DNA of 64,000 bases from an archaeon CG10_big_fil_rev_8_21_14_0_10_43_11 (GCA_002763265.1 PEZQ01000006.1:1-64000); one strand, 5' to 3'. Counted from the stretch's first letter, positions 1 through 64,000 are shown. Program-made: numbers and translations. The notes: a model not told the origin generated them from the sequence alone.

Positions 1-33
1 CATCGTTGCACTAAATTTTAGCCCTACGGGGAA

Positions 34-153
34 TATAACAGCGATTAAAGAGTTCCGAAGTCTTGCAGACTTCTTCACCCAAATTTTTTCTTCAGCTCTG
101 TTCCGCCTTCGGCTCCACGAGGAAGAAAAAACTTTCCTTAATCGCGATGTTAG
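34..153 (+). other. attC-like recombination site 1
   Basis: Outer arms pair as TAACA (36-40) with TGTTA (148-152), and GCGATTAA (41-48) with TTAATCGC (138-145). Two extra bases sit on the right arm, resembling the extrahelical bases of attC sites. An inner hairpin lies at 57-73 (GAAGTCT/AGACTTC). The right end, GTTAGTT, is close to the integron core consensus GTTRRRY but not a perfect match. Confidence 0.5.
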
Positions 154-248
154 TTTCAATTTTTGAGAATGCCTAAGATGTAGAGTTCAAACAAAGAAAT
201 AGGAAATAATATTTTTTCTCCCACCCAATAGGAGAGACGCGCGCAGTT
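149..248 (+). repeat. 100-bp block repeated after attC-like sites 1 and 3, copy 1
   Basis: This block starts at the GTTAG of site 1 and is nearly identical to 2647-2748, which starts at the GTTAG of site 3. Shared words include GAATGCCT, CAAAGAAATAGGAAATAATA and AGGAGAGACGCGCGCAGTT. It holds no open reading frame. It could be a common cassette leader or promoter, or part of the mobile unit itself. Confidence 0.8.
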
Positions 249-412
249 TTCTAATTCTCGAAAACTAGATAGCAAAAACTTCGTTTTTGGATTTATAGAG
301 GGATTTCCTTAGTCCTTCGGACAGATAGTTTTGCTTCACAATATTGTTCGGAGTTTTGAAATAAATAAACTTATAAATGATGAAAAACTTTTTGTTTAAG
401 AAAAGAGGAAAA

Positions 413-682
413 ATGGAAAACGGAATTAATCTAAGAAAAAAGTTAATTAGCCATAAGAAGTTAGCCCAAGAAAGAACAATTCTTGCCAATGAGCGGAATA
501 CGCTTGCTTATATAAGAACGGGATTTTCAGCATTTGTTTTAGGAATTGCTGCTATTAAATTATTTGAAAACGATGGCTTTTTTCTATATGCAGGATGGAT
601 TGCCGTTTTAATAGGGGTATTGTTTGTTACTCTTGGCATTGTTTATTATCCGATAAGAAAAAGAAAAATTAAATCATACTAA
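413..682 (+). CDS. DUF202 family small membrane protein
   Basis: Small integral membrane protein of 89 residues from the ATG at 413, which follows a GAGGAA ribosome-binding sequence. An in-frame ATG at 377 would add 12 residues and lacks such a site. The N-terminal half has the DUF202 signature, with E-R-N-x-L-A-Y-I-R-T leading into the first membrane segment. A second hydrophobic segment and a basic KRKK tail follow. DUF202 proteins are found in bacteria and archaea and their role is unknown. It lies between attC-like sites 1 and 2 and reads toward site 2, as a cassette gene should. Family call fairly sure; function unknown. Confidence 0.75.
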   Translation: MENGINLRKKLISHKKLAQERTILANERNTLAYIRTGFSAFVLGIAAIKLFENDGFFLYAGWIAVLIGVLFVTLGIVYYPIRKRKIKSY

Positions 683-747
683 TGTGCCCTCCTGACTCAC
701 TCCGCTTCGCGCCGTGCCACGTTGCACTCTCCTCCTTTCAGTCGTCG

Positions 748-852
748 GGGCGTATAACAAGGGATATACAGTTCAGCCCTCGGCTCGGGCTTCACCCAAA
801 TTTTTCTTCCACTTCATTCCAGAAAAACTTCTCTAAATCCTGACGTTAGGCG
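748..852 (+). other. attC-like recombination site 2
   Basis: Left arm GCGTATAACAAGGGAT (750-765) pairs imperfectly with right arm ATCCTGACGTTAGGCG (837-852). The right end GTTAGGC (846-851 plus flank) fits the integron core consensus GTTRRRY exactly. The inner part holds a GCCC/GGGC hairpin (777-790) and the TTCACCCAAATTTTT motif shared with site 1. Confidence 0.55.
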
Positions 853-941
853 TAATTCAGAATTAGGCAGTCCGCCGACCACCCGCCCCTCTAAGATAAG
901 CATAAACGTAATAATATAATTCCAATATCTTTATTGATAAT

Positions 942-1853
942 ATGAAACTAAAACACTTAATAGAATCCCAGCAATTAGATGTTGAAACTATTTTCACTAT
1001 TTTCAGAAAAGCAGATGAATTAAGAAACTCAATTGTAAAACCTCTTGATGGAAAAATTTTAGCCACTCTTTTTTATGAGCCAAGCACCAGAACACGACTT
1101 AGTTTTGAATCAGCAATGTTGAGATTGGGTGGGAATATTATTGGCACTGAGAATGCAAAAGAATTTTCATCCGCTATGAAAGGAGAATCATTACAGGACA
1201 CTATAAGAATTGTTTCATCATACGCGGATATTATTGTGTTAAGACATTCTGAAGAAGGAGCATCTAAAATTTCTACTTCGGTTAGTTCTATTCCTATAAT
1301 CAATGGCGGAGATGGGTCTGGACAACACCCAACACAGGCTCTTTTAGATTTGTATACCATTTGGAAAGAAATCGGTAACATAGATAATATCACTATCGCC
1401 ATGGTCGGAGATTTAAAATATGGGAGAACTGTTAGGTCACTTTGTTATCTACTTGGAAAATTCAAAAATGTAAAAATTATCTTTATAGCTCATAGATATT
1501 TCTCGATCAAAGATGATATAAAAGAATATTTGAGAAGACATGACACTAAGTTTGAAGAACAAACTGACCTAAATCAGCATTTACCGCAGGTGGATGTCGT
1601 ATACATGACACGAATTCAAAAAGAACGTATGTCTGATGAAGAGTATAAAAATGCAAAAATGGCTTATAAAATTACAAAAGAAAATTTGAATTTACTAAAG
1701 GATAGTGCTAGATTATTACATCCACTACCGCATGTTGAGGAAATAGATTTACCTGTAGAAATTGAACAAACTGACAAGAGAGTGGCATATTTTAGACAGG
1801 CTAAAAACGGACTTTATATAAGAATGGCTTTACTTTCATATTTGTTAGAGTAA
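942..1853 (+). CDS. pyrB: Aspartate carbamoyltransferase catalytic subunit
   Basis: Joins carbamoyl phosphate and aspartate to give N-carbamoylaspartate, the committed step of pyrimidine synthesis, in the cytoplasm. At 303 residues it has the usual family length. The carbamoyl-phosphate loop EPSTRTRLSFE is at 46-56, HPTQALLD at 129-136 and the aspartate-domain motif MVGDLKYGRTVRSL near 149-162. HPLPHVEEI near the C-terminus supplies the conserved proline loop. No pyrI or other pyrimidine gene adjoins it. It lies between attC-like sites 2 and 3, in DNA more AT-rich than the core genes. Partial inverted arms (856-892 and 1872-1899, sharing GTGGT and AATTCTGAA) flank it. Enzyme call is sure; being cassette cargo is inference. 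Confidence 0.93.
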   Translation: MKLKHLIESQQLDVETIFTIFRKADELRNSIVKPLDGKILATLFYEPSTRTRLSFESAMLRLGGNIIGTENAKEFSSAMKGESLQDTIRIVSSYADIIVLRHSEEGASKISTSVSSIPIINGGDGSGQHPTQALLDLYTIWKEIGNIDNITIAMVGDLKYGRTVRSLCYLLGKFKNVKIIFIAHRYFSIKDDIKEYLRRHDTKFEEQTDLNQHLPQVDVVYMTRIQKERMSDEEYKNAKMAYKITKENLNLLKDSARLLHPLPHVEEIDLPVEIEQTDKRVAYFRQAKNGLYIRMALLSYLLE

Positions 1854-1965
1854 GACTATTGATAACTTTGTGGTGTTCCGCCACCGCCGAATTCTGAACT
1901 TAAAATTACTTCGTAATTTTGCCACGCCCTGCGGGCTTTTAGAAAATTGATAAGCTCCAGAAAAC
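1854..1965. repeat. Hairpin-rich spacer between pyrB and the toxin gene
   Basis: Convergent spacer with three perfect small stem-loops: GTGG/CCAC near 1871-1885, AAAATTAC/GTAATTTT at 1903-1921, and GCCC/GGGC near 1927-1937 followed by TTTT. The last could end transcription of pyrB. The first part (1872-1899) is the inverted partner of 856-892 upstream of pyrB. Confidence 0.45.
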
Positions 1966-2214
1966 CTATTTGTACACATTCTTCCTATGTCCGATTTTTA
2001 TAATCAAAATTTCAAGCCTTTCTTGATTTATATCGGCCAGAATCCTATAATCTCCAATCCTCATTTTATATCCTTTAGTGGCAACCAAGCGAATAAAATG
2101 TGATTGGGGCCTAATTCTTGATCTTTCTAAGCCCCCCATAATTCTCTTCTGAATCTCTACAGGTAATTTATTTAGAAATTTTAGAGCTTTAGGTGAAAAA
2201 ATAATTTCGTACAT
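1966..2214 (-). CDS. RelE/ParE-superfamily toxin
   Basis: Probable mRNA-interferase-type toxin of 82 residues, the usual RelE length. The N-terminal FSPKALKFLNKLP helix and the C-terminal YKMRIGDYRILADI strand, followed by IKIGHRKNVY, are typical of RelE toxins; the late H-R-x-x-x-Y carries residues used in RNA cleavage in the family. Its ATG overlaps the stop of the upstream antitoxin (TAATG), so the two are translationally coupled. Toxin-antitoxin pairs are a common cargo that stabilises integron arrays. Target and activity are not shown by the sequence. Confidence 0.85.
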   Translation of the reverse strand: MYEIIFSPKALKFLNKLPVEIQKRIMGGLERSRIRPQSHFIRLVATKGYKMRIGDYRILADINQERLEILIIKIGHRKNVYK

Positions 2215-2432
2215 TATAGATTCAGCTTCCTTTTGACTTCTTCAAGTGGAATTCCTTTCCCTGCAGCAATCTCTTTTCTGGCTTCTTCAATGTCCTTCTT
2301 TGTTTGTTCACTAAGTTCCATTGTGTCTTCTAAAGCATCCCAGATAATTTCTTCATAAGTATCCCTATCCGAAATCTTTCTCTTAGATAGTTCTTGTTGA
2401 AGATTTGAACTAATTTGTATTGTGGTTGTCAT
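2214..2432 (-). CDS. Antitoxin partner of the RelE-type toxin
   Basis: 72-residue protein directly upstream of the toxin and overlapping it by one base. The N-terminal 25 residues (TTIQISSNLQQEL) look like a short ribbon-helix-helix DNA-binding start. The rest is a charged helical tail that would wrap the toxin, ending in PLEEVKRKLNL. Such antitoxins usually repress their own promoter. The TATA-like box sits only about 25 bp before the ATG, so binding near the start could block transcription. Assignment rests on context and general features, not on a precise family match. Confidence 0.7.
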   Translation of the reverse strand: MTTTIQISSNLQQELSKRKISDRDTYEEIIWDALEDTMELSEQTKKDIEEARKEIAAGKGIPLEEVKRKLNL

Positions 2433-2454
2433 ATAGTCTGCTATAACATAATAT

Positions 2455-2467
2455 AGTATTTAAATCT
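2455..2467 (-). promoter_or_regulatory. TATA box of the toxin-antitoxin pair
   Basis: On the minus strand AGATTTAAATACT lies about 23-35 bp before the antitoxin ATG (2432). This is archaeal TATA-box spacing for a leaderless transcript. Confidence 0.55.
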
Positions 2468-2566
2468 TTTTATTTTCTGGGGCTCGCTTCCTAGTATAGA
2501 AGACTCTTCGAATTTGATAAAAAAGTTTTTTGAACTATCCCTTCAGTCGTTCGCCTTACAGGCTCA

Positions 2567-2652
2567 CCACATAATAGCGATTAAGAGGAAAATTCCTGCG
2601 AAAATTCCCCAAATCCGCCTACGGCGAACTTCTCTTAATCGCATACGTTAGT
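2567..2652 (+). other. attC-like recombination site 3
   Basis: Shortest and cleanest of the three sites. GCGATTAAGAG (2577-2587) pairs perfectly with CTCTTAATCGC (2632-2642). The outer TAAT (2572-2575) pairs with GTTA (2647-2650) in three of four positions, again with extra unpaired bases on the right arm. An inner CCGCC/GGCG pair lies at 2615-2626. It ends in GTTAGTT like site 1 and leads into copy 2 of the 100-bp block. Confidence 0.5.
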
Positions 2653-2748
2653 TTCAATTTTTGAGAATGCCTGTAAGTTAGAGTTAAAACAAAGAAATAG
2701 GAAATAATATTTTTTTTAACCCACCTAATAGGAGAGACGCGCGCAGTT
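2647..2748 (+). repeat. 100-bp block repeated after attC-like sites 1 and 3, copy 2
   Basis: Near-identical partner of 149-248, differing at a dozen or so positions and by a two-base length change. It occupies the same position relative to an attC-like site. The rest of 2433-2804 holds no gene. Confidence 0.8.
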
Positions 2749-2804
2749 GCTACGCAACATTTTGTCTTGACTTCGTCAAGAAGAATTATATTTTGCAAAT
2801 ATCT

Positions 2805-3551
2805 TTATCTAGACTGATTTGCATATGTCCAATCGGCTTCCTGTCTTAGAGGTTCAATTTTTCCATGAACTGATTCAGGCAACAATTCATAAAGCCTATT
2901 TTTACCTTGTTCAATCTCTGAATCTTCAGTTCTTCCCGCAAATCTTAAAGCCACGATTCCTTTTAGAACCCTGTTTAAAAATTCGGGATTTGCCGATTTT
3001 ACATAATCTTCTCCAAAAGAAGTAAAATCATTTCTCATTAAAGCATAAGCGACTAAGAAATCACTTTTTACTTTAGTAGAATCAAACAAGCCATCTTCAG
3101 TCATAATTTCTCCTTGTAATTCTGCAAAACTTTCTTTTCCATCCCATAATCCATTTTCATCCCTCAACCCAGGCCAATATAATGGTCTTGCAATTGTTAT
3201 GTCTGTTAAAAGTAACGGCTCCCTAATGTTTGGGGTGTGATTTGAATTAACTGCTAAATAATTTAATCCATCAAATTGATTCAGGTGAGCCCTGATAACT
3301 TCATCTCTTTGTTTTCTATCTAAGAGAGGATAAACTGAACCAATTGCATTATATAAATCAGAATCAGGAATAAAATCATCCCCAATCCCCTGAATTCGTT
3401 TATATTCTTTATCTCTTACTAAATTAACCAAAAGTTGATGATTGAAAAGACCGTCATTCTTAGTTCTTTCATCTAATCTTTCGAGTAGTCCTAGACTTCC
3501 TAAAGTTTCTAGAGTATGTGCAGTTTGAACCATGATTTTGTAATCTAACAA
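2805..3551 (-). CDS. Hypothetical protein, last cassette cargo
   Basis: 248 residues, soluble, acidic, with no membrane segment or motif I recognise. The N-terminal 40 residues (AHTLETLGSLGLLERLDERTKNDG) look helical. The middle holds a proline/tryptophan patch (ARPLYWPGLRDENGLWDG) and the C-terminus is helical and charged. The start could also be the second ATG, six codons in. It lies alone on the minus strand between attC-like site 3 and the tail of a broken gene. Codon use is AT-rich like the rest of the stretch. I do not recognise it and give no function. Confidence 0.7.
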   Translation of the reverse strand: MLDYKIMVQTAHTLETLGSLGLLERLDERTKNDGLFNHQLLVNLVRDKEYKRIQGIGDDFIPDSDLYNAIGSVYPLLDRKQRDEVIRAHLNQFDGLNYLAVNSNHTPNIREPLLLTDITIARPLYWPGLRDENGLWDGKESFAELQGEIMTEDGLFDSTKVKSDFLVAYALMRNDFTSFGEDYVKSANPEFLNRVLKGIVALRFAGRTEDSEIEQGKNRLYELLPESVHGKIEPLRQEADWTYANQSR

Positions 3552-3681
3552 TTACTTAAACAGATTTGTATTCTTAAGTATAATTTTCTTTTTCAGGAAA
3601 AAAAAGAAAGCAAAACAAGACAGTATTGCTGCTATACTTGAAAATGATTCTGCAAGCAGACCGCTTGAAGAGCTTGTCTAA
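3544..3681 (+). pseudogene. C-terminal tail of a gene broken at the accessory boundary
   Basis: After an in-frame TAA at 3541-3543, the plus strand stays open for 45 codons to TAA at 3679-3681. The product reads as a hydrophobic stretch (FLSIIFFF), a lysine cluster and a soluble tail ending ASRPLEELV. There is no start codon with a promoter, and it ends 2 bp from the convergent PCNA stop. It looks like the preserved 3' end of a host gene whose front was replaced by the accessory DNA. It may also be a chance frame. Confidence 0.4.
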
Positions 3682-3683
3682 GG

Positions 3684-4433
3684 TTAATCAGTTTCTACGC
3701 GCGGCGCAAGAATAAAGCTGACTTTAAGCTGGTTCACTGATGTGTAGTCAAGGCGAAGCGGATAGTCTTTTTTAAAGTTGAGTGTTAAGTTTTCTGCAAG
3801 CTTTGACGCTTTAATCATTTTGTTGAGGTACTCAATTGAATATTTTGCAGAACTCTCTTCTTTCACGTCCAAATTGACCAGCGCATCACTTGTTGTTGGG
3901 TCAAGTTCAATAGTAACATCGCTGTTGTCCCCCCGACCGCTCATCACAAACTTTTCGGGAAACGCGTGAAGAATAATACTGTCACTAAGCACACCTGCAT
4001 CTTCAACACCATTTTTGAGCACGTCTGATTTGAGTTCAACAACTGCATTGAATTCAAGAGCAGGTACGCGCAAATCTTGTGGGTCAAGGTCAAGAAGGGG
4101 CAGTGAAAATTTTCGGTGATACGTATCTTGGATTTCTACAAGCAGGTTTGCATCAACTAAGCTAATAATAATGCGTTCAGTTCCGGTAACGCGCCTGAGC
4201 ACGTCTTTGAGCTTGTCAATGCTTAGACCAATTTTTTTGCTCTCATCAACTGTATACGTTGAAAAAGCACTGGGCAAAAGGTGGAATACAATCATAGCAA
4301 CGCTTGCAGGATCCATAGCAACGAGTTTGATACCGTCTGTTGAGATTTCAAAAATGCCTTCACCAACGAGCTCATTAATGAGATTAATACTATCTTTAAA
4401 CAGTTTAGAATTATCAATGACTGCTTTAAACAT
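3684..4433 (-). CDS. pcn: DNA polymerase sliding clamp (PCNA)
   Basis: Ring-forming processivity clamp for DNA polymerase, ligase and flap endonuclease. 249 residues is the standard length. The two-fold clamp fold is visible from the MFKAVIDNSKLFKDSINLINEL start, DGIKLVAMDPASVAMI near 33-48 (loop under the ring) and the C-terminal LKVSFILAPRVE, the strand next to the PIP-box pocket. It is the last gene of a minus-strand run from rpoL, but an 81-bp gap with a TATA-like sequence on the minus strand and an inverted repeat (4475-4497) suggests it can also be transcribed alone. The clamp loader lies at 21466-23591. Confidence 0.96.
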   Translation of the reverse strand: MFKAVIDNSKLFKDSINLINELVGEGIFEISTDGIKLVAMDPASVAMIVFHLLPSAFSTYTVDESKKIGLSIDKLKDVLRRVTGTERIIISLVDANLLVEIQDTYHRKFSLPLLDLDPQDLRVPALEFNAVVELKSDVLKNGVEDAGVLSDSIILHAFPEKFVMSGRGDNSDVTIELDPTTSDALVNLDVKEESSAKYSIEYLNKMIKASKLAENLTLNFKKDYPLRLDYTSVNQLKVSFILAPRVETD

Positions 4434-4474
4434 AGGTAGTAAAAAACACAGAGTCGCGATTAATAAATGATTCT

Positions 4475-4497
4475 CTTGTTAAAACTATACTAACAAG
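4475..4497. promoter_or_regulatory. Inverted repeat upstream of PCNA
   Basis: CTTGTTA (4475-4481) and TAACAAG (4491-4497) are a perfect 7-bp inverted repeat with a 9-base loop, between the small membrane protein gene and the PCNA start. It could be a terminator for the upstream operon or an operator for pcn. Confidence 0.4.
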
Positions 4498-4514
4498 AAA
4501 CGCAGTCAAATAGT

Positions 4515-4706
4515 CTAGACGCCCCATTTGATAAAGCGAAATCCAAAACCAAGAGCAAGTCCTGCAATAAGAAAGATAAGAAGCGCAATCCAATTTTGCG
4601 TAACATAGCCCATAACCCCTGAGGTGGTGCTCGCACTCGTGCGCGCCTGCAAGCCAGTAATTCCTGTTGCGAGTTTGAATGCAAGACTTTTAGCAAGATA
4701 TACCAT
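4515..4706 (-). CDS. Small membrane protein, one C-terminal TM
   Basis: 63 residues: a soluble, alanine/threonine-rich first half (TGITGLQARTSASTTSG), then one membrane segment (IALLIFLIAGLALGFGF) and a short RFIKWGV tail. It follows the gene at 4713-4943 by 6 bp, and both end in a single TM with a glycine-rich face, so they may form a pair. I do not recognise the family. The ORF in an overlapping frame (4490-4696) is a shadow. Confidence 0.6.
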   Translation of the reverse strand: MVYLAKSLAFKLATGITGLQARTSASTTSGVMGYVTQNWIALLIFLIAGLALGFGFRFIKWGV

Positions 4707-4712
4707 TATTAA

Positions 4713-4943
4713 TTACCATCCAAATATCATTTTGTGAGCAAGCCAGCCAATGCCAAAACCAACAACAAGGGCAACAATAGGATAGATTGGATTTGCACTA
4801 AACGCAGACGAAATAAGATCAATAAGCGTGCTGACAATTCCTCCGCTTGCAGTAGTTGTTGTTCGTTGCGCATATGCTGCGCTGAAGGGAAGTGTAGAGG
4901 CTAGAAAGAGTAAAAATGCGTAAAATCCCCCACGCATGCTCAT
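4713..4943 (-). CDS. Small membrane protein with signal-like N-terminus
   Basis: 76 residues. A hydrophobic start (FYAFLLFLASTLPFSAAYA) resembles a signal peptide with an A-Y-A cleavage site. A TTTT/Ser linker and a C-terminal membrane segment (YPIVALVVGFGIGWLAHKMIF) follow. It overlaps the OB-fold gene by 4 bp (ATGA), so it belongs to the rpoL-TFS operon. With its neighbour at 4515-4706 it forms a tandem of tiny membrane proteins in an information-processing operon. Family and role unknown. Confidence 0.65.
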   Translation of the reverse strand: MSMRGGFYAFLLFLASTLPFSAAYAQRTTTTASGGIVSTLIDLISSAFSANPIYPIVALVVGFGIGWLAHKMIFGW

Positions 4944-5272
4944 GATGTTAGAATAGTGTACATTTTTGTATATAAATCTTTGTCTAGGCCGCTTGCGTCT
5001 TGAATTGCTTCTGCTTTGAGTTCAACACCGCCCTCATAGGGGAGCACTGTTGCAAACACACTTACCATCGCGCCCACGTTTGCTTTTGAAAACATTGCAT
5101 CTTCAGGCAGAACAACTACAATGTTTTCTTCGCCATCGTTGAGCACAATTGATGATGAGGATTGTTCTTTTTTTACAACTACGCCAACAACGCGCACGCG
5201 CGTGTCATTGCTCGTGATGTGTTTTATTTTTCGGTCTTTTGCCGGTGCGCGCTCAAATTTTTGTTCAGCCAT
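4940..5272 (-). CDS. Small OB-fold protein, RPA-like
   Basis: 110 residues forming a single OB-fold. Strands run from DTRVRVVGVVVKK through SIVLNDGEENIVVVLP to NVGAMVSVFATVLPYEGGVELKAEAIQD, with a C-terminal helix. Length and strand pattern match the small RPA subunit (RPA14-like) or a free-standing single-strand DNA-binding OB domain. It sits between TFS and two small membrane proteins, with PCNA further down the same run. A larger RPA-like protein is at 27489-28322. The OB fold is likely; the exact partner is inference. Confidence 0.65.
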   Translation of the reverse strand: MAEQKFERAPAKDRKIKHITSNDTRVRVVGVVVKKEQSSSSIVLNDGEENIVVVLPEDAMFSKANVGAMVSVFATVLPYEGGVELKAEAIQDASGLDKDLYTKMYTILTS

Positions 5273-5319
5273 AGCCCTGCATTGTTAATAGATGGAATTA
5301 TTATAAAATTATGTGTAGC

Positions 5320-5613
5320 TTAGTCATAGCTTCGCCAAGTGTAGCCGCATTCAGTGCAGCGAAAGAATTTGGTTGCAGCTTCATCGCTTGCGCGCGTTTG
5401 CTTGATTGCAAAATAGGCATTCTTGTTTCCGCACTTTCTGCATTTTGCGCTCACTATCGGGTTAACGTCATGTTTTGCTTCTTCTAAGAGCTTATTTTTT
5501 GCTTTTGTTTTTGCTTCAAGCCTGAATTCAGAGAGAACCTCATTGCCGCACGAACTGCACACAAGCTTTCCTTGTGACGGAGAAAGAATTGAGCCGCATT
5601 TCTCACAAAACAT
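5320..5613 (-). CDS. tfs: Transcription factor S (TFIIS-like cleavage factor)
   Basis: Rescues stalled RNA polymerase by stimulating transcript cleavage. 97 residues. The N-terminal zinc ribbon has cysteines 3, 6, 19 and 22; the C-terminal ribbon has 58, 61, 86 and 89. The acidic catalytic pair is D77-E78 in QTRASDEAATKFFRC, as in the family. The start overlaps the 3' end of the signal peptidase gene by 11 bp. Being co-transcribed with RpoL fits a transcription-related operon. Confidence 0.94.
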   Translation of the reverse strand: MFCEKCGSILSPSQGKLVCSSCGNEVLSEFRLEAKTKAKNKLLEEAKHDVNPIVSAKCRKCGNKNAYFAIKQTRASDEAATKFFRCTECGYTWRSYD

Positions 5614-6190
5614 TGTTCACCACTCCGGCAAAACTAGTGAGAATGAGTTTTGGAACGCCAAGAAGCGGTACGCGTTGTTTTGCAACGCCGCGGATGTCAG
5701 TAATAGTAAGATTAGTTTCTGCAGCCATGCTTGCCACGTTATGGTCTCCTTTTGTCGTAAAATACCACGTGCCATCCTGCAGTGTTTTTGCAACAACGCG
5801 GTGGATAATAAGCACGCCAAGCGAATCAAAAACAATAACATCCCCCACCGTGATATGTTCTGCATCTGCATTCCACACAATCATAAGGTCTCCGGGGTTA
5901 AGACCATTAAGAAAGGGGAAGCTATTACGGTGCGATTCGTTGAGCCCAACCTTGTCAAAATATTGATAAAATGTAGTATTAATTGTTTTATCATGTACCA
6001 TGCTTCCACTCACAACAGCAACAACATCATTAACGCCAATAGTATGTGAGAGGCCAAAAAAGAAGAGTGGGTAGAGCAGGTTAAGCGCGATAATGGCAAA
6101 AAGAAAGAATGCAACATAGGACAAAAGCGAATCTCCATACCAGAGAAATCGCCATGTTTTTTTAATCCCCCCAAGAATTTCTTTTAACAC
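5603..6190 (-). CDS. Signal peptidase I, archaeal/ER type
   Basis: Membrane protease that removes Sec signal peptides. 195 residues. A basic N-terminus (KKTWRFLWYGD) precedes a membrane segment at about 22-47. Catalytic Ser63 lies in VVSGSM and His130 in LIIHRVV; His replaces the bacterial lysine, which is typical of the archaeal and ER S26B type. Asp149 in TKGDHN completes the expected set. It lies 17 bp after rpoL and overlaps tfs. It would act on secreted proteins such as the 4713-4943 product. Preprepilins need a different peptidase that is not in this window. Confidence 0.92.
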   Translation of the reverse strand: MLKEILGGIKKTWRFLWYGDSLLSYVAFFLFAIIALNLLYPLFFFGLSHTIGVNDVVAVVSGSMVHDKTINTTFYQYFDKVGLNESHRNSFPFLNGLNPGDLMIVWNADAEHITVGDVIVFDSLGVLIIHRVVAKTLQDGTWYFTTKGDHNVASMAAETNLTITDIRGVAKQRVPLLGVPKLILTSFAGVVNNVL

Positions 6191-6207
6191 GATAAATAGG
6201 GTTTCCT

Positions 6208-6483
6208 CTATTTTATAGCACTAAGAAGTTCCTTTTTGAACTCGGTTACTTTTTTGATAGCAGAATTCGCTGCAGACCCAACTGATGTTTGCGCGTCCTT
6301 TGTTTGGGTTTTAACAATAAACGTAAAATCCTCAGTAAGAGGGTGCTCATGACGATATGCAGCAAAGGTTACGCCTTTGTCAGTAAGAAGCTCTGATTGA
6401 AGCAAGTTAAGACTTTTATGCGTGCCATTAACAATAGTTGCTTTAAGCGAGTTTTTTGACTTGCTCTCAATTTTGAATTCCAT
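6208..6483 (-). CDS. rpoL: RNA polymerase subunit Rpo11 (L)
   Basis: Small assembly-platform subunit that pairs with Rpo3, equivalent to eukaryotic Rpb11. 91 residues. The family signature is visible as N-x-L-K-A-T near the start, KSLNLLQSELL, then VTFAAYRHEHPL near 37-48, and a C-terminal helix. It heads the minus-strand run ending at PCNA. A TATA box on the minus strand (6504-6516, GCTTTTTAAACGC) lies about 22-33 bp before the ATG, so the transcript is probably leaderless. Confidence 0.9.
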   Translation of the reverse strand: MEFKIESKSKNSLKATIVNGTHKSLNLLQSELLTDKGVTFAAYRHEHPLTEDFTFIVKTQTKDAQTSVGSAANSAIKKVTEFKKELLSAIK

Positions 6484-6503
6484 GTTTTTTGTCTACAACT
6501 AAA

Positions 6504-6551
6504 GCGTTTAAAAAGCTTTTGGAGCGCGTGGTGCGAGCATGATTTAAATGG
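6504..6551. promoter_or_regulatory. Divergent TATA boxes for rpoL and GDPD
   Basis: The minus-strand box GCTTTTTAAACGC (6504-6516) serves rpoL. The plus-strand box GATTTAAATGG (6541-6551) lies about 26-36 bp before the GDPD ATG at 6577. Confidence 0.55.
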
Positions 6552-6576
6552 TGAGCGCATCTGGTTTGGTGTTGCT

Positions 6577-7314
6577 ATGGTTTTGAGTATTGCGCACCGA
6601 GGCGCGTCAGGGTATTTTCTTGAAAACACGCGTGCATCGCTTGAAGGCGCGCTTGCACTTAATGCTGACATTATTGAAGTAGATGTTCGCGAAACCCTTG
6701 ACCACCAATTAGTGCTGAGCCACGACCTCACACTTACCCGTCTCATTGGCGTGCCAAAAAACGCGCAAAGCGTGCTTGCAAGCATGGTTCCCATTCCCTT
6801 GCTGTTGTCAAAACACCTAAGCCAAGTAATTCTCAGAAACGGACAGCAGCCCTATTTTCTCAAAGACGTGTTTAAACGTGTTGGCGCGCAAAAGATCCTC
6901 AAGCTGGATATCAAACTCTATGTTTCAGCAAAATCAGTGTCTCAGTTCTTAGAAGAATACGCATGCGGGCGAACAGTTTATCTTGCTGGTGACAAAAAAA
7001 CCATTGACCTGATTTACAGCCCCTCAGTTGAAATACTGCGCGAGCACAGCATCAAAAAACAACAATATCGGGCTCGCAAGGAAGGACGTTTGCTCAAGCA
7101 AGCCTTAGTGCGCAAAGCAGAGATTCTTGCACCCCATTTTAGCATTATTTCTGATAGTCTGATTCGCCACGCACACGAGTATTCACTTATTGTTCATGCA
7201 TGGACAGTAAACGAGCCTGCAGACATCAAGCAAGCCATTGCGCAGGGTGTGGACGCCATAACCTCAAACTATCCTGAACGCGTGAAATACTTCACGTTGC
7301 CAACACAGGGTTAA
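6577..7314 (+). CDS. Glycerophosphodiester phosphodiesterase family protein
   Basis: Hydrolyses glycerophosphodiesters to glycerol-3-phosphate (or glycerol-1-phosphate in archaea) and an alcohol. 245 residues in a TIM-barrel family. Visible metal and catalytic residues: His7-Arg8 (AHRGASG), E16-N17-T18, Glu34 and Asp36 (IIEVDVRET) and His49 (LSHD). The end reads VHAWTVNEPADIKQAIAQGVDAITSNYPE, the usual last strands. No signal peptide, so cytoplasmic. It stands alone with its own TATA box. Natural substrate not evident. Confidence 0.88.
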   Translation: MVLSIAHRGASGYFLENTRASLEGALALNADIIEVDVRETLDHQLVLSHDLTLTRLIGVPKNAQSVLASMVPIPLLLSKHLSQVILRNGQQPYFLKDVFKRVGAQKILKLDIKLYVSAKSVSQFLEEYACGRTVYLAGDKKTIDLIYSPSVEILREHSIKKQQYRARKEGRLLKQALVRKAEILAPHFSIISDSLIRHAHEYSLIVHAWTVNEPADIKQAIAQGVDAITSNYPERVKYFTLPTQG

Positions 7315-7390
7315 GAGCGCATTTCTCACACTACACCAGTTAATACACCAAGCAAAACCGTTTTAAATACACTTAGAATCATGTTTAGCT

Positions 7391-8314
7391 ATGAGCGCTG
7401 ACAAGGCATGCCCTCTTGGCATCATAACGGCAAACAGCAAAAAAAAGCTTGACCCTGCAAGTGCACTCAAACTATTAACCTCAAAAGAACGCGCGCACTA
7501 CGAGCGCGTTGCAAATTTTGATGAGGTTGAACCAAATCACACAAAAGCAAATGAGCAACTTAACGCATTTTTCGAAGAACTTGCGCGCGCACAAATAAAA
7601 CAAAGCGCGTCAGAAGACACACTTATTGTGCAGGCAGTCAAGTACGCACAAGAATTGGATACAGTTATTAACCGCTTATTTGAGCAACTTTTTGAGTGGT
7701 TTAGCGTGTACTATCCTGAAGCAGCGCTCAAAATTGAAAGCACCAAAAAATTTGGCCGCGCACTAGAAAAGGTCTCGCTTGAGCGAAACGTAATTGCAAA
7801 AAAGTTAGGGGTTCGAAAAGACAGCATGGGCGCAAATCTCAAAGGAGAGGACCTTGCTATTATTGAACGCAGGATACGCGAGTACTCTGCACTTATTAGC
7901 GCGCAAGAAGACACAAAAAAATATGTTGAAGCAAAAATAAGACAAGTTGCGCCAAATCTTAGCGCAATTGCAACACCACTTCTTGGTGCAAAACTCATTG
8001 AAAGCGCAGGAAGTCTTCGCAGTCTTGCCCGCATGCCTTCATCAACAATTCAGGTTATTGGCGCAGAAAAAGCGCTTTTTATGCATTTAAAATCAAAAAC
8101 AAAACCGCCAAAGCATGGTATCATACTCCAGCACCCCCTTGTCATGAACGCGCCCTTTCAGCATAGAGGCAAGCTTGCACGAAGCTTAGCTTCAAAAATC
8201 AGCATTGCAGCAAAAGAAGATTACTACAATAAGGGAACAACTGATATCTCAAAAAAGATTCTCAAGCAACTAAAAGACCGCAGCAAGAGCGTAAGCGGAG
8301 GTAAGAAAAAATGA
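7391..8314 (+). CDS. nop5: Nop5 (Nop56/58-like C/D RNP core protein)
   Basis: Scaffold of the box C/D ribonucleoprotein that guides 2'-O-methylation of rRNA and tRNA. 307 residues. An N-terminal fibrillarin-binding part leads into a coiled coil at about 120-190 and the Nop domain with GAEKALFMHL, K-x-K-P-P-K-H-G and LQHPLV around 225-255. A lysine-rich tail (SKSVSGGKKK) ends the protein. The N-terminal domain is shorter than in many archaea. The gene overlaps fibrillarin by 4 bp (ATGA), matching the obligate pairing. No C/D guide RNA was found in the window by eye. Confidence 0.93.
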   Translation: MSADKACPLGIITANSKKKLDPASALKLLTSKERAHYERVANFDEVEPNHTKANEQLNAFFEELARAQIKQSASEDTLIVQAVKYAQELDTVINRLFEQLFEWFSVYYPEAALKIESTKKFGRALEKVSLERNVIAKKLGVRKDSMGANLKGEDLAIIERRIREYSALISAQEDTKKYVEAKIRQVAPNLSAIATPLLGAKLIESAGSLRSLARMPSSTIQVIGAEKALFMHLKSKTKPPKHGIILQHPLVMNAPFQHRGKLARSLASKISIAAKEDYYNKGTTDISKKILKQLKDRSKSVSGGKKK

Positions 8315-8976
8315 AATTACAACAGGACAAACAACTTCCCGGTGTGTATTGGCTCAACAATAAGCTTGCAACAAAAAATCGCGTGCGAGGACAGCGCGTG
8401 TATGGTGAATCAAAAAAACGCGTGGGAAAAGACGAGTATCGCATGTGGGATGCAAAACGAAGCAAGCTTGGCGCAGCAATCCACAATGGCGCGCGAAATC
8501 TGGGTCTTAAAGACACGTCAAAAGTGCTCTATCTTGGTGCAGCAAGCGGCACAACGGTTTCACACATGAGCGACATGCTCACACGAGGCCGCATATACGC
8601 AGTTGAGTTTGCACCGCGTGTTATGATTCAGCTTATCAATGTTGCACACAAACGCGACAACCTGTACCCCCTACTTTTTGATGCGCACCTCCCCGATGAG
8701 TATGCACACTTTATTGAAGATGTTGACGTTATTTTTCAGGATGTTGCACAGCGCGACCAGGTACATATTCTTATCAAAAACGCGCGCGTATTTTTGAAAA
8801 AAGGAGGCGTTGCGCTTCTTGCACTCAAAGCACGCAGTGTTGATGTAAGCAAAGACCCAAAAGACGTGTTTATGCAAGCAGAAAAAGACTTGAAAACCTA
8901 TTTTGACATCACCTTCAAAGTACGATTAGAACCGCATGAAAAAGACCACATGTTTTTTGTTTTAAAAAAGAAGTAG
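8311..8976 (+). CDS. flpA: Fibrillarin-like rRNA/tRNA 2'-O-methyltransferase
   Basis: SAM-dependent methyltransferase subunit of the C/D RNP. 221 residues. The N-terminal domain contains the family YRMWDAKRSKLGAAI stretch. The SAM site is YLGAASGTTVSHMSD (about 75-90), then YAVEFAPR, the acidic DVAQRDQ loop and LKARSVDVSKDP with the catalytic lysine. The C-terminus ends HEKDHMFFVLKKK. It is translationally coupled to nop5. Confidence 0.95.
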   Translation: MKLQQDKQLPGVYWLNNKLATKNRVRGQRVYGESKKRVGKDEYRMWDAKRSKLGAAIHNGARNLGLKDTSKVLYLGAASGTTVSHMSDMLTRGRIYAVEFAPRVMIQLINVAHKRDNLYPLLFDAHLPDEYAHFIEDVDVIFQDVAQRDQVHILIKNARVFLKKGGVALLALKARSVDVSKDPKDVFMQAEKDLKTYFDITFKVRLEPHEKDHMFFVLKKK

Positions 8977-9052
8977 TTAAAAATCAGTTAAAGAGAACGG
9001 ACATGCTACCGAATCCCTAATAAACCGCGTAGCAGTATATTCTCATGTACAC

Positions 9053-9469
9053 ATGAAACGAGCTGATATTAATTTCACAAACGAAGCAGACGCAAGCGAA
9101 CTTGATTTTGAGTGGGAGCAGTTTCACGAAACAAAAAACAAAGTATCCTATGTTAAGCAACACCACGTGCTTGGCGCGTACGATTCTGGCGAACTTGTCG
9201 GGCGTCTTGTATTTGAAATTCTCAGCGGTCGCGCGCATATCAAAGATTTGATTGTCAAACAAACCCATCGAAGTAAAGGCATAGGCACTGATTTATTGCG
9301 CGCATTTGAAAATTTTTGCAAAGACGAAAAATGCCACAAGCTTACTGCGCGCACAACACAACACCATACTGCACTTGAAATGTATGAAAAGTTTGGCTAC
9401 ACACAAGAGTTTGTGCAGAAAAAAGACGCGTTTGGATGGGATTGGATTTGGTTTTACAAATTTATCTGA
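9053..9469 (+). CDS. GNAT-family N-acetyltransferase
   Basis: 138 residues with a single GNAT fold. Strands lead to IKDLIVKQ, then the acetyl-CoA pyrophosphate loop T-H-R-S-K-G-I-G-T-D-L-L (71-82) and the helix after it. YEKFGYTQ is motif B and a WDWIWFYKF strand ends the protein. Substrate is unknown. It stands alone between fibrillarin and the thermosome. Confidence 0.85.
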   Translation: MKRADINFTNEADASELDFEWEQFHETKNKVSYVKQHHVLGAYDSGELVGRLVFEILSGRAHIKDLIVKQTHRSKGIGTDLLRAFENFCKDEKCHKLTARTTQHHTALEMYEKFGYTQEFVQKKDAFGWDWIWFYKFI

Positions 9470-9493
9470 TAAAACACGGTCACAGCTACACAA

Positions 9494-9508
9494 GATTTAT
9501 AAAATAGG
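9494..9508 (+). promoter_or_regulatory. TATA box of the thermosome gene
   Basis: GATTTATAAAATAGG about 50-60 bp before the ATG at 9557, predicting a leader of about 25-30 nt, which contains GGTG. Confidence 0.6.
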
Positions 9509-9556
9509 TATTCATTTTTTGCGTACGTACTACTAAAATAAACTGGTGAATACATA

Positions 9557-11206
9557 ATGGCAAATGAACAACAACAAGTAATTATTCTACCCGAGGGCTA
9601 CCAACGCATGATGGGACGAGGCGCTCAGGGAGCAAACATTGCTGCAGCAAAAGCAGTAGCAGAAACTGTCCGAACAACACTCGGACCAAAAGGTATGGAT
9701 AAAATGCTTGTGGACTCAATTGGCGATATTGTTGTTACAAACGATGGCGTCACCATTCTAGAAGAGATGGAAATTGAAAACCCCGCAGCAAAGATGATTG
9801 TTGAAATCGCAAAAACCCAAGAAGAACAAGTAGGCGATGGAACAACCACTGCAGTGGTAATTGCCGGAGAATTACTCAAAAAAGCAGAAGAATTACTTGA
9901 CCAAAACATCCACGCAACCGTGATTTCACGAGGATACCGGCTTGCTGGGGAAAAAGCACATGAGTTGCTCAAAACCATCATTGAAAACGTGGATCTTACT
10001 GACAAAAAAACGCTTCAAGACGTTGCAACAACAGCAATGACAGGAAAAAGCGCTGAAAGCGATAAAGATGCTCTTGCCAAATTCATTGTTGACGCAGCAA
10101 CGCGCGTAACCTCACCAAAAGGCAAGGGGTTTACTCTTGACGCAAGCAATATTAAAATTGAGAAAAAAACAGGAGGAAGCATCAGCGAATCAGAATTAAT
10201 TGACGGCATTGTTATTGATAAAGAGCGCGTTCACTCTGAGATGCCATCAAACGTAACTAATGCAAAAGTGTTGCTTCTTGCAAGCGCTTTGGAAGTCAAA
10301 GAAACAGAGCGAAGCACTGAAATCAGGGTAAACAGTCCCGACCAGCTTAAAGCATTTCTTGATCAGGAAGAAAACTACATTCGCGAACTCGTAAAGCAAA
10401 TAAAAACGCTTGGCGCAAACGTAGTTTTCTGCCAAAAAGGCATTGACGATGTTGCACAATACTTGCTTGCAAAACAAGGCGTGTTTGCAGCACGACGTGT
10501 CAAGAAAAGTGATATGGAAAAATTAAGCAAAGCAACAGGCGCACGAATCATAACCAATCTTATTGACGCAACCGTCCAAGACCTTGGTTTTGCAGGAAGC
10601 GTGTATGAAGAAAAGATTTCAGGCGAAGACATGCTCTTTGTTAAGAACTGCAAGAATCCAAAAGCCGTCACACTCCTTATTCGTGGTGGAACTGAACACG
10701 TAATTGACGAGATTGAACGCGCAGTTATTGATGCGCTTGGCGACCTTCGCGCGGTTATTGAAGAAGGAGACATTGTGTACGGTGCTGGCGCGCCAGAAAT
10801 CGAGCTTTCACGAGGACTGCTTAAATATGCTGAAACTCTTAAAGGACGAGAACAATTGGCAGTTAAGAAATTTGCTGAAGCACTTGAAATCATTCCAAAA
10901 ACGCTTGCAGAAAACGCAGGGCTTGACCCAATTGATGTATTAACTGAGCTTCGAAGCTTACATGATGCAGGCAAAAAAACGTTTGGCATTGATGTGTTTA
11001 GCGGTAAACCCGCTGACATGAAAAAAGCAGGCGTTGTTGAACCCGCACGCGTTAAAAGGCAGGCAATCAAATCAGCAACAGAAGTTGCCATGATGATTTT
11101 GCGCATTGATGATGTGATTGCTGCAGGACGACTCAATCGTGATGCTGAATCTGCTATGCCGCCACAAGGAATGCAAGGCATGGGCGGCATGCCCGGCATG
11201 ATGTAG
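9557..11206 (+). CDS. Thermosome subunit (group II chaperonin)
   Basis: ATP-driven double-ring chaperonin that folds cytosolic proteins. 549 residues. Visible landmarks: [11 protein letters not shown] (nucleotide pocket, about 45-55), [16 protein letters not shown] (catalytic aspartate, about 94-102), [12 protein letters not shown] near 493, and a C-terminal run of GM repeats ([12 protein letters not shown]) as in many archaeal and bacterial chaperonins. It is monocistronic with its own TATA box. No second subunit gene is in the window, so the ring could be homomeric. Confidence 0.97.
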
Positions 11207-11292
11207 TAAAAAACTCATAAGAGACTGCGTGCATTCTCTTTAATTCTTCTTTTTAATAACCTTTTTATATTCCCTGCGGATAGTAATAATAC

Positions 11293-11679
11293 ATGGCTAG
11301 AGGGAATATTAGAGATGAGGTTGACGAATTGCGGCGAGAACTAAACGACCTTAATTTAATTCTCAATAAGCTTGTCACCACAAACATCAACGCACAGTCC
11401 AAGATTACAGAATCAATGATTAAAATGGATGACCTCATAAAAGAGGTTAAAGACATGGTCGAGCTCTTGCAAATTGCAACAGAGCTTGAATCAGCACCAA
11501 CAGAAATTAAGGGCTTGAACACGCTTAATGACGGTTTAACAAACATGAATAAGAACCTCGTATCAATTGAAGCATACGTAAAGAAAATGTATCGGAGGGT
11601 GTTCATCATGAGCGCGTTGAAAAAGGAACAAACACCTCACATGCCCGTATCATCAACGCGCTTGAACATACAAAAATGA
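11293..11679 (+). CDS. Coiled-coil protein heading the pilus-like operon
   Basis: 128 residues. Residues 5-70 form a continuous amphipathic helix (DEVDELRRELNDLNLILNKL) with heptads, followed by a charged linker and a second helix near 85-105. No TM or signal. It overlaps the prepilin gene by 4 bp (ATGA) and so opens the 11293-21469 operon. It could be a cytoplasmic adaptor for the secretion ATPase. I do not recognise the family. Confidence 0.7.
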   Translation: MARGNIRDEVDELRRELNDLNLILNKLVTTNINAQSKITESMIKMDDLIKEVKDMVELLQIATELESAPTEIKGLNTLNDGLTNMNKNLVSIEAYVKKMYRRVFIMSALKKEQTPHMPVSSTRLNIQK

Positions 11680-12599
11680 AGCGCGCACAAGCTGAAATTC
11701 TTGGAACTGTTCTTATTTCAGCAATACTGCTCGTTGTTGTTGGCGGAGCGTTTGTGTGGGGAAAACCTCTTATTGATAAGTCAGGAGACAAATCAAAATT
11801 TGACACGATATTGCTTAAATTTGATGAGATTGATGCTGCAATCAAGAATGTTGGCTCAACCGGGAGCAGCAGAGTTGTCAAGCTTAATTTGCGTGGAGGT
11901 GAGCAATTTGAAATCACAAACAACGGTGAGCTTCGCATGCAAATACCTATGAAAGTACCGCTTATCACATCGCGTGATTACACGCCGCTTAACTCATTTG
12001 AACTCCCTGAAGAGCGCCAACTCTACTTTCTTAACCTTAATGAAACACTTGACAGAAATGCGTACCCAAACCTGATTGCAGGAGGAAGCGTTCCAGGAAG
12101 CACAATTTACAACACGAGTTTAGGCGAAGGAAACTGGAACGCGCTTGTGTACAGGACTATCAGCGAAAACTATGATTACTTGTGCATCGCACTTGGAAGT
12201 TCATTTGACAATCCAAGCCAGACTGCTCAGTGCGGAAAACCAGGTGAATCAATTGAAACAGACGGAGGAGATTATTCAGTTATTCGCATAAACAATTCAG
12301 GAGACATTGCGTATCTTGCAGGAGACCTCATTGAAAACACCGGACTTATCACGCGCGATGTTCCAGGAATTATTATGGCAAAAAGCACGGTGCTTGGAGA
12401 AACACAAGGATTAATCACTGACATTAAAATGCAATATCGCGGGCTAAGCGATGACCAGGGAATTATTCACCGCATTACTATCTCATGTGTCACAAACTGC
12501 ATTGCAGGCGAAGGTGCGCGGGATGTGCGCATCCTGCGAACTGATGTGCAGCGCAATCCTAATTCTATAGATACTTATATCAATGTGGAATTTGTGTAG
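11676..12599 (+). CDS. Prepilin-like protein with class III signal peptide
   Basis: 307 residues. The N-terminus M-K-R-A-Q-A-E-I-L-G-T is a class III (type IV prepilin) signal, with likely cleavage after A4. A 20-residue hydrophobic helix (VLISAILLVVVGGAFVWG) follows. The mature part is a large beta-rich extracellular domain with several N-x-S/T sequons and two late cysteines (CVTNC). It is far longer than typical archaeal pilins, so it may be a tip or minor pilin. It lies directly before the assembly ATPase. Confidence 0.75.
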   Translation: MKRAQAEILGTVLISAILLVVVGGAFVWGKPLIDKSGDKSKFDTILLKFDEIDAAIKNVGSTGSSRVVKLNLRGGEQFEITNNGELRMQIPMKVPLITSRDYTPLNSFELPEERQLYFLNLNETLDRNAYPNLIAGGSVPGSTIYNTSLGEGNWNALVYRTISENYDYLCIALGSSFDNPSQTAQCGKPGESIETDGGDYSVIRINNSGDIAYLAGDLIENTGLITRDVPGIIMAKSTVLGETQGLITDIKMQYRGLSDDQGIIHRITISCVTNCIAGEGARDVRILRTDVQRNPNSIDTYINVEFV

Positions 12600-12612
12600 T
12601 GTAGCAATAGAC

Positions 12613-14571
12613 ATGTCTAAAGGAGGGAATGCACCGCTGCGAAGACTTGCACTTGCAAAACAACAACAAGAACCCCGTAGCGCAGCGTCTGATGAAGATT
12701 TTTCTCCAAGCATGTCGGGTGTTTTTGAACGCTTGCGTACAGCACACAAGGAAAAGAAAGGCACGAGAAAAAAAATTAAACAACCTATTGAACCAATCTC
12801 GCTTGCGCGCGATGAAACGGTTGAAAAAAAACATTTGAGTGACGACGAAATTGAACAGCTTATTGAAGAAAAGCTCAATGAACGGCTTGCAAAAATCAAA
12901 GAAAAAAAAGAAGAGAAAAAAGAAGAAGATAAAAAAGAAGAACTCGCTGTTGAAGTGGATGAGAGCCCAAAATCTGAAGGCATTACGCTTGACCCAAGTG
13001 AAAAAGAAACCCATTTGGACGCGAGTGGTGCTGAAATAAAAGAAGGAGCAGAACAAGAAAAGCCTGATCTTATGGAATTGCAAAAGGTTAATGAGGTATT
13101 TCCTCTTATAAAGTTGCGAAAAGACGGCAAAGAACAAACCTATGTGTGGGGAAATATCCGCTGGGTTACTCAAGTAAACGCACTTCGCTACCTTGTCAAA
13201 GAACCTCCCTTAAGTGATAAGGAAACAAAAGTTCTTACTGAAATCAAAAACATTCTTGAGCGAAAACTTGACGTGCAATTCAAGACCGTTAAGAGCGAAA
13301 GTGCATTTGATTATTTGCGAAAGCAGGCTGAAACAATTCAAAAAAAGATTGGTCTTAAACTCACTGAAAATCAGAAAATGAAATTTGAGTACTTTTTGTA
13401 TCGTGATTTTATTGGTCTTAGCGAGATTGAACCCCTCATGCACGACCAAGATATTGAAGATATTTCATGTGACGGCTCAAACATTCCTATTTTCATTTAT
13501 CACCGAAACCCAAAATATGCAGGAATTGAGACTAATGTCATGTTTAAGACAAGCGATGATATTGATTCTTTCGTGCTTAAGCTCGCACAAAAAGTGGGTC
13601 GCTCAATTAGCATTGCAGAACCGCTTCTTGACGGCGCCTTGCCCGATGGTTCTCGTGTGCAGGCAACGTATGGCAGCGACATTGCGCGGCGCGGCTCAAA
13701 CTTCACGATTCGTAAGTTTACAAGCGAACCAATAACACCAATTAAGGAAATTGAGTTTGGCACGATTAATCCAGAAATCCTTGCGTATTTGTGGCTTGCT
13801 ATGGAAAACGGATTGAGCATACTTATTTCCGGTGCAACTGCAACAGGAAAAACCAGCCTGCTTAACGCAATTAGCTTGTTTATTAAAGGAGAAGCAAAAA
13901 TCGTGTCAATTGAGGACACGCCTGAGCTGCGTTTGCCTCAGCCCAACTGGGTTCCCCAGGTTGCGCGAAGTGGTTTTGGCCGTGAAGCCTACGGGGAAGT
14001 GAGCATGTTTGACTTGCTTAAAGCAAGTTTACGCCAGCGCCCTGACTACGTTATTGTAGGTGAAGTTCGTGGTAAAGAAGCAAACGTGATGTTTCAGGGA
14101 ATGGCAACAGGACACGCCTCTCTTGGAACACTGCACGCGGACAGCTTTAATGCAGTGTATGACCGTCTTACCACACGGCCGATTAACTTGCCTTCAAGCA
14201 TGCTTGAAAACCTTGACCTCATTGTTTTTCTCTCAATCACGCGAAGGGGTGGCGCGTACCTGCGTAAAGTAAAAGAAGTGGTTGAAGTGATTGAGTACGA
14301 CCTTGACACGAATAAGCTTAAGACAAACATTGCGTTTCGCTGGGACCCGCTTACTGACCAGTTTGTTAGTCAAAAAAGCGTGCTTCTTGAGAAAATGAAA
14401 GAAAAAATGGGTCTTGGAACGCAAGAAGTATTGCATGAACTCAGTGATCGCGTGCGCGTTATTCGCTGGCTGCACAAGAAAGGATTAAAGGATTTTGAAA
14501 ACTTTGCGCGTTACATTCAAAAGTATTACGCCGACAAGAAATCACTCTTACAAGAAATTGAACGAGGATAG
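12613..14571 (+). CDS. Type II/IV secretion ATPase (TadA/VirB11-like)
   Basis: Hexameric ATPase powering pilus assembly. From the ATG at 12613 (an ATG at 12583 overlaps the prepilin gene) it has 652 residues. The first 150 or so are a highly charged, K/E-rich extension without homology I can name. Next come the N-terminal secretion-ATPase domain, Walker A GATATGKTS at about 407-415, the Asp/Glu box IVSIEDTPE, Walker B PDYVIVGEVRG at about 478-488 and the His box GMATGHASLGTLHA. Downstream are its two membrane platform proteins. The long charged extension is unusual and may recruit the coiled-coil protein. Confidence 0.93.
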   Translation: MSKGGNAPLRRLALAKQQQEPRSAASDEDFSPSMSGVFERLRTAHKEKKGTRKKIKQPIEPISLARDETVEKKHLSDDEIEQLIEEKLNERLAKIKEKKEEKKEEDKKEELAVEVDESPKSEGITLDPSEKETHLDASGAEIKEGAEQEKPDLMELQKVNEVFPLIKLRKDGKEQTYVWGNIRWVTQVNALRYLVKEPPLSDKETKVLTEIKNILERKLDVQFKTVKSESAFDYLRKQAETIQKKIGLKLTENQKMKFEYFLYRDFIGLSEIEPLMHDQDIEDISCDGSNIPIFIYHRNPKYAGIETNVMFKTSDDIDSFVLKLAQKVGRSISIAEPLLDGALPDGSRVQATYGSDIARRGSNFTIRKFTSEPITPIKEIEFGTINPEILAYLWLAMENGLSILISGATATGKTSLLNAISLFIKGEAKIVSIEDTPELRLPQPNWVPQVARSGFGREAYGEVSMFDLLKASLRQRPDYVIVGEVRGKEANVMFQGMATGHASLGTLHADSFNAVYDRLTTRPINLPSSMLENLDLIVFLSITRRGGAYLRKVKEVVEVIEYDLDTNKLKTNIAFRWDPLTDQFVSQKSVLLEKMKEKMGLGTQEVLHELSDRVRVIRWLHKKGLKDFENFARYIQKYYADKKSLLQEIERG

Positions 14572-14578
14572 CACAATA

Positions 14579-15445
14579 ATGATGAGTTTTGACATTCTCG
14601 CATATCGGGTATTTGGGAAATACGTGCGTGACCGTGCAGAACAAATGGGCGAGCTCAACACCAATCTTAAGCGTGCAAACCTTAATTATACAGTTGACGA
14701 ATGGCTCTCAATTCTGGCACTAAGCGCAATTATTGGCGGTGCAGGTATTTGTGTTATTGCATTCTTCTTCTTTTTGGGAACAACCAGTTTTTTGGTTGCC
14801 ATTCCCTTCTCACTACTTGTTGGCTCAATTGGCGGAGGCGTTATCGCATTTGCGCTCTTTCAATACCCCTCTCAGCTTATTGCAGGGCGCAAAAAAAAGA
14901 TTGATAACTCGCTTCATTTTGCTGCAATCTACATGGCAACACTTGCTGGAACGGGCATTCCGCCCTACAAAATTTTTAACGTGCTTGGAAAGTTTGAGGA
15001 ATTTGGAGAAATCAGCAAAATCGCTCAAAACATTGCGCGCGACATGGACGTGTTTGGTCTTGATTTAAATGATGCGCTCGAGCGTGAAGCGCAAAATGCG
15101 CCAAGCAAGGATTTAAAAGACTTGTTATGGGGCATGCGCGCAACTATTATGACTGGTGGTAATTTATCACGGTATTTGAGTCAGCGCGCAAAAGCGCTTA
15201 CCAATCAGTATCGCAGACGCCTTGAAGGATATGTAAAAACCCTCTCGCTTTTTTTAGAAATTTACATTACCGTGGTTATTGTAGGAAGCGTGTTCGTGCT
15301 TGTGCTCACCACGATTATGAGTATTCTTGGTGGCTCAACAGAACAGGTGCAAACTATTCAGATGATTCTTGTCACTATTGGACTGCCCGCGGTGAGTGTG
15401 ATCTTTATTATTATCTTAAAAACAATCAATCCAACTGAGGTTTAG
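14579..15445 (+). CDS. TadC-like pilus assembly platform protein 1
   Basis: Polytopic membrane platform of the T2SF fold. Start set at ATG-ATG (14579); an upstream in-frame ATG at 14495 would overlap the ATPase gene. 288 residues. Two TMs lie near 45-100, a cytoplasmic helical T2SF domain (FAAIYMATLAGTGIPPYKIF through LSQRAKALTNQYRRRLEGY) follows, and two C-terminal TMs end it. It sits 7 bp after the ATPase gene and 4 bp before its paralogue, as in archaeal pilus operons. Confidence 0.88.
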   Translation: MMSFDILAYRVFGKYVRDRAEQMGELNTNLKRANLNYTVDEWLSILALSAIIGGAGICVIAFFFFLGTTSFLVAIPFSLLVGSIGGGVIAFALFQYPSQLIAGRKKKIDNSLHFAAIYMATLAGTGIPPYKIFNVLGKFEEFGEISKIAQNIARDMDVFGLDLNDALEREAQNAPSKDLKDLLWGMRATIMTGGNLSRYLSQRAKALTNQYRRRLEGYVKTLSLFLEIYITVVIVGSVFVLVLTTIMSILGGSTEQVQTIQMILVTIGLPAVSVIFIIILKTINPTEV

Positions 15446-15449
15446 CACA

Positions 15450-16565
15450 ATGAAAGATACCGTTACGATTCTTATCGTGAGCATTGCAGCAGCCATTCTC
15501 ATGGGTGTTCCTCTTATCATCATTATTTGGCCAAACTACATTCTCATGGGTTACGTGCTCTTACTCGTAGTAGGTATCAGTGTAGGTCCTATCACAGCGT
15601 ACACGTATTTGGAGCAGCGAAGAATTGATGATATGGAAATACATTTTCCTGCGTTTTTGCGTGAACTATCCGAGTCAAAACGGGCAGGCGTTAACCTGCC
15701 AAACTCAATTATGAATGCTGCGCGCATTGATTATGGCGCATTAACTGAAGAAGTACGCAAAATGGGAAATCAGCTATCATGGGGTGTGCCTTTGCCAAAA
15801 GTGCTTAAAATGTTTCAAAAGCGCACCGAAAAAAGCCAGTATGTTAATCGCTCAATGGCAATCGTGCTTGAAAGCTATTATGGGGGTGGAGATATTGCAG
15901 CAACCATGGAAGCCATTGCAAACAGTGTTGGCGATTTAAAGGAGGTTGAAAAAGAACGTAATTCGATTCTAAGTGAGCAGGTTCTAATTATTTACTCGAT
16001 TCATTTTATTTTTGTTGCAATCATTATTGCTATGTACAAAATCATGCTGCCCCTTATTGCAGTGCAAGGCACGAGCGGTGCGGGCTTGTTTAGCAGTGTT
16101 GCAAGCGCGCCTTCAACAGATTATTTTAAAATCCTGTTTTTTCTCACACTGACTATTCAATCCGTTGCAAATGGACTTGTTGCGGGTGAAGCAAAAGAGG
16201 GAAGTCTTAGCGCGGGGCTTAAACACACGCTTATCATGCTTTCAGTAGCCATTTTTGGGTACACCACATTTATCTTGCCAACCAGCGTGAACGTAACCGC
16301 CAATATCAGAAACAACCAAGTGTTTCCAGGAGGAAGAGTTGAATTGTTTGGCAATGTTGATGAGGAGAACACGCGCGTTGCTGAAGCATCAATTATTGTG
16401 AGCTTGCTTGACGAGGAGGTGATAACCGTTACTGACGAAAATGGTGAGTATACAACAAGCATTACTGCCCCAACCATTTCAGGAGTGTACACATTAAGCG
16501 TGACAGCGATTTACGAGAATACAGAAAAAACAATTGAAAGAGAGATATTTGTAACAAGCCCCTAA
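15450..16565 (+). CDS. TadC-like platform protein 2 with Ig-like C-terminal domain
   Basis: 371 residues. The first 285 or so repeat the platform fold: two TMs, the cytoplasmic domain FPAFLRELSESKRAGVNLPNS, then TMs near 170-195, 225-250 and 262-280. After the last TM comes an extracytoplasmic beta domain of about 85 residues (GRVELFGNVDEEN, VITVTDENGEYTTSITAP, GVYTLSVTAIYE) of the carboxypeptidase-regulatory or Ig-like type. Such a domain is not part of the basic T2SF protein. It may touch the growing pilin outside the membrane. The platform call is firm; the domain fusion is read from strand pattern. Confidence 0.83.
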   Translation: MKDTVTILIVSIAAAILMGVPLIIIIWPNYILMGYVLLLVVGISVGPITAYTYLEQRRIDDMEIHFPAFLRELSESKRAGVNLPNSIMNAARIDYGALTEEVRKMGNQLSWGVPLPKVLKMFQKRTEKSQYVNRSMAIVLESYYGGGDIAATMEAIANSVGDLKEVEKERNSILSEQVLIIYSIHFIFVAIIIAMYKIMLPLIAVQGTSGAGLFSSVASAPSTDYFKILFFLTLTIQSVANGLVAGEAKEGSLSAGLKHTLIMLSVAIFGYTTFILPTSVNVTANIRNNQVFPGGRVELFGNVDEENTRVAEASIIVSLLDEEVITVTDENGEYTTSITAPTISGVYTLSVTAIYENTEKTIEREIFVTSP

Positions 16566-16600
16566 GACTTTTTATTCTCGTAGAGAAGAAGGTAATACTA

Positions 16601-17383
16601 ATGGGAAGCAGGAACGGTCAAATCAATATTGACTTATTGTTTGGGTACGTGGTGTTTATCATTTTTGTCGCGTACTTCTCAGGTTTTGTGCTTGACTTAT
16701 TCAACCCATTTATTGATTATTCGCGCGTTATTGCAACGGAAAAAAACAACATATTGTTTCGAAATGAAGTTATCACTAATTTGAATCTCAAAACCATAGG
16801 GGCAGCGTGCAACAAGACCGTTCCAAATCTTGCAGGCTCAAATATTAGTTATCAAATCAACGCGCTCAACATTCTTGGAAAAGATGATTTTGCCGTATTC
16901 CCTAACGAAACTAGCGGGCGTGTTGTGATTGCGCGTGAAAAAGGAGACATACTGGTAATGGCGGGAACTAATTTCACTGCGATTAACACAACACTGATTT
17001 TCTCGATTCCTGAAGCAGTGGTGGGCATTGACGAGCTTAATACCAGCGCAGGAGACGGAATTTCATACGTGTTTGATTCGTCAAATAACTTGGTTTTTTA
17101 TGTAAATCTAAGCGTAACCCAATCAGACCCGTTCTCAGCGTACCGTATTCTCACGACTATCACCCAACCAACGTTTATTATTATTATTGGCTTGTTCGAC
17201 CGGCAAACAGGTCAAAACCAGTATAACCTTCTCTATATTGGCGACGTGAAAGCACAAGATTCATGTGAGGCAGGCGCGCAAACTGACTTGAAAACGACTT
17301 TTAGCCACTATGAAAATCTTGGAAACACAATTGAAGATTACTTATCATACCTAGAAGCAAGCGCGTGGTGGGAGCTTGAGTAA
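16601..17383 (+). CDS. Membrane-anchored extracellular protein of the pilus-like operon
   Basis: 260 residues. A short N-terminus (GSRNGQINIDL) precedes one TM (LFGYVVFIIFVAYFSGFVLDLF). The rest is an extracytoplasmic beta-rich domain with several sequons and two cysteines. It lacks the clear class III motif of the prepilin but has the same anchor-plus-ectodomain plan, so it may be a minor pilin-like subunit. A GGTAATACTA leader and operon position support expression. Confidence 0.65.
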   Translation: MGSRNGQINIDLLFGYVVFIIFVAYFSGFVLDLFNPFIDYSRVIATEKNNILFRNEVITNLNLKTIGAACNKTVPNLAGSNISYQINALNILGKDDFAVFPNETSGRVVIAREKGDILVMAGTNFTAINTTLIFSIPEAVVGIDELNTSAGDGISYVFDSSNNLVFYVNLSVTQSDPFSAYRILTTITQPTFIIIIGLFDRQTGQNQYNLLYIGDVKAQDSCEAGAQTDLKTTFSHYENLGNTIEDYLSYLEASAWWELE

Positions 17384-18407
17384 AGGATTTATCAAGACAC
17401 CTGAAGCAATTATTGCCGCACTACTGGTGTTTGCTGGATTGTATTTTATTAGCGAACGCGTGTACGCGCCTATTCTAACACTTGAACAGGATGCGAGTAT
17501 TTTTGGCGATTCACTGCTTGACGTGCTTGAAAGCGAGTTGCAGCGAAGTGTGGCAGTGTGTGATTTGCGTCGCGTGCAATACTTGTTTCATACACTTCGC
17601 CCACCAACAATGGAGAGCAAAATCCTTATTGAACAGGTTGGCGAGGTTGATTTGAACACGAATGAAAGTTTTGCAAGTAAAGTGCTTACGTTTAGTTATA
17701 ATTTTCCTGATTATGTTGACAAGAATTCTGTGTATATCTATTCTCAAACTGAAGAGTTCCTGACAAACGTGGATTGGGTGTGGTTTGCAACACCCCTCAT
17801 AGTATTTAATGACCAAGCTGAAAAAGTCTCGTTTGAAGCATTATTTAAAAATGTGACACTCACCAAACAGAACGTGATTAACACGAGTATTATGTTTTTT
17901 TGGAATAATTCGCTTGTGCCAACTAATATTTCAGGATTTGATGACCAGGGAAATTATGCAACCGTAAACGTGAACGCGCGCATCCCCTTTCTTGAAGCAG
18001 GCGAGTCAGGCACCGCGTACGTGCTTTTTGCAGTAAATAACACAACCTACACACAAATATACGAAAATTTTACGGGAAGCGCAAGCGGATTTAATTACAC
18101 GGTAATGGGCACAATTGAGCAAACGCGCGGGGATATTCGGTTCCGTGCATTAAACATTACCCAAACTCAGCGTTTGTATGTGTCGTACTCTCTTGGAACA
18201 GTAAGTAACACACCCTATTTTCCCATTACTGAAGAACCAAATAACACAAATGTGAATTTTACGATTTATCGTGATAAGCGAAAACCATGCACATCAGTTT
18301 CCTTTGAGCGCTCACCGCTTGCACGCTTTTATGCAATTAGAAAAAGCTTGTATGATGACCATCAGTCATCAATTATAGAATTAGAATTATGGTACCCCTA
18401 CACATGA
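17376..18407 (+). CDS. Membrane-anchored surface protein, TTG start
   Basis: 343 residues if started at TTG 17376, which overlaps the previous gene by 8 bp and follows GGTGGGAG. The N-terminus FIKTPEAIIAALLVFAGLYFISERVY is an anchor helix with a type IV pilin-like P-E-A-I-I face. The ectodomain is beta-rich with many N-x-S/T sites (NVTLTKQN, NNTTY, NFTG) and a few cysteines. Its stop overlaps the next ATG (ATGA). It is probably an extracellular partner of the 1021-residue protein. Family not recognised. Confidence 0.7.
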   Translation: MSKGFIKTPEAIIAALLVFAGLYFISERVYAPILTLEQDASIFGDSLLDVLESELQRSVAVCDLRRVQYLFHTLRPPTMESKILIEQVGEVDLNTNESFASKVLTFSYNFPDYVDKNSVYIYSQTEEFLTNVDWVWFATPLIVFNDQAEKVSFEALFKNVTLTKQNVINTSIMFFWNNSLVPTNISGFDDQGNYATVNVNARIPFLEAGESGTAYVLFAVNNTTYTQIYENFTGSASGFNYTVMGTIEQTRGDIRFRALNITQTQRLYVSYSLGTVSNTPYFPITEEPNNTNVNFTIYRDKRKPCTSVSFERSPLARFYAIRKSLYDDHQSSIIELELWYPYT

Positions 18408-21400
18408 GAGACAAGAAAGGCCAATTTTTCATGATTTCAGTAATTATTATACTGCTTGCAATTGTATCCGTGCTTGAGTTCTTAGTAGTCCCGTTTGGCA
18501 TCACACCAACAGCCCTTGAGCGCGCAAACACGCGCTTGTTGAGCGCAGAAAGTTTTTTTGAAACCTTGCGCGAGAGCGAACAATTGCTTGCAGACTGGAC
18601 ACAACCCTACGCAAATAGGCGCGTGGAGTTTTTACTTGAAAACAATAAATCAACACCCGTAAACGGGTTGTATGTGCACGTACTTGAAACAAATGAAAAC
18701 GCAACACTGCAGTCATTTCACGTGTATGACGCATCGCGCTTGCAACTTAACGCGAGCGCGCGTGTGATAAATGAAACAAACACGAGTAAGAGTATTGAAC
18801 TCCTGTTTCCTGTTGCACTTAATGCATCCTCATCAAAAACATACTATGTGTATTATACGGATAACACGAGCCAGGGGTATCCTGCGCGTAACGTTTCTGG
18901 CGTCTGGTTTTTTAATAAAACAGATTACAGCGTTATCACACCTCACTACACGGCAAAAGTCAATCTCACTGGCAATGGCGAATTATACAGTCTTATTAGT
19001 GCTCGAAGCGGTCTTGAGCTTGTAAATGCATCCAATGCAAGCGCACTTTTCAATCTTGTGTACAGCAACACGTTGCAAACAAACACCACGTTGAGCGTAC
19101 TTGAATGGAATCATACCACAACGGATTTAGGAGTGGTGCTAAACGCGCGCGTAACAAACGGGTTTAATATTGATGTGCGGGTTCGCTATGATTTTTTCTT
19201 AGACATGATTCGCGTATTTTATGATGTGCGGGATTTCACGAACACGTTTCGCTCGGTTGGCATTCAGTCAAGCATTTCTTGTTCGCACGCGTGGACGTTG
19301 TATGCTAATGACTCAAATGTAACTAATTATTGTGCAAACGCAACAGGGTTCACGTTTAATAACACGCGTGAGCACATTATTTTTACGAGCGCACAAAATG
19401 ACACACTTGCTTTATTTTCACCAGCATCGCAGGTGTATTATGAGAATGTATCAAGCAGTGCATACAACACGTCAACAACTCATTCTCAGATTATTCGTGC
19501 AAGCGGGGGTGGTGTTGAGTTCACGCATGCGTTTTTAAAAGACGCTGACCACGCCTTATTTAACGCGTTTGTTCTGCTCTCATTTAATAATGCAAACCAA
19601 ACACCGTTGTTGCAAAAAGAAGCAGCACTCAACAACAGTCTCACTGTTACAAAAACACAAGATTCGCTTACGGCGCGCGTTAACTCGTTTAGAAGCGCAA
19701 CGCGCGCAATTATAGCACTTGAAGGTGTTTCCACGATTGCGCTGCCCGCGTTTACCAGTACCAAAACATCACCGCTTATTGGGGACAGGAACGTGTATGC
19801 GGTTGCGTGGGCTAATTATAACACGTCGCAAGATGATTCGTATTATGGATATCGTTCACAAATCAGGTTGCACAACCCAAACGTGTTAGGCTATGACAAT
19901 TATGCATTTGAAGGAACACACGTGCTTGGAAATGGAACGGTCTCCTCATTTAGTGTGCTTCGCGCAACAACAGCACTGCCAACACAAGTTGTGCTTAACC
20001 GTTATGCAAACGCGCACTTCAATAAGGGCGTAAAAAACTATAATGAAACAACGCCTGTTGAGTACTACCTGTATAATCCAACTGCGCGGGCATTTAATGT
20101 TACGATTGATTTTGCCGGCGCAGGTGTTGAACTTAACTATTCTATTGTTAACCCTGCAAATGAAGTGGTTGCAACAGATATCATAACAAGCACAACAACA
20201 GAACACCTCACCGGTAATGTAAGTGGTTTTTATCGTGTGATTATGCAATCAAGCGGTGGCACTGCTGAGCGCTCAACACTCAACATTAACACCACGCTCA
20301 CACAACTGTGTCTTGGCTCATCTGCATTCGCGTTTACCGGAAATCAGGAATTCTTCTTATTTATTCCAGAACAAGAAAACGTGCTTGCGTTTACGCTCAA
20401 CAGCACGGGTTCAGGAGCAACCCATCGCTACGTGGTGCGTGACGTGAGTGGAAGCGTGATTGCAAATAACACGTTTTTGCAGGGAAGGGAGACAAGTGTA
20501 AGTATTAATCTCGCACCCCACCCCCAAGGAAAGTATGTGTGGGTCTCGCTTCTTGATGACCAAGCACCAGGCCAAATCAGTTTTGCAACGATTCGTCTCG
20601 ACGCGGGCGCGGTTTCGTGTGTGGGCTCGCGCGAAAAAGAATGGATTAACCGATTCAGCCCCACTATCCGCTACGTAACGTTTGTCTCGATTGTTAATGA
20701 AAACACATACGACCTTATGGGGTATTCGAGTGATGATGTGTTTGTGCATGATACCACAGAAAACGTGACATGGAGCTCAGGCGTGCTTGATAATGGTAAC
20801 CTTGAGTTTAGTCCAAGCCCAATTGATTTTGACTATAAAACGTCAAACAATTGGATAGGCGCGTGGAATACAAGTATCAGCACAAATGTGAGTCAAAGCT
20901 TTGAGAACGTGAGCGTAGTGGATGCAGGCTTGCTTCAAAAAACCGTGAGCGCGCAAACAAGTGTGGGAAACAAAAGCATTAGCTACTATTTTAGCACAAG
21001 CGCAAAAAGCAATGCAATGCGTGTGTACATCACAAACTACACTATTTCTTCAAAGCCGCTTCGCGTCTCATTGAGTGTGAATGCAAACAATCAGACAAAT
21101 CGTTTTTATCGCTACAGTGGAATTGGCGAGTCAGAGATTTTTCGAACCATTAATGTAAGCAAGGAAAACATAACGTGCCAAAATGGGTACGCGTACGCAG
21201 GTAAAAAAGACATCCAACACATTTTTGCGTTTGTTGTTCCATGCGCGTTTTTGCCTGCAAAAGAAGATGTGTTTGTTATCACCAACCAGACACTCAGCGT
21301 GCAACTTTCACGCGCGCGTGAAGATGTGTTCTTCTACGTGTTTGCGCGTGATGATTTTTCATGGGAGCGCGTAACTGATTTCATTGCAGAGATTACTGGT

Positions 21401-21469
21401 CTGCAAAGTGATGAATCACGTATTGAGTATGATTGGCGCTACACAAGCCCAGAGCTTGACGTACGCTAA
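18404..21469 (+). CDS. Giant N-glycosylation-rich surface protein
   Basis: 1021 residues from the ATG at 18404 (ATGA overlap with the previous gene). One N-terminal TM follows a K-K-G-Q-F-F start (FMISVIIILLAIVSVLEFLVV), again pilin-like. The remainder is extracellular, beta-rich and unusually dense in N-x-S/T sequons. Residues about 60-165 (ANRRVEFLLENN to YYVYYTDNTS) resemble DUF2341-type beta domains; the rest looks like repeated jelly-roll modules. No C-terminal anchor. It closes the pilus-like operon and could be the adhesin or a large pilin-associated coat protein. Function inferred from context only. Confidence 0.75.
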   Translation: MRDKKGQFFMISVIIILLAIVSVLEFLVVPFGITPTALERANTRLLSAESFFETLRESEQLLADWTQPYANRRVEFLLENNKSTPVNGLYVHVLETNENATLQSFHVYDASRLQLNASARVINETNTSKSIELLFPVALNASSSKTYYVYYTDNTSQGYPARNVSGVWFFNKTDYSVITPHYTAKVNLTGNGELYSLISARSGLELVNASNASALFNLVYSNTLQTNTTLSVLEWNHTTTDLGVVLNARVTNGFNIDVRVRYDFFLDMIRVFYDVRDFTNTFRSVGIQSSISCSHAWTLYANDSNVTNYCANATGFTFNNTREHIIFTSAQNDTLALFSPASQVYYENVSSSAYNTSTTHSQIIRASGGGVEFTHAFLKDADHALFNAFVLLSFNNANQTPLLQKEAALNNSLTVTKTQDSLTARVNSFRSATRAIIALEGVSTIALPAFTSTKTSPLIGDRNVYAVAWANYNTSQDDSYYGYRSQIRLHNPNVLGYDNYAFEGTHVLGNGTVSSFSVLRATTALPTQVVLNRYANAHFNKGVKNYNETTPVEYYLYNPTARAFNVTIDFAGAGVELNYSIVNPANEVVATDIITSTTTEHLTGNVSGFYRVIMQSSGGTAERSTLNINTTLTQLCLGSSAFAFTGNQEFFLFIPEQENVLAFTLNSTGSGATHRYVVRDVSGSVIANNTFLQGRETSVSINLAPHPQGKYVWVSLLDDQAPGQISFATIRLDAGAVSCVGSREKEWINRFSPTIRYVTFVSIVNENTYDLMGYSSDDVFVHDTTENVTWSSGVLDNGNLEFSPSPIDFDYKTSNNWIGAWNTSISTNVSQSFENVSVVDAGLLQKTVSAQTSVGNKSISYYFSTSAKSNAMRVYITNYTISSKPLRVSLSVNANNQTNRFYRYSGIGESEIFRTINVSKENITCQNGYAYAGKKDIQHIFAFVVPCAFLPAKEDVFVITNQTLSVQLSRAREDVFFYVFARDDFSWERVTDFIAEITGLQSDESRIEYDWRYTSPELDVR

Positions 21470-22644
21470 TAATATTTCAAAAGAAAGGCGGCATCTTCAT
21501 TATCAAGCCCATAGGAGGACACGCCATGCTTGTTTGCTTCCACTATTTTTTTGAGAAGCGGAAAGTAGTGTTGTTGTACTGTTTTTGGTGACGCATGAAG
21601 AATTGGCGCAAGCTTGCGCGCGAGCGCGCGGGCTTTTGCAGTTTGGTTTTTGAATTGGAAGAGTTTTCGAAACTTGCGCGGGTACTCAATTTTTTTTGGA
21701 TGCAAGTCATAGCTTGCAGCTGCCATAAAGGTGGTCACATAAGCAAGAAGTCGCCAGTATTGCCGTTTTAGTATGCGCCCTCGAAACACGTCTGCACGCG
21801 AAAGGTAGTCGTGCGCGTTGAGTGTTTCGCGACGCGTTTTTGCCGCGTGCGCAATGTTTTCATCAATCCAAGGCATAACAGTATCATAAGATTCCTGCGA
21901 ATTAAAAAGCGCGTGATGCGCATCTTCAAAGCTTTTTGCGCGCATCATGAGAGTAAGCGTGTTTTGCAGGTTTGTTTTTTCATCGCGCGGATTAATGAGC
22001 TTTGCCCGCTCAATAGTAAGCGGTCGTTTTTCTTGTAAGAGCACATCAAGGTCAATAAGTGCCGCGCGAACGTCATGAGTGCGTTCTTTAGCAAGATACA
22101 CGAGTGCATCTTTTGCCGCAAGCACACCTTCATGTTTGCAAATCATGTCTAGATAGGCTACAAGTTCAAGCAGGGGTATTGGTTCAAGTTCAAGGTGTGA
22201 TACCTGTTTTCGTAGGGGTGTGAGTTTTCGATTCCAATAATCTTGTGCCGTAAGTATGACTGGATGGGGGCTTTGGCTAATAAGTTTTGCAACTTCAGTG
22301 ACGCCGCCACGGTCTTGCGCGCTCATGCAGTCAATGTCATCAATAAGAATAAGTTTTTTCCCCCCAAAAATGCTTGCACTCGTAAGTGCAGGAAAAAGCA
22401 GTTCATTAACGCTTTTTTTTGAGCGTTTGTCTGAAGCAGTAATTTCAACAAGCGGCATATCAAGTTCTTTTGCCACAAGGTGTGCAAGCAAGGTTTTGCC
22501 AGTTCGAACATCGCCCCATAGGAGTAATGCGCGCTTTTTTTGTTTGCCATGGTTTTTGACAAATGAGAGCACACGCTCTTTTTGTGAAGAGTTTCCAAGC
22601 ACCTGGGATAAGTGTTTTGGGCTGTAGCGTTCAAGAATGGTCAT
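21466..22644 (-). CDS. rfcL: Replication factor C large subunit
   Basis: Clamp-loader AAA+ subunit that opens PCNA with the small subunits. 392 residues, shorter than many archaeal RfcL. Walker A is GDVRTGKT (44-51), which keeps the GxxxxGKT frame but lacks the usual prolines of GPPGVGKT. Walker B is LILIDDIDCM (about 95-104). The C-terminal collar contains RGRILKRQYWRLLAYVTTFMAAASYDL. No obvious C-terminal PIP-box. It overlaps rfcS by 4 bp upstream, and its stop overlaps the end of the convergent surface-protein gene. Confidence 0.92.
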   Translation of the reverse strand: MTILERYSPKHLSQVLGNSSQKERVLSFVKNHGKQKKRALLLWGDVRTGKTLLAHLVAKELDMPLVEITASDKRSKKSVNELLFPALTSASIFGGKKLILIDDIDCMSAQDRGGVTEVAKLISQSPHPVILTAQDYWNRKLTPLRKQVSHLELEPIPLLELVAYLDMICKHEGVLAAKDALVYLAKERTHDVRAALIDLDVLLQEKRPLTIERAKLINPRDEKTNLQNTLTLMMRAKSFEDAHHALFNSQESYDTVMPWIDENIAHAAKTRRETLNAHDYLSRADVFRGRILKRQYWRLLAYVTTFMAAASYDLHPKKIEYPRKFRKLFQFKNQTAKARALARKLAPILHASPKTVQQHYFPLLKKIVEANKHGVSSYGLDNEDAAFLLKYY

Positions 22645-23591
22645 GATGCAGCAGTAATAACGATTTTGGCAAGCAATGCTTCAAGCTGGACAAAGGGGTC
22701 TGAGCCTTCAACCATGCGGAATTCGGTTTCGCCAATATCACTTATAATAGCAAGTTTTTTTGCTTGTTCAAGCTTAAGGTCAAGAATTCTTCGCTGTAAT
22801 TGTTTTGCAACGTCAATACCTGAAAGTCCATACTTAGTCATCACGTCAAAAAGCATGTTTCGCGCGCGAATAAAATCTCCATCCCTACATAACGTAAGTA
22901 CAGTCACTATTTCTGAGGGCCGCGCGTAATTGGCAAGCGTGTAGATTGCATCGCTTTTGATGTTTTTTGAAGTTGTTGCTGATGCTTGAAGCAGGTTTGT
23001 TGCTTTTCGCAAATCTCCTTCGCTCACAATTGCAAGGGCTTTGAACGCGTCCTCGCCAACGCGTAATCCTTCTTCATTTGAAACGCGTGAAAGCGCAGAT
23101 ATAAGGGATTCTGCATCAACCGGTTTAAACGAGAAAACCGCGCACCGGCTTTTGATAGGGTCAATAATTTTTGACGGGTAGTTGCAATCAAGAATAAATC
23201 GGCACGTTCCGGTGTATTTTTCCATGGTTCGCCGCAGCGCCTGCTGCGCGTCAGTAGTGAGGTTATCTGCTTCGTCGAGCAGGATGACTTTAAATGGTAC
23301 CTCACTAAGAGCTTTTGTTCGCGCAAAATCCTTTACTTTCACGCGAATCACATCTATGCCGCGTTCATCGCTTGCGTTGAGTTCAAGAAAGTTTTTCGAC
23401 CAGTTGTCACCAAAAAATGATTTTGCAATAATAAGCGCTGACGTGGTTTTACCGGTTCCTGCCGGCCCTGCAAACAAGAGATGAGGAAGTGTTCCTGAGT
23501 CAATGAAGCTTTGCAGGCGTGTGGCTACGTGCGCTTGTCCTGCAAGGTCTTGAAAGCGTTTTGGGCGATATTTCTCACTCCAAAGATCCAT
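22641..23591 (-). CDS. rfcS: Replication factor C small subunit
   Basis: Clamp-loader AAA+ subunit. The start is set at MDLWSEKYRP; a further ATG four codons upstream is possible. About 316 residues. Walker A AGPAGTGKTT lies near 41-50, Walker B KVILLDEADNL near 106-116, the arginine-finger SRC motif in IDPIKSRCAVF, and the C-terminal collar domain follows. It is the first gene of the rfcS-rfcL pair and divergent from 23682. Confidence 0.96.
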   Translation of the reverse strand: MDLWSEKYRPKRFQDLAGQAHVATRLQSFIDSGTLPHLLFAGPAGTGKTTSALIIAKSFFGDNWSKNFLELNASDERGIDVIRVKVKDFARTKALSEVPFKVILLDEADNLTTDAQQALRRTMEKYTGTCRFILDCNYPSKIIDPIKSRCAVFSFKPVDAESLISALSRVSNEEGLRVGEDAFKALAIVSEGDLRKATNLLQASATTSKNIKSDAIYTLANYARPSEIVTVLTLCRDGDFIRARNMLFDVMTKYGLSGIDVAKQLQRRILDLKLEQAKKLAIISDIGETEFRMVEGSDPFVQLEALLAKIVITAAS

Positions 23592-23681
23592 GTCACACCA
23601 CAAGAGCAGGGGAGTATAAAAGAGTATTGTGCAAACCCATTACAAGAATGATTAAAAACAGAAACCAACACAAAACAGAGT

Positions 23682-24110
23682 ATGATTCCAGTTATCATAG
23701 AGTTGAGCGTGCTTCTTTCTAAAACGCCTAAGCAGGTAACGCTTGTCACAAAAGATGAGGGCGTGCTGAGCATGCTCGAAGAGCAGGGAAGTCTTATTGC
23801 AAAACACACCGGAATCACGCATTTGCGCGCTCAAGCATTTGACCCTGAAGGTGTGCGCAGGGGTTTGCGCGTTGATTATGAAAAGGTTGAAGAACAATAT
23901 GGCAAGGATACGCCAATTATTATAGGAAAGATTGCGACATTGAGTGCTGAGAGTGTGAAAAAAAATACAAAAGAGGGCATTATCATGCTCACGCTCAATG
24001 GTAAGGAGTACGCACTTGAATCCTCTTGGATTGAAGAACGCGTTGAAGCGCCTGAAGGTTTTACAAAAATCCAGTTTAGCAAAGGTTATATACTCTTTAA
24101 AGAAGAGTAG
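23682..24110 (+). CDS. Hypothetical soluble protein
   Basis: 142 residues, alpha/beta, without TM or cysteine. The first half (PKQVTLVTKDEGVLSMLEEQGSLIAKHTG) is distantly reminiscent of the C-terminal appended domain of archaeal isoleucyl-tRNA synthetases (a strand, then an E/K-rich helix), but I would not assign it on that. The end (WIEERVEAPEGFTKIQFSKGYILF) is strand-rich. It is followed with one-base contact by the next orphan, so they form an operon divergent from rfcS. Confidence 0.65.
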   Translation: MIPVIIELSVLLSKTPKQVTLVTKDEGVLSMLEEQGSLIAKHTGITHLRAQAFDPEGVRRGLRVDYEKVEEQYGKDTPIIIGKIATLSAESVKKNTKEGIIMLTLNGKEYALESSWIEERVEAPEGFTKIQFSKGYILFKEE

Positions 24111-24118
24111 TGAGCAGT

Positions 24119-24748
24119 ATGCCAAACATGATGCCTCTTGTTGTTAGTAACAATGTAGCCCCAGACGTGCAAAACACGTACGTTTCAGCGATTTTATGGG
24201 GTGAAGTGCTTGACATGATTGATTTTTTGTGCTATGACGTGCAAAACATGCGTAATCATAAAAAAGTCCGTGCACGAAGCATGGGGGACTTGTTGTATTG
24301 GCGCTTTGAAGACGTACCATTTTTTGTTGCAGGTTCACTTGACGCGTATGAGCAATGCAGTGTAGACACGCTGTTAGCAGACCATACCAAAAAGTTAGAA
24401 ACAAAAGAACGTGTTTCTTTTAAGAAACTAAAAGAGTGGAATCAGCCAATAACAGAGTTTGCACGCGGGTATGAATTGCAAGGAATTCTTGAGAAAAACG
24501 AGTGGGACCCGCTTGATTGTGCTCTTCTTGGAGTGTATCGTGCACGAGAAAGCGCGCTTCCTGCAATTCTTGGCGTTGCCTATGAAAAGAAAGAACCAGT
24601 AAGCACGCTTGTGAGCGTGAATGTAAATGGTTCCTGGTGTTTTTTTCAAGCAGGTAAAGGGTTTTCAAAAGAAGCAATTTTTGATTACAAAAGCGGCAAA
24701 AAGAGTGTGCTTTTTGCCTTTTATCCACGCGATTCCCAGTGGTTTTAA
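24119..24748 (+). CDS. Hypothetical protein
   Basis: 209 residues from ATG 24119; a GTG at 24110 overlapping the previous stop is an alternative. Mixed alpha/beta and soluble, with several cysteines spread out and no clear metal motif. Distinct patches are NTYVSAILWGEVLDMIDF near the start and LGVYRARESALPAILGVAYEKK in the middle. I do not recognise it. It is probably co-transcribed with 23682-24110 and followed by the tbp promoter. Confidence 0.65.
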   Translation: MPNMMPLVVSNNVAPDVQNTYVSAILWGEVLDMIDFLCYDVQNMRNHKKVRARSMGDLLYWRFEDVPFFVAGSLDAYEQCSVDTLLADHTKKLETKERVSFKKLKEWNQPITEFARGYELQGILEKNEWDPLDCALLGVYRARESALPAILGVAYEKKEPVSTLVSVNVNGSWCFFQAGKGFSKEAIFDYKSGKKSVLFAFYPRDSQWF

Positions 24749-24768
24749 CTATAGGTCGTGTTATCAAA

Positions 24769-24810
24769 CCATTTAAATACCCTAGTTCCTTTAAATAGGG
24801 TATAAAAAGG
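24769..24810 (+). promoter_or_regulatory. tbp promoter with palindrome over twin TATA boxes
   Basis: Two TATA-like boxes, CCATTTAAATA (24769-24779) and CCTTTAAATA (24788-24797), lie 42-52 and 24-33 bp before the TBP ATG. The perfect inverted repeat ATACCCTA (24777-24784) and TAGGGTAT (24796-24803) overlaps both, so a dimeric regulator, or TBP in both orientations, could bind here. Confidence 0.5.
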
Positions 24811-24820
24811 GTGATTAAAA

Positions 24821-25405
24821 ATGGTTGATGAAATACATGAAGACTCTCTTAAAGGAGATATCACGGTTCAAAATATTGTTGCATCTGTTTCCTTGCACGT
24901 TGAAATACCTCTAGAAAAAGTCAGCACTGAAATCAAAAACACGGAATACGATCCCGAACAGTTTCCAGGATTGGTGTTTCGTATTCGCGACCCAAAAGTG
25001 AGCGCGCTTTTGTTTAGCAGCGGAAAAGTCGTGTGCACAGGCGCAAAAGAACGTGAAGACATTAACTTAGCTGTTCAAAAGATTATTGAAGCGCTCAAAA
25101 CAATTGGCGTTGAAGTCACCAAAGAACCAGACATCAAAGTCCAAAATATTGTTGCAAGTGGCGACATTCACATGCGCTTAAACCTCAACCAGCTTGTGTT
25201 TGACCTTAAATACGCTGAATACGAGCCTGAACAGTTTCCCGGTCTTGTGTACAAATTGCCTCACAGCCACATCACCTTCTTGTTATTTGGCACGGGTAAA
25301 ATTGTATGTACGGGAGCAGTAAACATTAAAGAGATAAACGAAGCCGTAGATACACTGGTATCCACATTAAAGGGTCTCAGTGATGGAACAAGAACAGGAG
25401 CTTAA
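24821..25405 (+). CDS. tbp: TATA-box binding protein
   Basis: General transcription factor that recognises the TATA box and recruits TFB. 194 residues with the two direct repeats of the saddle: QNIVASVSLHVEI with YDPEQFPGLVFRI and VVCTGAKERED, then QNIVASGDIHMRL with YEPEQFPGLVYKL and IVCTGAVNIKE. The gene overlaps mcm by 23 bp, so the factor is co-expressed with the replicative helicase. The promoter carries a palindrome over its TATA boxes. Confidence 0.97.
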   Translation: MVDEIHEDSLKGDITVQNIVASVSLHVEIPLEKVSTEIKNTEYDPEQFPGLVFRIRDPKVSALLFSSGKVVCTGAKEREDINLAVQKIIEALKTIGVEVTKEPDIKVQNIVASGDIHMRLNLNQLVFDLKYAEYEPEQFPGLVYKLPHSHITFLLFGTGKIVCTGAVNIKEINEAVDTLVSTLKGLSDGTRTGA

Positions 25406-27422
25406 GGAAACAAAGATAATTCAGCTATTCGAAGAATTCTTGCGCGATACGTATTATCGCGAGCTTGTTGACGCTACTGAAAGTGACAGCAAGAGCTTAT
25501 TTATTGATTATGCCGTGCTTTCTATTACCAATGCTGAGCTTGCTGACGCGATTGAAAAACATCCAAAAAAGACGATTGATAGTTTCAAAAAAGCTTTGCA
25601 AAACATTGATTTGCCACGCACAGATATTAATCTGCGTTTTGTGAACGTGCCTGCAGGCATGATTGTGCCGATTCGAAATATTCGCAGCGAACACATTGGC
25701 AAGTTTTTTGCAATTGAAGGAACAATTCGTAATGCAAGCGAAGTCAGGCCCGTTTCAAAAGCAGCAGTTTTTGAGTGTTCTACGTGCGGTGCAGACAATA
25801 TTGTAAAGCAGCGCGAAACTAAGTTCACTGAGCCAACACATTGCGTAAATAATTGCGTGCGAGCACGCTTTAAGCTCAAAAAACAGTTGTTAATTGACAC
25901 GGTAAACGTGACCATTGAAGAGAGTCCTGAAACCCTTGATGGCGGTGAGCAGCCAAAGCGTTTGTTCGCGTTTTTAGAGGATGATTTGGTTTCTCCAACA
26001 CGCGAAAAAGAAATCCTTCCTGGAAATAAAGTTCGACTAATCGGTGTTCTCAAAGAATACCCCGTGGTGCTCAGAACAGGCGGTCAGAGTACGCGCTACG
26101 AGTTTATCTTGGAAACAAATAATGTTGAACCGATTCAAAAAGAGTTTGAATCCCTTGATATCAGCAAGGAAGATGAAGAAAAGATTAAAGAAATTAGCAA
26201 AGAACCAGATTTATACTTGAAATTGCGAAAGTCCATTGCACCAAACATCTTAGGGTATGATGAGATTAAGGATGCGCTCGTGCTTCAAATCTTTGGAGGC
26301 GTGCGAAAAATGAGAAAAGATGGCACGAGTTCACGCGGAGATGTGCACATCTTGCTTGTTGGCGATCCAGGAACCGGTAAGTCGCAAATGCTCACGTACA
26401 TGCATCGTTTAGCGCCAAAAAGCGTGTATGTAACGGGTAAGGGCACGAGCGCGGCAGGACTGACAGCCACGGTTATCAAAGATGAGATTTCAAAGGATTG
26501 GATTTTAGAAGCTGGCGCATTGGTGCTTGCAAACAAGGGTGTTGCCGTTGTTGACGAGTTTGACAAGATGGATCATGAAGACCGTGTTGCCATGCACGAG
26601 GCTATGGCTCAGCAAACCGTAACTATTAACAAAGCAAACATTCATGCAACGCTCAATGCGCAAGCAAGCGTGCTTGCTGCTGCAAACCCAAAACTCGGCC
26701 GTTTTGACCCGTATACGGTGATTACTGAGCAGATTAATTTGCAACCAACCCTGATTAATCGTTTTGACCTTATTTTTACGGTACAAGACATTCCTGACCA
26801 GCAGCGTGACGAAAAGATTGCAAAGCATGTGTTGCAAATTCATAAAAATCCTAAGGAATTTGACGCACCCTATGAAGCGAGTCTGTTTCGAAAATACGTG
26901 GCGTTTGCCAAAAAAACGTGCAAACCTGCGCTTACTGATGAAGCCATTGAAGAGATTTCAAACTTTTATGTGAAGCTTCGAACGCGCAAAGGCATGGATG
27001 AAAAAGAATTGAGCGCTATACCGATTAGTGCGCGCCAATTAGAAGCATTAGTTCGTCTTGCTGAAGCAAACGCGCGCATTCGCCTGCACAACAAAGTTGA
27101 GAAGAGTGATGCACGAAGGTCAATTGAGTTATTGCAGTATAGCATGAATCAAGTGGGTATTGACCCGGAGACGGGCGAGCTTGATATTGACCGAATTGTT
27201 ACGGGTATCTCGCAGTCGCAGCGCAATAAGATACTTGTGCTAAAAGATATTTTCAAAGAGCTTGAATCAAAGCATGGCGAGCAAATTCCTATAGAAGACG
27301 TGCTTAAAGCAGCTGCTGCGCGGGGCATTGACGAAGGTAAGGCTGAAGAGATTATTAGCAAGATGAAGAAGAACGGCGAAGTGTACGAGCCGCGTCATGG
27401 CAGGCTCTCACGCATGAAATAG
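25383..27422 (+). CDS. mcm: Replicative DNA helicase MCM
   Basis: Hexameric 3'-5' helicase. ATG at 25383 (a GTG directly before it is possible). 679 residues. N-terminal DNA-binding region with a zinc finger (CSTCGADN and later HCVNNC), Walker A GDPGTGKSQ at about 327-335, Walker B VAVVDEFDKM, the sensor/arginine-finger region LINRFDLIF, and a C-terminal winged helix (IPIEDVLKAAAARGIDEGKAEEIISKM). It overlaps tbp and precedes an RPA-like gene. Confidence 0.97.
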   Translation: MEQEQELKETKIIQLFEEFLRDTYYRELVDATESDSKSLFIDYAVLSITNAELADAIEKHPKKTIDSFKKALQNIDLPRTDINLRFVNVPAGMIVPIRNIRSEHIGKFFAIEGTIRNASEVRPVSKAAVFECSTCGADNIVKQRETKFTEPTHCVNNCVRARFKLKKQLLIDTVNVTIEESPETLDGGEQPKRLFAFLEDDLVSPTREKEILPGNKVRLIGVLKEYPVVLRTGGQSTRYEFILETNNVEPIQKEFESLDISKEDEEKIKEISKEPDLYLKLRKSIAPNILGYDEIKDALVLQIFGGVRKMRKDGTSSRGDVHILLVGDPGTGKSQMLTYMHRLAPKSVYVTGKGTSAAGLTATVIKDEISKDWILEAGALVLANKGVAVVDEFDKMDHEDRVAMHEAMAQQTVTINKANIHATLNAQASVLAAANPKLGRFDPYTVITEQINLQPTLINRFDLIFTVQDIPDQQRDEKIAKHVLQIHKNPKEFDAPYEASLFRKYVAFAKKTCKPALTDEAIEEISNFYVKLRTRKGMDEKELSAIPISARQLEALVRLAEANARIRLHNKVEKSDARRSIELLQYSMNQVGIDPETGELDIDRIVTGISQSQRNKILVLKDIFKELESKHGEQIPIEDVLKAAAARGIDEGKAEEIISKMKKNGEVYEPRHGRLSRMK

Positions 27423-27488
27423 TTTGGCATGATTTTTGTTCTCTATTATCTAAACGTTTAAAGCAGTCAAAGGTGTCAGGGTATTTTG

Positions 27489-28322
27489 ATGGACGAGCAG
27501 GAAAAATTTGTATTTAAAAAATACTGGTTATCCCAAGTTAAGTTAGGAACGTACACCGGGGATTGTCTGACTGTTGAGGCTGATAGGGTGTATCGCGTGA
27601 ACACGATTGCAACGGTTGTGTCAAAGTTTGTGTCTGATGATAACAATTATGCTGCTATCATACTTGATGATGGGAGCGCAACAATCCGCGCAAAAGCGTG
27701 GAAAGAGGATGTTAATCGTTTTAGCCGTTTGGACGTGGGGGATTTAGTGAACTTTTTTGGAAACGTTCGCGAATATGAGGGGGAAGTGTATCTTGCACCG
27801 GCAATTATTACTAACATTCGAAACCCCAATTGGGAGGTAGCACGCCGGCTTGAGTTAGTAAAATTGCGTGGCAAACCAAAGGATGTGCTTGCGCGCGCAA
27901 ACGTGGTCGAAAGCGATTTGCCACAAACCAAGGCTGACGCGATTGCAACAAAACCAGCAGTGCCACAACAGATTCAAGAGCAAAAACAAGTGCCAGGTGA
28001 GCAAACGCCAGTAAGCGCCAAAGAAGCAAGTTCGGCAAAACCGGTTGAGCAAAAAACTCCTGCGAGCGCACAAAAATCTCTTGAAGAGCCTAAAGCTGAG
28101 CAAAAAACGCCGGCTCCTGTGCCCAAAGCAGAAGAGTTAGTGAGCGCGCGCCAACTCGTATCAGTGATTCGCTCGCTTGATGCAGGTCATGGTGCGGATA
28201 TTAACCTGATTATTGAAAAGAGCGGCAAGACCCGCGACCAAGTCATTGCCATTGTGCGAAACTTGATGGATAAAGGTGACGTGTACGAGCCAGAACCAAA
28301 CAAGCTGAAAGTTTTGGAGTAA
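27489..28322 (+). CDS. RPA-like single-stranded DNA-binding protein (OB + winged helix)
   Basis: 277 residues from ATG 27489; a TTG directly before it is possible. An OB fold spans about 20-125 (VYRVNTIATVVSKFV, AAIILDDGSATIRAKAW, VNFFGNVREYEGEVYLAPAII). A P/A/E/K-rich linker follows at 140-215. A C-terminal winged helix (LVSVIRSLDAGHGADINLIIEKSGKTRDQVIAIVRNLMDKGDVYEP) ends it. This matches RPA32-type architecture. Its winged helix resembles the end of MCM, including a GDVYEP/GEVYEP ending, which suggests a shared module. It lies 66 bp after mcm. Confidence 0.85.
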   Translation: MDEQEKFVFKKYWLSQVKLGTYTGDCLTVEADRVYRVNTIATVVSKFVSDDNNYAAIILDDGSATIRAKAWKEDVNRFSRLDVGDLVNFFGNVREYEGEVYLAPAIITNIRNPNWEVARRLELVKLRGKPKDVLARANVVESDLPQTKADAIATKPAVPQQIQEQKQVPGEQTPVSAKEASSAKPVEQKTPASAQKSLEEPKAEQKTPAPVPKAEELVSARQLVSVIRSLDAGHGADINLIIEKSGKTRDQVIAIVRNLMDKGDVYEPEPNKLKVLE

Positions 28323-28371
28323 ATTCTTTTTAGCAAAACTATAAAAAGCAGGGATTTATCGTGTTCTACTT

Positions 28372-28785
28372 ATGGATGAGTCTGCATACAAGCAATTATT
28401 GGAAAAAGCGCGAAAAGAACTGCCTGAGGAAGTGTTTAAAAAATCACGTTTTACTGTGCCAAGTGTTGAAAGCTTTATTCAGGGAAAGAAAACAATTTTT
28501 TCAAATTTCGCAAAAATCATTGACTACATTAACCGCGACAAGGAACATGTCTTAAAGTTCTTGTCAAAAGAGCTTGCAACAAGCGCAGTTATTGAAAGTG
28601 GTAAGGCAGTATTTATAGGAAAATTTTCTGGCACGCAAATTGCTGACAAAATCAAGAAATATCTCAAAGAATTTGTAATATGCACTGAGTGCGGAAAACC
28701 TGACACGCATATGCAAAAAGAGAACCGCGTTACGTTTCTCAAATGTGCAGCGTGCGGTGCAACGCGTCCTGTTCAAAACATTTAG
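28372..28785 (+). CDS. Translation initiation factor aIF2 beta
   Basis: Beta subunit of the factor that delivers initiator tRNA. 137 residues. N-terminal helix; core domain with IIDYINRDKEHVLKFLSKEL and AVFIGKFSGTQIADKIKKYL; zinc ribbon CTECGKPDTHM through CAACG near the C-terminus. Preceded by a TATA box (ACTATAAAAAGC). DUF424 follows after 6 bp, a common archaeal neighbour. Confidence 0.94.
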   Translation: MDESAYKQLLEKARKELPEEVFKKSRFTVPSVESFIQGKKTIFSNFAKIIDYINRDKEHVLKFLSKELATSAVIESGKAVFIGKFSGTQIADKIKKYLKEFVICTECGKPDTHMQKENRVTFLKCAACGATRPVQNI

Positions 28786-28791
28786 GATACC

Positions 28792-29100
28792 ATGTTAGTG
28801 CGCATTCATGAGGTTGAACAGCAGGGGTTTAAAGAAATAGTTGTGGCATTATGCGATACAGAACTTATAGGCAAGACTCTTAGTGATGATTTTTTTGTTA
28901 ATCCGCGCTTTTATCAAGGCGAACATCTGCGTAACAAAAGAGCGCTTGACGTGATTCGCGGCGCATCCATGGTAAACGCAATTGGAAACAAGAGCGTGTC
29001 ATTTCTTATCAAACACGGGTTTGTAAAAGAAAACGAAACTGTGCGTATTGATGGCGTGATGCACGCACAAATATTTGTAGTTGAAGAGCGCCGCACATAA
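28792..29100 (+). CDS. DUF424 family protein
   Basis: 102 residues. Conserved patches are the N-terminal MLVRIHE, LCDTELIGKTLSDDFFVNPRFYQGE near 21-45 and the NAIGNKSVSFLIKHGFV segment. DUF424 genes are archaeal and often lie next to aIF2 beta and NMD3, as here, which suggests a link to translation. Molecular function is not established. Confidence 0.8.
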   Translation: MLVRIHEVEQQGFKEIVVALCDTELIGKTLSDDFFVNPRFYQGEHLRNKRALDVIRGASMVNAIGNKSVSFLIKHGFVKENETVRIDGVMHAQIFVVEERRT

Positions 29101-29158
29101 GGTAAGGGGGGTTCTTGCAAAGACTTTTAAAAGCGCTCAAGCTCTTTTGTTAGCAGTT

Positions 29159-29671
29159 ATGAGTATTACCACTCGTTTTTGCGCGCTTTGCGGCAAAACC
29201 ATTAATGAAAGTGTATTTTGCAGTGATTGCTCTATTGAAGCACACCCGCAAAGGATTGTTCGCTTGCGCCAATGCTCAAAATGTGGCACTATCTATCACG
29301 CAAATAAAAAAGTGACTATGGGCGTTGAAGATTTTCTCAAGCAAACATTTGGCGAGAACACACAAGCAGACATCACCTCGTTTGTGTGCAAGTATTGCAA
29401 CCCTCAACAGTATCGTGCAAACGTGCAATTGCGTGGGTTTGATTTTAATGAACGCGTACTTGGACCCTACGCAGAGTATGTAAAGGAAGTTATCACTAAA
29501 AAAGAGGGTACTGACATGCATTTTGCAAATGCAGGCAAAGCATTTGATTTTGTGCGCGAGTTTAGAAAAACACATGACTGCACATTTAAAAAAACGAGTT
29601 CACTTGTCACGCAACGAAAAGATGGCAAGAAAGTGTATCGTCCAACCTTTCTTCTACGAAAGAAAGACTAA
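29159..29671 (+). CDS. NMD3-like ribosome export/subunit-joining factor, short form
   Basis: 170 residues from ATG 29159 (58 bp after DUF424). Four CxxC pairs (CALCG, CSDC, CSKCG, CKYC) form the NMD3 zinc domain. The rest continues into the FAFDF-like part but stops well short of the more than 300 residues usual for NMD3, so the eL-type C-terminal domains are missing. In archaea NMD3 is thought to act on the large ribosomal subunit. No frameshift is visible that would join it to further sequence, so the short form looks genuine. Confidence 0.8.
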   Translation: MSITTRFCALCGKTINESVFCSDCSIEAHPQRIVRLRQCSKCGTIYHANKKVTMGVEDFLKQTFGENTQADITSFVCKYCNPQQYRANVQLRGFDFNERVLGPYAEYVKEVITKKEGTDMHFANAGKAFDFVREFRKTHDCTFKKTSSLVTQRKDGKKVYRPTFLLRKKD

Positions 29672-29731
29672 AAAAGGGCAAAACACCTCTTACTACTCAC
29701 AACCCCACAAAACGTGGAGGATTGATACCAT

Positions 29732-31021
29732 ATGAAACTAATATCAACTGCAGAAGCATTCAAAAAATCCGGCAAAGTCACGCTTGGCGGCTGGGTTGAT
29801 GAACTAAAAATTCTTGGAGGCCTCAAATTTATTTGGCTTCGGGACAAAACAGGAAAAATTCAGGTTACCGTTAATAAAAAGACTTCAAACAAAGAGGTGT
29901 TTAATGCAGTTGATACCCTCACCAAAGAAAGTGTTATTCTCGTAACGGGAATTATCAAAAACGTGCCGCAGGCACCTGGCGGAAAAGAAATAAGCCCAGA
30001 AAAAATTGAGCTTGTTAACAAAGCAGAACAACCGGTTCCGCTAGATATTTCAGGTCATGCAAATTCAGGTCTTGACGCGCGACTTGACTGGCGCTTTTTA
30101 GATCTTCGAAAGCCTGAACAGCAAGCGATTTTTCGCATTCAAAGCGTGATGAGTAACGCGTTTCGCCAACACTTTTACAATAAAGGTTTTACTGAAATCC
30201 AGCCTCCGTGCGTGATTGCAGCAGCAAGTGAAGGAGGTGCGGAATTGTTTCCGGTCATTTATTTTGATAAAGAAGCGTTTCTGGCACAAAGCCCGCAATT
30301 GTACAAGCAAATGGTGCTCGCATCAGGTTTTGATAAAGTCTTTATGACAACTCCAGTGTGGCGCGCAGAACCGCATGCAACACCACGACATTTGAACGAA
30401 GCACGCCAGTATGATATTGAAGTTGCATGGGCAAATGATACTGAAGCTCTTGACTATCTTGAAGAAGTGTTAATCCATATTATCAAGACAGTTAAAAAAG
30501 AGTGCAAGAATGAGTTGAAATTGCTTAAGCGTGATTTGAAAGTACCAAAAGCAGTGCGCATTACCTACACTGAAGCACTCAAGCAACTTGCAAACGAGGG
30601 CATTACAATTGAGTGGGGTCAAGATCTAACTCCTGAAGCTGAGCGAATGCTTTGCAAGGTGCATGGTGAAGAAAACTTTGTGTTCATTCAAGAGTGGCCA
30701 ACTAACGTTCGCGCATTTTATTCAATGCCAAAAGAAGGCAATGAAAACGTGTGTCTTGCCTATGACGCATTGTATGGGGGTATGGAATTATTGTCTGGCG
30801 CGACTCGTGTGCATAAAGTAGATATTCTTGAAAAGCAATTGCGTGCAAAAGGGCTTGACCCTGCAAAGTTCAAGTTTTACCTTGACGCATTTAGATATGG
30901 GTGTCCGCCACATAGTGGTTGGAGTTTTGGCTTGGAGCGCTTGACTATGACTGTTTTGGGCTTGTCAAACATTCGTGAAGGAACGCTTTTTGCCCGAGAC
31001 CAAAACAGGCTTACTCCTTAA
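29732..31021 (+). CDS. aspS: Aspartyl-tRNA synthetase, archaeal type
   Basis: Class IIb enzyme charging tRNA-Asp, and probably tRNA-Asn as the non-discriminating archaeal type. 429 residues. N-terminal anticodon-binding OB fold (VTLGGWVDELKILGGLKFIWLRD), motif 2 VWRAEPHATPRHLNEA near 210-225, and motif 3 GWSFGLERLTM close to the end. GTGGAGGA before the ATG is a good ribosome-binding site. gatCAB nearby fits amidation of Asp-tRNA-Asn. Confidence 0.95.
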   Translation: MKLISTAEAFKKSGKVTLGGWVDELKILGGLKFIWLRDKTGKIQVTVNKKTSNKEVFNAVDTLTKESVILVTGIIKNVPQAPGGKEISPEKIELVNKAEQPVPLDISGHANSGLDARLDWRFLDLRKPEQQAIFRIQSVMSNAFRQHFYNKGFTEIQPPCVIAAASEGGAELFPVIYFDKEAFLAQSPQLYKQMVLASGFDKVFMTTPVWRAEPHATPRHLNEARQYDIEVAWANDTEALDYLEEVLIHIIKTVKKECKNELKLLKRDLKVPKAVRITYTEALKQLANEGITIEWGQDLTPEAERMLCKVHGEENFVFIQEWPTNVRAFYSMPKEGNENVCLAYDALYGGMELLSGATRVHKVDILEKQLRAKGLDPAKFKFYLDAFRYGCPPHSGWSFGLERLTMTVLGLSNIREGTLFARDQNRLTP

Positions 31022-31072
31022 AAATTAATTAAAATTTGAGCGTACACGCGCTCACAATTCTTTGTTTTATTT

Positions 31073-32320
31073 TCATTCAGTTACTTCTTCTTGAACATAC
31101 ATTCTAAAGTTAGATCGACTTTCATCAAAAATAGACTTTGCCGCACGCAGATGACCGGGGGACAAACGGCGCGGAGTGTCATCATGATGGGTTCTCACTT
31201 CCGCGGTAGCAAGTCGCAAATTTCGTGGGTTAGCATTTAACACATCGCGCTTTGTATAATATACACCACCAAAGAGTTTCGCGCGCAATAAAGAAAGGCG
31301 GATAGTATTCCCCGTTAAAGTATCGAAACGCTTCTCGTAAGGAAAGAGACTTTCATGACCAACAGGAGCATTTAGCAAATCAACGTTACCCGATGCGAGT
31401 ATGTGAGTGCTCAATTCAACAGATTCTTTCTTATTAGATGGGTTGATGATAAGATATGAAATCGGACTATACTCATTCCTGAACTGTGTCACAGAAACAT
31501 CCCTCAATAAAGGATTAAACTGATGAGGTAATGTCTTTGTAGTAAATGGGTCAAAGCTTGTATATGAATTGGAAATTGGAAGTAAACGATAAGGTGAAAC
31601 GCTATCTAAAAGTTTAGCGACACTTTCTATTTCATAAGTATCAGATTTTGTTGTATCTACTAGTGAAACCCCATTCAATCCTCTCACCTGCTTTATACTT
31701 TCATATCCTAATGAATGCAAAACAAATCTCTCAGGCACAGCACTGCTCTCAGCAAAAATGAATTCTTTTAGGGTATCAATAATTTCGGGTACCCCCGGTT
31801 CGACATCAATGAAGGACGTGATAGTTTCCTCTTCAAAAACAGGTGACGGGGAGAATATAATATAATGGTCGTTTATAATATCAGAACAGTTCTCTATCGC
31901 TTCGAAAGGTCCAATTACACCAAACTTGCCAAAAATCCTCACCGCATCTTCAGGAACGAACACCACATAATTTTTGCTCACTTTTTCTTGGTTTGGGTTC
32001 TGAATCAGCAACATATCCAGTTTACCTTCATACCCCCATGTTTCTGTAATTGTAGGAAACGATTCAATAGTTTTTTGGAAATGAACAAAACCACGAAGGA
32101 AGAATCTTTTTTTATTTTGTGGATCATGTACAATCACTTCACCAAAAGTATGAAGCGTTTTGAAAACGGCGTTTCGCACCTCAGGCAAATAATCGGGGAC
32201 AAGGGGATTTTGCGCCCCTAAGATAACATCTCTGGCAAACTGATCAATATTTTTTGCGGGTCGAATAAATGTATTATAATGTTTTGCATAATTCCTTCCA
32301 AAAAGAGGTGCTTTCAACAT
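31073..32320 (-). CDS. Hypothetical protein
   Basis: 415 residues, soluble, no TM, no cysteine cluster. The C-terminal 60 residues (RTHHDDTPRRLSPGHLRAAKSIFDE) are basic and the middle has scattered acidic patches (IDVEPGVPEIIDTLKEFI). Codon use has fewer GC-rich codons than the flanking aspS and gatB genes, so it may be a later arrival. I cannot place it in a family. It is tail-to-tail with aspS and shares orientation with gatCAB, 62 bp away. Confidence 0.65.
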   Translation of the reverse strand: MLKAPLFGRNYAKHYNTFIRPAKNIDQFARDVILGAQNPLVPDYLPEVRNAVFKTLHTFGEVIVHDPQNKKRFFLRGFVHFQKTIESFPTITETWGYEGKLDMLLIQNPNQEKVSKNYVVFVPEDAVRIFGKFGVIGPFEAIENCSDIINDHYIIFSPSPVFEEETITSFIDVEPGVPEIIDTLKEFIFAESSAVPERFVLHSLGYESIKQVRGLNGVSLVDTTKSDTYEIESVAKLLDSVSPYRLLPISNSYTSFDPFTTKTLPHQFNPLLRDVSVTQFRNEYSPISYLIINPSNKKESVELSTHILASGNVDLLNAPVGHESLFPYEKRFDTLTGNTIRLSLLRAKLFGGVYYTKRDVLNANPRNLRLATAEVRTHHDDTPRRLSPGHLRAAKSIFDESRSNFRMYVQEEVTE

Positions 32321-32382
32321 ATGATTAAATCAAAGAAGTCAACTAATAAAAATAGTGGAGAAAAAAACTACACATTCCCTTT

Positions 32383-33801
32383 TTATTTTCGTGCCCGTTC
32401 TAGAATGAGTTGTCTGACCTTGTCAAGGTCTGCTGACACGCCCAGTTCTCGAAGGACTTGCCCAAGCAGGAAATTAACTGCTTTGTCTTGACCTGCTTTA
32501 ATGTCTGCGACTGCTTTTTGATGTGCCTTCATGGCTTTGTCAACAGCACGGGTAAGCGCTTTTTCATCAGAAAGGGTTTTCCACCCTTTTGTTTCAACAA
32601 TGGTTTTTGGACTCTCACCGTGCAAGAATTCATCTGTTTTGAGCACTTCTTTTGCCACTTTGTTTGTAATCTCTCCAGTCTCAAGCATTGAGAGTAGTTT
32701 CGCAAAGTTTTGAGGAGTAATCCTAACCTGCGCGATTGTTTTCTTTTGGTAGTGTAAGCTCTTAAGCAGAAACGTTGCTGTCCAGTTTGCAAGGTTTTGC
32801 GCGTTCTTGTAGTGTTTAAATGTTGCTTCAAAAAAGTCTGCTAATGCCTTATCAACAAGCACGAGCGCGTCAGCAACATCACGATTGAGTGCAAGGTCTT
32901 TAACAAACCGGGATATGCGCACGTCAGGCAACTCAGGCAGGGCGCGCTTTGCATCAGCAACTGCTTTTTTATTGATATCATAGAGGGGAAGGTCTGGTTC
33001 AAAGATGTAGCCATAGTCTGCTTCTTCTTCTTTTGTGCGCAAGCTCTTTGTAATGCCTGATGCAGCGTTAAAGTGGCGTGTGTGCTGTTCAATAGGCGTT
33101 TTTCGCTCGTAAAGCATTTTTTGGCGGCTGATTTCAAAAAGCAATGCTTTTTCAATGTTTTTTGCGCCAGTGATGTTTTTGATTTCAACACGGTTTCCGC
33201 CATGAATAGAAACATTTGCATCAGCTTTCATAACAAACGAGTCCTCATACACGCCAAGATGCTGGAGAATGCTCCGCAATTTTTGCATGAATTCGCGCGC
33301 CTGAGCAGGTGTTGACAAGTCGGGTTCGGTTACGATTTCAACAAGCGGAAGACCTGAACGGTTGTAGTCAACAAGTGTGTATTTTGAGTGAGTAATGTCC
33401 CCGCCAACGTGCACGAGTTTTCCGGGGTCTTCTTCAATGTGCACGCGTCGAAGCCGGATTTTTTTGTCTTTGCCATCAACTTTGATGATTAAGTAACCGC
33501 CTTGCGAGATAGGCAGTTCGTATTGGGTTGTTTGAAAGTTTTTTGGCATGTCTGGATAAAAATAGGTTTTTCTGCTAAAAAACATCTCAGAGCTGATAGT
33601 TCCATTAAGTGCAAGTGAAACAGCAAGAGCTTTTTCAAACACGCCCCGATTGAATGAAGGTTTAGCACCAGGCATGCCAAGACACGTGGGGCAGGTGTTT
33701 GTATTTGGTTTTCCTTCATCTTTGAAATTAGTTGAACACGCGCAGAATAGTTTTGTTTTTGTATTGAGTTGTACGTGCACTTCAAGACCTATCAGTATCA
33801 T
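32383..33801 (-). CDS. gatB: Aspartyl/glutamyl-tRNA amidotransferase subunit B
   Basis: tRNA-binding kinase-like subunit of GatCAB. 472 residues. Start ILIGLEVHVQLNTKTKLFC, then CPTCLGMPGAKP, YFYPDMPKNFQTTQYELPI and VDYNRSGLPLVEIVTEPD, and a C-terminal tail domain ending in the GQVLRELGVSADLDKVRQLI helix. Zinc ligands are visible as CACS near 20 and CPTC near 38. Last gene of the gatC-gatA-gatB operon, overlapping gatA by 4 bp. Confidence 0.96.
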   Translation of the reverse strand: MILIGLEVHVQLNTKTKLFCACSTNFKDEGKPNTNTCPTCLGMPGAKPSFNRGVFEKALAVSLALNGTISSEMFFSRKTYFYPDMPKNFQTTQYELPISQGGYLIIKVDGKDKKIRLRRVHIEEDPGKLVHVGGDITHSKYTLVDYNRSGLPLVEIVTEPDLSTPAQAREFMQKLRSILQHLGVYEDSFVMKADANVSIHGGNRVEIKNITGAKNIEKALLFEISRQKMLYERKTPIEQHTRHFNAASGITKSLRTKEEEADYGYIFEPDLPLYDINKKAVADAKRALPELPDVRISRFVKDLALNRDVADALVLVDKALADFFEATFKHYKNAQNLANWTATFLLKSLHYQKKTIAQVRITPQNFAKLLSMLETGEITNKVAKEVLKTDEFLHGESPKTIVETKGWKTLSDEKALTRAVDKAMKAHQKAVADIKAGQDKAVNFLLGQVLRELGVSADLDKVRQLILERARK

Positions 33802-35201
33802 TTTTGTGCACCTCGCTCGAGGGTGTGTGCCACGCCGAGCACGCCTTGTTCCTGCAAGTGGTCTCCAACAACAAGCGCGCCAACGGGAAGTCCTTCAAGC
33901 GCGCCAACCTTCACTGAAGCATGAGGCATGCCGGTGAGGTTTGGACCTGAAACAAAAAAGTCAAGCGCGTAGACTTGCACGGGAGTGAGTTTTGAAACAT
34001 CCTCAAACGTGGGGGGGAGTATGGGCATTGCTGGTGAAACAATAAATGAATGTTTTTTGAGGATTTTTTTGTATTCAGCAATAATTTTTGTGCGCACTTT
34101 CATTGCTTTAATATAATATTTTCCGCGATACCCGCTCATGCGCGCAAACGTGCCAAGAAGCAGTCGCCGTTTTGCTTCATCACCAAAGCCTTGTTCGCGA
34201 ACCTCTGAGAACAAGGTAGTGTAGTCTTTTTCAACACTTTTTGGGTGCAATCCGTAACGCATACCCGCGTACTTGGCAAGGTTTGTTGACGTTTCACTCA
34301 TAGCAATCATGTAATAATCCCACACACCATACGTGTCATTAAGGGGCATTGAAACTTCAGTGTAGTTAATGCGCGCATCATTAAGAGCAGAAAGAACCGT
34401 ATCAGTAATGCGTTTGTCAACACCCTCTGCGTGAATTATTTTTGGAACCGCTATGTCAAGTCCTTTAACGGTTTTTGGAGTTAAAAGGGAGGACATTTTT
34501 TGGTTGAGTGTGGTCGGGTCTTTTGAATCAACTCCACTCATGACTTCAAGAAGGAGGCCGGCGTCGCGCACACGTTGAGCCATAGAACCAATCTTGTCAA
34601 GGGAATTTGCATAATCAATAAGACCATACCGTGAAACGCGCCCATAGGTTGGTGTGAGACCTGCAACGCCGCAATAACTTGCAGGCGCAGCAATGCTTCC
34701 GCCTGTACTTTCAGCAATACTAAGGTGAGGAAAATCAGCAAGCGCAGTAAATGCTGCACTCCCGCTTGATGAGCCGCCGCAGACTCTGCGCGCATCATGA
34801 GGATTTCGTGCAGGGGTGTAACCAATACCCGTATTCGTGCCAAACGTGCCGTAGCCGAATTCATCTTGAGCTGTTTTTCCAATAATAATAGCACCTTCTG
34901 CTTTTACGCGTTCAATAACTGTTGCGTCAAAAACGGGTTTGTAGCCTTTGAGAATTTTGCTTCCAGCAGTGCTTTCTGTGCCTTCAACACAAATACAATC
35001 TTTTACACTAATTGGCACGCCAGCGAGTTTTCCTTTTTTGTTAAAGGTTTTAAGCTGCTTTTTTAGGTCAGTCTCAGAAACAAATGTGTTCATGAAGTGA
35101 TATTTTTCATTGAGCTTTTTTGCATGTTCAACCGCTTGTGCTACTATGTCTTTAGCATCAACTTTGCCTTTTTGAACATCAGTAACGTATCTGTGAATCA
35201 T
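33798..35201 (-). CDS. gatA: Aspartyl/glutamyl-tRNA amidotransferase subunit A
   Basis: Glutaminase subunit of the amidase-signature family. 467 residues. Catalytic lysine is K67 in VPISVKDC; the glycine/serine loop is CGGSSSGSAAF near 140; the nucleophile serine lies in STGGSIAAPASYCG near 165-178. It makes ammonia from glutamine for amidation of mischarged Asp-tRNA-Asn or Glu-tRNA-Gln. Overlaps gatC and gatB by 4 bp each. Confidence 0.96.
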   Translation of the reverse strand: MIHRYVTDVQKGKVDAKDIVAQAVEHAKKLNEKYHFMNTFVSETDLKKQLKTFNKKGKLAGVPISVKDCICVEGTESTAGSKILKGYKPVFDATVIERVKAEGAIIIGKTAQDEFGYGTFGTNTGIGYTPARNPHDARRVCGGSSSGSAAFTALADFPHLSIAESTGGSIAAPASYCGVAGLTPTYGRVSRYGLIDYANSLDKIGSMAQRVRDAGLLLEVMSGVDSKDPTTLNQKMSSLLTPKTVKGLDIAVPKIIHAEGVDKRITDTVLSALNDARINYTEVSMPLNDTYGVWDYYMIAMSETSTNLAKYAGMRYGLHPKSVEKDYTTLFSEVREQGFGDEAKRRLLLGTFARMSGYRGKYYIKAMKVRTKIIAEYKKILKKHSFIVSPAMPILPPTFEDVSKLTPVQVYALDFFVSGPNLTGMPHASVKVGALEGLPVGALVVGDHLQEQGVLGVAHTLERGAQK

Positions 35202-35485
35202 GCAATACTCCCTGTTTTGAACATGCTATCTTCTTTTTGAGTTGTGTTTGAAAGTGCCTGTGCAGGGGTAAGAGACTTTTTGGGAGTGTCTTCTCGAAAC
35301 ACGTTTGCAATGCGAACAGGATGAAACGAAGCAACTGTTCCTTCTACATCAAGTTCGTCGAGTTTTGAGAATGCATCCAAAACGTCGCTAAAATCATTTG
35401 AGAATCGCACCAGTTCCTCATCAGAGAGCTTGATACGCGCGATACTGGCAACTTTTTTGACAGTTTCCTTTGTTACACGGCTCAT
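35198..35485 (-). CDS. gatC: Aspartyl/glutamyl-tRNA amidotransferase subunit C
   Basis: Small strap subunit holding GatA and GatB together. 95 residues: VKKVASIARIKLSDEELVRFSNDFSDVLDAFSKLDELD is the standard helix pair, followed by an extended tail that includes VFREDTPKKSLTPAQALSNT. First gene of the operon. Confidence 0.92.
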   Translation of the reverse strand: MSRVTKETVKKVASIARIKLSDEELVRFSNDFSDVLDAFSKLDELDVEGTVASFHPVRIANVFREDTPKKSLTPAQALSNTTQKEDSMFKTGSIA

Positions 35486-35589
35486 AACGTCAATACATGT
35501 TAAAATGCTTTAAAAAGTTATGTAAATGAAACTAGAAAAAAACACACCATAAAGATTTTTAAGACGCAGTGAAAATATTCTGGTATGCT

Positions 35590-35609
35590 CTGCTAAACTC
35601 GGTTAGCAG
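35590..35609 (+). promoter_or_regulatory. Leader stem-loop upstream of the asparaginase gene
   Basis: CTGCTAA (35590-35596) and TTAGCAG (35603-35609) form a perfect 7-bp stem with a 6-base loop, 18 bp before the ATG at 35628 and after a TATA-like GATTTTTAAGACG (about 35553). It may be an operator or a leader hairpin. Confidence 0.4.
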
Positions 35610-35627
35610 GTTTGAGATTATGCAGTT

Positions 35628-36623
35628 ATGGCTCTCACTAAACGCGTTCATTTGATTGGAACTGGCGGAACTATTGCTATGGTTAAAAACAAGAAGGACG
35701 CGTATGTCCCTGCAAAGAGTGCACAAGAATTGATTGATAACGTCCCGGAAGTTAGTGCGCTTTGCAACAAAAAAAAGCGCAGTATTGAGCTTAGTTCAGA
35801 AACCATGAGCAGTATTGACAGCTCAAACATTACTACTGCTCATTGGAAGGCGCTTGGAGAGCGTGTGATGAGCGCGTATGAAAAAGGCGTTGAAGGCATT
35901 GTTATCACGCATGGCACGGACACGCTGCAATGGACAGCACAATACCTTGGATTATCATTTAAAAACGTAAGCATTCCCCTAGTTCTCACCGGTTCACAAA
36001 TTCCCATTGGTCAGTCTGGCAGTGATGGTATTGAAAATTTAACAAACGCGATTGATGTTGCAGGATGTCTTACACCCCTTAATGCGGTGTCTGTTGTGTT
36101 TGCACACAAAATTCTTGGCTACAAAAATCTTCTCAAAACAGAGATTTGGGATGCAGACGCGTTTGACACTCCAGAATACGCCTATTATGGAGTCATAAAA
36201 AATAGAGTAACACAGTATACACAACACTTCAAAACACCAAAAAAAACAATGACCTACAATAGTGACTGGAATTTTAACACCGACCTTATCACACCAACAC
36301 CCGCAATGGACCCCAAACGTCTTGAACACGCGCTTTTAGGTCTTGATGGGGCAGTTATTGTCGGGTATGGTGCGGGTCATGTGCGTGTTGAACAAGAAAG
36401 CCTGCTTGAAGTGCTTGCCGCACAGTCAATTCCCCTTATTATAACCTCGCCTGCAAAAGGTGATTTTGATTTAAGCAGGTATGAAGTGGGAATAAAACTC
36501 AAGAAACAGGTGATTATTGCATCAAACCTCACACCAACATATGCGCAGATGAAATTGCAAAAACTTCTTGGTGAAAAAAAAACCTATCAACAGATAAAAA
36601 ATGCGTTTGAGAGCAATGTATAG
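35628..36623 (+). CDS. L-asparaginase, type I / GatD-like
   Basis: Hydrolyses asparagine to aspartate and ammonia. 331 residues. First active-site threonine is in LIGTGGTIAM (about 12-15) and the second in VITHGTDTLQWTA (about 90-96); the lysine follows in the K-x-L/GYKNLL region. GatD has the same catalytic domain plus an N-terminal extension, which is absent here, and no gatE is seen. A plain asparaginase is therefore the better call. It lies divergent from gatCAB, sharing a 142-bp promoter region. Confidence 0.88.
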   Translation: MALTKRVHLIGTGGTIAMVKNKKDAYVPAKSAQELIDNVPEVSALCNKKKRSIELSSETMSSIDSSNITTAHWKALGERVMSAYEKGVEGIVITHGTDTLQWTAQYLGLSFKNVSIPLVLTGSQIPIGQSGSDGIENLTNAIDVAGCLTPLNAVSVVFAHKILGYKNLLKTEIWDADAFDTPEYAYYGVIKNRVTQYTQHFKTPKKTMTYNSDWNFNTDLITPTPAMDPKRLEHALLGLDGAVIVGYGAGHVRVEQESLLEVLAAQSIPLIITSPAKGDFDLSRYEVGIKLKKQVIIASNLTPTYAQMKLQKLLGEKKTYQQIKNAFESNV

Positions 36624-36671
36624 ATGATTTGCGCATAATATTAATAAATTTCAAATACTGCCAGAGAAAGT

Positions 36672-37208
36672 ATGGACAAAAACGTATCCTCGATTGATGA
36701 GGTTTTAGACTATCTTGAGAAGATCACTACAAAATCTCAATATTTTGAAAAAATAGACAAATCTTCAAAAGATGCACTGCAAAAGCTTGTTTTGCATAAC
36801 ACACTCAAAGAAGTCATACACTGCCCGTTGTATTTTAAAGACGAAAAACTGGTTTCAGTTAATCTGCCTCCTGAACCTACCAAAAAATCATGGTTGTTTG
36901 GCATTCTGTCATGGAACGAACCCAATTATGATGCAAAAAAGTCTCTGATTGAAACACTCTTTGACACGCTTGAAGTCACCTATCAAAATGAGACAATTGG
37001 TTATGGACACATGCTTCGAAAAGCACATGAAGTAAATGCAGGACATGCACGTGCGTACGCTGCAATGCTTAAGGAGGATTCAAAAAATGTGCAGAGCTAT
37101 AAAACATTGATTAACCTTCTTGATGGCGAGAAAAACTTGGAAGATGAACTCACACAGGAGCGCGTGCTCAAGCGTGACTGGCTTTCAATCAAGTATCGAT
37201 ACCGATGA
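36672..37208 (+). CDS. Hypothetical protein, open extension past TGA
   Basis: 178 residues, mostly helical and charged, no TM. I recognise no domain. Notable features: LPPEPTKKSWLFGILSWNEPNYD in the middle and a lysine/arginine-rich end (DWLSIKYRYR). After its TGA (37206-37208) the same frame stays open to TAA 37380-37382, with protein-like sequence. The present stop may therefore be recent, or may be a readthrough point. The next gene is aIF1A. Confidence 0.65.
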   Translation: MDKNVSSIDEVLDYLEKITTKSQYFEKIDKSSKDALQKLVLHNTLKEVIHCPLYFKDEKLVSVNLPPEPTKKSWLFGILSWNEPNYDAKKSLIETLFDTLEVTYQNETIGYGHMLRKAHEVNAGHARAYAAMLKEDSKNVQSYKTLINLLDGEKNLEDELTQERVLKRDWLSIKYRYR

Positions 37209-37382
37209 AACTACTTGCTGCTATTCTTGCACTCAGATTACGTTATTAGATACAGTAAAACAGGCGAGCAAAAATATGCGGATTTTAACGAAATTTGGGG
37301 AGAAATGGTGTGGAGCGTTTTTACTAATCTCGTACGAGAAACAATAAAAAAATATGAACAAGGCAGTTCTCCAAAGCTTTAA
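37209..37382 (+). other. In-frame open extension after the TGA of 36672-37208
   Basis: 57 sense codons then TAA, in frame with the upstream gene. Composition is protein-like: NYLLLFLHSDYVIRYSK, then EIWGEMVWSVFTNLVRET and a basic helix. No good start codon lies at its front (MVWS is internal). Either a nonsense mutation shortened the gene or the TGA is sometimes read through. Confidence 0.4.
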
Positions 37383-37409
37383 AAGCCATGTCGTGTTCGT
37401 AATAGACTA

Positions 37410-37745
37410 ATGGCGTATTATAAAAAACGAAAAAACGAACCTGATGAAGAGCATGTGCGCGTTATTCTTCCAAACAAGAATAAAGGCGAAGTGTTCGGCT
37501 ACATCGAGCGAAAAGCAGGCGCGTACCGCATGTATGTCCGCTGTGCTGATGGAAAGGTTCGCATGTGCCGCATCCCTGGTGCAAAACGACGCAGGATGTG
37601 GATTCGCGAAAACGACCTTGTTATCATAAAACCATGGGAGCTTGAAGAAGACACCAAAGGAGATATTGTGCATTTATACACCAAAGGACAGGAAGCAAAC
37701 TTGCGCGGCCGTGGCTTTTTGAAAGCGTTTGAGACCGAGATATGA
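37410..37745 (+). CDS. Translation initiation factor aIF1A
   Basis: S1/OB-fold factor binding the A site during initiation. 111 residues: VRVILPNKNKGEVFGYIERKAGAYRMYVRCADGKVRMCRIPGAKRRRMWIRENDLVIIKPW is the diagnostic core. C-terminal helix and tail follow. Its stop overlaps the rio1 start (ATGA). Confidence 0.95.
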   Translation: MAYYKKRKNEPDEEHVRVILPNKNKGEVFGYIERKAGAYRMYVRCADGKVRMCRIPGAKRRRMWIRENDLVIIKPWELEEDTKGDIVHLYTKGQEANLRGRGFLKAFETEI

Positions 37746-38452
37746 GGCAAGACAAGCTTAAGACGTATCAAAACGTGTTTGATAAGACTACGCTCACGTC
37801 ATTATACAAGCTCTCAGATGGTGGGTACCTAAAAGAATTATTTGGACGAATTGCTGAAGGAAAAGAAAGCCACGTGTTTTATGCAACAAACCAGCGAGAT
37901 GAACCTGTTGTTGTCAAGATTTTTCTTGTTGAAGCATCAGATTTCAAAACAATGAACAAATATATTAAAGGCGACCCACGCTTTCAAGGACTTAAACGAA
38001 AAAAACGAACGCTCGTACACGCATGGGCAAAAAAAGAATACCAAAACATGCTACGCGCGCGTGATGCAGGTATTCACGTACCAACACCTTACGCTATCAA
38101 AAACAACGTCCTTATTATGGAATTTATTGGCAAAAAAGGATTTGCTTCACCGCTTGCAAAAAATTCCGTGCCAAAAAAAAAGCAGGACTGGAAAGAATGC
38201 ATTGAACACATGATTAACGCATTATGGAATGACGCAAAATTAGTACACGCTGACTTAAGTGAGTACAACATTCTTAACCACAATGGCGAACCTGTTTTTA
38301 TTGACTGGAGTTCAGGCGTGCTCGTGCAACACCCGCTTGCAAAAGAGTTCTTAGCAAAAGATATAAAAAACATGTTTGCATGGCTCAAAAGTATTGGCGC
38401 AAAGCCAACAAGTGAAGAAGAGTTTTTTAAACACGTGATAGGCAATGTTTAG
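37742..38452 (+). CDS. rio1: RIO1-type serine/threonine kinase
   Basis: Atypical kinase/ATPase of small-subunit maturation. 236 residues. Rio signature is the ATP loop GRIAEGKESHVFYA with VVKIF (lysine), catalytic LVHADLSEYNIL near 175-186, and metal-binding Asp in VFIDWSSGV, where the family often has ID-x-S-Q. It sits between aIF1A and Pno1 with short overlaps, a conserved archaeal set for 40S-like subunit assembly. Confidence 0.94.
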   Translation: MRQDKLKTYQNVFDKTTLTSLYKLSDGGYLKELFGRIAEGKESHVFYATNQRDEPVVVKIFLVEASDFKTMNKYIKGDPRFQGLKRKKRTLVHAWAKKEYQNMLRARDAGIHVPTPYAIKNNVLIMEFIGKKGFASPLAKNSVPKKKQDWKECIEHMINALWNDAKLVHADLSEYNILNHNGEPVFIDWSSGVLVQHPLAKEFLAKDIKNMFAWLKSIGAKPTSEEEFFKHVIGNV

Positions 38453-38987
38453 TGAAATCATACGCGTACCAAAAGAACGCTTGAGCGCGCTTCGAGGCGA
38501 GAATGGCACAATCAAGAAAGAACTAGAAGACACGCTCGACATTGCCCTTGACATTCGTGAGGATGGCGAAGTGTTTATTGAAGGCGAGAGCATTAATCTT
38601 CTTACCGCAAAAGCAGTAGTACGCGCAATCGCACGCGGTTTTGATGCGCGAACCGCGCTTCTTCTCACACAGCATGACACATACGTGTTTGACATGCTTG
38701 ACATTACTGAATTTTCAGGAAAATCAAAGAATTCTATGATGCGCCTCAAGGGAAGAGTTATTGGCAGGGAAGGTAAATCAAAGCGCAAAATTGAACGCCA
38801 AACAGGAACAAACATCGAAGTATATGGTAAAACAATAGGTATCATCGGCCAAGCAGAACAGGTTGCAATAGCACGAAAAGCAGTGACTATGTTGCTTGAA
38901 GGAGCAATGCATTCAACAGTATCACGCTTCCTTGAAAGAGCTCAAAACGAGCTTCAGACAGGGTTTGTGCGCGGTTTTGAAATGTAG
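38445..38987 (+). CDS. Pno1/Dim2-like KH-domain ribosome assembly factor
   Basis: 180 residues with two KH domains; the second holds GRVIGREGKSKRKIERQTGTNIEVYG near 104-129 (the GxxG loop is GREG). Archaeal homologues bind the 3' end region of 16S rRNA. It overlaps rio1 by 8 bp. Functionally it fits Rio1 and aIF1A upstream. Confidence 0.9.
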   Translation: MFSEIIRVPKERLSALRGENGTIKKELEDTLDIALDIREDGEVFIEGESINLLTAKAVVRAIARGFDARTALLLTQHDTYVFDMLDITEFSGKSKNSMMRLKGRVIGREGKSKRKIERQTGTNIEVYGKTIGIIGQAEQVAIARKAVTMLLEGAMHSTVSRFLERAQNELQTGFVRGFEM

Positions 38988-39067
38988 CGGTTATGCCACA
39001 AATAGATTTAAAAACGTGACCCTCCTTAAACAATTCACTTTTATAACGCTCAAAATGGTAGTGAAAA

Positions 39068-40642
39068 ATGGCAGAAGGCATACATGCAGAAGAACTTGCA
39101 AAAGAACATAAGGCAGTATCTGTCGCAGAATTTTTTGAAAAAAACCGGCACTTGCTTGGTTTTGGAAGCAGGCGCCAAGCACTTATCACGTGCGTCAAAG
39201 AAGCAGTTGACAACAGCCTTGACGCGTGCGAAGAAGTAAGAACCTTGCCTGATATCCTTGTTGAAATCAGAAAAGTAGAAGGACGAGAAGACCGTTTTCT
39301 TGTCTGCATTGAAGATAATGGACCTGGAATTGTAAAACGGAATTTGTCAAAAGCATTTGGAAAACTTTTATACGGTTCAAAATTTCATGGCAACAAACAG
39401 GGGCGCGGTCAGCAAGGTATTGGCATCACGTCATGCGTTCTCTATTCACAGCTCACTACCGGAAAATCATCGCTTATTATTTCAAAAACAGACAAAAACG
39501 AACCAGCACACTTTATAAAGCTTATTCTTGACACGAAAAATAATGAGCCGCACATTGTTGAGGAAGGCGGAGACAAGAGTTTCAATCATCGCGGAACCCG
39601 CGTTGAGCTTGAGATTGAAGCTGAGTTTCTTGCAACAGGAAAACAAAGCATTCACGAGTACCTTAAGCGAACCTCTATTGTGAATCCTCACGCGCGACTT
39701 ATGTTTATTACACCAGAAACCGAGAAGATTTTGTTTCAACGCTCAACAGAAAAACTGCCTGAACTTGCAAAGCGAATCAAACCGCACCCTGCAGGACTTG
39801 AGCTGGGCACCTTAATGAAAATGCTTCGTGACACAACAAAAAAGACACCCACCAGTTTTATGAGAACTGAGTTCTCAAGCATTGGCGCAAAAACAGCGCA
39901 AGAAATTCTTGCAAAAGCAAAATTAAGCGACCGGACAAAACCAAACATGCTTAATCGCGACCATGCTGAAGCGCTTCTCAAAGCAATGCAAAATGTTGCA
40001 ATTCAAGCCCCGCCGCTTGATTGTTTAAGTCCAATTGGTGAGGATGCGCTTCTCAAAAGCATTAAGAGCGAGATTACTGCTGAGTTTTATACCACAGTAA
40101 CGCGAAAGCCAACAGCGTATCGGGGAATGCCATTCCAAATTGAAGTAGGGCTCGCGTATGGTGGTGATTTGCCGCGCGATAAGAAAGCAAATGTTATGCG
40201 TGTTGCAAACAAGGTGCCACTAGTGTATGAGGATTATGCATGCGCAATTACGCAAGCAATAAAAAAAACAGATTGGAAACGATATGGTATTGAAGTGCCG
40301 GGTGGTTTTCCAAAAGGTCCGCTCATTGTTATTGTGCACATGTGCAGCGTGTGGGTTCCGTTTACAAGTGAGGGAAAGCAGGCAATTGCAGGCTATCCTG
40401 AAGTAATCAAAGAAATGCGTCTTGGAATTATGGAAGCTGCGCGAAAAATGAATGTGTATTTGCGACGAAAGTTTAAGATGCGTCAAGAGCAGGAACGCGT
40501 GAACACATTTGTCAAATACGCACCAGAAATTGCTAATGCTCTTTCTGAACTCACCGGAGAAGACGAAAAACGCATTCAAAATGTGATTAATTCATTATTG
40601 GTAGATAAGTATGGTGAACAAGCAATCAGAAGAGAAGGGTAA
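39068..40642 (+). CDS. top6B: DNA topoisomerase VI subunit B
   Basis: GHKL ATPase subunit of the type IIB topoisomerase that relaxes and decatenates DNA. 524 residues. N box [12 protein letters not shown] (near 41-52), DNGPGI (near 90), GQQGIGI (near 115), H2TH domain and transducer with K-x-N-x-M-R-V-A-N-K. Starts after a TATA-rich leader. It overlaps top6A by 32 bp, a strong sign of translational coupling. Confidence 0.96.
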
Positions 40643-41720
40643 ACGCGATTTAGCAAAATTGAAAAAGCTAGGCGAGCAAATTCTCGCACAACTAGAGGTA
40701 CGAAAAAACCCCACACTCTCTATTCCTATTCGAAGTCTTTCAAACACCTATTATGATGAAAAGAAAGGCATTCTTCAAATTGGCAATAAAACCCAAAAAA
40801 GGTACTATTTGAATCTTGCACACGCGCGAAAGTTCATGCAAAACATGCTTGTTGCTGCTGAGACAAAAAAACTGATTGAAAGCGGCAAGACAACAAGTAT
40901 TCGTGACTTGTATTACATGCTCAAGCACACAATCAGCAATTCAAAAGAAAACACGTTTGAAGAACAGGAAGAATCAAATCCAATGATTGAAGATTTGGAA
41001 GTTGAACTTGACATTTTGCGCGAAGATTTACACTTGTACGCGTCAAACCGTGGTTCACTTGTGGGAAACATCACTATTGAGGATAGTGGTGACACTATTG
41101 AAGCGCGCAGAATGGGCAGTGGGGGTTGGAATATTCCTTCCATTGTTGAAGATGACGTGATTAATTTCAAAAATTGTGATGCTGACTTTGTCTTGTTTTG
41201 TGAAAAAGACGCCATGTGGCGCAGACTTAATGAAGATAAATTCTGGCAAAAGCATAATTGTATTCTCATGCATGGTCAGGGTATGGCACCGCGCGGAGTG
41301 CGACGACTGTTGCACCGCATTGACAAAGAATTAAAACTCCCTATCATAGTATTTGTAGATAACGATCCGTGGGGTCTCTACATTTATTCAGTTATCAAAC
41401 AGGGAAGTATCAATCTCGCCTATGAGAGCAAGCGCATGGCAGTGCCAAAAGCGCGTTTTGTTGGTTTAAGCAGTTATGATCAGGAAAAGTTCAAACTGCC
41501 AAATAATGTGTCTATTAAATTAACCAATATTGATATAAAGCGCAGCAAGGAAATGCTCGCCTACCAGTGGTTCCAAAAAAAGGACTGGCAAGACGAAATC
41601 AAGCACATGCTCAAAAAAGGCGTGAAGCTCGAGCTTGAAGCATTGAGCAATAAGGGTATTTCATTTGCAAGTGAGACCTACTTGCCGCAAAAAATCAAAA
41701 ACGAGGATTACCTAACGTAA
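40611..41720 (+). CDS. top6A: DNA topoisomerase VI subunit A
   Basis: Spo11-like cleavage subunit. 369 residues. The 5Y-CAP domain has the active-site tyrosine in [13 protein letters not shown]. The Toprim domain has [14 protein letters not shown] and [16 protein letters not shown], the metal-binding acidic set. ATG at 40611; a GTG one codon later is also possible. Confidence 0.96.
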
Positions 41721-42036
41721 GATTTTTGCAAGTTTTTTATAAAACATAAATAATTGGTGCCATTCCCAGTCGCTTTCTTTTAAGTGCTCAAGCAGTGAAT
41801 GGTTTTTTCAAAAACGTGGGCAAGCACGAGAATTGCTCGCTTCTCATGCCTGTTTGTGCCGTGATGCGCGGCACACGTTTTGTGCCAATAAAACAGCACT
41901 CATAACCGGTAAGACACTGTTTGAACATACTGTTGTTTGTTCACCTTAGTGGGCAACCGTGTTTAAGCGAATTTCTGCATTTTTGTTGCTAACATAAACG
42001 TTTAAAAAGTGTGAAGGTTTTGTCAATGAGTACTTT
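41721..42036. other. Intergenic region, possible RNA gene, nothing identified
   Basis: 316 bp with no open frame of note. A TATA-like TTTTTTATAAAACATAA near 41733-41750 would start a transcript near 41770. Two stem-loops follow: CGAG/CTCG near 41839-41851 and GTGCCG/CGGCAC near 41865-41883. It does not show SRP RNA or RNase P RNA signatures. At the right end CGTTTAAAAAG (41999-42009) is the tRNA-Asn TATA box. Confidence 0.3.
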
Positions 42037-42109
42037 GCCTTGGTAGCTTAGCAGGTAGAGCACACGGCTGTTAACCGTGAGGTCGCAGGTTCGAGTCCTG
42101 CCCAAGGCG
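42037..42109 (+). tRNA. tRNA-Asn (GUU)
   Basis: 73 nt with full cloverleaf: acceptor GCCTTGG/CCAAGGC, anticodon loop CTGTTAA (GTT), T arm GCAGG-TTCGAGT-CCTGC, discriminator G. CCA is not encoded. TATA box at 41999-42009. Likely charged with Asp and amidated by GatCAB if the genome lacks AsnRS, which this window cannot show. Confidence 0.95.
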
Positions 42110-42163
42110 CTTCTCATACACGTCTAGTAACTCTTTTTAATGACTCTTGTTTGTTTGAGTGGT

Positions 42164-42553
42164 ATGGGATTGCTTTCTTTTTTGAAGCCAAAACAAACTA
42201 GTGCACCAAAACAGTGGGATTATGGCACACCTCTTATTGACCTGCAAACCATCAAAGAGCTTGTTGAACAAATAAATCAAAACCCTTCTGAGTATTGTGT
42301 TGTGTGGTTCAATCTAAAAAATAGTCCGAAAAACGAAACATATCAGATAGTGCAGGCTCATGTTGAGGGTGTGTATTTAACAAAGCAAAGTGGCGGGCAA
42401 CTACGCGCTCATTGGTACTGGGACATTGGAACTAGTGGGAAAACGCGTGTTGATGCAATCACGCAGGTATATCGGAGTTCAGACAAGCGCGTGATATACC
42501 ATAATTCCGAGCTTGAAGCGTTTCTCAAAGAAAATAACCCTATGAATGTGTAA
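42164..42553 (+). CDS. Hypothetical protein
   Basis: 129 residues from the ATG at 42164; the ATG at 42140 would add 8 residues. The N-terminus GLLSFLKPKQTSAPK is basic; the rest is a compact alpha/beta domain (YCVVWFNLKNSPKNETYQIVQAHVEGVYL). TCTTTTTAATGAC about 25 bp before 42164 suits the shorter form. Not recognised. Followed by another orphan 49 bp on. Confidence 0.6.
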   Translation: MGLLSFLKPKQTSAPKQWDYGTPLIDLQTIKELVEQINQNPSEYCVVWFNLKNSPKNETYQIVQAHVEGVYLTKQSGGQLRAHWYWDIGTSGKTRVDAITQVYRSSDKRVIYHNSELEAFLKENNPMNV

Positions 42554-42602
42554 GTTGTGTTCATAACCTTTTTAAGCCCAAACAAAAGGAGATAGACTCA
42601 AA

Positions 42603-43247
42603 ATGAGCGTATTAACTGACACTGACAGAAGGGTAATAAGCGGAATCATAGGCTCTGCACTCTTTAGACCAATTACTAGTCTTGAAGAGATGAGCGCATT
42701 AATCCATGCAGACAAGACGTGGGATTACACCTACACATTTGATTACGAAGAAAAGGACCGGAAGTTGGTTGTAAGTCTTTTTGCTAAGAATTATTTTCTT
42801 AGCGACATTAAACCCCTTGTTTCAAAGGCAACAAGCGCAAAAAATTTGGTTGAACGCTACGAGTCTGAGTGCGTGCAAAATCATATTACGCGTCTTGGCG
42901 GCGTGCTTGATAAAAAACGCCAAGCGTTGCTTGATGCTGGCATGACCTATGATTTTATCCCCCAACCTGAAGCAAACAAACTTGTCATGATGCGCCATGA
43001 CATTAAAGCACATGGGTTTGATAACGCGCAGTTACTATTTGAAGCGTACAAAACCCAATTTGCAACCTATCTTCATTCTGAACTTTCAGAATGTTTGGGT
43101 CAATTAAGCGCGCCTCTTATTGAGGATGGTAAGATAGTTCTGCCAAGCCGTTTTCTCTTTGAGAGCGTTTCGTGCAAGGGTTGGATGCAAAACAAACAGG
43201 GATATGATGTTATACTTGAAAAAGCAGTACTAAAGAAAGTAGGTTAG
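42603..43247 (+). CDS. Hypothetical protein
   Basis: 214 residues, soluble, mainly helical after an N-terminal beta part (DYTYTFDYEEKDRKLVVSLF). A central helix carries CVQNHITRLGGVLDKKRQALLDAG. Its stop overlaps the convergent PUA gene by 4 bp. A GGAG precedes the ATG by about 14 bp. No family recognised. Confidence 0.65.
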   Translation: MSVLTDTDRRVISGIIGSALFRPITSLEEMSALIHADKTWDYTYTFDYEEKDRKLVVSLFAKNYFLSDIKPLVSKATSAKNLVERYESECVQNHITRLGGVLDKKRQALLDAGMTYDFIPQPEANKLVMMRHDIKAHGFDNAQLLFEAYKTQFATYLHSELSECLGQLSAPLIEDGKIVLPSRFLFESVSCKGWMQNKQGYDVILEKAVLKKVG

Positions 43248-43609
43248 CGCAGGAATTTACCTACATCAGCCACGTTTTTAACGCGATCCCCCTGCCATAT
43301 TCCCATGCCAAGACAGTCTCCTTCACGGTTGAAGACGAGAACGCTTCCGCTCAGCTCTCCTGAGACAACAGCGCGCTCGTGGATGTCATTTCCGTGCGTG
43401 AACTTTTCTACTGCTTTATTTGAAATAATGACTCGGGGGAATGGGGTTTTTGCAAGCTCAAAGCATGCATTCATGCTTGGTGTGTCTTTTGTTCCCAAAA
43501 AGAGTTCTGAATAAAGGAAGTTTCGGCGTGTGGTGTTTGTAAGAAAATAGTTACCGTCATGGTTAGCAAGGGTTCCTTTATTTTTGAAATAGGTGAGTGC
43601 AGGGTTCAT
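43244..43609 (-). CDS. PUA-like RNA-binding domain protein
   Basis: 121 residues. The C-terminal half matches the PUA fold: VVSGELSGSVLVFNREGDCLGMGIW, the last strand pair with an LGMG turn, where PUA proteins have GxAxG-like ends. The first half (GTLANHDGNYFLTNTTRRNFLYSELFLG) resembles the pre-PUA part of NIP7-like proteins. It overlaps the RNA methyltransferase gene upstream by 4 bp, so it probably supplies the PUA domain that other NSUN enzymes carry fused. Confidence 0.65.
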   Translation of the reverse strand: MNPALTYFKNKGTLANHDGNYFLTNTTRRNFLYSELFLGTKDTPSMNACFELAKTPFPRVIISNKAVEKFTHGNDIHERAVVSGELSGSVLVFNREGDCLGMGIWQGDRVKNVADVGKFLR

Positions 43610-44451
43610 TTTTTCAACTCACCTACATAAAATCCCACCAGTCCATTAGGATTCGGAAGGAATTGTTTTTTTCGCTTAAGGGTAAGACCAAGCACGCTTT
43701 GTGCATAGTCAGTAACGCCTTCATTTTCAAGGGGGTCAATACTGCAAGTGGAATACGTTATCACACCACCTTCTCCAAGCACATCAGCAGCGCGCGAAAG
43801 GAGACTTTTTTGTTTTTCAGCATATTTTTTGATGTATGAGAGTGTAAGTTTTCGTGCAACGTTTTTGTCTTTCATCACAATACCTGAAGCAGAACACGGC
43901 GCGTCAAGAAGGATTTTAGAAAAAGTCATGTTAAGATCTTTAATTTGGAGCGCGTCAAAATTAAAGAATGTTACATTTCTGGTTCCCATGCGCTCAAGGT
44001 TTGCAAGCATTGCCTCATTTTTTCGTTTGTCAGTATCAATGGCAACAATAGTTCCCTGATTTTTCATAATCTCAGAGAGGTACGTTGTCTTTCCGCCAGG
44101 AGCAGCGCTCATGTCAAGCACCACATCTGTTGGCAGAGGATTAAGCCAGCGAGGCGGAATCATTGATGTGAGTTCCTGAATGTAAAAATAGCCAAGCAAG
44201 TGTTCGAGAGTTGCGCCAAGATGTTTTCTCTCGCGCTCAATTACAAAGCTGTCTTTGAGCATGCCTGCTGAAAGTTCAAAACGCTGTTTTTCAAGACGTT
44301 CTCTAAGCTGATGAGCAGTGATGCGCAGCGTGTTCACGCGCAAGGTTCGCTTGAGCGGGATAAAACATGAGCGCACCACATCAGCACCATACAATTGGGT
44401 GTAGCGTTGCTGGATTTCTTTTTCAAACACAACCGTATCCACGCGCACCAC
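43606..44451 (-). CDS. NOL1/NOP2/Sun-family RNA m5C methyltransferase
   Basis: SAM-dependent cytosine-C5 RNA methyltransferase. 281 residues. SAM site LDMSAAPGGKTTYLSEIM near 110-127, DTDKRKNEAMLANLERMG, and the two catalytic cysteines in LLDAPCSASG and TYSTCSIDPLENEGV. No PUA domain inside; a separate PUA gene overlaps its 3' end. Target (rRNA or tRNA) not determined. Confidence 0.92.
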   Translation of the reverse strand: MVRVDTVVFEKEIQQRYTQLYGADVVRSCFIPLKRTLRVNTLRITAHQLRERLEKQRFELSAGMLKDSFVIERERKHLGATLEHLLGYFYIQELTSMIPPRWLNPLPTDVVLDMSAAPGGKTTYLSEIMKNQGTIVAIDTDKRKNEAMLANLERMGTRNVTFFNFDALQIKDLNMTFSKILLDAPCSASGIVMKDKNVARKLTLSYIKKYAEKQKSLLSRAADVLGEGGVITYSTCSIDPLENEGVTDYAQSVLGLTLKRKKQFLPNPNGLVGFYVGELKK

Positions 44452-44523
44452 GCTATTAAAACGTGCCGTTATGTTGTAGTAACGTTTTTAAGAGAGTTTG
44501 GCGTGTGCTTGTTTTACACTATC

Positions 44524-44630
44524 GGGCCCATGGCGCAGCCTGGAAGCGCGTTGGTCTTATATGACATCCTTTGGGACAACAGAGTGTTTAGGAAAACCAA
44601 AGGTCGTGAGTTCAAATCTCACTGGGCCCA
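44524..44630 (+). tRNA. tRNA-Ile (UAU) with intron
   Basis: Acceptor GGGCCCA/TGGGCCC, D arm GCGC/GCGC, anticodon stem TTGGT/ACCAA, T arm GTGAG-TTCAAAT-CTCAC, discriminator A. The anticodon loop reads CTTATA, giving TAT at 44558-44560. A 33-nt intron (44562-44594) lies after position 37, with TCCT/AGGA as a candidate central helix of the bulge-helix-bulge motif. UAU tRNA-Ile instead of the agmatidine type is known from Nanoarchaeum and some other archaea. Intron ends are approximate. Confidence 0.8.
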
Positions 44631-44760
44631 CTCAATTTTTTTTGGTGCAGCTTTTTTCTAAAAAGGTGCAGTGGAATCCCTCTGGGCCCACTCAATTTTT
44701 TTTGGTGCAGCTTTTTTCTAAAAAGGTGCAGTGGAATCCCTCTGGGCCCACTCAATTTTT
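44622..44760 (+). repeat. 60-bp tandem repeat of tRNA 3' end plus hairpin
   Basis: 44641-44700 and 44701-44760 are identical. Each unit contains GGTGCAGCTTTTTT, a CTTTTT/AAAAAG hairpin, GGTGCAGTGGAATCCC and then CTGGGCCCACTCAATTTTT, which is the 3' end of the preceding tRNA with its T-run. Thus the tRNA 3' end occurs three times at 60-bp spacing. Confidence 0.9.
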
Positions 44761-44788
44761 TTATATCTGCTAGGTATACTGTTATGGT

Positions 44789-45451
44789 ATGGGAAAATTA
44801 GTACTTGTTCGCCACGGCGAGTCTCGCTGGAATTTGACAAACCAATTTACGGGCTGGGTTGATGTTCCACTCAGTGAAAAAGGCGTCCGCCAATCAGTGC
44901 GGTGCGGAAAAGAACTTTCCCCATTAAATATGGATATAGCGTTTACATCAACACTTGAGCGCGCGCATGAAACGCTTACGCTTATTCTTGCCTATCAAAA
45001 ACGTGAGAGCGTGTTTTTGCATCAAGGAAAACAAGACGCACGGGCGCGTCATCCTGTTCGCGCAAAAAAAGATGAGATTCCTGTGCACATGCATTCTGCA
45101 TTAAATGAACGCTACTATGGCAAACTGCAAGGTTTGAATAAAGATGCTGCTCGAAAAAGATGGGGTGCAAACCAAGTGTTCACATGGCGGAGAAGTTGGG
45201 ATACCAAACCTCCTGGCGGGGAGTCACTAAAAGACACGTACAAACGCGCAGTTCCCTACTTTAAGAAAACAATCATGCCACAGGTACAAAAGAGTAAAAA
45301 CGTGTTGGTATCTGCACACGGGAATAGTTTACGTGCTATTATTAAATATCTTGACGCCATTCCTGATGAAAAAATTCCGTTTCTTGAAGTTCCGCTTGCA
45401 AAGCCGGTTGTGTATGAGTACAAGAATAAGATGCTCAAACATATGGTGTAA
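44789..45451 (+). CDS. gpmA: 2,3-bisphosphoglycerate-dependent phosphoglycerate mutase
   Basis: Interconverts 3- and 2-phosphoglycerate. 220 residues. Phosphohistidine in VLVRHGESRWN (His9), FTGWVDVPLSEKG, the glutamate in LNERYYGKLQG and the second histidine in VSAHGNSLRAI. The usual bacterial enzyme is about 230-250 residues. Archaea often use the unrelated iPGM, so a dPGM may have been acquired. Between tRNA-Ile and tRNA-Glu. Confidence 0.92.
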   Translation: MGKLVLVRHGESRWNLTNQFTGWVDVPLSEKGVRQSVRCGKELSPLNMDIAFTSTLERAHETLTLILAYQKRESVFLHQGKQDARARHPVRAKKDEIPVHMHSALNERYYGKLQGLNKDAARKRWGANQVFTWRRSWDTKPPGGESLKDTYKRAVPYFKKTIMPQVQKSKNVLVSAHGNSLRAIIKYLDAIPDEKIPFLEVPLAKPVVYEYKNKMLKHMV

Positions 45452-45497
45452 ACCTTTAAAAACTAATTATAATAGTAATACTCAAACAGAAATAGAT

Positions 45498-45572
45498 GCC
45501 CTTGTCGTCTAGTCCGGTCAAGGATTTCGGACTCTCAATCCGAAGACCCGGGTTCAAATCCCGGCGAGGGCA
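45498..45572 (+). tRNA. tRNA-Glu (CUC)
   Basis: 75 nt. Acceptor GCCCTTG/CGAGGGC (one G-U pair), anticodon stem TCGGA/TCCGA with loop CTCTCAA (CTC), T arm CCGGG-TTCAAAT-CCCGG, discriminator A. TATA-like CCTTTAAAAACT at about 45452-45463. Confidence 0.95.
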
Positions 45573-45644
45573 CTTTCTTTTTCTTTTGGTACAGCTTTTC
45601 TTTTGCTAAAAGAAAAGGTGTTGTGAAATTCAGACGAGGGCACT
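45573..45644 (+). repeat. Hairpin module with copy of tRNA-Glu 3' end
   Basis: Downstream of tRNA-Glu: TTTTGGTACAGC, a perfect 10-bp hairpin CTTTTCTTTT/AAAAGAAAAG with loop GCT, GGTGTTGTGAAATTC and then CGAGGGCACT (45635-45644), a copy of the tRNA 3' end (45565-45574). It is clearly related to the module after tRNA-Ile. The remaining spacer to 45795 is T-rich and carries a TATA box for the glt operon; no gene seen. Confidence 0.8.
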
Positions 45645-45795
45645 TAGTTCTCACTTTTTCTCTTCTTATTGTGAACTACTGTGCAGAGAATTTCACTTCT
45701 TTAATTTTTACAGACGGTATATATAGTGTTTGCGTTTTTTTTCCGAATAGTTAACACAAGTATTAAATGAGATTGAGCCGTGCTTTGTTACTTAC

Positions 45796-47193
45796 ATGTA
45801 CAAACGCTTTCACATCAACACGTATGATGATGCAGAACCCACGTACTTGAAAAAATCTGAGACGCATCCTTTCAATCCTCGTGTCAGCAAGATAGGTCTT
45901 GCTAAAATGCTTGCAAAAGAAGCACTTCATTTGAACAAAGAATTACTTACAAAGGAAGGTAGAGATTACATGCTCAGTCGTCCCTGCATTTATGGGGTGT
46001 TTTCGCGCCCTGTTGGCGGTTTTTGGCCGGTAAAAGAGAAGTGTACTGGCTGCATGCGGTGCGTGCAAGAGCATCCTGACATGATTACTGTTGAGCACAA
46101 TCCCAAATTCTATTTTCTTGAGGATTCATATTGGATGCCTGAACGTGATGTGCGTGAAACGCCTGTGTCGCGCGTTCATTTTGAAGCGCGAACCGGAAAA
46201 ATTCTCGTGCGGGGCATGGGATACACGGGTTATTTTGCAGGACAGGGGTGGGATTCATTATGGACTGACATGTCTGAGATTGTGCGCCCAACGCGTGATG
46301 GCGTGCATGGGCGCGAATACATTTCAACTGAAGTTAATCTAGGAAGAAAACCAGCACACGTTGATTTCAAAGCGCCAGTAAACACGCTTGACGCGCCGCT
46401 TCCTATTTTGTTTGATTCTCTTCCAAAAAACATGACAAATCAGGATATTATGAACGCGACTAAACGCGCGGCAAGCGAGATTGGCACGTTTTTTATTGAA
46501 CGCCTTGAGAACGTGCTTTTGCTCGCAACGCCTCACGTTCTTGTGCCCTTACTTGACAAACATAATATGAATCTCATTGACTGTTTGGAGTCAGCACCTG
46601 CCGTAGAGTATGTTGGAAACCGTGATGTGTACGAATCAGCTCAAACATTTGGCACGCCGGTGTTTGCGCGCATCCCCTTTAACAAAGATGTTGTTAGACA
46701 TGGAACACGGCTCGTTGAGGATGGTGTTGACGGGTTACACGTGTATGCAAATTATCATGGCATGAGTTTTGATTCTAACACGTTTTTCAAAGACGGGCTC
46801 AAAGATTTGCATTACGCGCTTGTTAAAAATGGCTTGCGCAGTCAGGTTTCCATTATTGCAAGCGGGGGGATTACCCTTGCAGAACACGTACCAAAAGCGA
46901 TTTTATCAGGAGCTGACGCTGTTGGGCTTGACACCACGATTCCTATTGCATTAGAGTACAAACTTAAAGGAAATTGTGTGCTGCCAGAAAAAAGCAGCAT
47001 ACAGCAGCGCAGTCTTGATGTTATGTGGGGGCAAAAACGCTTAGTTAACCTCATGGCATCCTGGCATTCTCAGCTTATTGAAGTAATGAGCGCGATGGGC
47101 GTGCGTGATGTGCGAAGACTGTCTGGCGAGACAGGGCGCTTGATTGAGAATACGTACATTTCAGAAGACTGGTTAGGTGAGACAATAGTATGA
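45796..47193 (+). CDS. Glutamate synthase FMN-domain-like subunit, paralogue without 3Fe-4S motif
   Basis: 465 residues. An N-terminal part holds CTGCMRC (three cysteines, an incomplete ferredoxin site; CIYGVF upstream could give a fourth). The TIM-barrel half resembles the FMN domain of glutamate synthase: VSIIASGGITLAEHVPKAILSGADAVGLDT and the C-terminal helix LVNLMASWHSQLIEVMSAMGVRDVRRLSGETGRLI. Where the canonical subunit has a cysteine cluster, this one has only GNC. It overlaps the true FMN subunit by 4 bp and heads the operon. Likely an electron-input or structural partner; role inferred. Confidence 0.75.
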   Translation: MYKRFHINTYDDAEPTYLKKSETHPFNPRVSKIGLAKMLAKEALHLNKELLTKEGRDYMLSRPCIYGVFSRPVGGFWPVKEKCTGCMRCVQEHPDMITVEHNPKFYFLEDSYWMPERDVRETPVSRVHFEARTGKILVRGMGYTGYFAGQGWDSLWTDMSEIVRPTRDGVHGREYISTEVNLGRKPAHVDFKAPVNTLDAPLPILFDSLPKNMTNQDIMNATKRAASEIGTFFIERLENVLLLATPHVLVPLLDKHNMNLIDCLESAPAVEYVGNRDVYESAQTFGTPVFARIPFNKDVVRHGTRLVEDGVDGLHVYANYHGMSFDSNTFFKDGLKDLHYALVKNGLRSQVSIIASGGITLAEHVPKAILSGADAVGLDTTIPIALEYKLKGNCVLPEKSSIQQRSLDVMWGQKRLVNLMASWHSQLIEVMSAMGVRDVRRLSGETGRLIENTYISEDWLGETIV

Positions 47194-48494
47194 ACCTTGA
47201 CGCGTACACAAAAAAACATAGAAACAACATTCAGTCTGGCGTGTACCTTAGTGATGACTCAGATTTTGAGCGTTTAAAAAAAAGTTTTGCAGGCTTAGGC
47301 AACAAGAGGTGGAGTCTTGAACTTATAGTAAGCACGTGGTATCAGGCAAGCCAAGGTAAACCCCCTCGAGATTGGGAGTACAAAACAGGACTGTCTCGCG
47401 GAGGTTTTGACGCAATTGAATTTGCTTTTCCCTACACACTTGAAGATGAAGTTGTTTCACAGGATTCTATTGATTTGTCTATTGATTTGAACAAACGAAG
47501 TACAGGACAAAAGATTAGCATCCCTCTTCCAACCTATGGTGCAGGAATGTCATATGGTTCAGTAAGTCTTGCCACAATGCTTTCGCGCGTTAAAGCAGCA
47601 AAACAGCTTGGCACGTTTTCAAGCACGGGTGAAGGAGGATATCCTGAGGAGTTATTACCGTATAAAGAACATGTTATAACACAAGTTGCAACAGGCATGT
47701 TTGGCGTGACTGAAAACACGATTAAGCATTCACGCATTGTTGAGTTAAAATATGCCCAGGGCGCAAAGCCAGGTCTTGGTGGTCACTTGCTTTCACCAAA
47801 AGTAACAGAGAGCGTTGCAAAAATGCGCGGCTCAGTAAAGGGAGTGAGTTTATACTCACCATTTCCCTTCCACAGTGTGTACTCTGTTGAGGATCATAAG
47901 TCTCATCTTGAATGGATTAAAACAATTAATCCGTCCGCGCCGGTGAGCGTAAAAGTTTCCACGCCCTCGGATATTGATATGGTTGCAGTAGGAAGCTATT
48001 ATGCAGGCGCAAACATCATCAATCTGGATGGCGCGTATGGCGCAACTGGCGCTGCACCTGAAATCGCAAAGAAAAACATTGCCATGCCCTTAGAGTACGC
48101 GATTAATAAAACGCATACATATCTTGTAAAAGAAGGTGTGCGAGATGAAGTCGTGCTTATGGCAAGTGGTGGCATAAGAACTGCGTATGATGTTGCAAAA
48201 GCGATTGCGCTTGGTGCGGATGGGTGCGTGATTGGCTCAGCTGAACTCATCCCGCTTGCGTGCACGCAGTGTGGAAACTGCGAGAGTGGAAGGGGGTGTC
48301 AAGTAGGTATTGCAACAACAGACCCCGACTTATCCCGATTAATTGACAATGAGTGGGGAGCTAAGCGCATTGTCAATATGTATGATTCTTGGAAGATTCA
48401 GTGGAAGGAGATTCTTGCACAGCTTGGCATGAAACGCATTACTGAACTTCGCGGGAGAAAAGACCTGCTTAAAAAACGGGGTGTGCCTGCATGA
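47190..48494 (+). CDS. Glutamate synthase FMN/3Fe-4S catalytic subunit
   Basis: Carries out the reductive transfer to 2-oxoglutarate. 434 residues. AGMSYGSVSLATMLSRVKAA, STGEGGYPEE, Q-x-x-x-G-x-F-G-V and KPGLGGHLL are glutamate synthase family landmarks. FMN phosphate site is LMASGGIRTAYDVAKAIALGADGCVIGS. The 3Fe-4S cysteines are in LACTQCGNCESGRGCQ. Overlaps its neighbours by 4 bp each. Confidence 0.93.
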   Translation: MNLDAYTKKHRNNIQSGVYLSDDSDFERLKKSFAGLGNKRWSLELIVSTWYQASQGKPPRDWEYKTGLSRGGFDAIEFAFPYTLEDEVVSQDSIDLSIDLNKRSTGQKISIPLPTYGAGMSYGSVSLATMLSRVKAAKQLGTFSSTGEGGYPEELLPYKEHVITQVATGMFGVTENTIKHSRIVELKYAQGAKPGLGGHLLSPKVTESVAKMRGSVKGVSLYSPFPFHSVYSVEDHKSHLEWIKTINPSAPVSVKVSTPSDIDMVAVGSYYAGANIINLDGAYGATGAAPEIAKKNIAMPLEYAINKTHTYLVKEGVRDEVVLMASGGIRTAYDVAKAIALGADGCVIGSAELIPLACTQCGNCESGRGCQVGIATTDPDLSRLIDNEWGAKRIVNMYDSWKIQWKEILAQLGMKRITELRGRKDLLKKRGVPA

Positions 48495-49831
48495 CTGCTG
48501 ATACAATTATTTCTTCACGAAAAAAATTAGTGCCACACTATACTACGAATACGCAGTCTCCTGCTGAAGGAGGGTGCGGCGTGCTTGGCGTTGCTTCAAG
48601 TGCGCCAATCCACGGGCGGTATTTACTTGAAGCATTAGCACAAATGAGAAATCGCGGCAATGGCAAAGGAGGTGGTATTGCTTCTGTTGGTCTTGATAAT
48701 ACCTGGTTTGGTGTAAGCGAAAACGTGATGAAACAGGATTATTTGCTTCAAATCGCGTATTTGGATGATGTTGACAAACAAGTGGAAGAAGAACACATCA
48801 AACCACTTTTTGATATTGACCACACATTTTTGTACAACACTAAAGAACACGCCTCACAAGGTCTTAGCATACGCCCTCCTCATGTTAAGTCATATTTTGC
48901 GCGCGTAAAAGAAGAGCGCGTCAAGGATTTTTCAAAACAGTTGCCCGGTCTTTTGCGCACTGCTGTTGAAGATGAGCTTGTGTACCAAAACTCGTTTCAG
49001 CTTAATAATGCGTGGTATAGTTCTCTTGGAGAGAAAAAGGCGTTTGTGCTCTCGCACGGCAAAGACATGATGGTCTTAAAGCTAGTAGGATATGCTGAAG
49101 ATGTTATCACCCATTACTGTTTAGAGGATTTAGCAGCCCACCTGTGGATTGGCCATCATCGTTACCCTACAAAGGGAACCGTATGGCACCCGGGTGGCGC
49201 GCATCCATTTGTAGGTATGCAACACGCACTCGTGCATAATGGCGATTTTTCAAACTATCAGGGAGTTAAGAATTATCTTGCACAGCAAAACATGCACCCG
49301 CTCTTCTTAACAGATACTGAAGTTGGTGCATTATTGTTTGACTTGTACGATCGCGTGTACGATTACTCCCTAGAACACGTGATTGAAGCAATGGCACCAA
49401 CAACAGAACGGGATTTTGAAATGCTTGACAAGACTAAAAAAAAGGAGTACAAAGCATTACAAAAAGCCCACATTATGGGCTCTCCTGATGGTCCCTGGTT
49501 TTTTATCACTGCAGGAAACAATCATAAAAAAAATGAGTATCAGTTAACAGGGATTACTGACACCTCCATGCTGCGCCCGCAAGTGTTTGCATTGCTTGAC
49601 GAGCCAGACCAGAAAATAGGTCTTGTTGCTTCAGAACGCCAAGTTATCAACGCGTTTTTGCGCGGGTTATATAAACACAAAAAAATTAGCGTGAAATTTG
49701 CTGATAAGTACTGGAATGCGCGGGGAGGAAGTTATACTGATGGTGGCGCGTTCACATTTGCTGTTAACAAGGACACGCGAGAATTAGAGTGCAGAAACAA
49801 GTTTGGAGAAAAAGTTAGGGTGGATGAATAA
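48491..49831 (+). CDS. Glutamate synthase glutaminase (class II amidotransferase) subunit
   Basis: Releases ammonia from glutamine. 446 residues. The catalytic cysteine is Cys29 in AEGGCGVLGVAS, so a 28-residue propeptide must be removed to free the N-terminal cysteine. Other class II landmarks: ALAQMRNRGN, WIGHHRYPTKGTVWHPGGAHPF, LVHNGDFSNY and TDTEVGALLFDLY. Third gene of the operon; the stop is adjacent to the next ATG. Confidence 0.92.
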   Translation: MTADTIISSRKKLVPHYTTNTQSPAEGGCGVLGVASSAPIHGRYLLEALAQMRNRGNGKGGGIASVGLDNTWFGVSENVMKQDYLLQIAYLDDVDKQVEEEHIKPLFDIDHTFLYNTKEHASQGLSIRPPHVKSYFARVKEERVKDFSKQLPGLLRTAVEDELVYQNSFQLNNAWYSSLGEKKAFVLSHGKDMMVLKLVGYAEDVITHYCLEDLAAHLWIGHHRYPTKGTVWHPGGAHPFVGMQHALVHNGDFSNYQGVKNYLAQQNMHPLFLTDTEVGALLFDLYDRVYDYSLEHVIEAMAPTTERDFEMLDKTKKKEYKALQKAHIMGSPDGPWFFITAGNNHKKNEYQLTGITDTSMLRPQVFALLDEPDQKIGLVASERQVINAFLRGLYKHKKISVKFADKYWNARGGSYTDGGAFTFAVNKDTRELECRNKFGEKVRVDE

Positions 49832-50925
49832 TGGAATATTCATGTCAGAGAATGTTAGAAAAAGATAGTGAGATAGGCTATCTTATTAGAGAAACACAAA
49901 ACAATGGAACGAGTCTTAGAAAAAAAATCAACACTCTCAGTTTTATCTATGATGCTGCACTTACTAACACGCGCCACAGGAGAGCAAGCGTGCTCACGCA
50001 AGTTGATAATGCGCTCATTGACCTCTTGTATCAAATCCCGCGCATCAATGAGCAGGCAGGGGATATTGTGCGTGTTGGTTGGGATTATCGCGGCAAACTG
50101 AGCAAACCAGAAACACAGGACGCGTTACTTGTAATTGATGCAAAAGACTTCCCCACTGGTGATGAAATGCTTGGAGAAGAGACGCTTGCAGCCTATCTTG
50201 TGCAGGCACACGAGCGGGGCTGGGATAATTTTATGGTATTTAATGCGCGTGGCCAAAAATTCATTGGAACAGGTTTTGGTATGCCAAAAGAAAAAGTAAG
50301 TATTGACATATTTGGCGATTCTGGCAATTATCTCGGTTCAGGAGTGCAAAACACGCGTGTAACAGTACACGGCGCAGCCCAAGACATGGCAGGCCAAATA
50401 ATGAATGGAGGTTTGCTTGTGATTCATGGCGATGTTGGCCAAACATTCATGTACAGTGCAAAAGCAGGAGAAGCATATGTGCTTGGAAACGCTGCAGGAA
50501 GACCGCTCATCAATGCAGTTGGCAGCCCTCGCGTGGTGATTAACGGTACATGTCTTGATTACTTAGCAGAATCATTTATGGCAGGAGACCCGCTTAACGG
50601 AGGGGGTTTTGTCATTTTAAACGGCGTCAAAAAAACGTGTGAAGGACTAAGCGAGCTTGAAACACCCTATCCCGGCGGGAACCTGTTGTCGCTTGCATCA
50701 GGCGGTGCAATTTACGTGCGAGACCCGCACAGAAAAGTCTCAGACGATCAGCTTAACGGCGGAATACTTACTAATGTCACGCGCAAAGACTGGGAGATTG
50801 TCTACCCCTATCTCAAAAAGAATGAGGACCTGTTTGATATTACCATTGATGATTTGCTCAGTAACAAGAGTTTTGACCAGGCATATCGCAAAGTAGTGCC
50901 GGTACACAACAAGGTTCTTGAGTAA
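49831..50925 (+). CDS. Glutamate synthase GXGXG-domain subunit
   Basis: 364 residues. The C-terminal 200 form the beta-helix GXGXG domain (FGDSGNYLGSGVQNTRVTV, MAGQIMNGGLLVIHGDVGQ, AYVLGNAAGRPLINAVG, LNGGGFVILNG) that links glutaminase and synthase sites structurally. The N-terminal 130 residues are a helical/beta part I cannot assign. Separate genes for the three domains is the archaeal form of GltB. Confidence 0.9.
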   Translation: MEYSCQRMLEKDSEIGYLIRETQNNGTSLRKKINTLSFIYDAALTNTRHRRASVLTQVDNALIDLLYQIPRINEQAGDIVRVGWDYRGKLSKPETQDALLVIDAKDFPTGDEMLGEETLAAYLVQAHERGWDNFMVFNARGQKFIGTGFGMPKEKVSIDIFGDSGNYLGSGVQNTRVTVHGAAQDMAGQIMNGGLLVIHGDVGQTFMYSAKAGEAYVLGNAAGRPLINAVGSPRVVINGTCLDYLAESFMAGDPLNGGGFVILNGVKKTCEGLSELETPYPGGNLLSLASGGAIYVRDPHRKVSDDQLNGGILTNVTRKDWEIVYPYLKKNEDLFDITIDDLLSNKSFDQAYRKVVPVHNKVLE

Positions 50926-50977
50926 CGCGCCTGACATCATAAGCTTTATAAAAGGTATTATTGTTGAGTGAGAAGTA

Positions 50978-51106
50978 ATGAAGCGAGGCTCACGAAACTG
51001 GAAAAAAACCGTTGGACGCCGTGGCAGTCATCGCTGTCGCTGGAAAACGCGCAGACGCAGAATGAAAGAAAGAAAGCGTAAGGCAAAACAGCGCCGTGGC
51101 AAGTAG
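50978..51106 (+). CDS. Tiny basic protein, eL41-like ribosomal protein candidate
   Basis: 42 residues, more than half Arg/Lys: starts MKRGSRNWKKTVGRRG and ends in RWKTRRRRMKERKRKAKQRR, similar in pattern to eL41, a 25-residue basic helix bridging ribosomal subunits, with an N-terminal extension. TATA box AAGCTTTATAAAAGG (50941-50955) lies 23-37 bp before the ATG, so it has its own strong-looking promoter. Basic composition alone could mislead, but the promoter and codon use support a real gene. Confidence 0.6.
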   Translation: MKRGSRNWKKTVGRRGSHRCRWKTRRRRMKERKRKAKQRRGK

Positions 51107-51287
51107 TAGACACTTTTTGGATGCGTAGCCCGAATTTATTTTTAAAATAATTCTACACAACTCAGTTGTTTGCCTGAGCAATAGCAGCTGAAAAATACAA
51201 GAGGCATACTTCGTTTTGTAGTATCTTGCAAGTCATTAACGCAGGGTTCAGAGAACACTTATATGCAATGACTGCATTGTGCTTTTG

Positions 51288-52022
51288 ATGCCAAACAAAC
51301 ACGGCTCACGATATTATAATCGCAGGTTTTATGAAGGACATTGGAAGCGGGCTGGTCGCATTTTCAAACCAACAACATGGCCCTTACACTATGCTATCAA
51401 ACCTTTTCTTCATGGTCGCGTGCTTGAAATCGGGCCAGGTGTGTTTCCAAAATCAGATGTTGCAGACACCACGTTTTTAGAAGTAACTAAAAGTGGCAAG
51501 GAGATGCTTGAATCCTCAGGACGGCACGCGGTTCAGGCAAGTGTGCTTGACATGCCCTTCTTGCCAGAATCATTTGACACTGCGCTCGCATTTGAAGTGA
51601 TTGAACACGTCTCAGATGATGTTTTAGCATTGAGCGAGGTGTTTCGTGTTCTCAAAAAAGGTGGCAGGTTTATCATATCAGTTCCAATTAACATGCGTTT
51701 TTGGAGTGTGCTTGATAAAGAAGTTGGCCACACTTTTCGCTACTCATTTGCTGACATTAAGCAAAAAGTTGAGAATGCTGGTTTTGAAATAGAAAAAATC
51801 GGGTTTAATCAGGCACAAAGCGTGCGGGGCGCCACTTTTTTGCGAAACCTGCTTCCGCGCATCATGCCCTCAAGTTATTGGGTTTACGTGCTTGCGTGGG
51901 TTATGAGGTTCATACCAAAATCGCTGATTCCAAAAATCGCGCTTCACAACGCACAAAGCGTAACGCGCGTGCCGGAAAACGCGTTTTCTGTTAAGATGGT
52001 GTGTACTAAACTCCTGCGCTAA
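51288..52022 (+). CDS. Class I SAM-dependent methyltransferase
   Basis: 244 residues from ATG 51288 (GTG 51279 is an alternative). Rossmann SAM motif RVLEIGPGVFP near 46-56, then VLDMPFLPESFDTALAFEVIEHVSDD with the acidic post-I region and VLKKGGRFIISVPI. Resembles Methyltransf_11 enzymes of lipid, quinone or sugar modification. It is followed by a prenyltransferase, so membrane-lipid or quinone chemistry is possible but unproven. Confidence 0.82.
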   Translation: MPNKHGSRYYNRRFYEGHWKRAGRIFKPTTWPLHYAIKPFLHGRVLEIGPGVFPKSDVADTTFLEVTKSGKEMLESSGRHAVQASVLDMPFLPESFDTALAFEVIEHVSDDVLALSEVFRVLKKGGRFIISVPINMRFWSVLDKEVGHTFRYSFADIKQKVENAGFEIEKIGFNQAQSVRGATFLRNLLPRIMPSSYWVYVLAWVMRFIPKSLIPKIALHNAQSVTRVPENAFSVKMVCTKLLR

Positions 52023-52063
52023 ATGAAAAACTATTTGTAGGCATGAGAATTTCTTAATCGTTC

Positions 52064-53137
52064 ATGAACCTGATTCGTGACGCGCTCAAATTTGATTACG
52101 TGTACGCAGCGTTGTTTCGTAATGCGATTCTTATCCTGTTTGGTGCGTCATTTTACGCAATTTACACCAACACGCTAAACCCGCTTAACTTACTTGTTGC
52201 CATTGTCGCCTTTGTAATTGGCTATCCTGCAGTGTATGTGTTAAATGATTTTATGGATGCTGAAAAAGACAAGCACGAGAAAGACCCCATACAATTGAAA
52301 AGAAAACCCCTTGCAACAGGTGCGATTTCAACAAAGCAAGCAGTGAGTATCATGTTTTTGTTGCTCGTTGCGGGCTTTATGATACTAAACATGCTTAATT
52401 TTTGGGCGCGCTTCTTTTTTGTTCTTGCATTTCTTGCAAACTTTGTGCACAGCAGCGTGTACCTGCGTTGGCGTGATAAGGGCGTTTTTCTTGCAACCAG
52501 TACAGTGCTTATCATGCAAGCGTCAAAAGTCTTGCTTGGTTGGTTTTCTCAAACACCTTCATTTGAAGGGTTGCCGCTTTCAGGAATTGCGTTTATTTCT
52601 GCAGCCTACGCAAGCGCGTATTACATTATTGGAAAAGGGCGCGTAAATTTCTTTGTTCAAAAAGGAAAGCGCTTTGGCTTGGACAATCGTATTATTATCC
52701 GGGACCCAAAAGAAGTGCTTGTTTCTCTGCTTGTATTTCTAGCTATGAGTTACCTGCTTATTGCTTATTTTCCCTACAAACTGTTTAGTGTGATGGTGAT
52801 TATGAGCATAATTATCGTGCTCGCGGTTTATAATTTGAAAATGAATCGCTTGATTGCAAAACGTGCGCTCAAAGTGCTTTTTGTTAGCGGCTTATTTTTA
52901 ACCTTGGTGTTCTACGCTAATTTTGATATTGGCCCTCGTTTTGATGACAGAGCAAACACGATTACTGCAAGGTTGCGCATTGGTGACGAGTTTGTTGAGC
53001 AACTGGATTCAGTTAGTAATGAAACAGTAAACGTTATTACCAAAGAGCTTGAAAAACAATTCAATCTCACAAATCTCACACGCATGCTTGAAACCGGTCA
53101 AATAGAACTTATCATCTCCCTTGACCGCAGAGAGTAA
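52064..53137 (+). CDS. UbiA-family prenyltransferase
   Basis: Membrane enzyme moving a prenyl chain to an acceptor. 357 residues, seven to nine TMs. First Asp-rich motif is VLNDFMDAEKDKHEKDPIQLKRKPL near 61-85 (NDxxDxxxD). The usual second motif appears as a weaker R-x-D-P-K-E region near 215. After the last TM a 70-residue soluble tail (GPRFDDRANTITARLRIGDEF) is extra. It could make digeranylgeranylglyceryl phosphate or a quinone precursor. Confidence 0.82.
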   Translation: MNLIRDALKFDYVYAALFRNAILILFGASFYAIYTNTLNPLNLLVAIVAFVIGYPAVYVLNDFMDAEKDKHEKDPIQLKRKPLATGAISTKQAVSIMFLLLVAGFMILNMLNFWARFFFVLAFLANFVHSSVYLRWRDKGVFLATSTVLIMQASKVLLGWFSQTPSFEGLPLSGIAFISAAYASAYYIIGKGRVNFFVQKGKRFGLDNRIIIRDPKEVLVSLLVFLAMSYLLIAYFPYKLFSVMVIMSIIIVLAVYNLKMNRLIAKRALKVLFVSGLFLTLVFYANFDIGPRFDDRANTITARLRIGDEFVEQLDSVSNETVNVITKELEKQFNLTNLTRMLETGQIELIISLDRRE

Positions 53138-53181
53138 GAAAAGGTTTTAAAAGGCATAATCCTGTTTAGAACGTTACCCAA

Positions 53182-53264
53182 GCAGGAGTGTCCGAGTGGT
53201 CAAAGGAGCAGGGTTTAGGCCCCTGTGCTTAGTGCTTACGCAGGTTCGAATCCTGCCTCCTGCA
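53182..53264 (+). tRNA. tRNA-Leu (UAG)
   Basis: 83-nt type II tRNA with long variable arm. Acceptor GCAGGAG/CTCCTGC, anticodon stem CAGGG/CCCTG with loop TTTAGGC (TAG), T arm GCAGG-TTCGAAT-CCTGC, discriminator A. TATA-like GGTTTTAAAAGGC at 53143-53155. Its last 16 bases recur at 54304-54319. Confidence 0.95.
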
Positions 53265-54319
53265 TTTAAGTACCACGTTTTAATTTTATTTTAGAAAGAT
53301 TTAAATTAATTTGTGGTACTATAATTATTATGGTTTTCGTAGAAACTATCAAACAAAACGGGAAACAGTACTTTTACGTCTCCAAAAATTTCCGAATAGG
53401 TAAAAACAAGTGGAAACGAATTAAAAAATATGCTGGAAAGAAAAAACCTTCAAAAGACGAGATTAAGAAACTGGCAGAAGAGATAGAAACAAAAGCAAAA
53501 GAAAAAGGCATCATAATACCGGAATCAAGATATGCCTTTTTATCTGAAGAGCAAGCTGAAGTCCTTGAAGATTTAAAAACAGCTTATTCTAAATGGTGGA
53601 AAAAATTACCAAAAGAAACAAAAGAGAAATATGAATCAGATTTCCTAGTAAGATTCACTTACAACTCTAATGCAATAGAAGGAAACTCCCTCTCTTTAAG
53701 GGACACAAACCTAATTTTACAGGAAAATATCATCCCCTCAGATATAACAGAACGAGAGTATAAGGAAGTACTAAATGGAAAAAGGGCGATGGAATTCATT
53801 AAAGAGTACCGGGGGGAAGTAAACAAAACATTCGTATTAAAAATTCACAAGTTAGTTACTAAAAACATTTTAGAAACAGCAGGAAATTATAGACAAACAA
53901 ATGTCATAATTCAGGGTTCTGAACATAGGCCTCCAAACGTTAAAGAAGTTCCCAACCTCATGAAAAAATTTTTTATTTGGTACAATAATAATAAGAATAA
54001 TTATCATCCTTTAGAGCTTGCCGGGCTGGTTCACGCAAAATTTGTGCGCATTCATCCTTTTTCTGATGGAAATGGCAGGACTGCAAGACTGATAATGAAT
54101 TTTACTCTTCATAAATCAGGTTATCCTATGTTTGTAATTAAAAACGCAGAACGAAGAGCCTATTATAACACTCTTGAACAATCTGATAGTGGCAATAACA
54201 AAGAGTTTATACTGTTATTATTCAAAAACGTAATTAACCAACATGGTAATTATTTACATAAATAAAAAGAATAAAAAAAGATAGGAGTTTAACTTAACGT
54301 TGTAATCCTGCCTCCTGCA
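53249..54319 (+). mobile_element. tRNA-Leu-integrated mini-element carrying only fic
   Basis: The 16-bp 3' end of tRNA-Leu, AATCCTGCCTCCTGCA, occurs at 53249-53264 and again at 54304-54319, bracketing 1.04 kb of AT-rich DNA with one gene (fic). This is the footprint of site-specific integration at a tRNA 3' end: the left copy keeps the tRNA whole and the right copy is the displaced end. There is no integrase, so it would need one supplied in trans or is a deletion remnant. An 8-bp inverted pair AGTACCAC/GTGGTACT (53269-53276 and about 53313-53320) lies just inside the left end. Confidence 0.7.
53330..54265 (+). CDS. Fic-domain AMP/NMP transferase, class II autoinhibited
   Basis: 311 residues. 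Fic motif HPFSDGNGR at 242-250 with R253 is complete, so it should transfer a nucleotide moiety to a hydroxyl of a target. The inhibitory helix S-N-A-I-E-G (113-118) fits [S/T]xxxE[G/N] on the N-terminal side, which makes it class II. The first 60 residues are basic (KNKWKRIKKYAGKKK). Codon use is AT-rich with many AGA/ATA codons, unlike neighbours. TATA box GATTTAAATTAA (about 53296-53307). No separate antitoxin is present; target unknown. Confidence 0.92.
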   Translation: MVFVETIKQNGKQYFYVSKNFRIGKNKWKRIKKYAGKKKPSKDEIKKLAEEIETKAKEKGIIIPESRYAFLSEEQAEVLEDLKTAYSKWWKKLPKETKEKYESDFLVRFTYNSNAIEGNSLSLRDTNLILQENIIPSDITEREYKEVLNGKRAMEFIKEYRGEVNKTFVLKIHKLVTKNILETAGNYRQTNVIIQGSEHRPPNVKEVPNLMKKFFIWYNNNKNNYHPLELAGLVHAKFVRIHPFSDGNGRTARLIMNFTLHKSGYPMFVIKNAERRAYYNTLEQSDSGNNKEFILLLFKNVINQHGNYLHK

Positions 54320-54320
54320 C

Positions 54321-55007
54321 TTATTTCTCAATTATTCGTTGTTGGTTCACCTGTATTGTTCGCGCTTTAAGGTGTGCAAATTTTGGTACAACTGCGTTTG
54401 CGCCGATTTTCACGTCATCGTCAAGAACTGCGCCTGGAAACACCACTGCACGCGCACCAATTAAGCAGTTATTGCCAATTGTAACTGGTGAGTAAACGCG
54501 CTGTGCCACATCAAAAGCGTGACCAACAACAAGCGACTCGTATCCTAATACGCAGTTATCCCCAATTGTAATAAAATCAATATCACTAATCATACCGTGA
54601 ATTCGAACATTTTTTCCCAGGTTCATACCAGCAAGCCGGTACACCCATGATTTTGATGTTGAAAGAAAGGGTGAAAACGCAATAAGCATAAGAATCCAGT
54701 GTGAAAAAACAATATTCATTTTTAACCCAAATGAGAGTTCTTGTGCAACGTTTTTTCCCTGTTTAATAGGTCCCACCAGTTTTGACAAACAGCGTTTAAC
54801 AAAACAACTCATAACAAGCGCGAAAAACGCCCAAGTCACTGGGTAAGCTATAAACGCGCCTGCAAGAAAAACAACATCAAAAAAAGAATCAAACGGGTAA
54901 AATGCGAGAAGGGGGAGTAAAAGAATTACTCCTGAAACAATAATGCTGCTTAGTATAAGAGGCAAAACCGCAAGTATCGCATAGAACAACTCGGAATTAT
55001 CTTTCAT
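54321..55007 (-). CDS. Membrane-anchored hexapeptide-repeat acyltransferase
   Basis: 228 residues. The first 110 contain two or three TMs (AILAVLPLILSSIIVSGVILLLPLLAF; AFIAYPVTWAFFALVMSCFV). The C-terminal half is a left-handed beta helix with hexapeptide repeats (IGDNCVLGYESLVVGHAF, IGNNCLIGARAVVFPGAVLDDDVKIGANAVV). Such proteins transfer acetyl or acyl groups to sugars or polymers. Its stop lies 2 bp from the right end of the Fic element. Confidence 0.82.
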   Translation of the reverse strand: MKDNSELFYAILAVLPLILSSIIVSGVILLLPLLAFYPFDSFFDVVFLAGAFIAYPVTWAFFALVMSCFVKRCLSKLVGPIKQGKNVAQELSFGLKMNIVFSHWILMLIAFSPFLSTSKSWVYRLAGMNLGKNVRIHGMISDIDFITIGDNCVLGYESLVVGHAFDVAQRVYSPVTIGNNCLIGARAVVFPGAVLDDDVKIGANAVVPKFAHLKARTIQVNQQRIIEK

Positions 55008-55087
55008 ACGCGTGTTATAATAAATTTGTACGTTTTAAGCGCGTGGGAAAAACGTTTTAAAATTATGAGCACATTGCACGTAGTACA

Positions 55088-55855
55088 ATGCCTTACGTGA
55101 ATGGTGTGTATTATAAAGACACGGGAAAGGGAAGACCTATGATTTTTCTTTCAGGTCTTGGCGGTAATCATAAAAATATGGAAACACACGCAGCATACTA
55201 CCGCAAAAAGGGTTATCGCACTATCCTTATTGATTTTCCGGTGATGGGTAAATCAAAAAAGAATGCTCTTTTTAGCAGAGCGCTTGTTCGCGCAGTAAGA
55301 AATGTAGTGCTCAAGCTTGGCGTTAGTGATATTGTTTTGTACGCGTACAGTCTTGGCACATCAGTTGCGCTTGGCTACGCTAAAAAGTACAGGGGCGTCT
55401 CAAAAATGGTGCTTATAGGTCCAGGCATGGCAGGAACACCGCTTGTTCGAAAGCAATTCTTCAAAATTCTCATCACCTACATGAAAACAAGCTTTCCCCG
55501 CATCTCGTACACGGGCTTGCAGTATTTTAGGGTAAAAACATTCTCTTCAAAAAATACACCTCAGCAATGGATTGAAGATAAAGTCAAAGAAACACTTAAA
55601 ACACCCCTCTGGCACGTGGTGTGGCTGCTTTTTCTAGCAAAGGGCTGTTATTATGACGTGACTGGTCTTGGAGTTCCCACCATTCTTATTGGCGCAGAAA
55701 CAGACCACATGAATCCAAAAGAAGAGGTATTGCGCATCCACAAACAGCTCGCAAACAGTCGCACGGTATTTCTCAAGGACTGTGATCACTTCCTGTTTTA
55801 TGAGAAAAAAGATGAGATTCTCAAGCGTGCAAGTGCGTTTCTTAATCAACAATAA
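55088..55855 (+). CDS. Alpha/beta hydrolase
   Basis: 255 residues. HGG-like oxyanion region FLSGLGGNHKN near 19-29, nucleophile elbow YAYSLGTS near 88-95 (Ala in place of the first Gly of GxSxG), acid GAETDHMNP and base DCDHFLFYE near the end. No signal peptide. Substrate unknown. Next comes a broken prolyl oligopeptidase gene. Confidence 0.82.
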   Translation: MPYVNGVYYKDTGKGRPMIFLSGLGGNHKNMETHAAYYRKKGYRTILIDFPVMGKSKKNALFSRALVRAVRNVVLKLGVSDIVLYAYSLGTSVALGYAKKYRGVSKMVLIGPGMAGTPLVRKQFFKILITYMKTSFPRISYTGLQYFRVKTFSSKNTPQQWIEDKVKETLKTPLWHVVWLLFLAKGCYYDVTGLGVPTILIGAETDHMNPKEEVLRIHKQLANSRTVFLKDCDHFLFYEKKDEILKRASAFLNQQ

Positions 55856-55882
55856 AGGCGCTCTTAACACAAGAAAACATAA

Positions 55883-56563
55883 AAGAGCAAAACGCAGGGG
55901 GAAAAACAATATGATACAAAAGCCACTAAAGACGAGACAAACCGATTTTTCTCAAACCATTCATGGCATGAGCAAGCACTGTTTGAGAAAAAACAAAACG
56001 TATTTGATGACTTCATTTCAGCAGGACGCGCACTCATTGGTGAACAGGAAACGTGCACCAGTACCAATCCTAAGTGGAAAAAACGCGCGTATACTAACCC
56101 GTCTCAGTTAGGTATTAGTGGTGCAAGCAATGGTGGATTGCTCACCGGAGCGGCACTCGTACAGCGACCTGACTTGTGGGGTGCAGTGTACTCAGGCGTG
56201 CCGCTTCTTGACATGTTGCGTTTTCACCTTACTGAAGGCGGAAAATATTGGACTAAAGAATATGGCAATCCGGATAATCCTGAACATGTGTCATTCCTGC
56301 GCGCATACTCCCCCTACCACAATGTAAAAAAGGCAGTGTATCCGCCAACGCTTTTTGAAACCAGTCTTGGCGATGACCGTGGTGTTGACCCTATGCGCGC
56401 AATGAAAATGGCAGCACGCGTTAGTTATCATAATCAGGGGGATAATCCTATTCTTTTACGCGTAAAACAAGGTCAAGGACATGGGGGAGCGTGGCGTGTC
56501 TCAGATTCAATAGAACAGCTTGTTGACCAGTACTCATTTTTCAAGCAGTACTTGCAAAAGTGA
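55883..56563 (+). pseudogene. 5'-truncated prolyl oligopeptidase (S9)
   Basis: The open frame from the stop at 55880-55882 to TGA 56561-56563 encodes only the catalytic domain end of a prolyl oligopeptidase: EKKQNVFDDFISAG, nucleophile GISGASNGGLLTG, the DMLRFHL and AYSPYHNV motifs, Asp in TSLGDDRGVDP and His in GQGHGGAW. The beta-propeller (about 400 residues) and any ATG before the nucleophile motif are missing; the first possible start (TTG at 56138) lies after the serine. It is a remnant, although the triad is still intact. Confidence 0.75.
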
Positions 56564-56613
56564 GCATAGCAAGAATTGTCAAAAAAAAATAAGAGAAAAA
56601 TGAAAACGCGTTT

Positions 56614-56838
56614 TCACGCTTCTAAGTAATCCACTAACGAGATAGCACCTGGCGCGCAGACTGTACAATTTCCGCAACCAGTGCATGATTTACGCATCAA
56701 GAGTGCTTGTTGAGCATATTTTCTCAGTAATCAAACGCAAACATCTCAATTACGTAAGAAGTCGAAATCCACTCGCTCAAGATGTGGAAATACTTCTCAA
56801 ATGCCTCGTATACAATCTCACAATAATTGGAAAAACAA
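56614..56838 (-). pseudogene. Remnant of an iron-sulfur protein C-terminus, frameshifted
   Basis: On the minus strand the frame from 56838 reads EIVYEAFEKYFHILSEW and then WISTSYVIEMFAFDY before TGA. A second frame overlapping that stop continues naturally as LRKYAQQALLMRKSCTGCGNC, then TVCAPGAISLVDYLEA and a stop (56614). Joined, they give a C-terminal [4Fe-4S] motif CxxCxxCxxxC, as in archaeal PAPS-reductase-family or similar proteins. A one-base shift near 56725 separates them, and no N-terminal part is attached. Best read as a decayed gene. Confidence 0.5.
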
Positions 56839-57264
56839 TTAGTTTGTAATTAGTGAAAGAATAGATGAGTAATCTTTACTGATTTTTTTGATTTCTCCAT
56901 TTAACATTGAAACTTGTTTTTTTAACCACTCTTCAGTTATTTTTTCGTAAAAAACAACCCTGACTTGACCATTACGTTCTGGTCTGAATTTCACTATTTC
57001 AAGTTTCATATCGGGAAGTTGTGATGATACACGACCATGTGCAAGCGCATCTCTTAATTTTATAGGTTCATCGCTTATTGGCAAGTTAGTGCTAGGCAAC
57101 TCATTGTAGTTCTCAATCAATTCTCTTAATTGCATATAATTCGTAAAAAAGTTAATAGGATATGTATCTCCAACTCTCAAATTTTTAGCATCAAAGTGCT
57201 GAACCGAATTAGTTTCCTTGAATAGCACGGCTCTCAAAGCAAATTCTAATGAATGAAGGTTCAA
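56839..57264 (-). CDS. Hypothetical protein with HEPN-like R-x4-H motif
   Basis: 141 residues, AT-rich codons. The segment IKLRDALAHGRV contains R-D-A-L-A-H, the R-x4-H motif of HEPN ribonucleases, in a helical context. The C-terminal half ends in a coiled-coil-like EEWLKKQVSMLNGEIKKI. HEPN proteins include toxins and phage-defence RNases. No clear partner antitoxin is adjacent. It sits between two minus-strand gene fragments, so it may be inserted. HEPN assignment rests on one motif. Confidence 0.55.
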   Translation of the reverse strand: MNLHSLEFALRAVLFKETNSVQHFDAKNLRVGDTYPINFFTNYMQLRELIENYNELPSTNLPISDEPIKLRDALAHGRVSSQLPDMKLEIVKFRPERNGQVRVVFYEKITEEWLKKQVSMLNGEIKKISKDYSSILSLITN

Positions 57265-57302
57265 AATAATTCCACCAAGATTTTTACGGTATGTTTCAAA
57301 AT

Positions 57303-57425
57303 CTATACAAAATCAATTTGGCTTGATAAAAAATACTTTTCGGACACCTCGTACTTTATGGGCTGAGTTCTTTCTAAACGCGCGTTACGTGACAAAACAG
57401 CAGTACATTCTAACACATCACGCAT
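57303..57425 (-). pseudogene. Short open frame, possible N-terminal gene fragment
   Basis: 40 codons on the minus strand from ATG 57425: MRDVLECTAVLSRNARLERT followed by QPIKYEVSEKYFLSSQ. The end (IKYEVSEKYF) resembles IVYEAFEKYF in the remnant at 56614-56838, so the two pieces may come from one broken gene or from two homologues. Weak evidence. Confidence 0.3.
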
Positions 57426-57434
57426 GCGCAGTAA

Positions 57435-57635
57435 GCTTTATAAATGCCTTATCAATTATGTGGTGATACCAGCATATTCATTGCTGGGATTCCGAAGCAC
57501 CTTCTGGTGCAGTATGGGTGCCCGTAGCACAACTATGGGCATGAAGTAGGAAAAAGAAGTAATACTTTATTTCGGGAAGTATTCACCAATAGCACGCAAC
57601 CATCTATGGTTGTGCTCCCCAACAGTAGGTTTTTC
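57435..57635 (+). promoter_or_regulatory. 16S rRNA promoter and structured leader
   Basis: TATA box GCTTTATAAATGC (57435-57447) predicts a start near 57470. The leader has four stem-loops: GCACC/GGTGC (57497-57510), a 10-bp stem GTGCCCGTAG/CTATGGGCAT (57518-57542), AATACTT/AAGTATT (57561-57583) and a long one CACGCAACCAT/ATGGTTGTG (about 57593-57614) ending 20 bases before the mature 5' end. Confidence 0.6.
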
Positions 57636-59129
<1,494 letters not shown>

Positions 59130-59304
59130 AAAATTTTTCTCACAGAAAATGTTTTGAGGTCGCCATAAAAAGCATATTACGCAAGAACACTGTCAGTAAA
59201 AAGTCAAATACTTCTTTTTCCTACTCAAACCCATTCTTTTTTTTTAGAATCTGTTTAACTCTAGACTTGTCTGAAATATTCTTAAAAAAAAAGTTAGCTG
59301 AGAC

Positions 59305-59670
59305 TTATCCGATGTATTTTGCGCTCGCACTTGAAAGCACATCTTCAGGGGATATTTTTGCAACATGTTTTGCTTTCTTCATTTTCTTTTGTTTTGGCAC
59401 TTTTATCTCGCCATGGTCGTTTTCGTATTTAGCAAGCTGCGAACCAAGAAGTGCATACACTTTTTTGGCAAGAACTGGTGAAAGTATTAAGGTTTCATGC
59501 TTACTCACGTAGACAACTTCATCACCTTTTGGGGTTACGGTAAATCGTGGTGTAATTTGGCCAAAGTCAAGAAGAAAATCCTGTGCTGAAAAATTAATTG
59601 ATACTTGCGTAGCATAAAATGCGTTATTCGAGTTGTCAACAATCATGTTCAGTTTTTTTTGTTCAGACAT
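59305..59670 (-). CDS. DUF3467-like protein
   Basis: 121 residues from MSEQKKLNM, which follows AGGTGG; an ATG seven codons upstream is less likely. The core NNAFYATQVSINFSAQDFLLDFGQITPRFT and the Y-V-S-K-H-E-T-L-I-L-S-P segment match the DUF3467 pattern (strands with DFxLDFGQ). The C-terminus is lysine-rich (KVPKQKKMKKAKH) and may bind nucleic acid. Function unknown. Confidence 0.7.
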   Translation of the reverse strand: MSEQKKLNMIVDNSNNAFYATQVSINFSAQDFLLDFGQITPRFTVTPKGDEVVYVSKHETLILSPVLAKKVYALLGSQLAKYENDHGEIKVPKQKKMKKAKHVAKISPEDVLSSASAKYIG

Positions 59671-59765
59671 TACAAATCCACCTATATTCAATTGAAGAAT
59701 GCGTCTGTTTTTAAGCTTACGTATATGAAAAACATTTATTAGAACACCATGAACACAATAAGGCT

Positions 59766-60812
59766 ATGGTGAAGGTTATTTTCTGTGCTTGGATTCCGCG
59801 CTCATACTTGCACGTATACGAAGTTGGACGAAAAGCAATGCACATCCCTCTTACTATAAGCAATATTCAACTCCTTGACAATGTCACGTTCCACGTGAAA
59901 GATGTGGATTTTGATGCAGACTTCTCGCTAAACGGAGACGGGCTCTACACGCTTTCAACCACTATCGAAGAAGCGCTGGTTGAGGACTTCCTTATAAAAG
60001 CTGAAAACATTTTGCTTCACAAAATTATCAAAACATGCCATAGCGTCACGTACCAGCAAATCCTCAACAAAGCACTGCCCCTTACAAAGATAAATATTTA
60101 CATAGGCACAAAAGGCACGTATTATAACAAACAAGACCCCTATCAGCAGGGTGCACGTATTTTTGTCAAAGCAAAACCAACAAAAGCGACACAAAAAAGC
60201 GCGCTTTTTCACGCGCAGGGATTGCTGTTTAGTCAATTCTTGCATTTAATGATGGAACGCATGGAAAAACTTTACAAGAATGCAAACAAGATTTCATCAT
60301 TGCTTGAAAAAGAAGTGAAACTCAATGATATCAAGCGAGCCGTGTTTGGCATGGACCTTGTGAAAAAAAATGTTGCTGAGAGTTACGAAAAAATTGAACA
60401 GATGGCAACGATTTTTGCGCACAAAAAAGAACAGGTTGAAAGCGAAAAAGAGGACATGATAACACGCGCGCTTGACACACACAAATTATACACCAAAATA
60501 GTGTCTGATCAGGAATACATTAAGGGCTTATGGAGTTTGCTTATTGCATTTCTTGATAATCTTGATGCTGCTGCTGAAGCGCGTTTGTCATACCAAGAAA
60601 CCCTTGAATCCCGCACAATTGAAACCATTCTTGGAGGAGAAGTTGCTATTGCGCTTGCAGTAGTGATTGTGGGTATTTTCTTTTCAAATCAGGTAGGTTT
60701 TGCAGGAATTGTTACGCTTGTCACCGTCTTTCTTGTCTGGCTCCTGCTCAGACGCATTCTCAGCGAGGTGCACACGAGAATTGGGCGGGTTCGAAAAATT
60801 GCAAATGAATAA
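59766..60812 (+). CDS. Hypothetical membrane protein with coiled coil
   Basis: 348 residues. The first 140 are alpha/beta. A helical stretch at about 155-245 (LHLMMERMEKLYKNANKISSL, SYEKIEQMATIFAHKKEQVESE) is a probable coiled coil. Two TMs near the end (GEVAIALAVVIVGIFFS; GIVTLVTVFLVWLLL) precede a basic tail. The layout suggests a cytoplasmic sensor or tether anchored at its C-terminus. Family not recognised. 52 bp before another membrane protein. Confidence 0.7.
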   Translation: MVKVIFCAWIPRSYLHVYEVGRKAMHIPLTISNIQLLDNVTFHVKDVDFDADFSLNGDGLYTLSTTIEEALVEDFLIKAENILLHKIIKTCHSVTYQQILNKALPLTKINIYIGTKGTYYNKQDPYQQGARIFVKAKPTKATQKSALFHAQGLLFSQFLHLMMERMEKLYKNANKISSLLEKEVKLNDIKRAVFGMDLVKKNVAESYEKIEQMATIFAHKKEQVESEKEDMITRALDTHKLYTKIVSDQEYIKGLWSLLIAFLDNLDAAAEARLSYQETLESRTIETILGGEVAIALAVVIVGIFFSNQVGFAGIVTLVTVFLVWLLLRRILSEVHTRIGRVRKIANE

Positions 60813-60864
60813 CATCACTTGTTTTGGGTAATGATTATAAGCATGAACCGCGCATAATCTTGAC

Positions 60865-61605
60865 ATGGTTGCAACACCAGACCTTATTGGGCTTGTCGTT
60901 ACGATTGTCGTTTTCTCAGCAATTATATTACTGTCGGGCATTATTGGCAGATTACTTCAGGGCAGAGCTCAGGCAACATTTGTGTTGTGTACTGTTGGAT
61001 TGTACAGCACTACGGCATTAGTGTGGATTGCACAAACAGCAGGAATAGATATGCAAGTCGTTAATTTCTTTGAATTGCTTGACGTGCTCTTTTATGACGA
61101 CCAGATTCCCTTTTTTGCAGCAATCCCTATTCTCAATTTATTTGGTGCGCTTGTTTCAGCAAAAGCAGTAGTGTTCATGATGTGGGGCGTGGCGTTTGAT
61201 GTTGCGTACAATCTTAAAGACTTGTTAAGCAAATATGCAAATATTGAGGGGATTATTGCAACAGTCACGAGTTCAGCAACATTTATTGCCCTGCTTTTTA
61301 TGGCAGCAATCACCACGCTATTTGTTGTTGCAAGTAAAGGGTGTTTCATTTTTGAGAGTGTGTGCCCTGTTTTGCAGGGGCTTGACTATCTCCAGCCAAT
61401 CTTCTCATACTATCCTTTTGGCATAGGTCTTATCGCAGTTGGGATGAGTATCATTACCGCGCTGAGCAGGCGGGGCGAGGAAGGTGGTTTTGGCACTGAC
61501 CTTAAAACAAATATTATTCTCTTAATTGTGATAGCCTACATTGTCACGATTTCAGTGTTCTCGCTTACGGTTGTTCCAGCAGCAGTTGGAACCGTATTAT
61601 CATAA
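60865..61605 (+). CDS. Hypothetical polytopic membrane protein
   Basis: 246 residues with about six TMs: LIGLVVTIVVFSAIILLSGIIG, ATFVLCTVGLYSTTALVWIA, IPILNLFGALVSAKAVVFMMWG, ATFIALLFMAAITTLFVVA, FGIGLIAVGMSIITA and IILLIVIAYIVTISVFSL. Two cysteines flank a loop (KGCFIFESVCPV) outside or inside. No transporter motif seen. Probably co-expressed with 59766-60812. Confidence 0.7.
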   Translation: MVATPDLIGLVVTIVVFSAIILLSGIIGRLLQGRAQATFVLCTVGLYSTTALVWIAQTAGIDMQVVNFFELLDVLFYDDQIPFFAAIPILNLFGALVSAKAVVFMMWGVAFDVAYNLKDLLSKYANIEGIIATVTSSATFIALLFMAAITTLFVVASKGCFIFESVCPVLQGLDYLQPIFSYYPFGIGLIAVGMSIITALSRRGEEGGFGTDLKTNIILLIVIAYIVTISVFSLTVVPAAVGTVLS

Positions 61606-61655
61606 CAAGAGAAAAAGCTTTTTAAACCACCCTCTTATTGTTTCTAGAAGTTTTT

Positions 61656-61728
61656 GGGCTCATGGCGCAGTTGGTAGCGCGCCGGTTTTGCAAATCGGAG
61701 GCCGGGGGTTCAAATCCCCCTGAGTCCA
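61656..61728 (+). tRNA. tRNA-Ala (UGC)
   Basis: 73 nt. Acceptor GGGCTCA/TGAGTCC, anticodon stem CCGGT/ATCGG with loop TTTGCAA (TGC), T arm GGGGG-TTCAAAT-CCCCC, discriminator A. TATA-like AGCTTTTTAAACC at 61614-61626. Ends 4 bp before the convergent GH1 stop. Confidence 0.95.
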
Positions 61729-61732
61729 CTGT

Positions 61733-62917
61733 CTATTCATCAAGACTATTTGTCTTGCATACGCCTGCATAATCATACGCACTTGGTCGCACACGTCGCT
61801 CAAGCGTGTCATAATCAACATGAATTAAACCAAAGCGCGGATGAAATCCTGCTTCCCACTCAAAATTATCAAGCAATGACCAGTGAAAATAACCTTGAAC
61901 ATCAACACCACTCTTAATCGCATTATGCACGTGTTTTAACGTTTCTTTGATAAACCATGTGCGGTAAGTATCTGCAGCATCGGCAAGCCCGTGTTCAGTA
62001 ATATAAATCGGTTTGTTAAATCGTTTCAAATCACAGAGAACATGCTCAATACTAGGGGGATACAGATTCCATCCAATGTCAGAAACAGGGGTGTAAGGCA
62101 CTTTTTGCAAGTTAATAATATTGTATGTATAATGGTTTAAACCAATAAAGTCAAGCTCACGTTCAAGACTCTTAGCAGATGCATAATTAATTGTATCTGC
62201 ACAGCGCTTAATAACCCGGTTAAAGCGCTTATTTTCAAAGGCTTCAAAGTAAGACATGTTAAGAGAAGCGCCAACCTCCAGAGAGGGGTCATAATCTTTT
62301 ATAGCATGATACGCGGTTTTGTGTGCTGCCACAAAATTTCTAAATGTGTTTATGTAAGAAAGTGGATTTTTTAGGTGTTGAGGTCCCTGATATAAATGAG
62401 CAAAAAGGTACACGCCAGGTTCATTAAGCGTAATCAAGTGCGTAACATCCTTGCCAAACTCGGATACAACGCGCGCAACATAGCGGCCAAAATATGCAGT
62501 AGCATTCTTTGAAGCCCATCCTCCTTCTTTTGAAAACCAGAGAGGATTTGTAAAGTGCCACAACGTCATGAACGGTTTTAAGCCGCGCTTTTTGAGCGCA
62601 TATATGTAGCGCCTATAATGTTCAATTTCAGCACGGTCAAAATGTCCTTTTTGAGGCTCAATTCGCGACCATTCTAAGGAAAAACGAAACGCGTTGAAGT
62701 TTAATTCTTTTGCAAGGTCAAAATCATTTTCGTATAAAGAATAATGGTCAGCAGCTTTGCTAGAGATATAGTTTTCAAGACTTTCTCCTGTTTTGCGCGC
62801 GCGATTTTTCGCGTGTAGCGGCTCCCATGCTGACCAGTCATTTTTTGTGTTGCCTTCAACTTGATGAGCAGAAACACTTGCACCCCACAAGAAATCGTTT
62901 GGAAAAGAGCGCTTCAT
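61733..62917 (-). CDS. Family 1 glycoside hydrolase (beta-glycosidase)
   Basis: Retaining beta-glycosidase, cytoplasmic. 394 residues, at the short end for GH1. Start FPNDFLWGASVSAHQVEGN; acid/base Glu in LITLNEPGVY (near 157-166); nucleophile Glu in IYITEHGLADA (near 303-313); SLLDNFEWEAGFHPRFGL near the C-terminus is the family signature for the aglycone side. Sugar specificity cannot be told. Confidence 0.94.
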   Translation of the reverse strand: MKRSFPNDFLWGASVSAHQVEGNTKNDWSAWEPLHAKNRARKTGESLENYISSKAADHYSLYENDFDLAKELNFNAFRFSLEWSRIEPQKGHFDRAEIEHYRRYIYALKKRGLKPFMTLWHFTNPLWFSKEGGWASKNATAYFGRYVARVVSEFGKDVTHLITLNEPGVYLFAHLYQGPQHLKNPLSYINTFRNFVAAHKTAYHAIKDYDPSLEVGASLNMSYFEAFENKRFNRVIKRCADTINYASAKSLERELDFIGLNHYTYNIINLQKVPYTPVSDIGWNLYPPSIEHVLCDLKRFNKPIYITEHGLADAADTYRTWFIKETLKHVHNAIKSGVDVQGYFHWSLLDNFEWEAGFHPRFGLIHVDYDTLERRVRPSAYDYAGVCKTNSLDE

Positions 62918-62964
62918 TAAATAATACCAAAAAACGTGAAACTATAAAAGAATATGGTAAACAA

Positions 62965-63339
62965 TCAAGCTGTTTCAATTCTCTGCCTAAACGCATTAAT
63001 ACGCCGCAAGGTCATGGCAAGTTGTTTTTCAAAATAGTGCATGCGTGAGTCTAAGTGTCTTTTTCGCACAAGCGCATCAAGCACATCCTTGTTCTCAGGC
63101 AAGAGAACAAGTGCTTCTTGAACGGTTTGAAGCGTGTTTGTAACTGTTTCAAGTTGAGAAAATTCTTGGAGTATTGCGCCAAATTGTTGAGAGAAATGTA
63201 AACGCTGCGGCGTGTTTGGAATGCGTTTTATAAGCGCCTGCCATTTCTTTATGAACGCGTGCTTTCGTTCAAGAAGCTGTTTTGCTTGAAAAAGAAGCGC
63301 ACGCGTATATTTTAAATCAAACTCGCTATTACCATTCAC
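62965..63339 (-). CDS. Hypothetical coiled-coil protein
   Basis: 124 residues, almost entirely helical: ALLFQAKQLLERKHAFIKKWQALIKR, then a proline break (IPNTPQR), FSQQFGAILQEFSQLETVTNTL and a basic C-terminal helix. Not recognised. It stands between GH1 and the divergent SDR gene. Confidence 0.6.
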   Translation of the reverse strand: MNGNSEFDLKYTRALLFQAKQLLERKHAFIKKWQALIKRIPNTPQRLHFSQQFGAILQEFSQLETVTNTLQTVQEALVLLPENKDVLDALVRKRHLDSRMHYFEKQLAMTLRRINAFRQRIETA

Positions 63340-63440
63340 ATCAAACTTACATCAGATAATGGTTATAATTCTTTGCAAGAGGTGCTTGCCGCAACGTTTT
63401 TATGCCTACTCTAGAATGTATATATTAAAGGGAAGGTAAC

Positions 63441-64000
63441 ATGGTTAAAACAGTTCTGGTAACCGGCGCAAAATTCGGCATTGGTTTAGGTATTGCAGAA
63501 GCATTTGCAAAAAAGAAATTCAACGTTGTTATGGTTGATATTGATGAAAACGGTGTCAAGGCATCTGCAAGTAAGCTCAAAAAGCACTATGGCATTAACG
63601 TACTTGCACTCAAATGTGATGTTTCAAAACATGCACAGGTTAAGTCAGTAATTGATTCTGTGAAGCGAAAATTTGGCTCGCTTGACGTACTTGTCAATAA
63701 CGCCGGAATCTACCCGTTCAAAGCATTTGCTGAATTAACAGAAAAAGACTGGGATATGGTTTTGAATGTAAATCTCAAAGGCGTGTTTCTTATGAGTAAC
63801 GAAGCATCACGCATTCTTAACAAAGGAGGAAGCATTGTAAGCATTAGCTCAATTGCAAGCATCATTGGCTACCCTATGCTCTCCCATTATTGCGCATCAA
63901 AGGGAGGCATCAACAGTTTTACCCGCGCACTTGCGCTTGAACTTGCGCCCTTAAAAATCCGCGTAAACGCGGTTGCACCAGGCGCTATTGAAACACCCGG
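63441..64000 (+). CDS. Short-chain dehydrogenase/reductase, 3' end beyond window
   Basis: First 186 codons of an SDR oxidoreductase. NAD(P)-binding VLVTGAKFGIGLGIAEAF (5-22), acidic VDID after strand 2 (suggesting NAD preference), LVNNAGIYPF, catalytic serine in SISSIAS, and catalytic YCASK. GGGAAGGT precedes the ATG, with TATA-like AACGTTTTTATGCC near 63391-63404. Truncated by the window end, not by mutation. Confidence 0.93.
   Translation, partial: MVKTVLVTGAKFGIGLGIAEAFAKKKFNVVMVDIDENGVKASASKLKKHYGINVLALKCDVSKHAQVKSVIDSVKRKFGSLDVLVNNAGIYPFKAFAELTEKDWDMVLNVNLKGVFLMSNEASRILNKGGSIVSISSIASIIGYPMLSHYCASKGGINSFTRALALELAPLKIRVNAVAPGAIETP

Follow-up and report, generated by a model that had tools for sequence, protein, structure and literature searches.

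The first 3,590 nucleotides of the stretch analysed here (the window, 64,000 nucleotides, bases 1-64000 of the 162.6-kb contig C6) raise the question of whether an archaeal chromosome carries an integron-type array of gene cassettes and, if so, to which recombination system that array belongs. The source assembly comprises 1.006 Mb in 11 contigs with an estimated completeness of 99.6%, and the class in which this genome falls includes a MAG named Woesearchaeota. That gene cassettes occur in archaea is already known from Ghaly et al. 2022 (PMC9668308), whose attC and IntI detection tools, developed on bacterial integrons, picked out integrons in 75 of 6718 archaeal genomes, with 539 archaeal attCs, six IntIs and most arrays lacking IntI; about 7% of the integron-bearing MAGs had an archaeal marker on the same contig. 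Sequence comparisons make it very probable, in our judgement, that window 1-3590 is the right-hand part of a non-IntI integron-type cassette array of a kind used by Nanoarchaeota and CPR bacteria. As window position 1 is the first base of contig C6, the array is cut at its left edge. The window contains the following features:

31-160, + strand: attC-like site S1 (R'' TAAC at 36-39, R' GTTA at 149-152, downstream CAAT to 160)
748-856, + strand: attC-like site S2 (TAAC at 754-757, GTTA at 845-848, TAAT to 856; its own fold is weak)
2565-2658, + strand: attC-like site S3 (R'' decayed to TAAT at 2572-2575, GTTA at 2647-2650, CAAT to 2658)
150-845, + strand: cassette A, between the S1 and S2 cores
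377-682, + strand: gene for a DUF202 small membrane protein, in cassette A (PF02656, 45.4 bits)
846-2647, + strand: cassette or cassettes B, between the S2 and S3 cores
942-1853, + strand: pyrB, aspartate carbamoyltransferase (TIGR00670, 330 bits)
1966-2214, - strand: ParE/RelE-type toxin gene (PF05016, 34.7 bits)
2214-2432, - strand: putative antitoxin gene, 72 aa, upstream of parE, proposed from position and size
2648-3590, + strand: terminal cassette C, whose right end shows no recognisable site
2805-3551, - strand: gene for a 248-aa protein in cassette C, no family matched
3590-3680, + strand: putative array/core-genome junction, with a C-terminal open frame (ending in GKKKKAKQDSIAAILENDSASRPLEELV and a stop) convergent with PCNA

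S1, S2 and S3 can be aligned as one family with common arms (GCGATTAA / AACTTCTCTTAATCGCGAnGTTA) and a common internal motif, CCCAAAT, and there is a 2-nt bulge in the 3' arm, between the R box and the stem. The first-pass annotation had described three imperfect inverted-repeat sites between unrelated genes, with a shared internal motif and extra bases on one arm, and the alignment bears this description out; its small genes, said to include a toxin-antitoxin pair and pyrB, were likewise recovered as PyrB, a ParE-type toxin and a small antitoxin-like gene upstream of the toxin, the product of the last matching no Pfam family above cut-off. When folded as DNA, S1 and S3 gave z-scores of -3.3 to -4.5, with none of 200 shuffled sequences as good, and the fold of S2 did not stand out from its shuffles (z about -0.8). 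With spacings of 719 and 1817 bp, the sites fit the definition of a CALIN (at least two attC sites less than 4 kb apart, without an integrase), but they do so as a new site class and not as canonical attC. The 96-nt leaders that follow S1 and S3, in cassettes A and C, are 80% identical and begin exactly at the core GTTA (149 and 2647).

A covariance model (R2; 29 pairs) was built from the five clearest sites of the source genome, S1-S3 included. At E <= 0.01 it matches at least 125 of 371 Nanoarchaeota genomes, which is a lower bound with only about seven candidates scored per genome, and it also matches 17 of 192 Patescibacteria genomes and only 2 of 148 Desulfobacterota genomes. The matched sites of many genomes form tandem, same-strand arrays with sites 0.3-6 kb apart, so that tandem sites in one orientation part unrelated genes as in a functional integron; some copies are single. 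The regions fetched hold 93-96 sites, about 90 of them beyond the source genome's own. Across 96 sites, compensatory change was found in 24 of the 29 pairs (460 cells vs 125 shuffled). The covariation score was 0.392, and slid structures reached 0.128 at most. The alignment was fitted to the model and hence favours the structure, but it also underlies the slid and shuffled controls. Three sites from other genomes fold with z-scores of -4.2 to -7.2. Site length ranges from 76 to 179 nt (median 98), and in the bottom-strand fold the outer stem has at least 12 pairs in 86 of 96 sites, with two inner hairpins in 64 and three in 24. At the right end of the sites stands GTTAnnnnCAAT, partly outside R2, with its AAT conserved at 94-97%. 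Both Desulfobacterota loci have a single site (L189 in G704 and L190 in G703, the former genome also giving a partial IntI match), and these could possibly reflect transfer of cassettes from CPR/DPANN.

The strongest evidence for mechanism is a complementarity that circularising integron cassettes predict. As reverse complement, the cassette leader matches the bases before TAAC of its own site at 3.70 of five positions, perfectly in 31 of 63 cases (shuffled mean 2.16 +/- 0.14, with 0 of 2000 shuffles as good), whereas the match between leader and neighbouring R' in the integrated array is only 2.03 of five. The attI tail is similarly complementary to the R'' of the first cassette (3.94 of five; shuffled 2.10 +/- 0.26, 0 of 5000 shuffles), 10 of 18 pairs being perfect over nine bases, as is locus L089 after its R'' register was corrected by eye. 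The leader/R'' complementarity suggests that cleavage at G^TTA would occur at either end of the unit and that its joined ends would make one site. A cassette would then be the segment TTAnnnnCAAT...gene(s)...attC...G, in which the attC, as single-stranded DNA, would fold into an outer stem (R box TAACA/TGTTA, a 2-nt one-sided bulge and about 11 bp) that is capped by inner hairpins surrounding CCCAAAT. In the excised circle, the 5' end of the cassette would pair with its own R'' box and restore the full site; a tyrosine recombinase of the Xer family, whose gene lies divergently next to attI, would exchange strands at G^TTA; and insertion of circles next to attI would yield an array with a single orientation. 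We infer single-strand folding in the cell, the G^TTA crossover and the role of the array recombinase as the enzyme from these patterns.

It is this complementarity that speaks for a circle restoring its own site, as in a functional integron, and neither of the two window cassettes displays it. In cassette A the leader and the R'' match at one of five positions, a mismatch that points to rearrangement or loss of a site, and in cassette B at two of five. B is probably a pair of cassettes whose separating site, between pyrB and the toxin-antitoxin genes, was lost or has decayed. Separately, positions 856-871 of the cassette B leader are complementary to 1883-1898, just 3' of pyrB, hinting at a decayed site that may once have terminated a pyrB cassette. 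At the loci of five pyrB relatives (L025-L028, L031) a search with the site model at E up to 1 found no site, so that elsewhere pyrB is at most a candidate cassette gene.

In about 15 of 26 genomes checked, the better assemblies among them, the head of the array has a divergently transcribed tyrosine recombinase. One example is G320, a genome in one contig of 711 kb, with the recombinase at C1 324587-325060 (+) and the array (-) at 313.5-323.6 kb; further array-head recombinases lie on G009:C43, G219:C1, G045:C13, G050:C24, G038:C3 and G126:C4, and the CPR loci have the same layout as those of Nanoarchaeota. The array-head recombinases are preceded by a conserved attI-like core, GTTAnnnnCAAT (for example CGCTTAATAGTTGTTAGTTGCAAT), often after a short inverted repeat. 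The XerA-like genes of these genomes do not have this core upstream; a single match, at 309 nt, is probably due to chance. A divergent integrase with attI between it and the cassettes, the platform of a functional integron, is accordingly present in relatives, and the source genome has only a broken fragment of the recombinase.

XerA is the archaeal dimer-resolution recombinase. It belongs to the same superfamily as the array recombinases, for which NCBIfam XerA_Arch (NF040815) is the best or second-best model: it ranks first for the Nanoarchaeota array recombinases tested, and for two CPR array recombinases the integron-integrase model scores slightly above it, yet below cut-off. In a first tree, however, 21 array/attI recombinases and the fragment from contig C11 of the source genome form one clade (97/97) apart from XerA, and XerA genes neither carry the attI core nor lie at arrays. 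We therefore rejected the identification of the array recombinase as the XerA dimer-resolution enzyme, given its separate clade and its adjacency to attI core and array. In a second tree, the array recombinases from CPR fall together with those from archaea (92/74). A separate clade of nine recombinases, distinct from both the main array clade and XerA, includes some members with an attI-like core; it may be a second integrase lineage, in which case more than one enzyme lineage would be involved. Loci of this second clade include the following:

L114, L092, L138, L146, L149: second-clade recombinases, attI-like cores upstream of several

The overall layout is also that of a classical integron or CALIN, in which ordinary attC sites would be moved by an IntI missing from the assembly or acting in trans. 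Archaeal CALINs, including some from Nanoarchaeota, have been published (PMC9668308), and the arrays end at contig edges, where intI could be lost. Yet IntI, as TIGR02249 above cut-off, was found in 0 of 371 Nanoarchaeota genomes, compared with 86 of 247 Desulfobacterota genomes in a positive control using the same kind of search, and in the source genome the model gives a single, weak match, to the truncated Xer-like fragment at the beginning of C11. The array recombinases match TIGR02249 in two separate stretches, never over cut-off, and those adjacent to attI do not have the IntI-specific insert near patch III that marks canonical integrons: their GKGxKDR and HxLRHSFAT motifs stand 57-68 aa apart, compared with 107 in IntI1 and in two chromosomal IntIs. 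In the second tree all array recombinases and XerA are set apart from 13 IntIs at 100/100. The site models are equally blind to each other, as the class 1-trained covariance model, the one canonical attC model used, gave no significant match among about 100 own and related sites, nor near the window even unfiltered, and R2 matches no class 1 attC site. Of the three outcomes that the first-pass annotation had named as refuting, two, the lack of an attC covariance match and the lack of an integron integrase, were therefore obtained for the classical integron, and we give the classical reading little credence. The claim of an integron-type cassette array in an archaeal chromosome holds for the architecture, that is, for tandem sites and cassettes together with the attI and divergent integrase of relatives; it fails or is unproven as regards membership of the IntI family, the sites and recombinase being of another lineage.

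The sites could instead be a palindromic repeat scattered between genes (MITE, REP or terminator-like) without any role in recombination, and they are indeed palindromic, intergenic and often AT-rich, with some copies single. Such a repeat is hardly to be reconciled with same-strand tandem arrays that start at a recombinase with an attI core, or with homologous leaders that begin exactly at the core, and it is strongly disfavoured by a leader/R'' complementarity that spans whole cassettes. Mis-assembly of CPR-bacterial or mobile-element array DNA onto an archaeal contig would account for the lower GC of the array (0.33-0.38, against mostly 0.40-0.46 elsewhere) and its contig-edge position, the same system is carried by CPR bacteria, and a local chimera at about 3590 is conceivable. 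C6, however, bears an archaeal SSU rRNA gene (57637-59130) and a PCNA gene (3684-4433, - strand) that directly adjoins the array and is 62% identical to the PCNA of G001, the only same-family genome; contig C4 bears a second, independent array/core junction; and one sampled Nanoarchaeota genome in three has the system, the 711-kb single-contig genome among them. The nearest relatives of pyrB, found in Woesearchaeota, Nanoarchaeota, Pacearchaeota and CPR, are mainly from Nanoarchaeota. Mis-assembly is accordingly very unlikely, and a passive repeat scarcely credible. The non-IntI cassette array thus remains the reading to be preferred. The third refuting outcome named in the first-pass annotation, the same three spacers kept in place across relatives, was not observed: in G001, the one same-family relative, the genes downstream of PCNA are different, so that no clean empty site was recovered there.

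Beyond the window, the source genome contains these further features:

C4, 75-264 and 412-564, opposite orientation: two attC-like sites at the start of the contig
C4, 19454-19589: attC-like site
C10 end, locus L024, 6289-7790: half-site, second DUF202 gene and antitoxin/toxin-like pair

C4 and C6 may each hold one end of a single array that was split in assembly, and the features at the end of C10, likewise at a contig edge, are a further remnant of the cassette system. A PF00589 search of the source genome returned one gene only (C11:104-523), which lies at a contig edge, lacks its N-terminal half and has 17 extra residues, with 80 aa between the GKGxKDR and HxLRHSFAT motifs; in the tree its sister is the G009 array recombinase. 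The genome, with its estimated completeness of 99.6%, yielded no intact tyrosine recombinase, XerA included. Because its only array-clade recombinase is broken, the genome's own array is best read as a relic, decaying or orphaned. Signs of decay are the failure of both window cassettes in the leader/R'' comparison, the loss of the C from the TAAC of S3, and the absence of an end site from cassette C. Taken with the sites on C4 and C6 and the half-site on C10, the broken recombinase gives the platform a degenerate look, and the array has probably stalled or is acted on by an enzyme supplied in trans. Within the recombinase fragment, at C11 ~222-275 (locus L001), there is an in-frame palindromic insert of ~51 nt, SPKKSKIFWAQKNKFFS, which is absent from the closest relative and resembles a palindromic element inserted inside a coding region.

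Compared with bacterial integrons (IntI + attI + attC, for example class 1), the system shares a divergent tyrosine recombinase, an attI-like core and same-orientation arrays, as well as sites folded as single strands with one-sided bulges, a GTT core, and cassettes whose 5' end is complementary to the R'' of their own site. It differs in that its Xer-like recombinase does not have the IntI insert and falls outside the IntI clade, in that its sites have a long near-perfect stem, mostly two inner hairpins and the extended GTTAnnnnCAAT core, and in the lack of cross-recognition between covariance models. The archaeal integrons of Ghaly et al. 2022 are similar as arrays in archaeal MAGs, including Nanoarchaeota, that mostly lack IntI and contain toxin-antitoxin cassettes; their IntIs, however, carry the IntI domain, whereas the recombinase described here is non-IntI and the system occurs in about one-third of sampled Nanoarchaeota genomes. 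Some of the Nanoarchaeota attCs of that study may belong to the new site class. The study was the only relevant work on DPANN/Woesearchaeota/Nanoarchaeota integrons in the PMC literature searched; the new site class, attI core and non-IntI recombinase common to Nanoarchaeota and CPR were not found there, and priority is uncertain.

On a broader proposal we are evenly divided: that this is a second, independently evolved integron type, combining a Xer-derived integrase with a different class of folded-DNA site, which would have arisen in DPANN, been shared with CPR and become the main cassette-exchange platform of both ultra-small, host-dependent radiations. Current integron searches rest on IntI and bacterial attC, by which about 1% of archaeal genomes are positive. 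With a system made of other parts, cassette capture would be common in ultra-small archaea and CPR bacteria, a mechanism for cross-domain gene flux between them would be at hand, and it could be asked whether single-strand cassette recombination arose more than once; the attI motif, the site model and the recombinase clade are concrete handles for such work.

Elsewhere in the window, positions 44524-44630 give a 107-nt Rfam tRNA match (58.4 bits) that was missed by ARAGORN and is probably an intron-containing tRNA gene.
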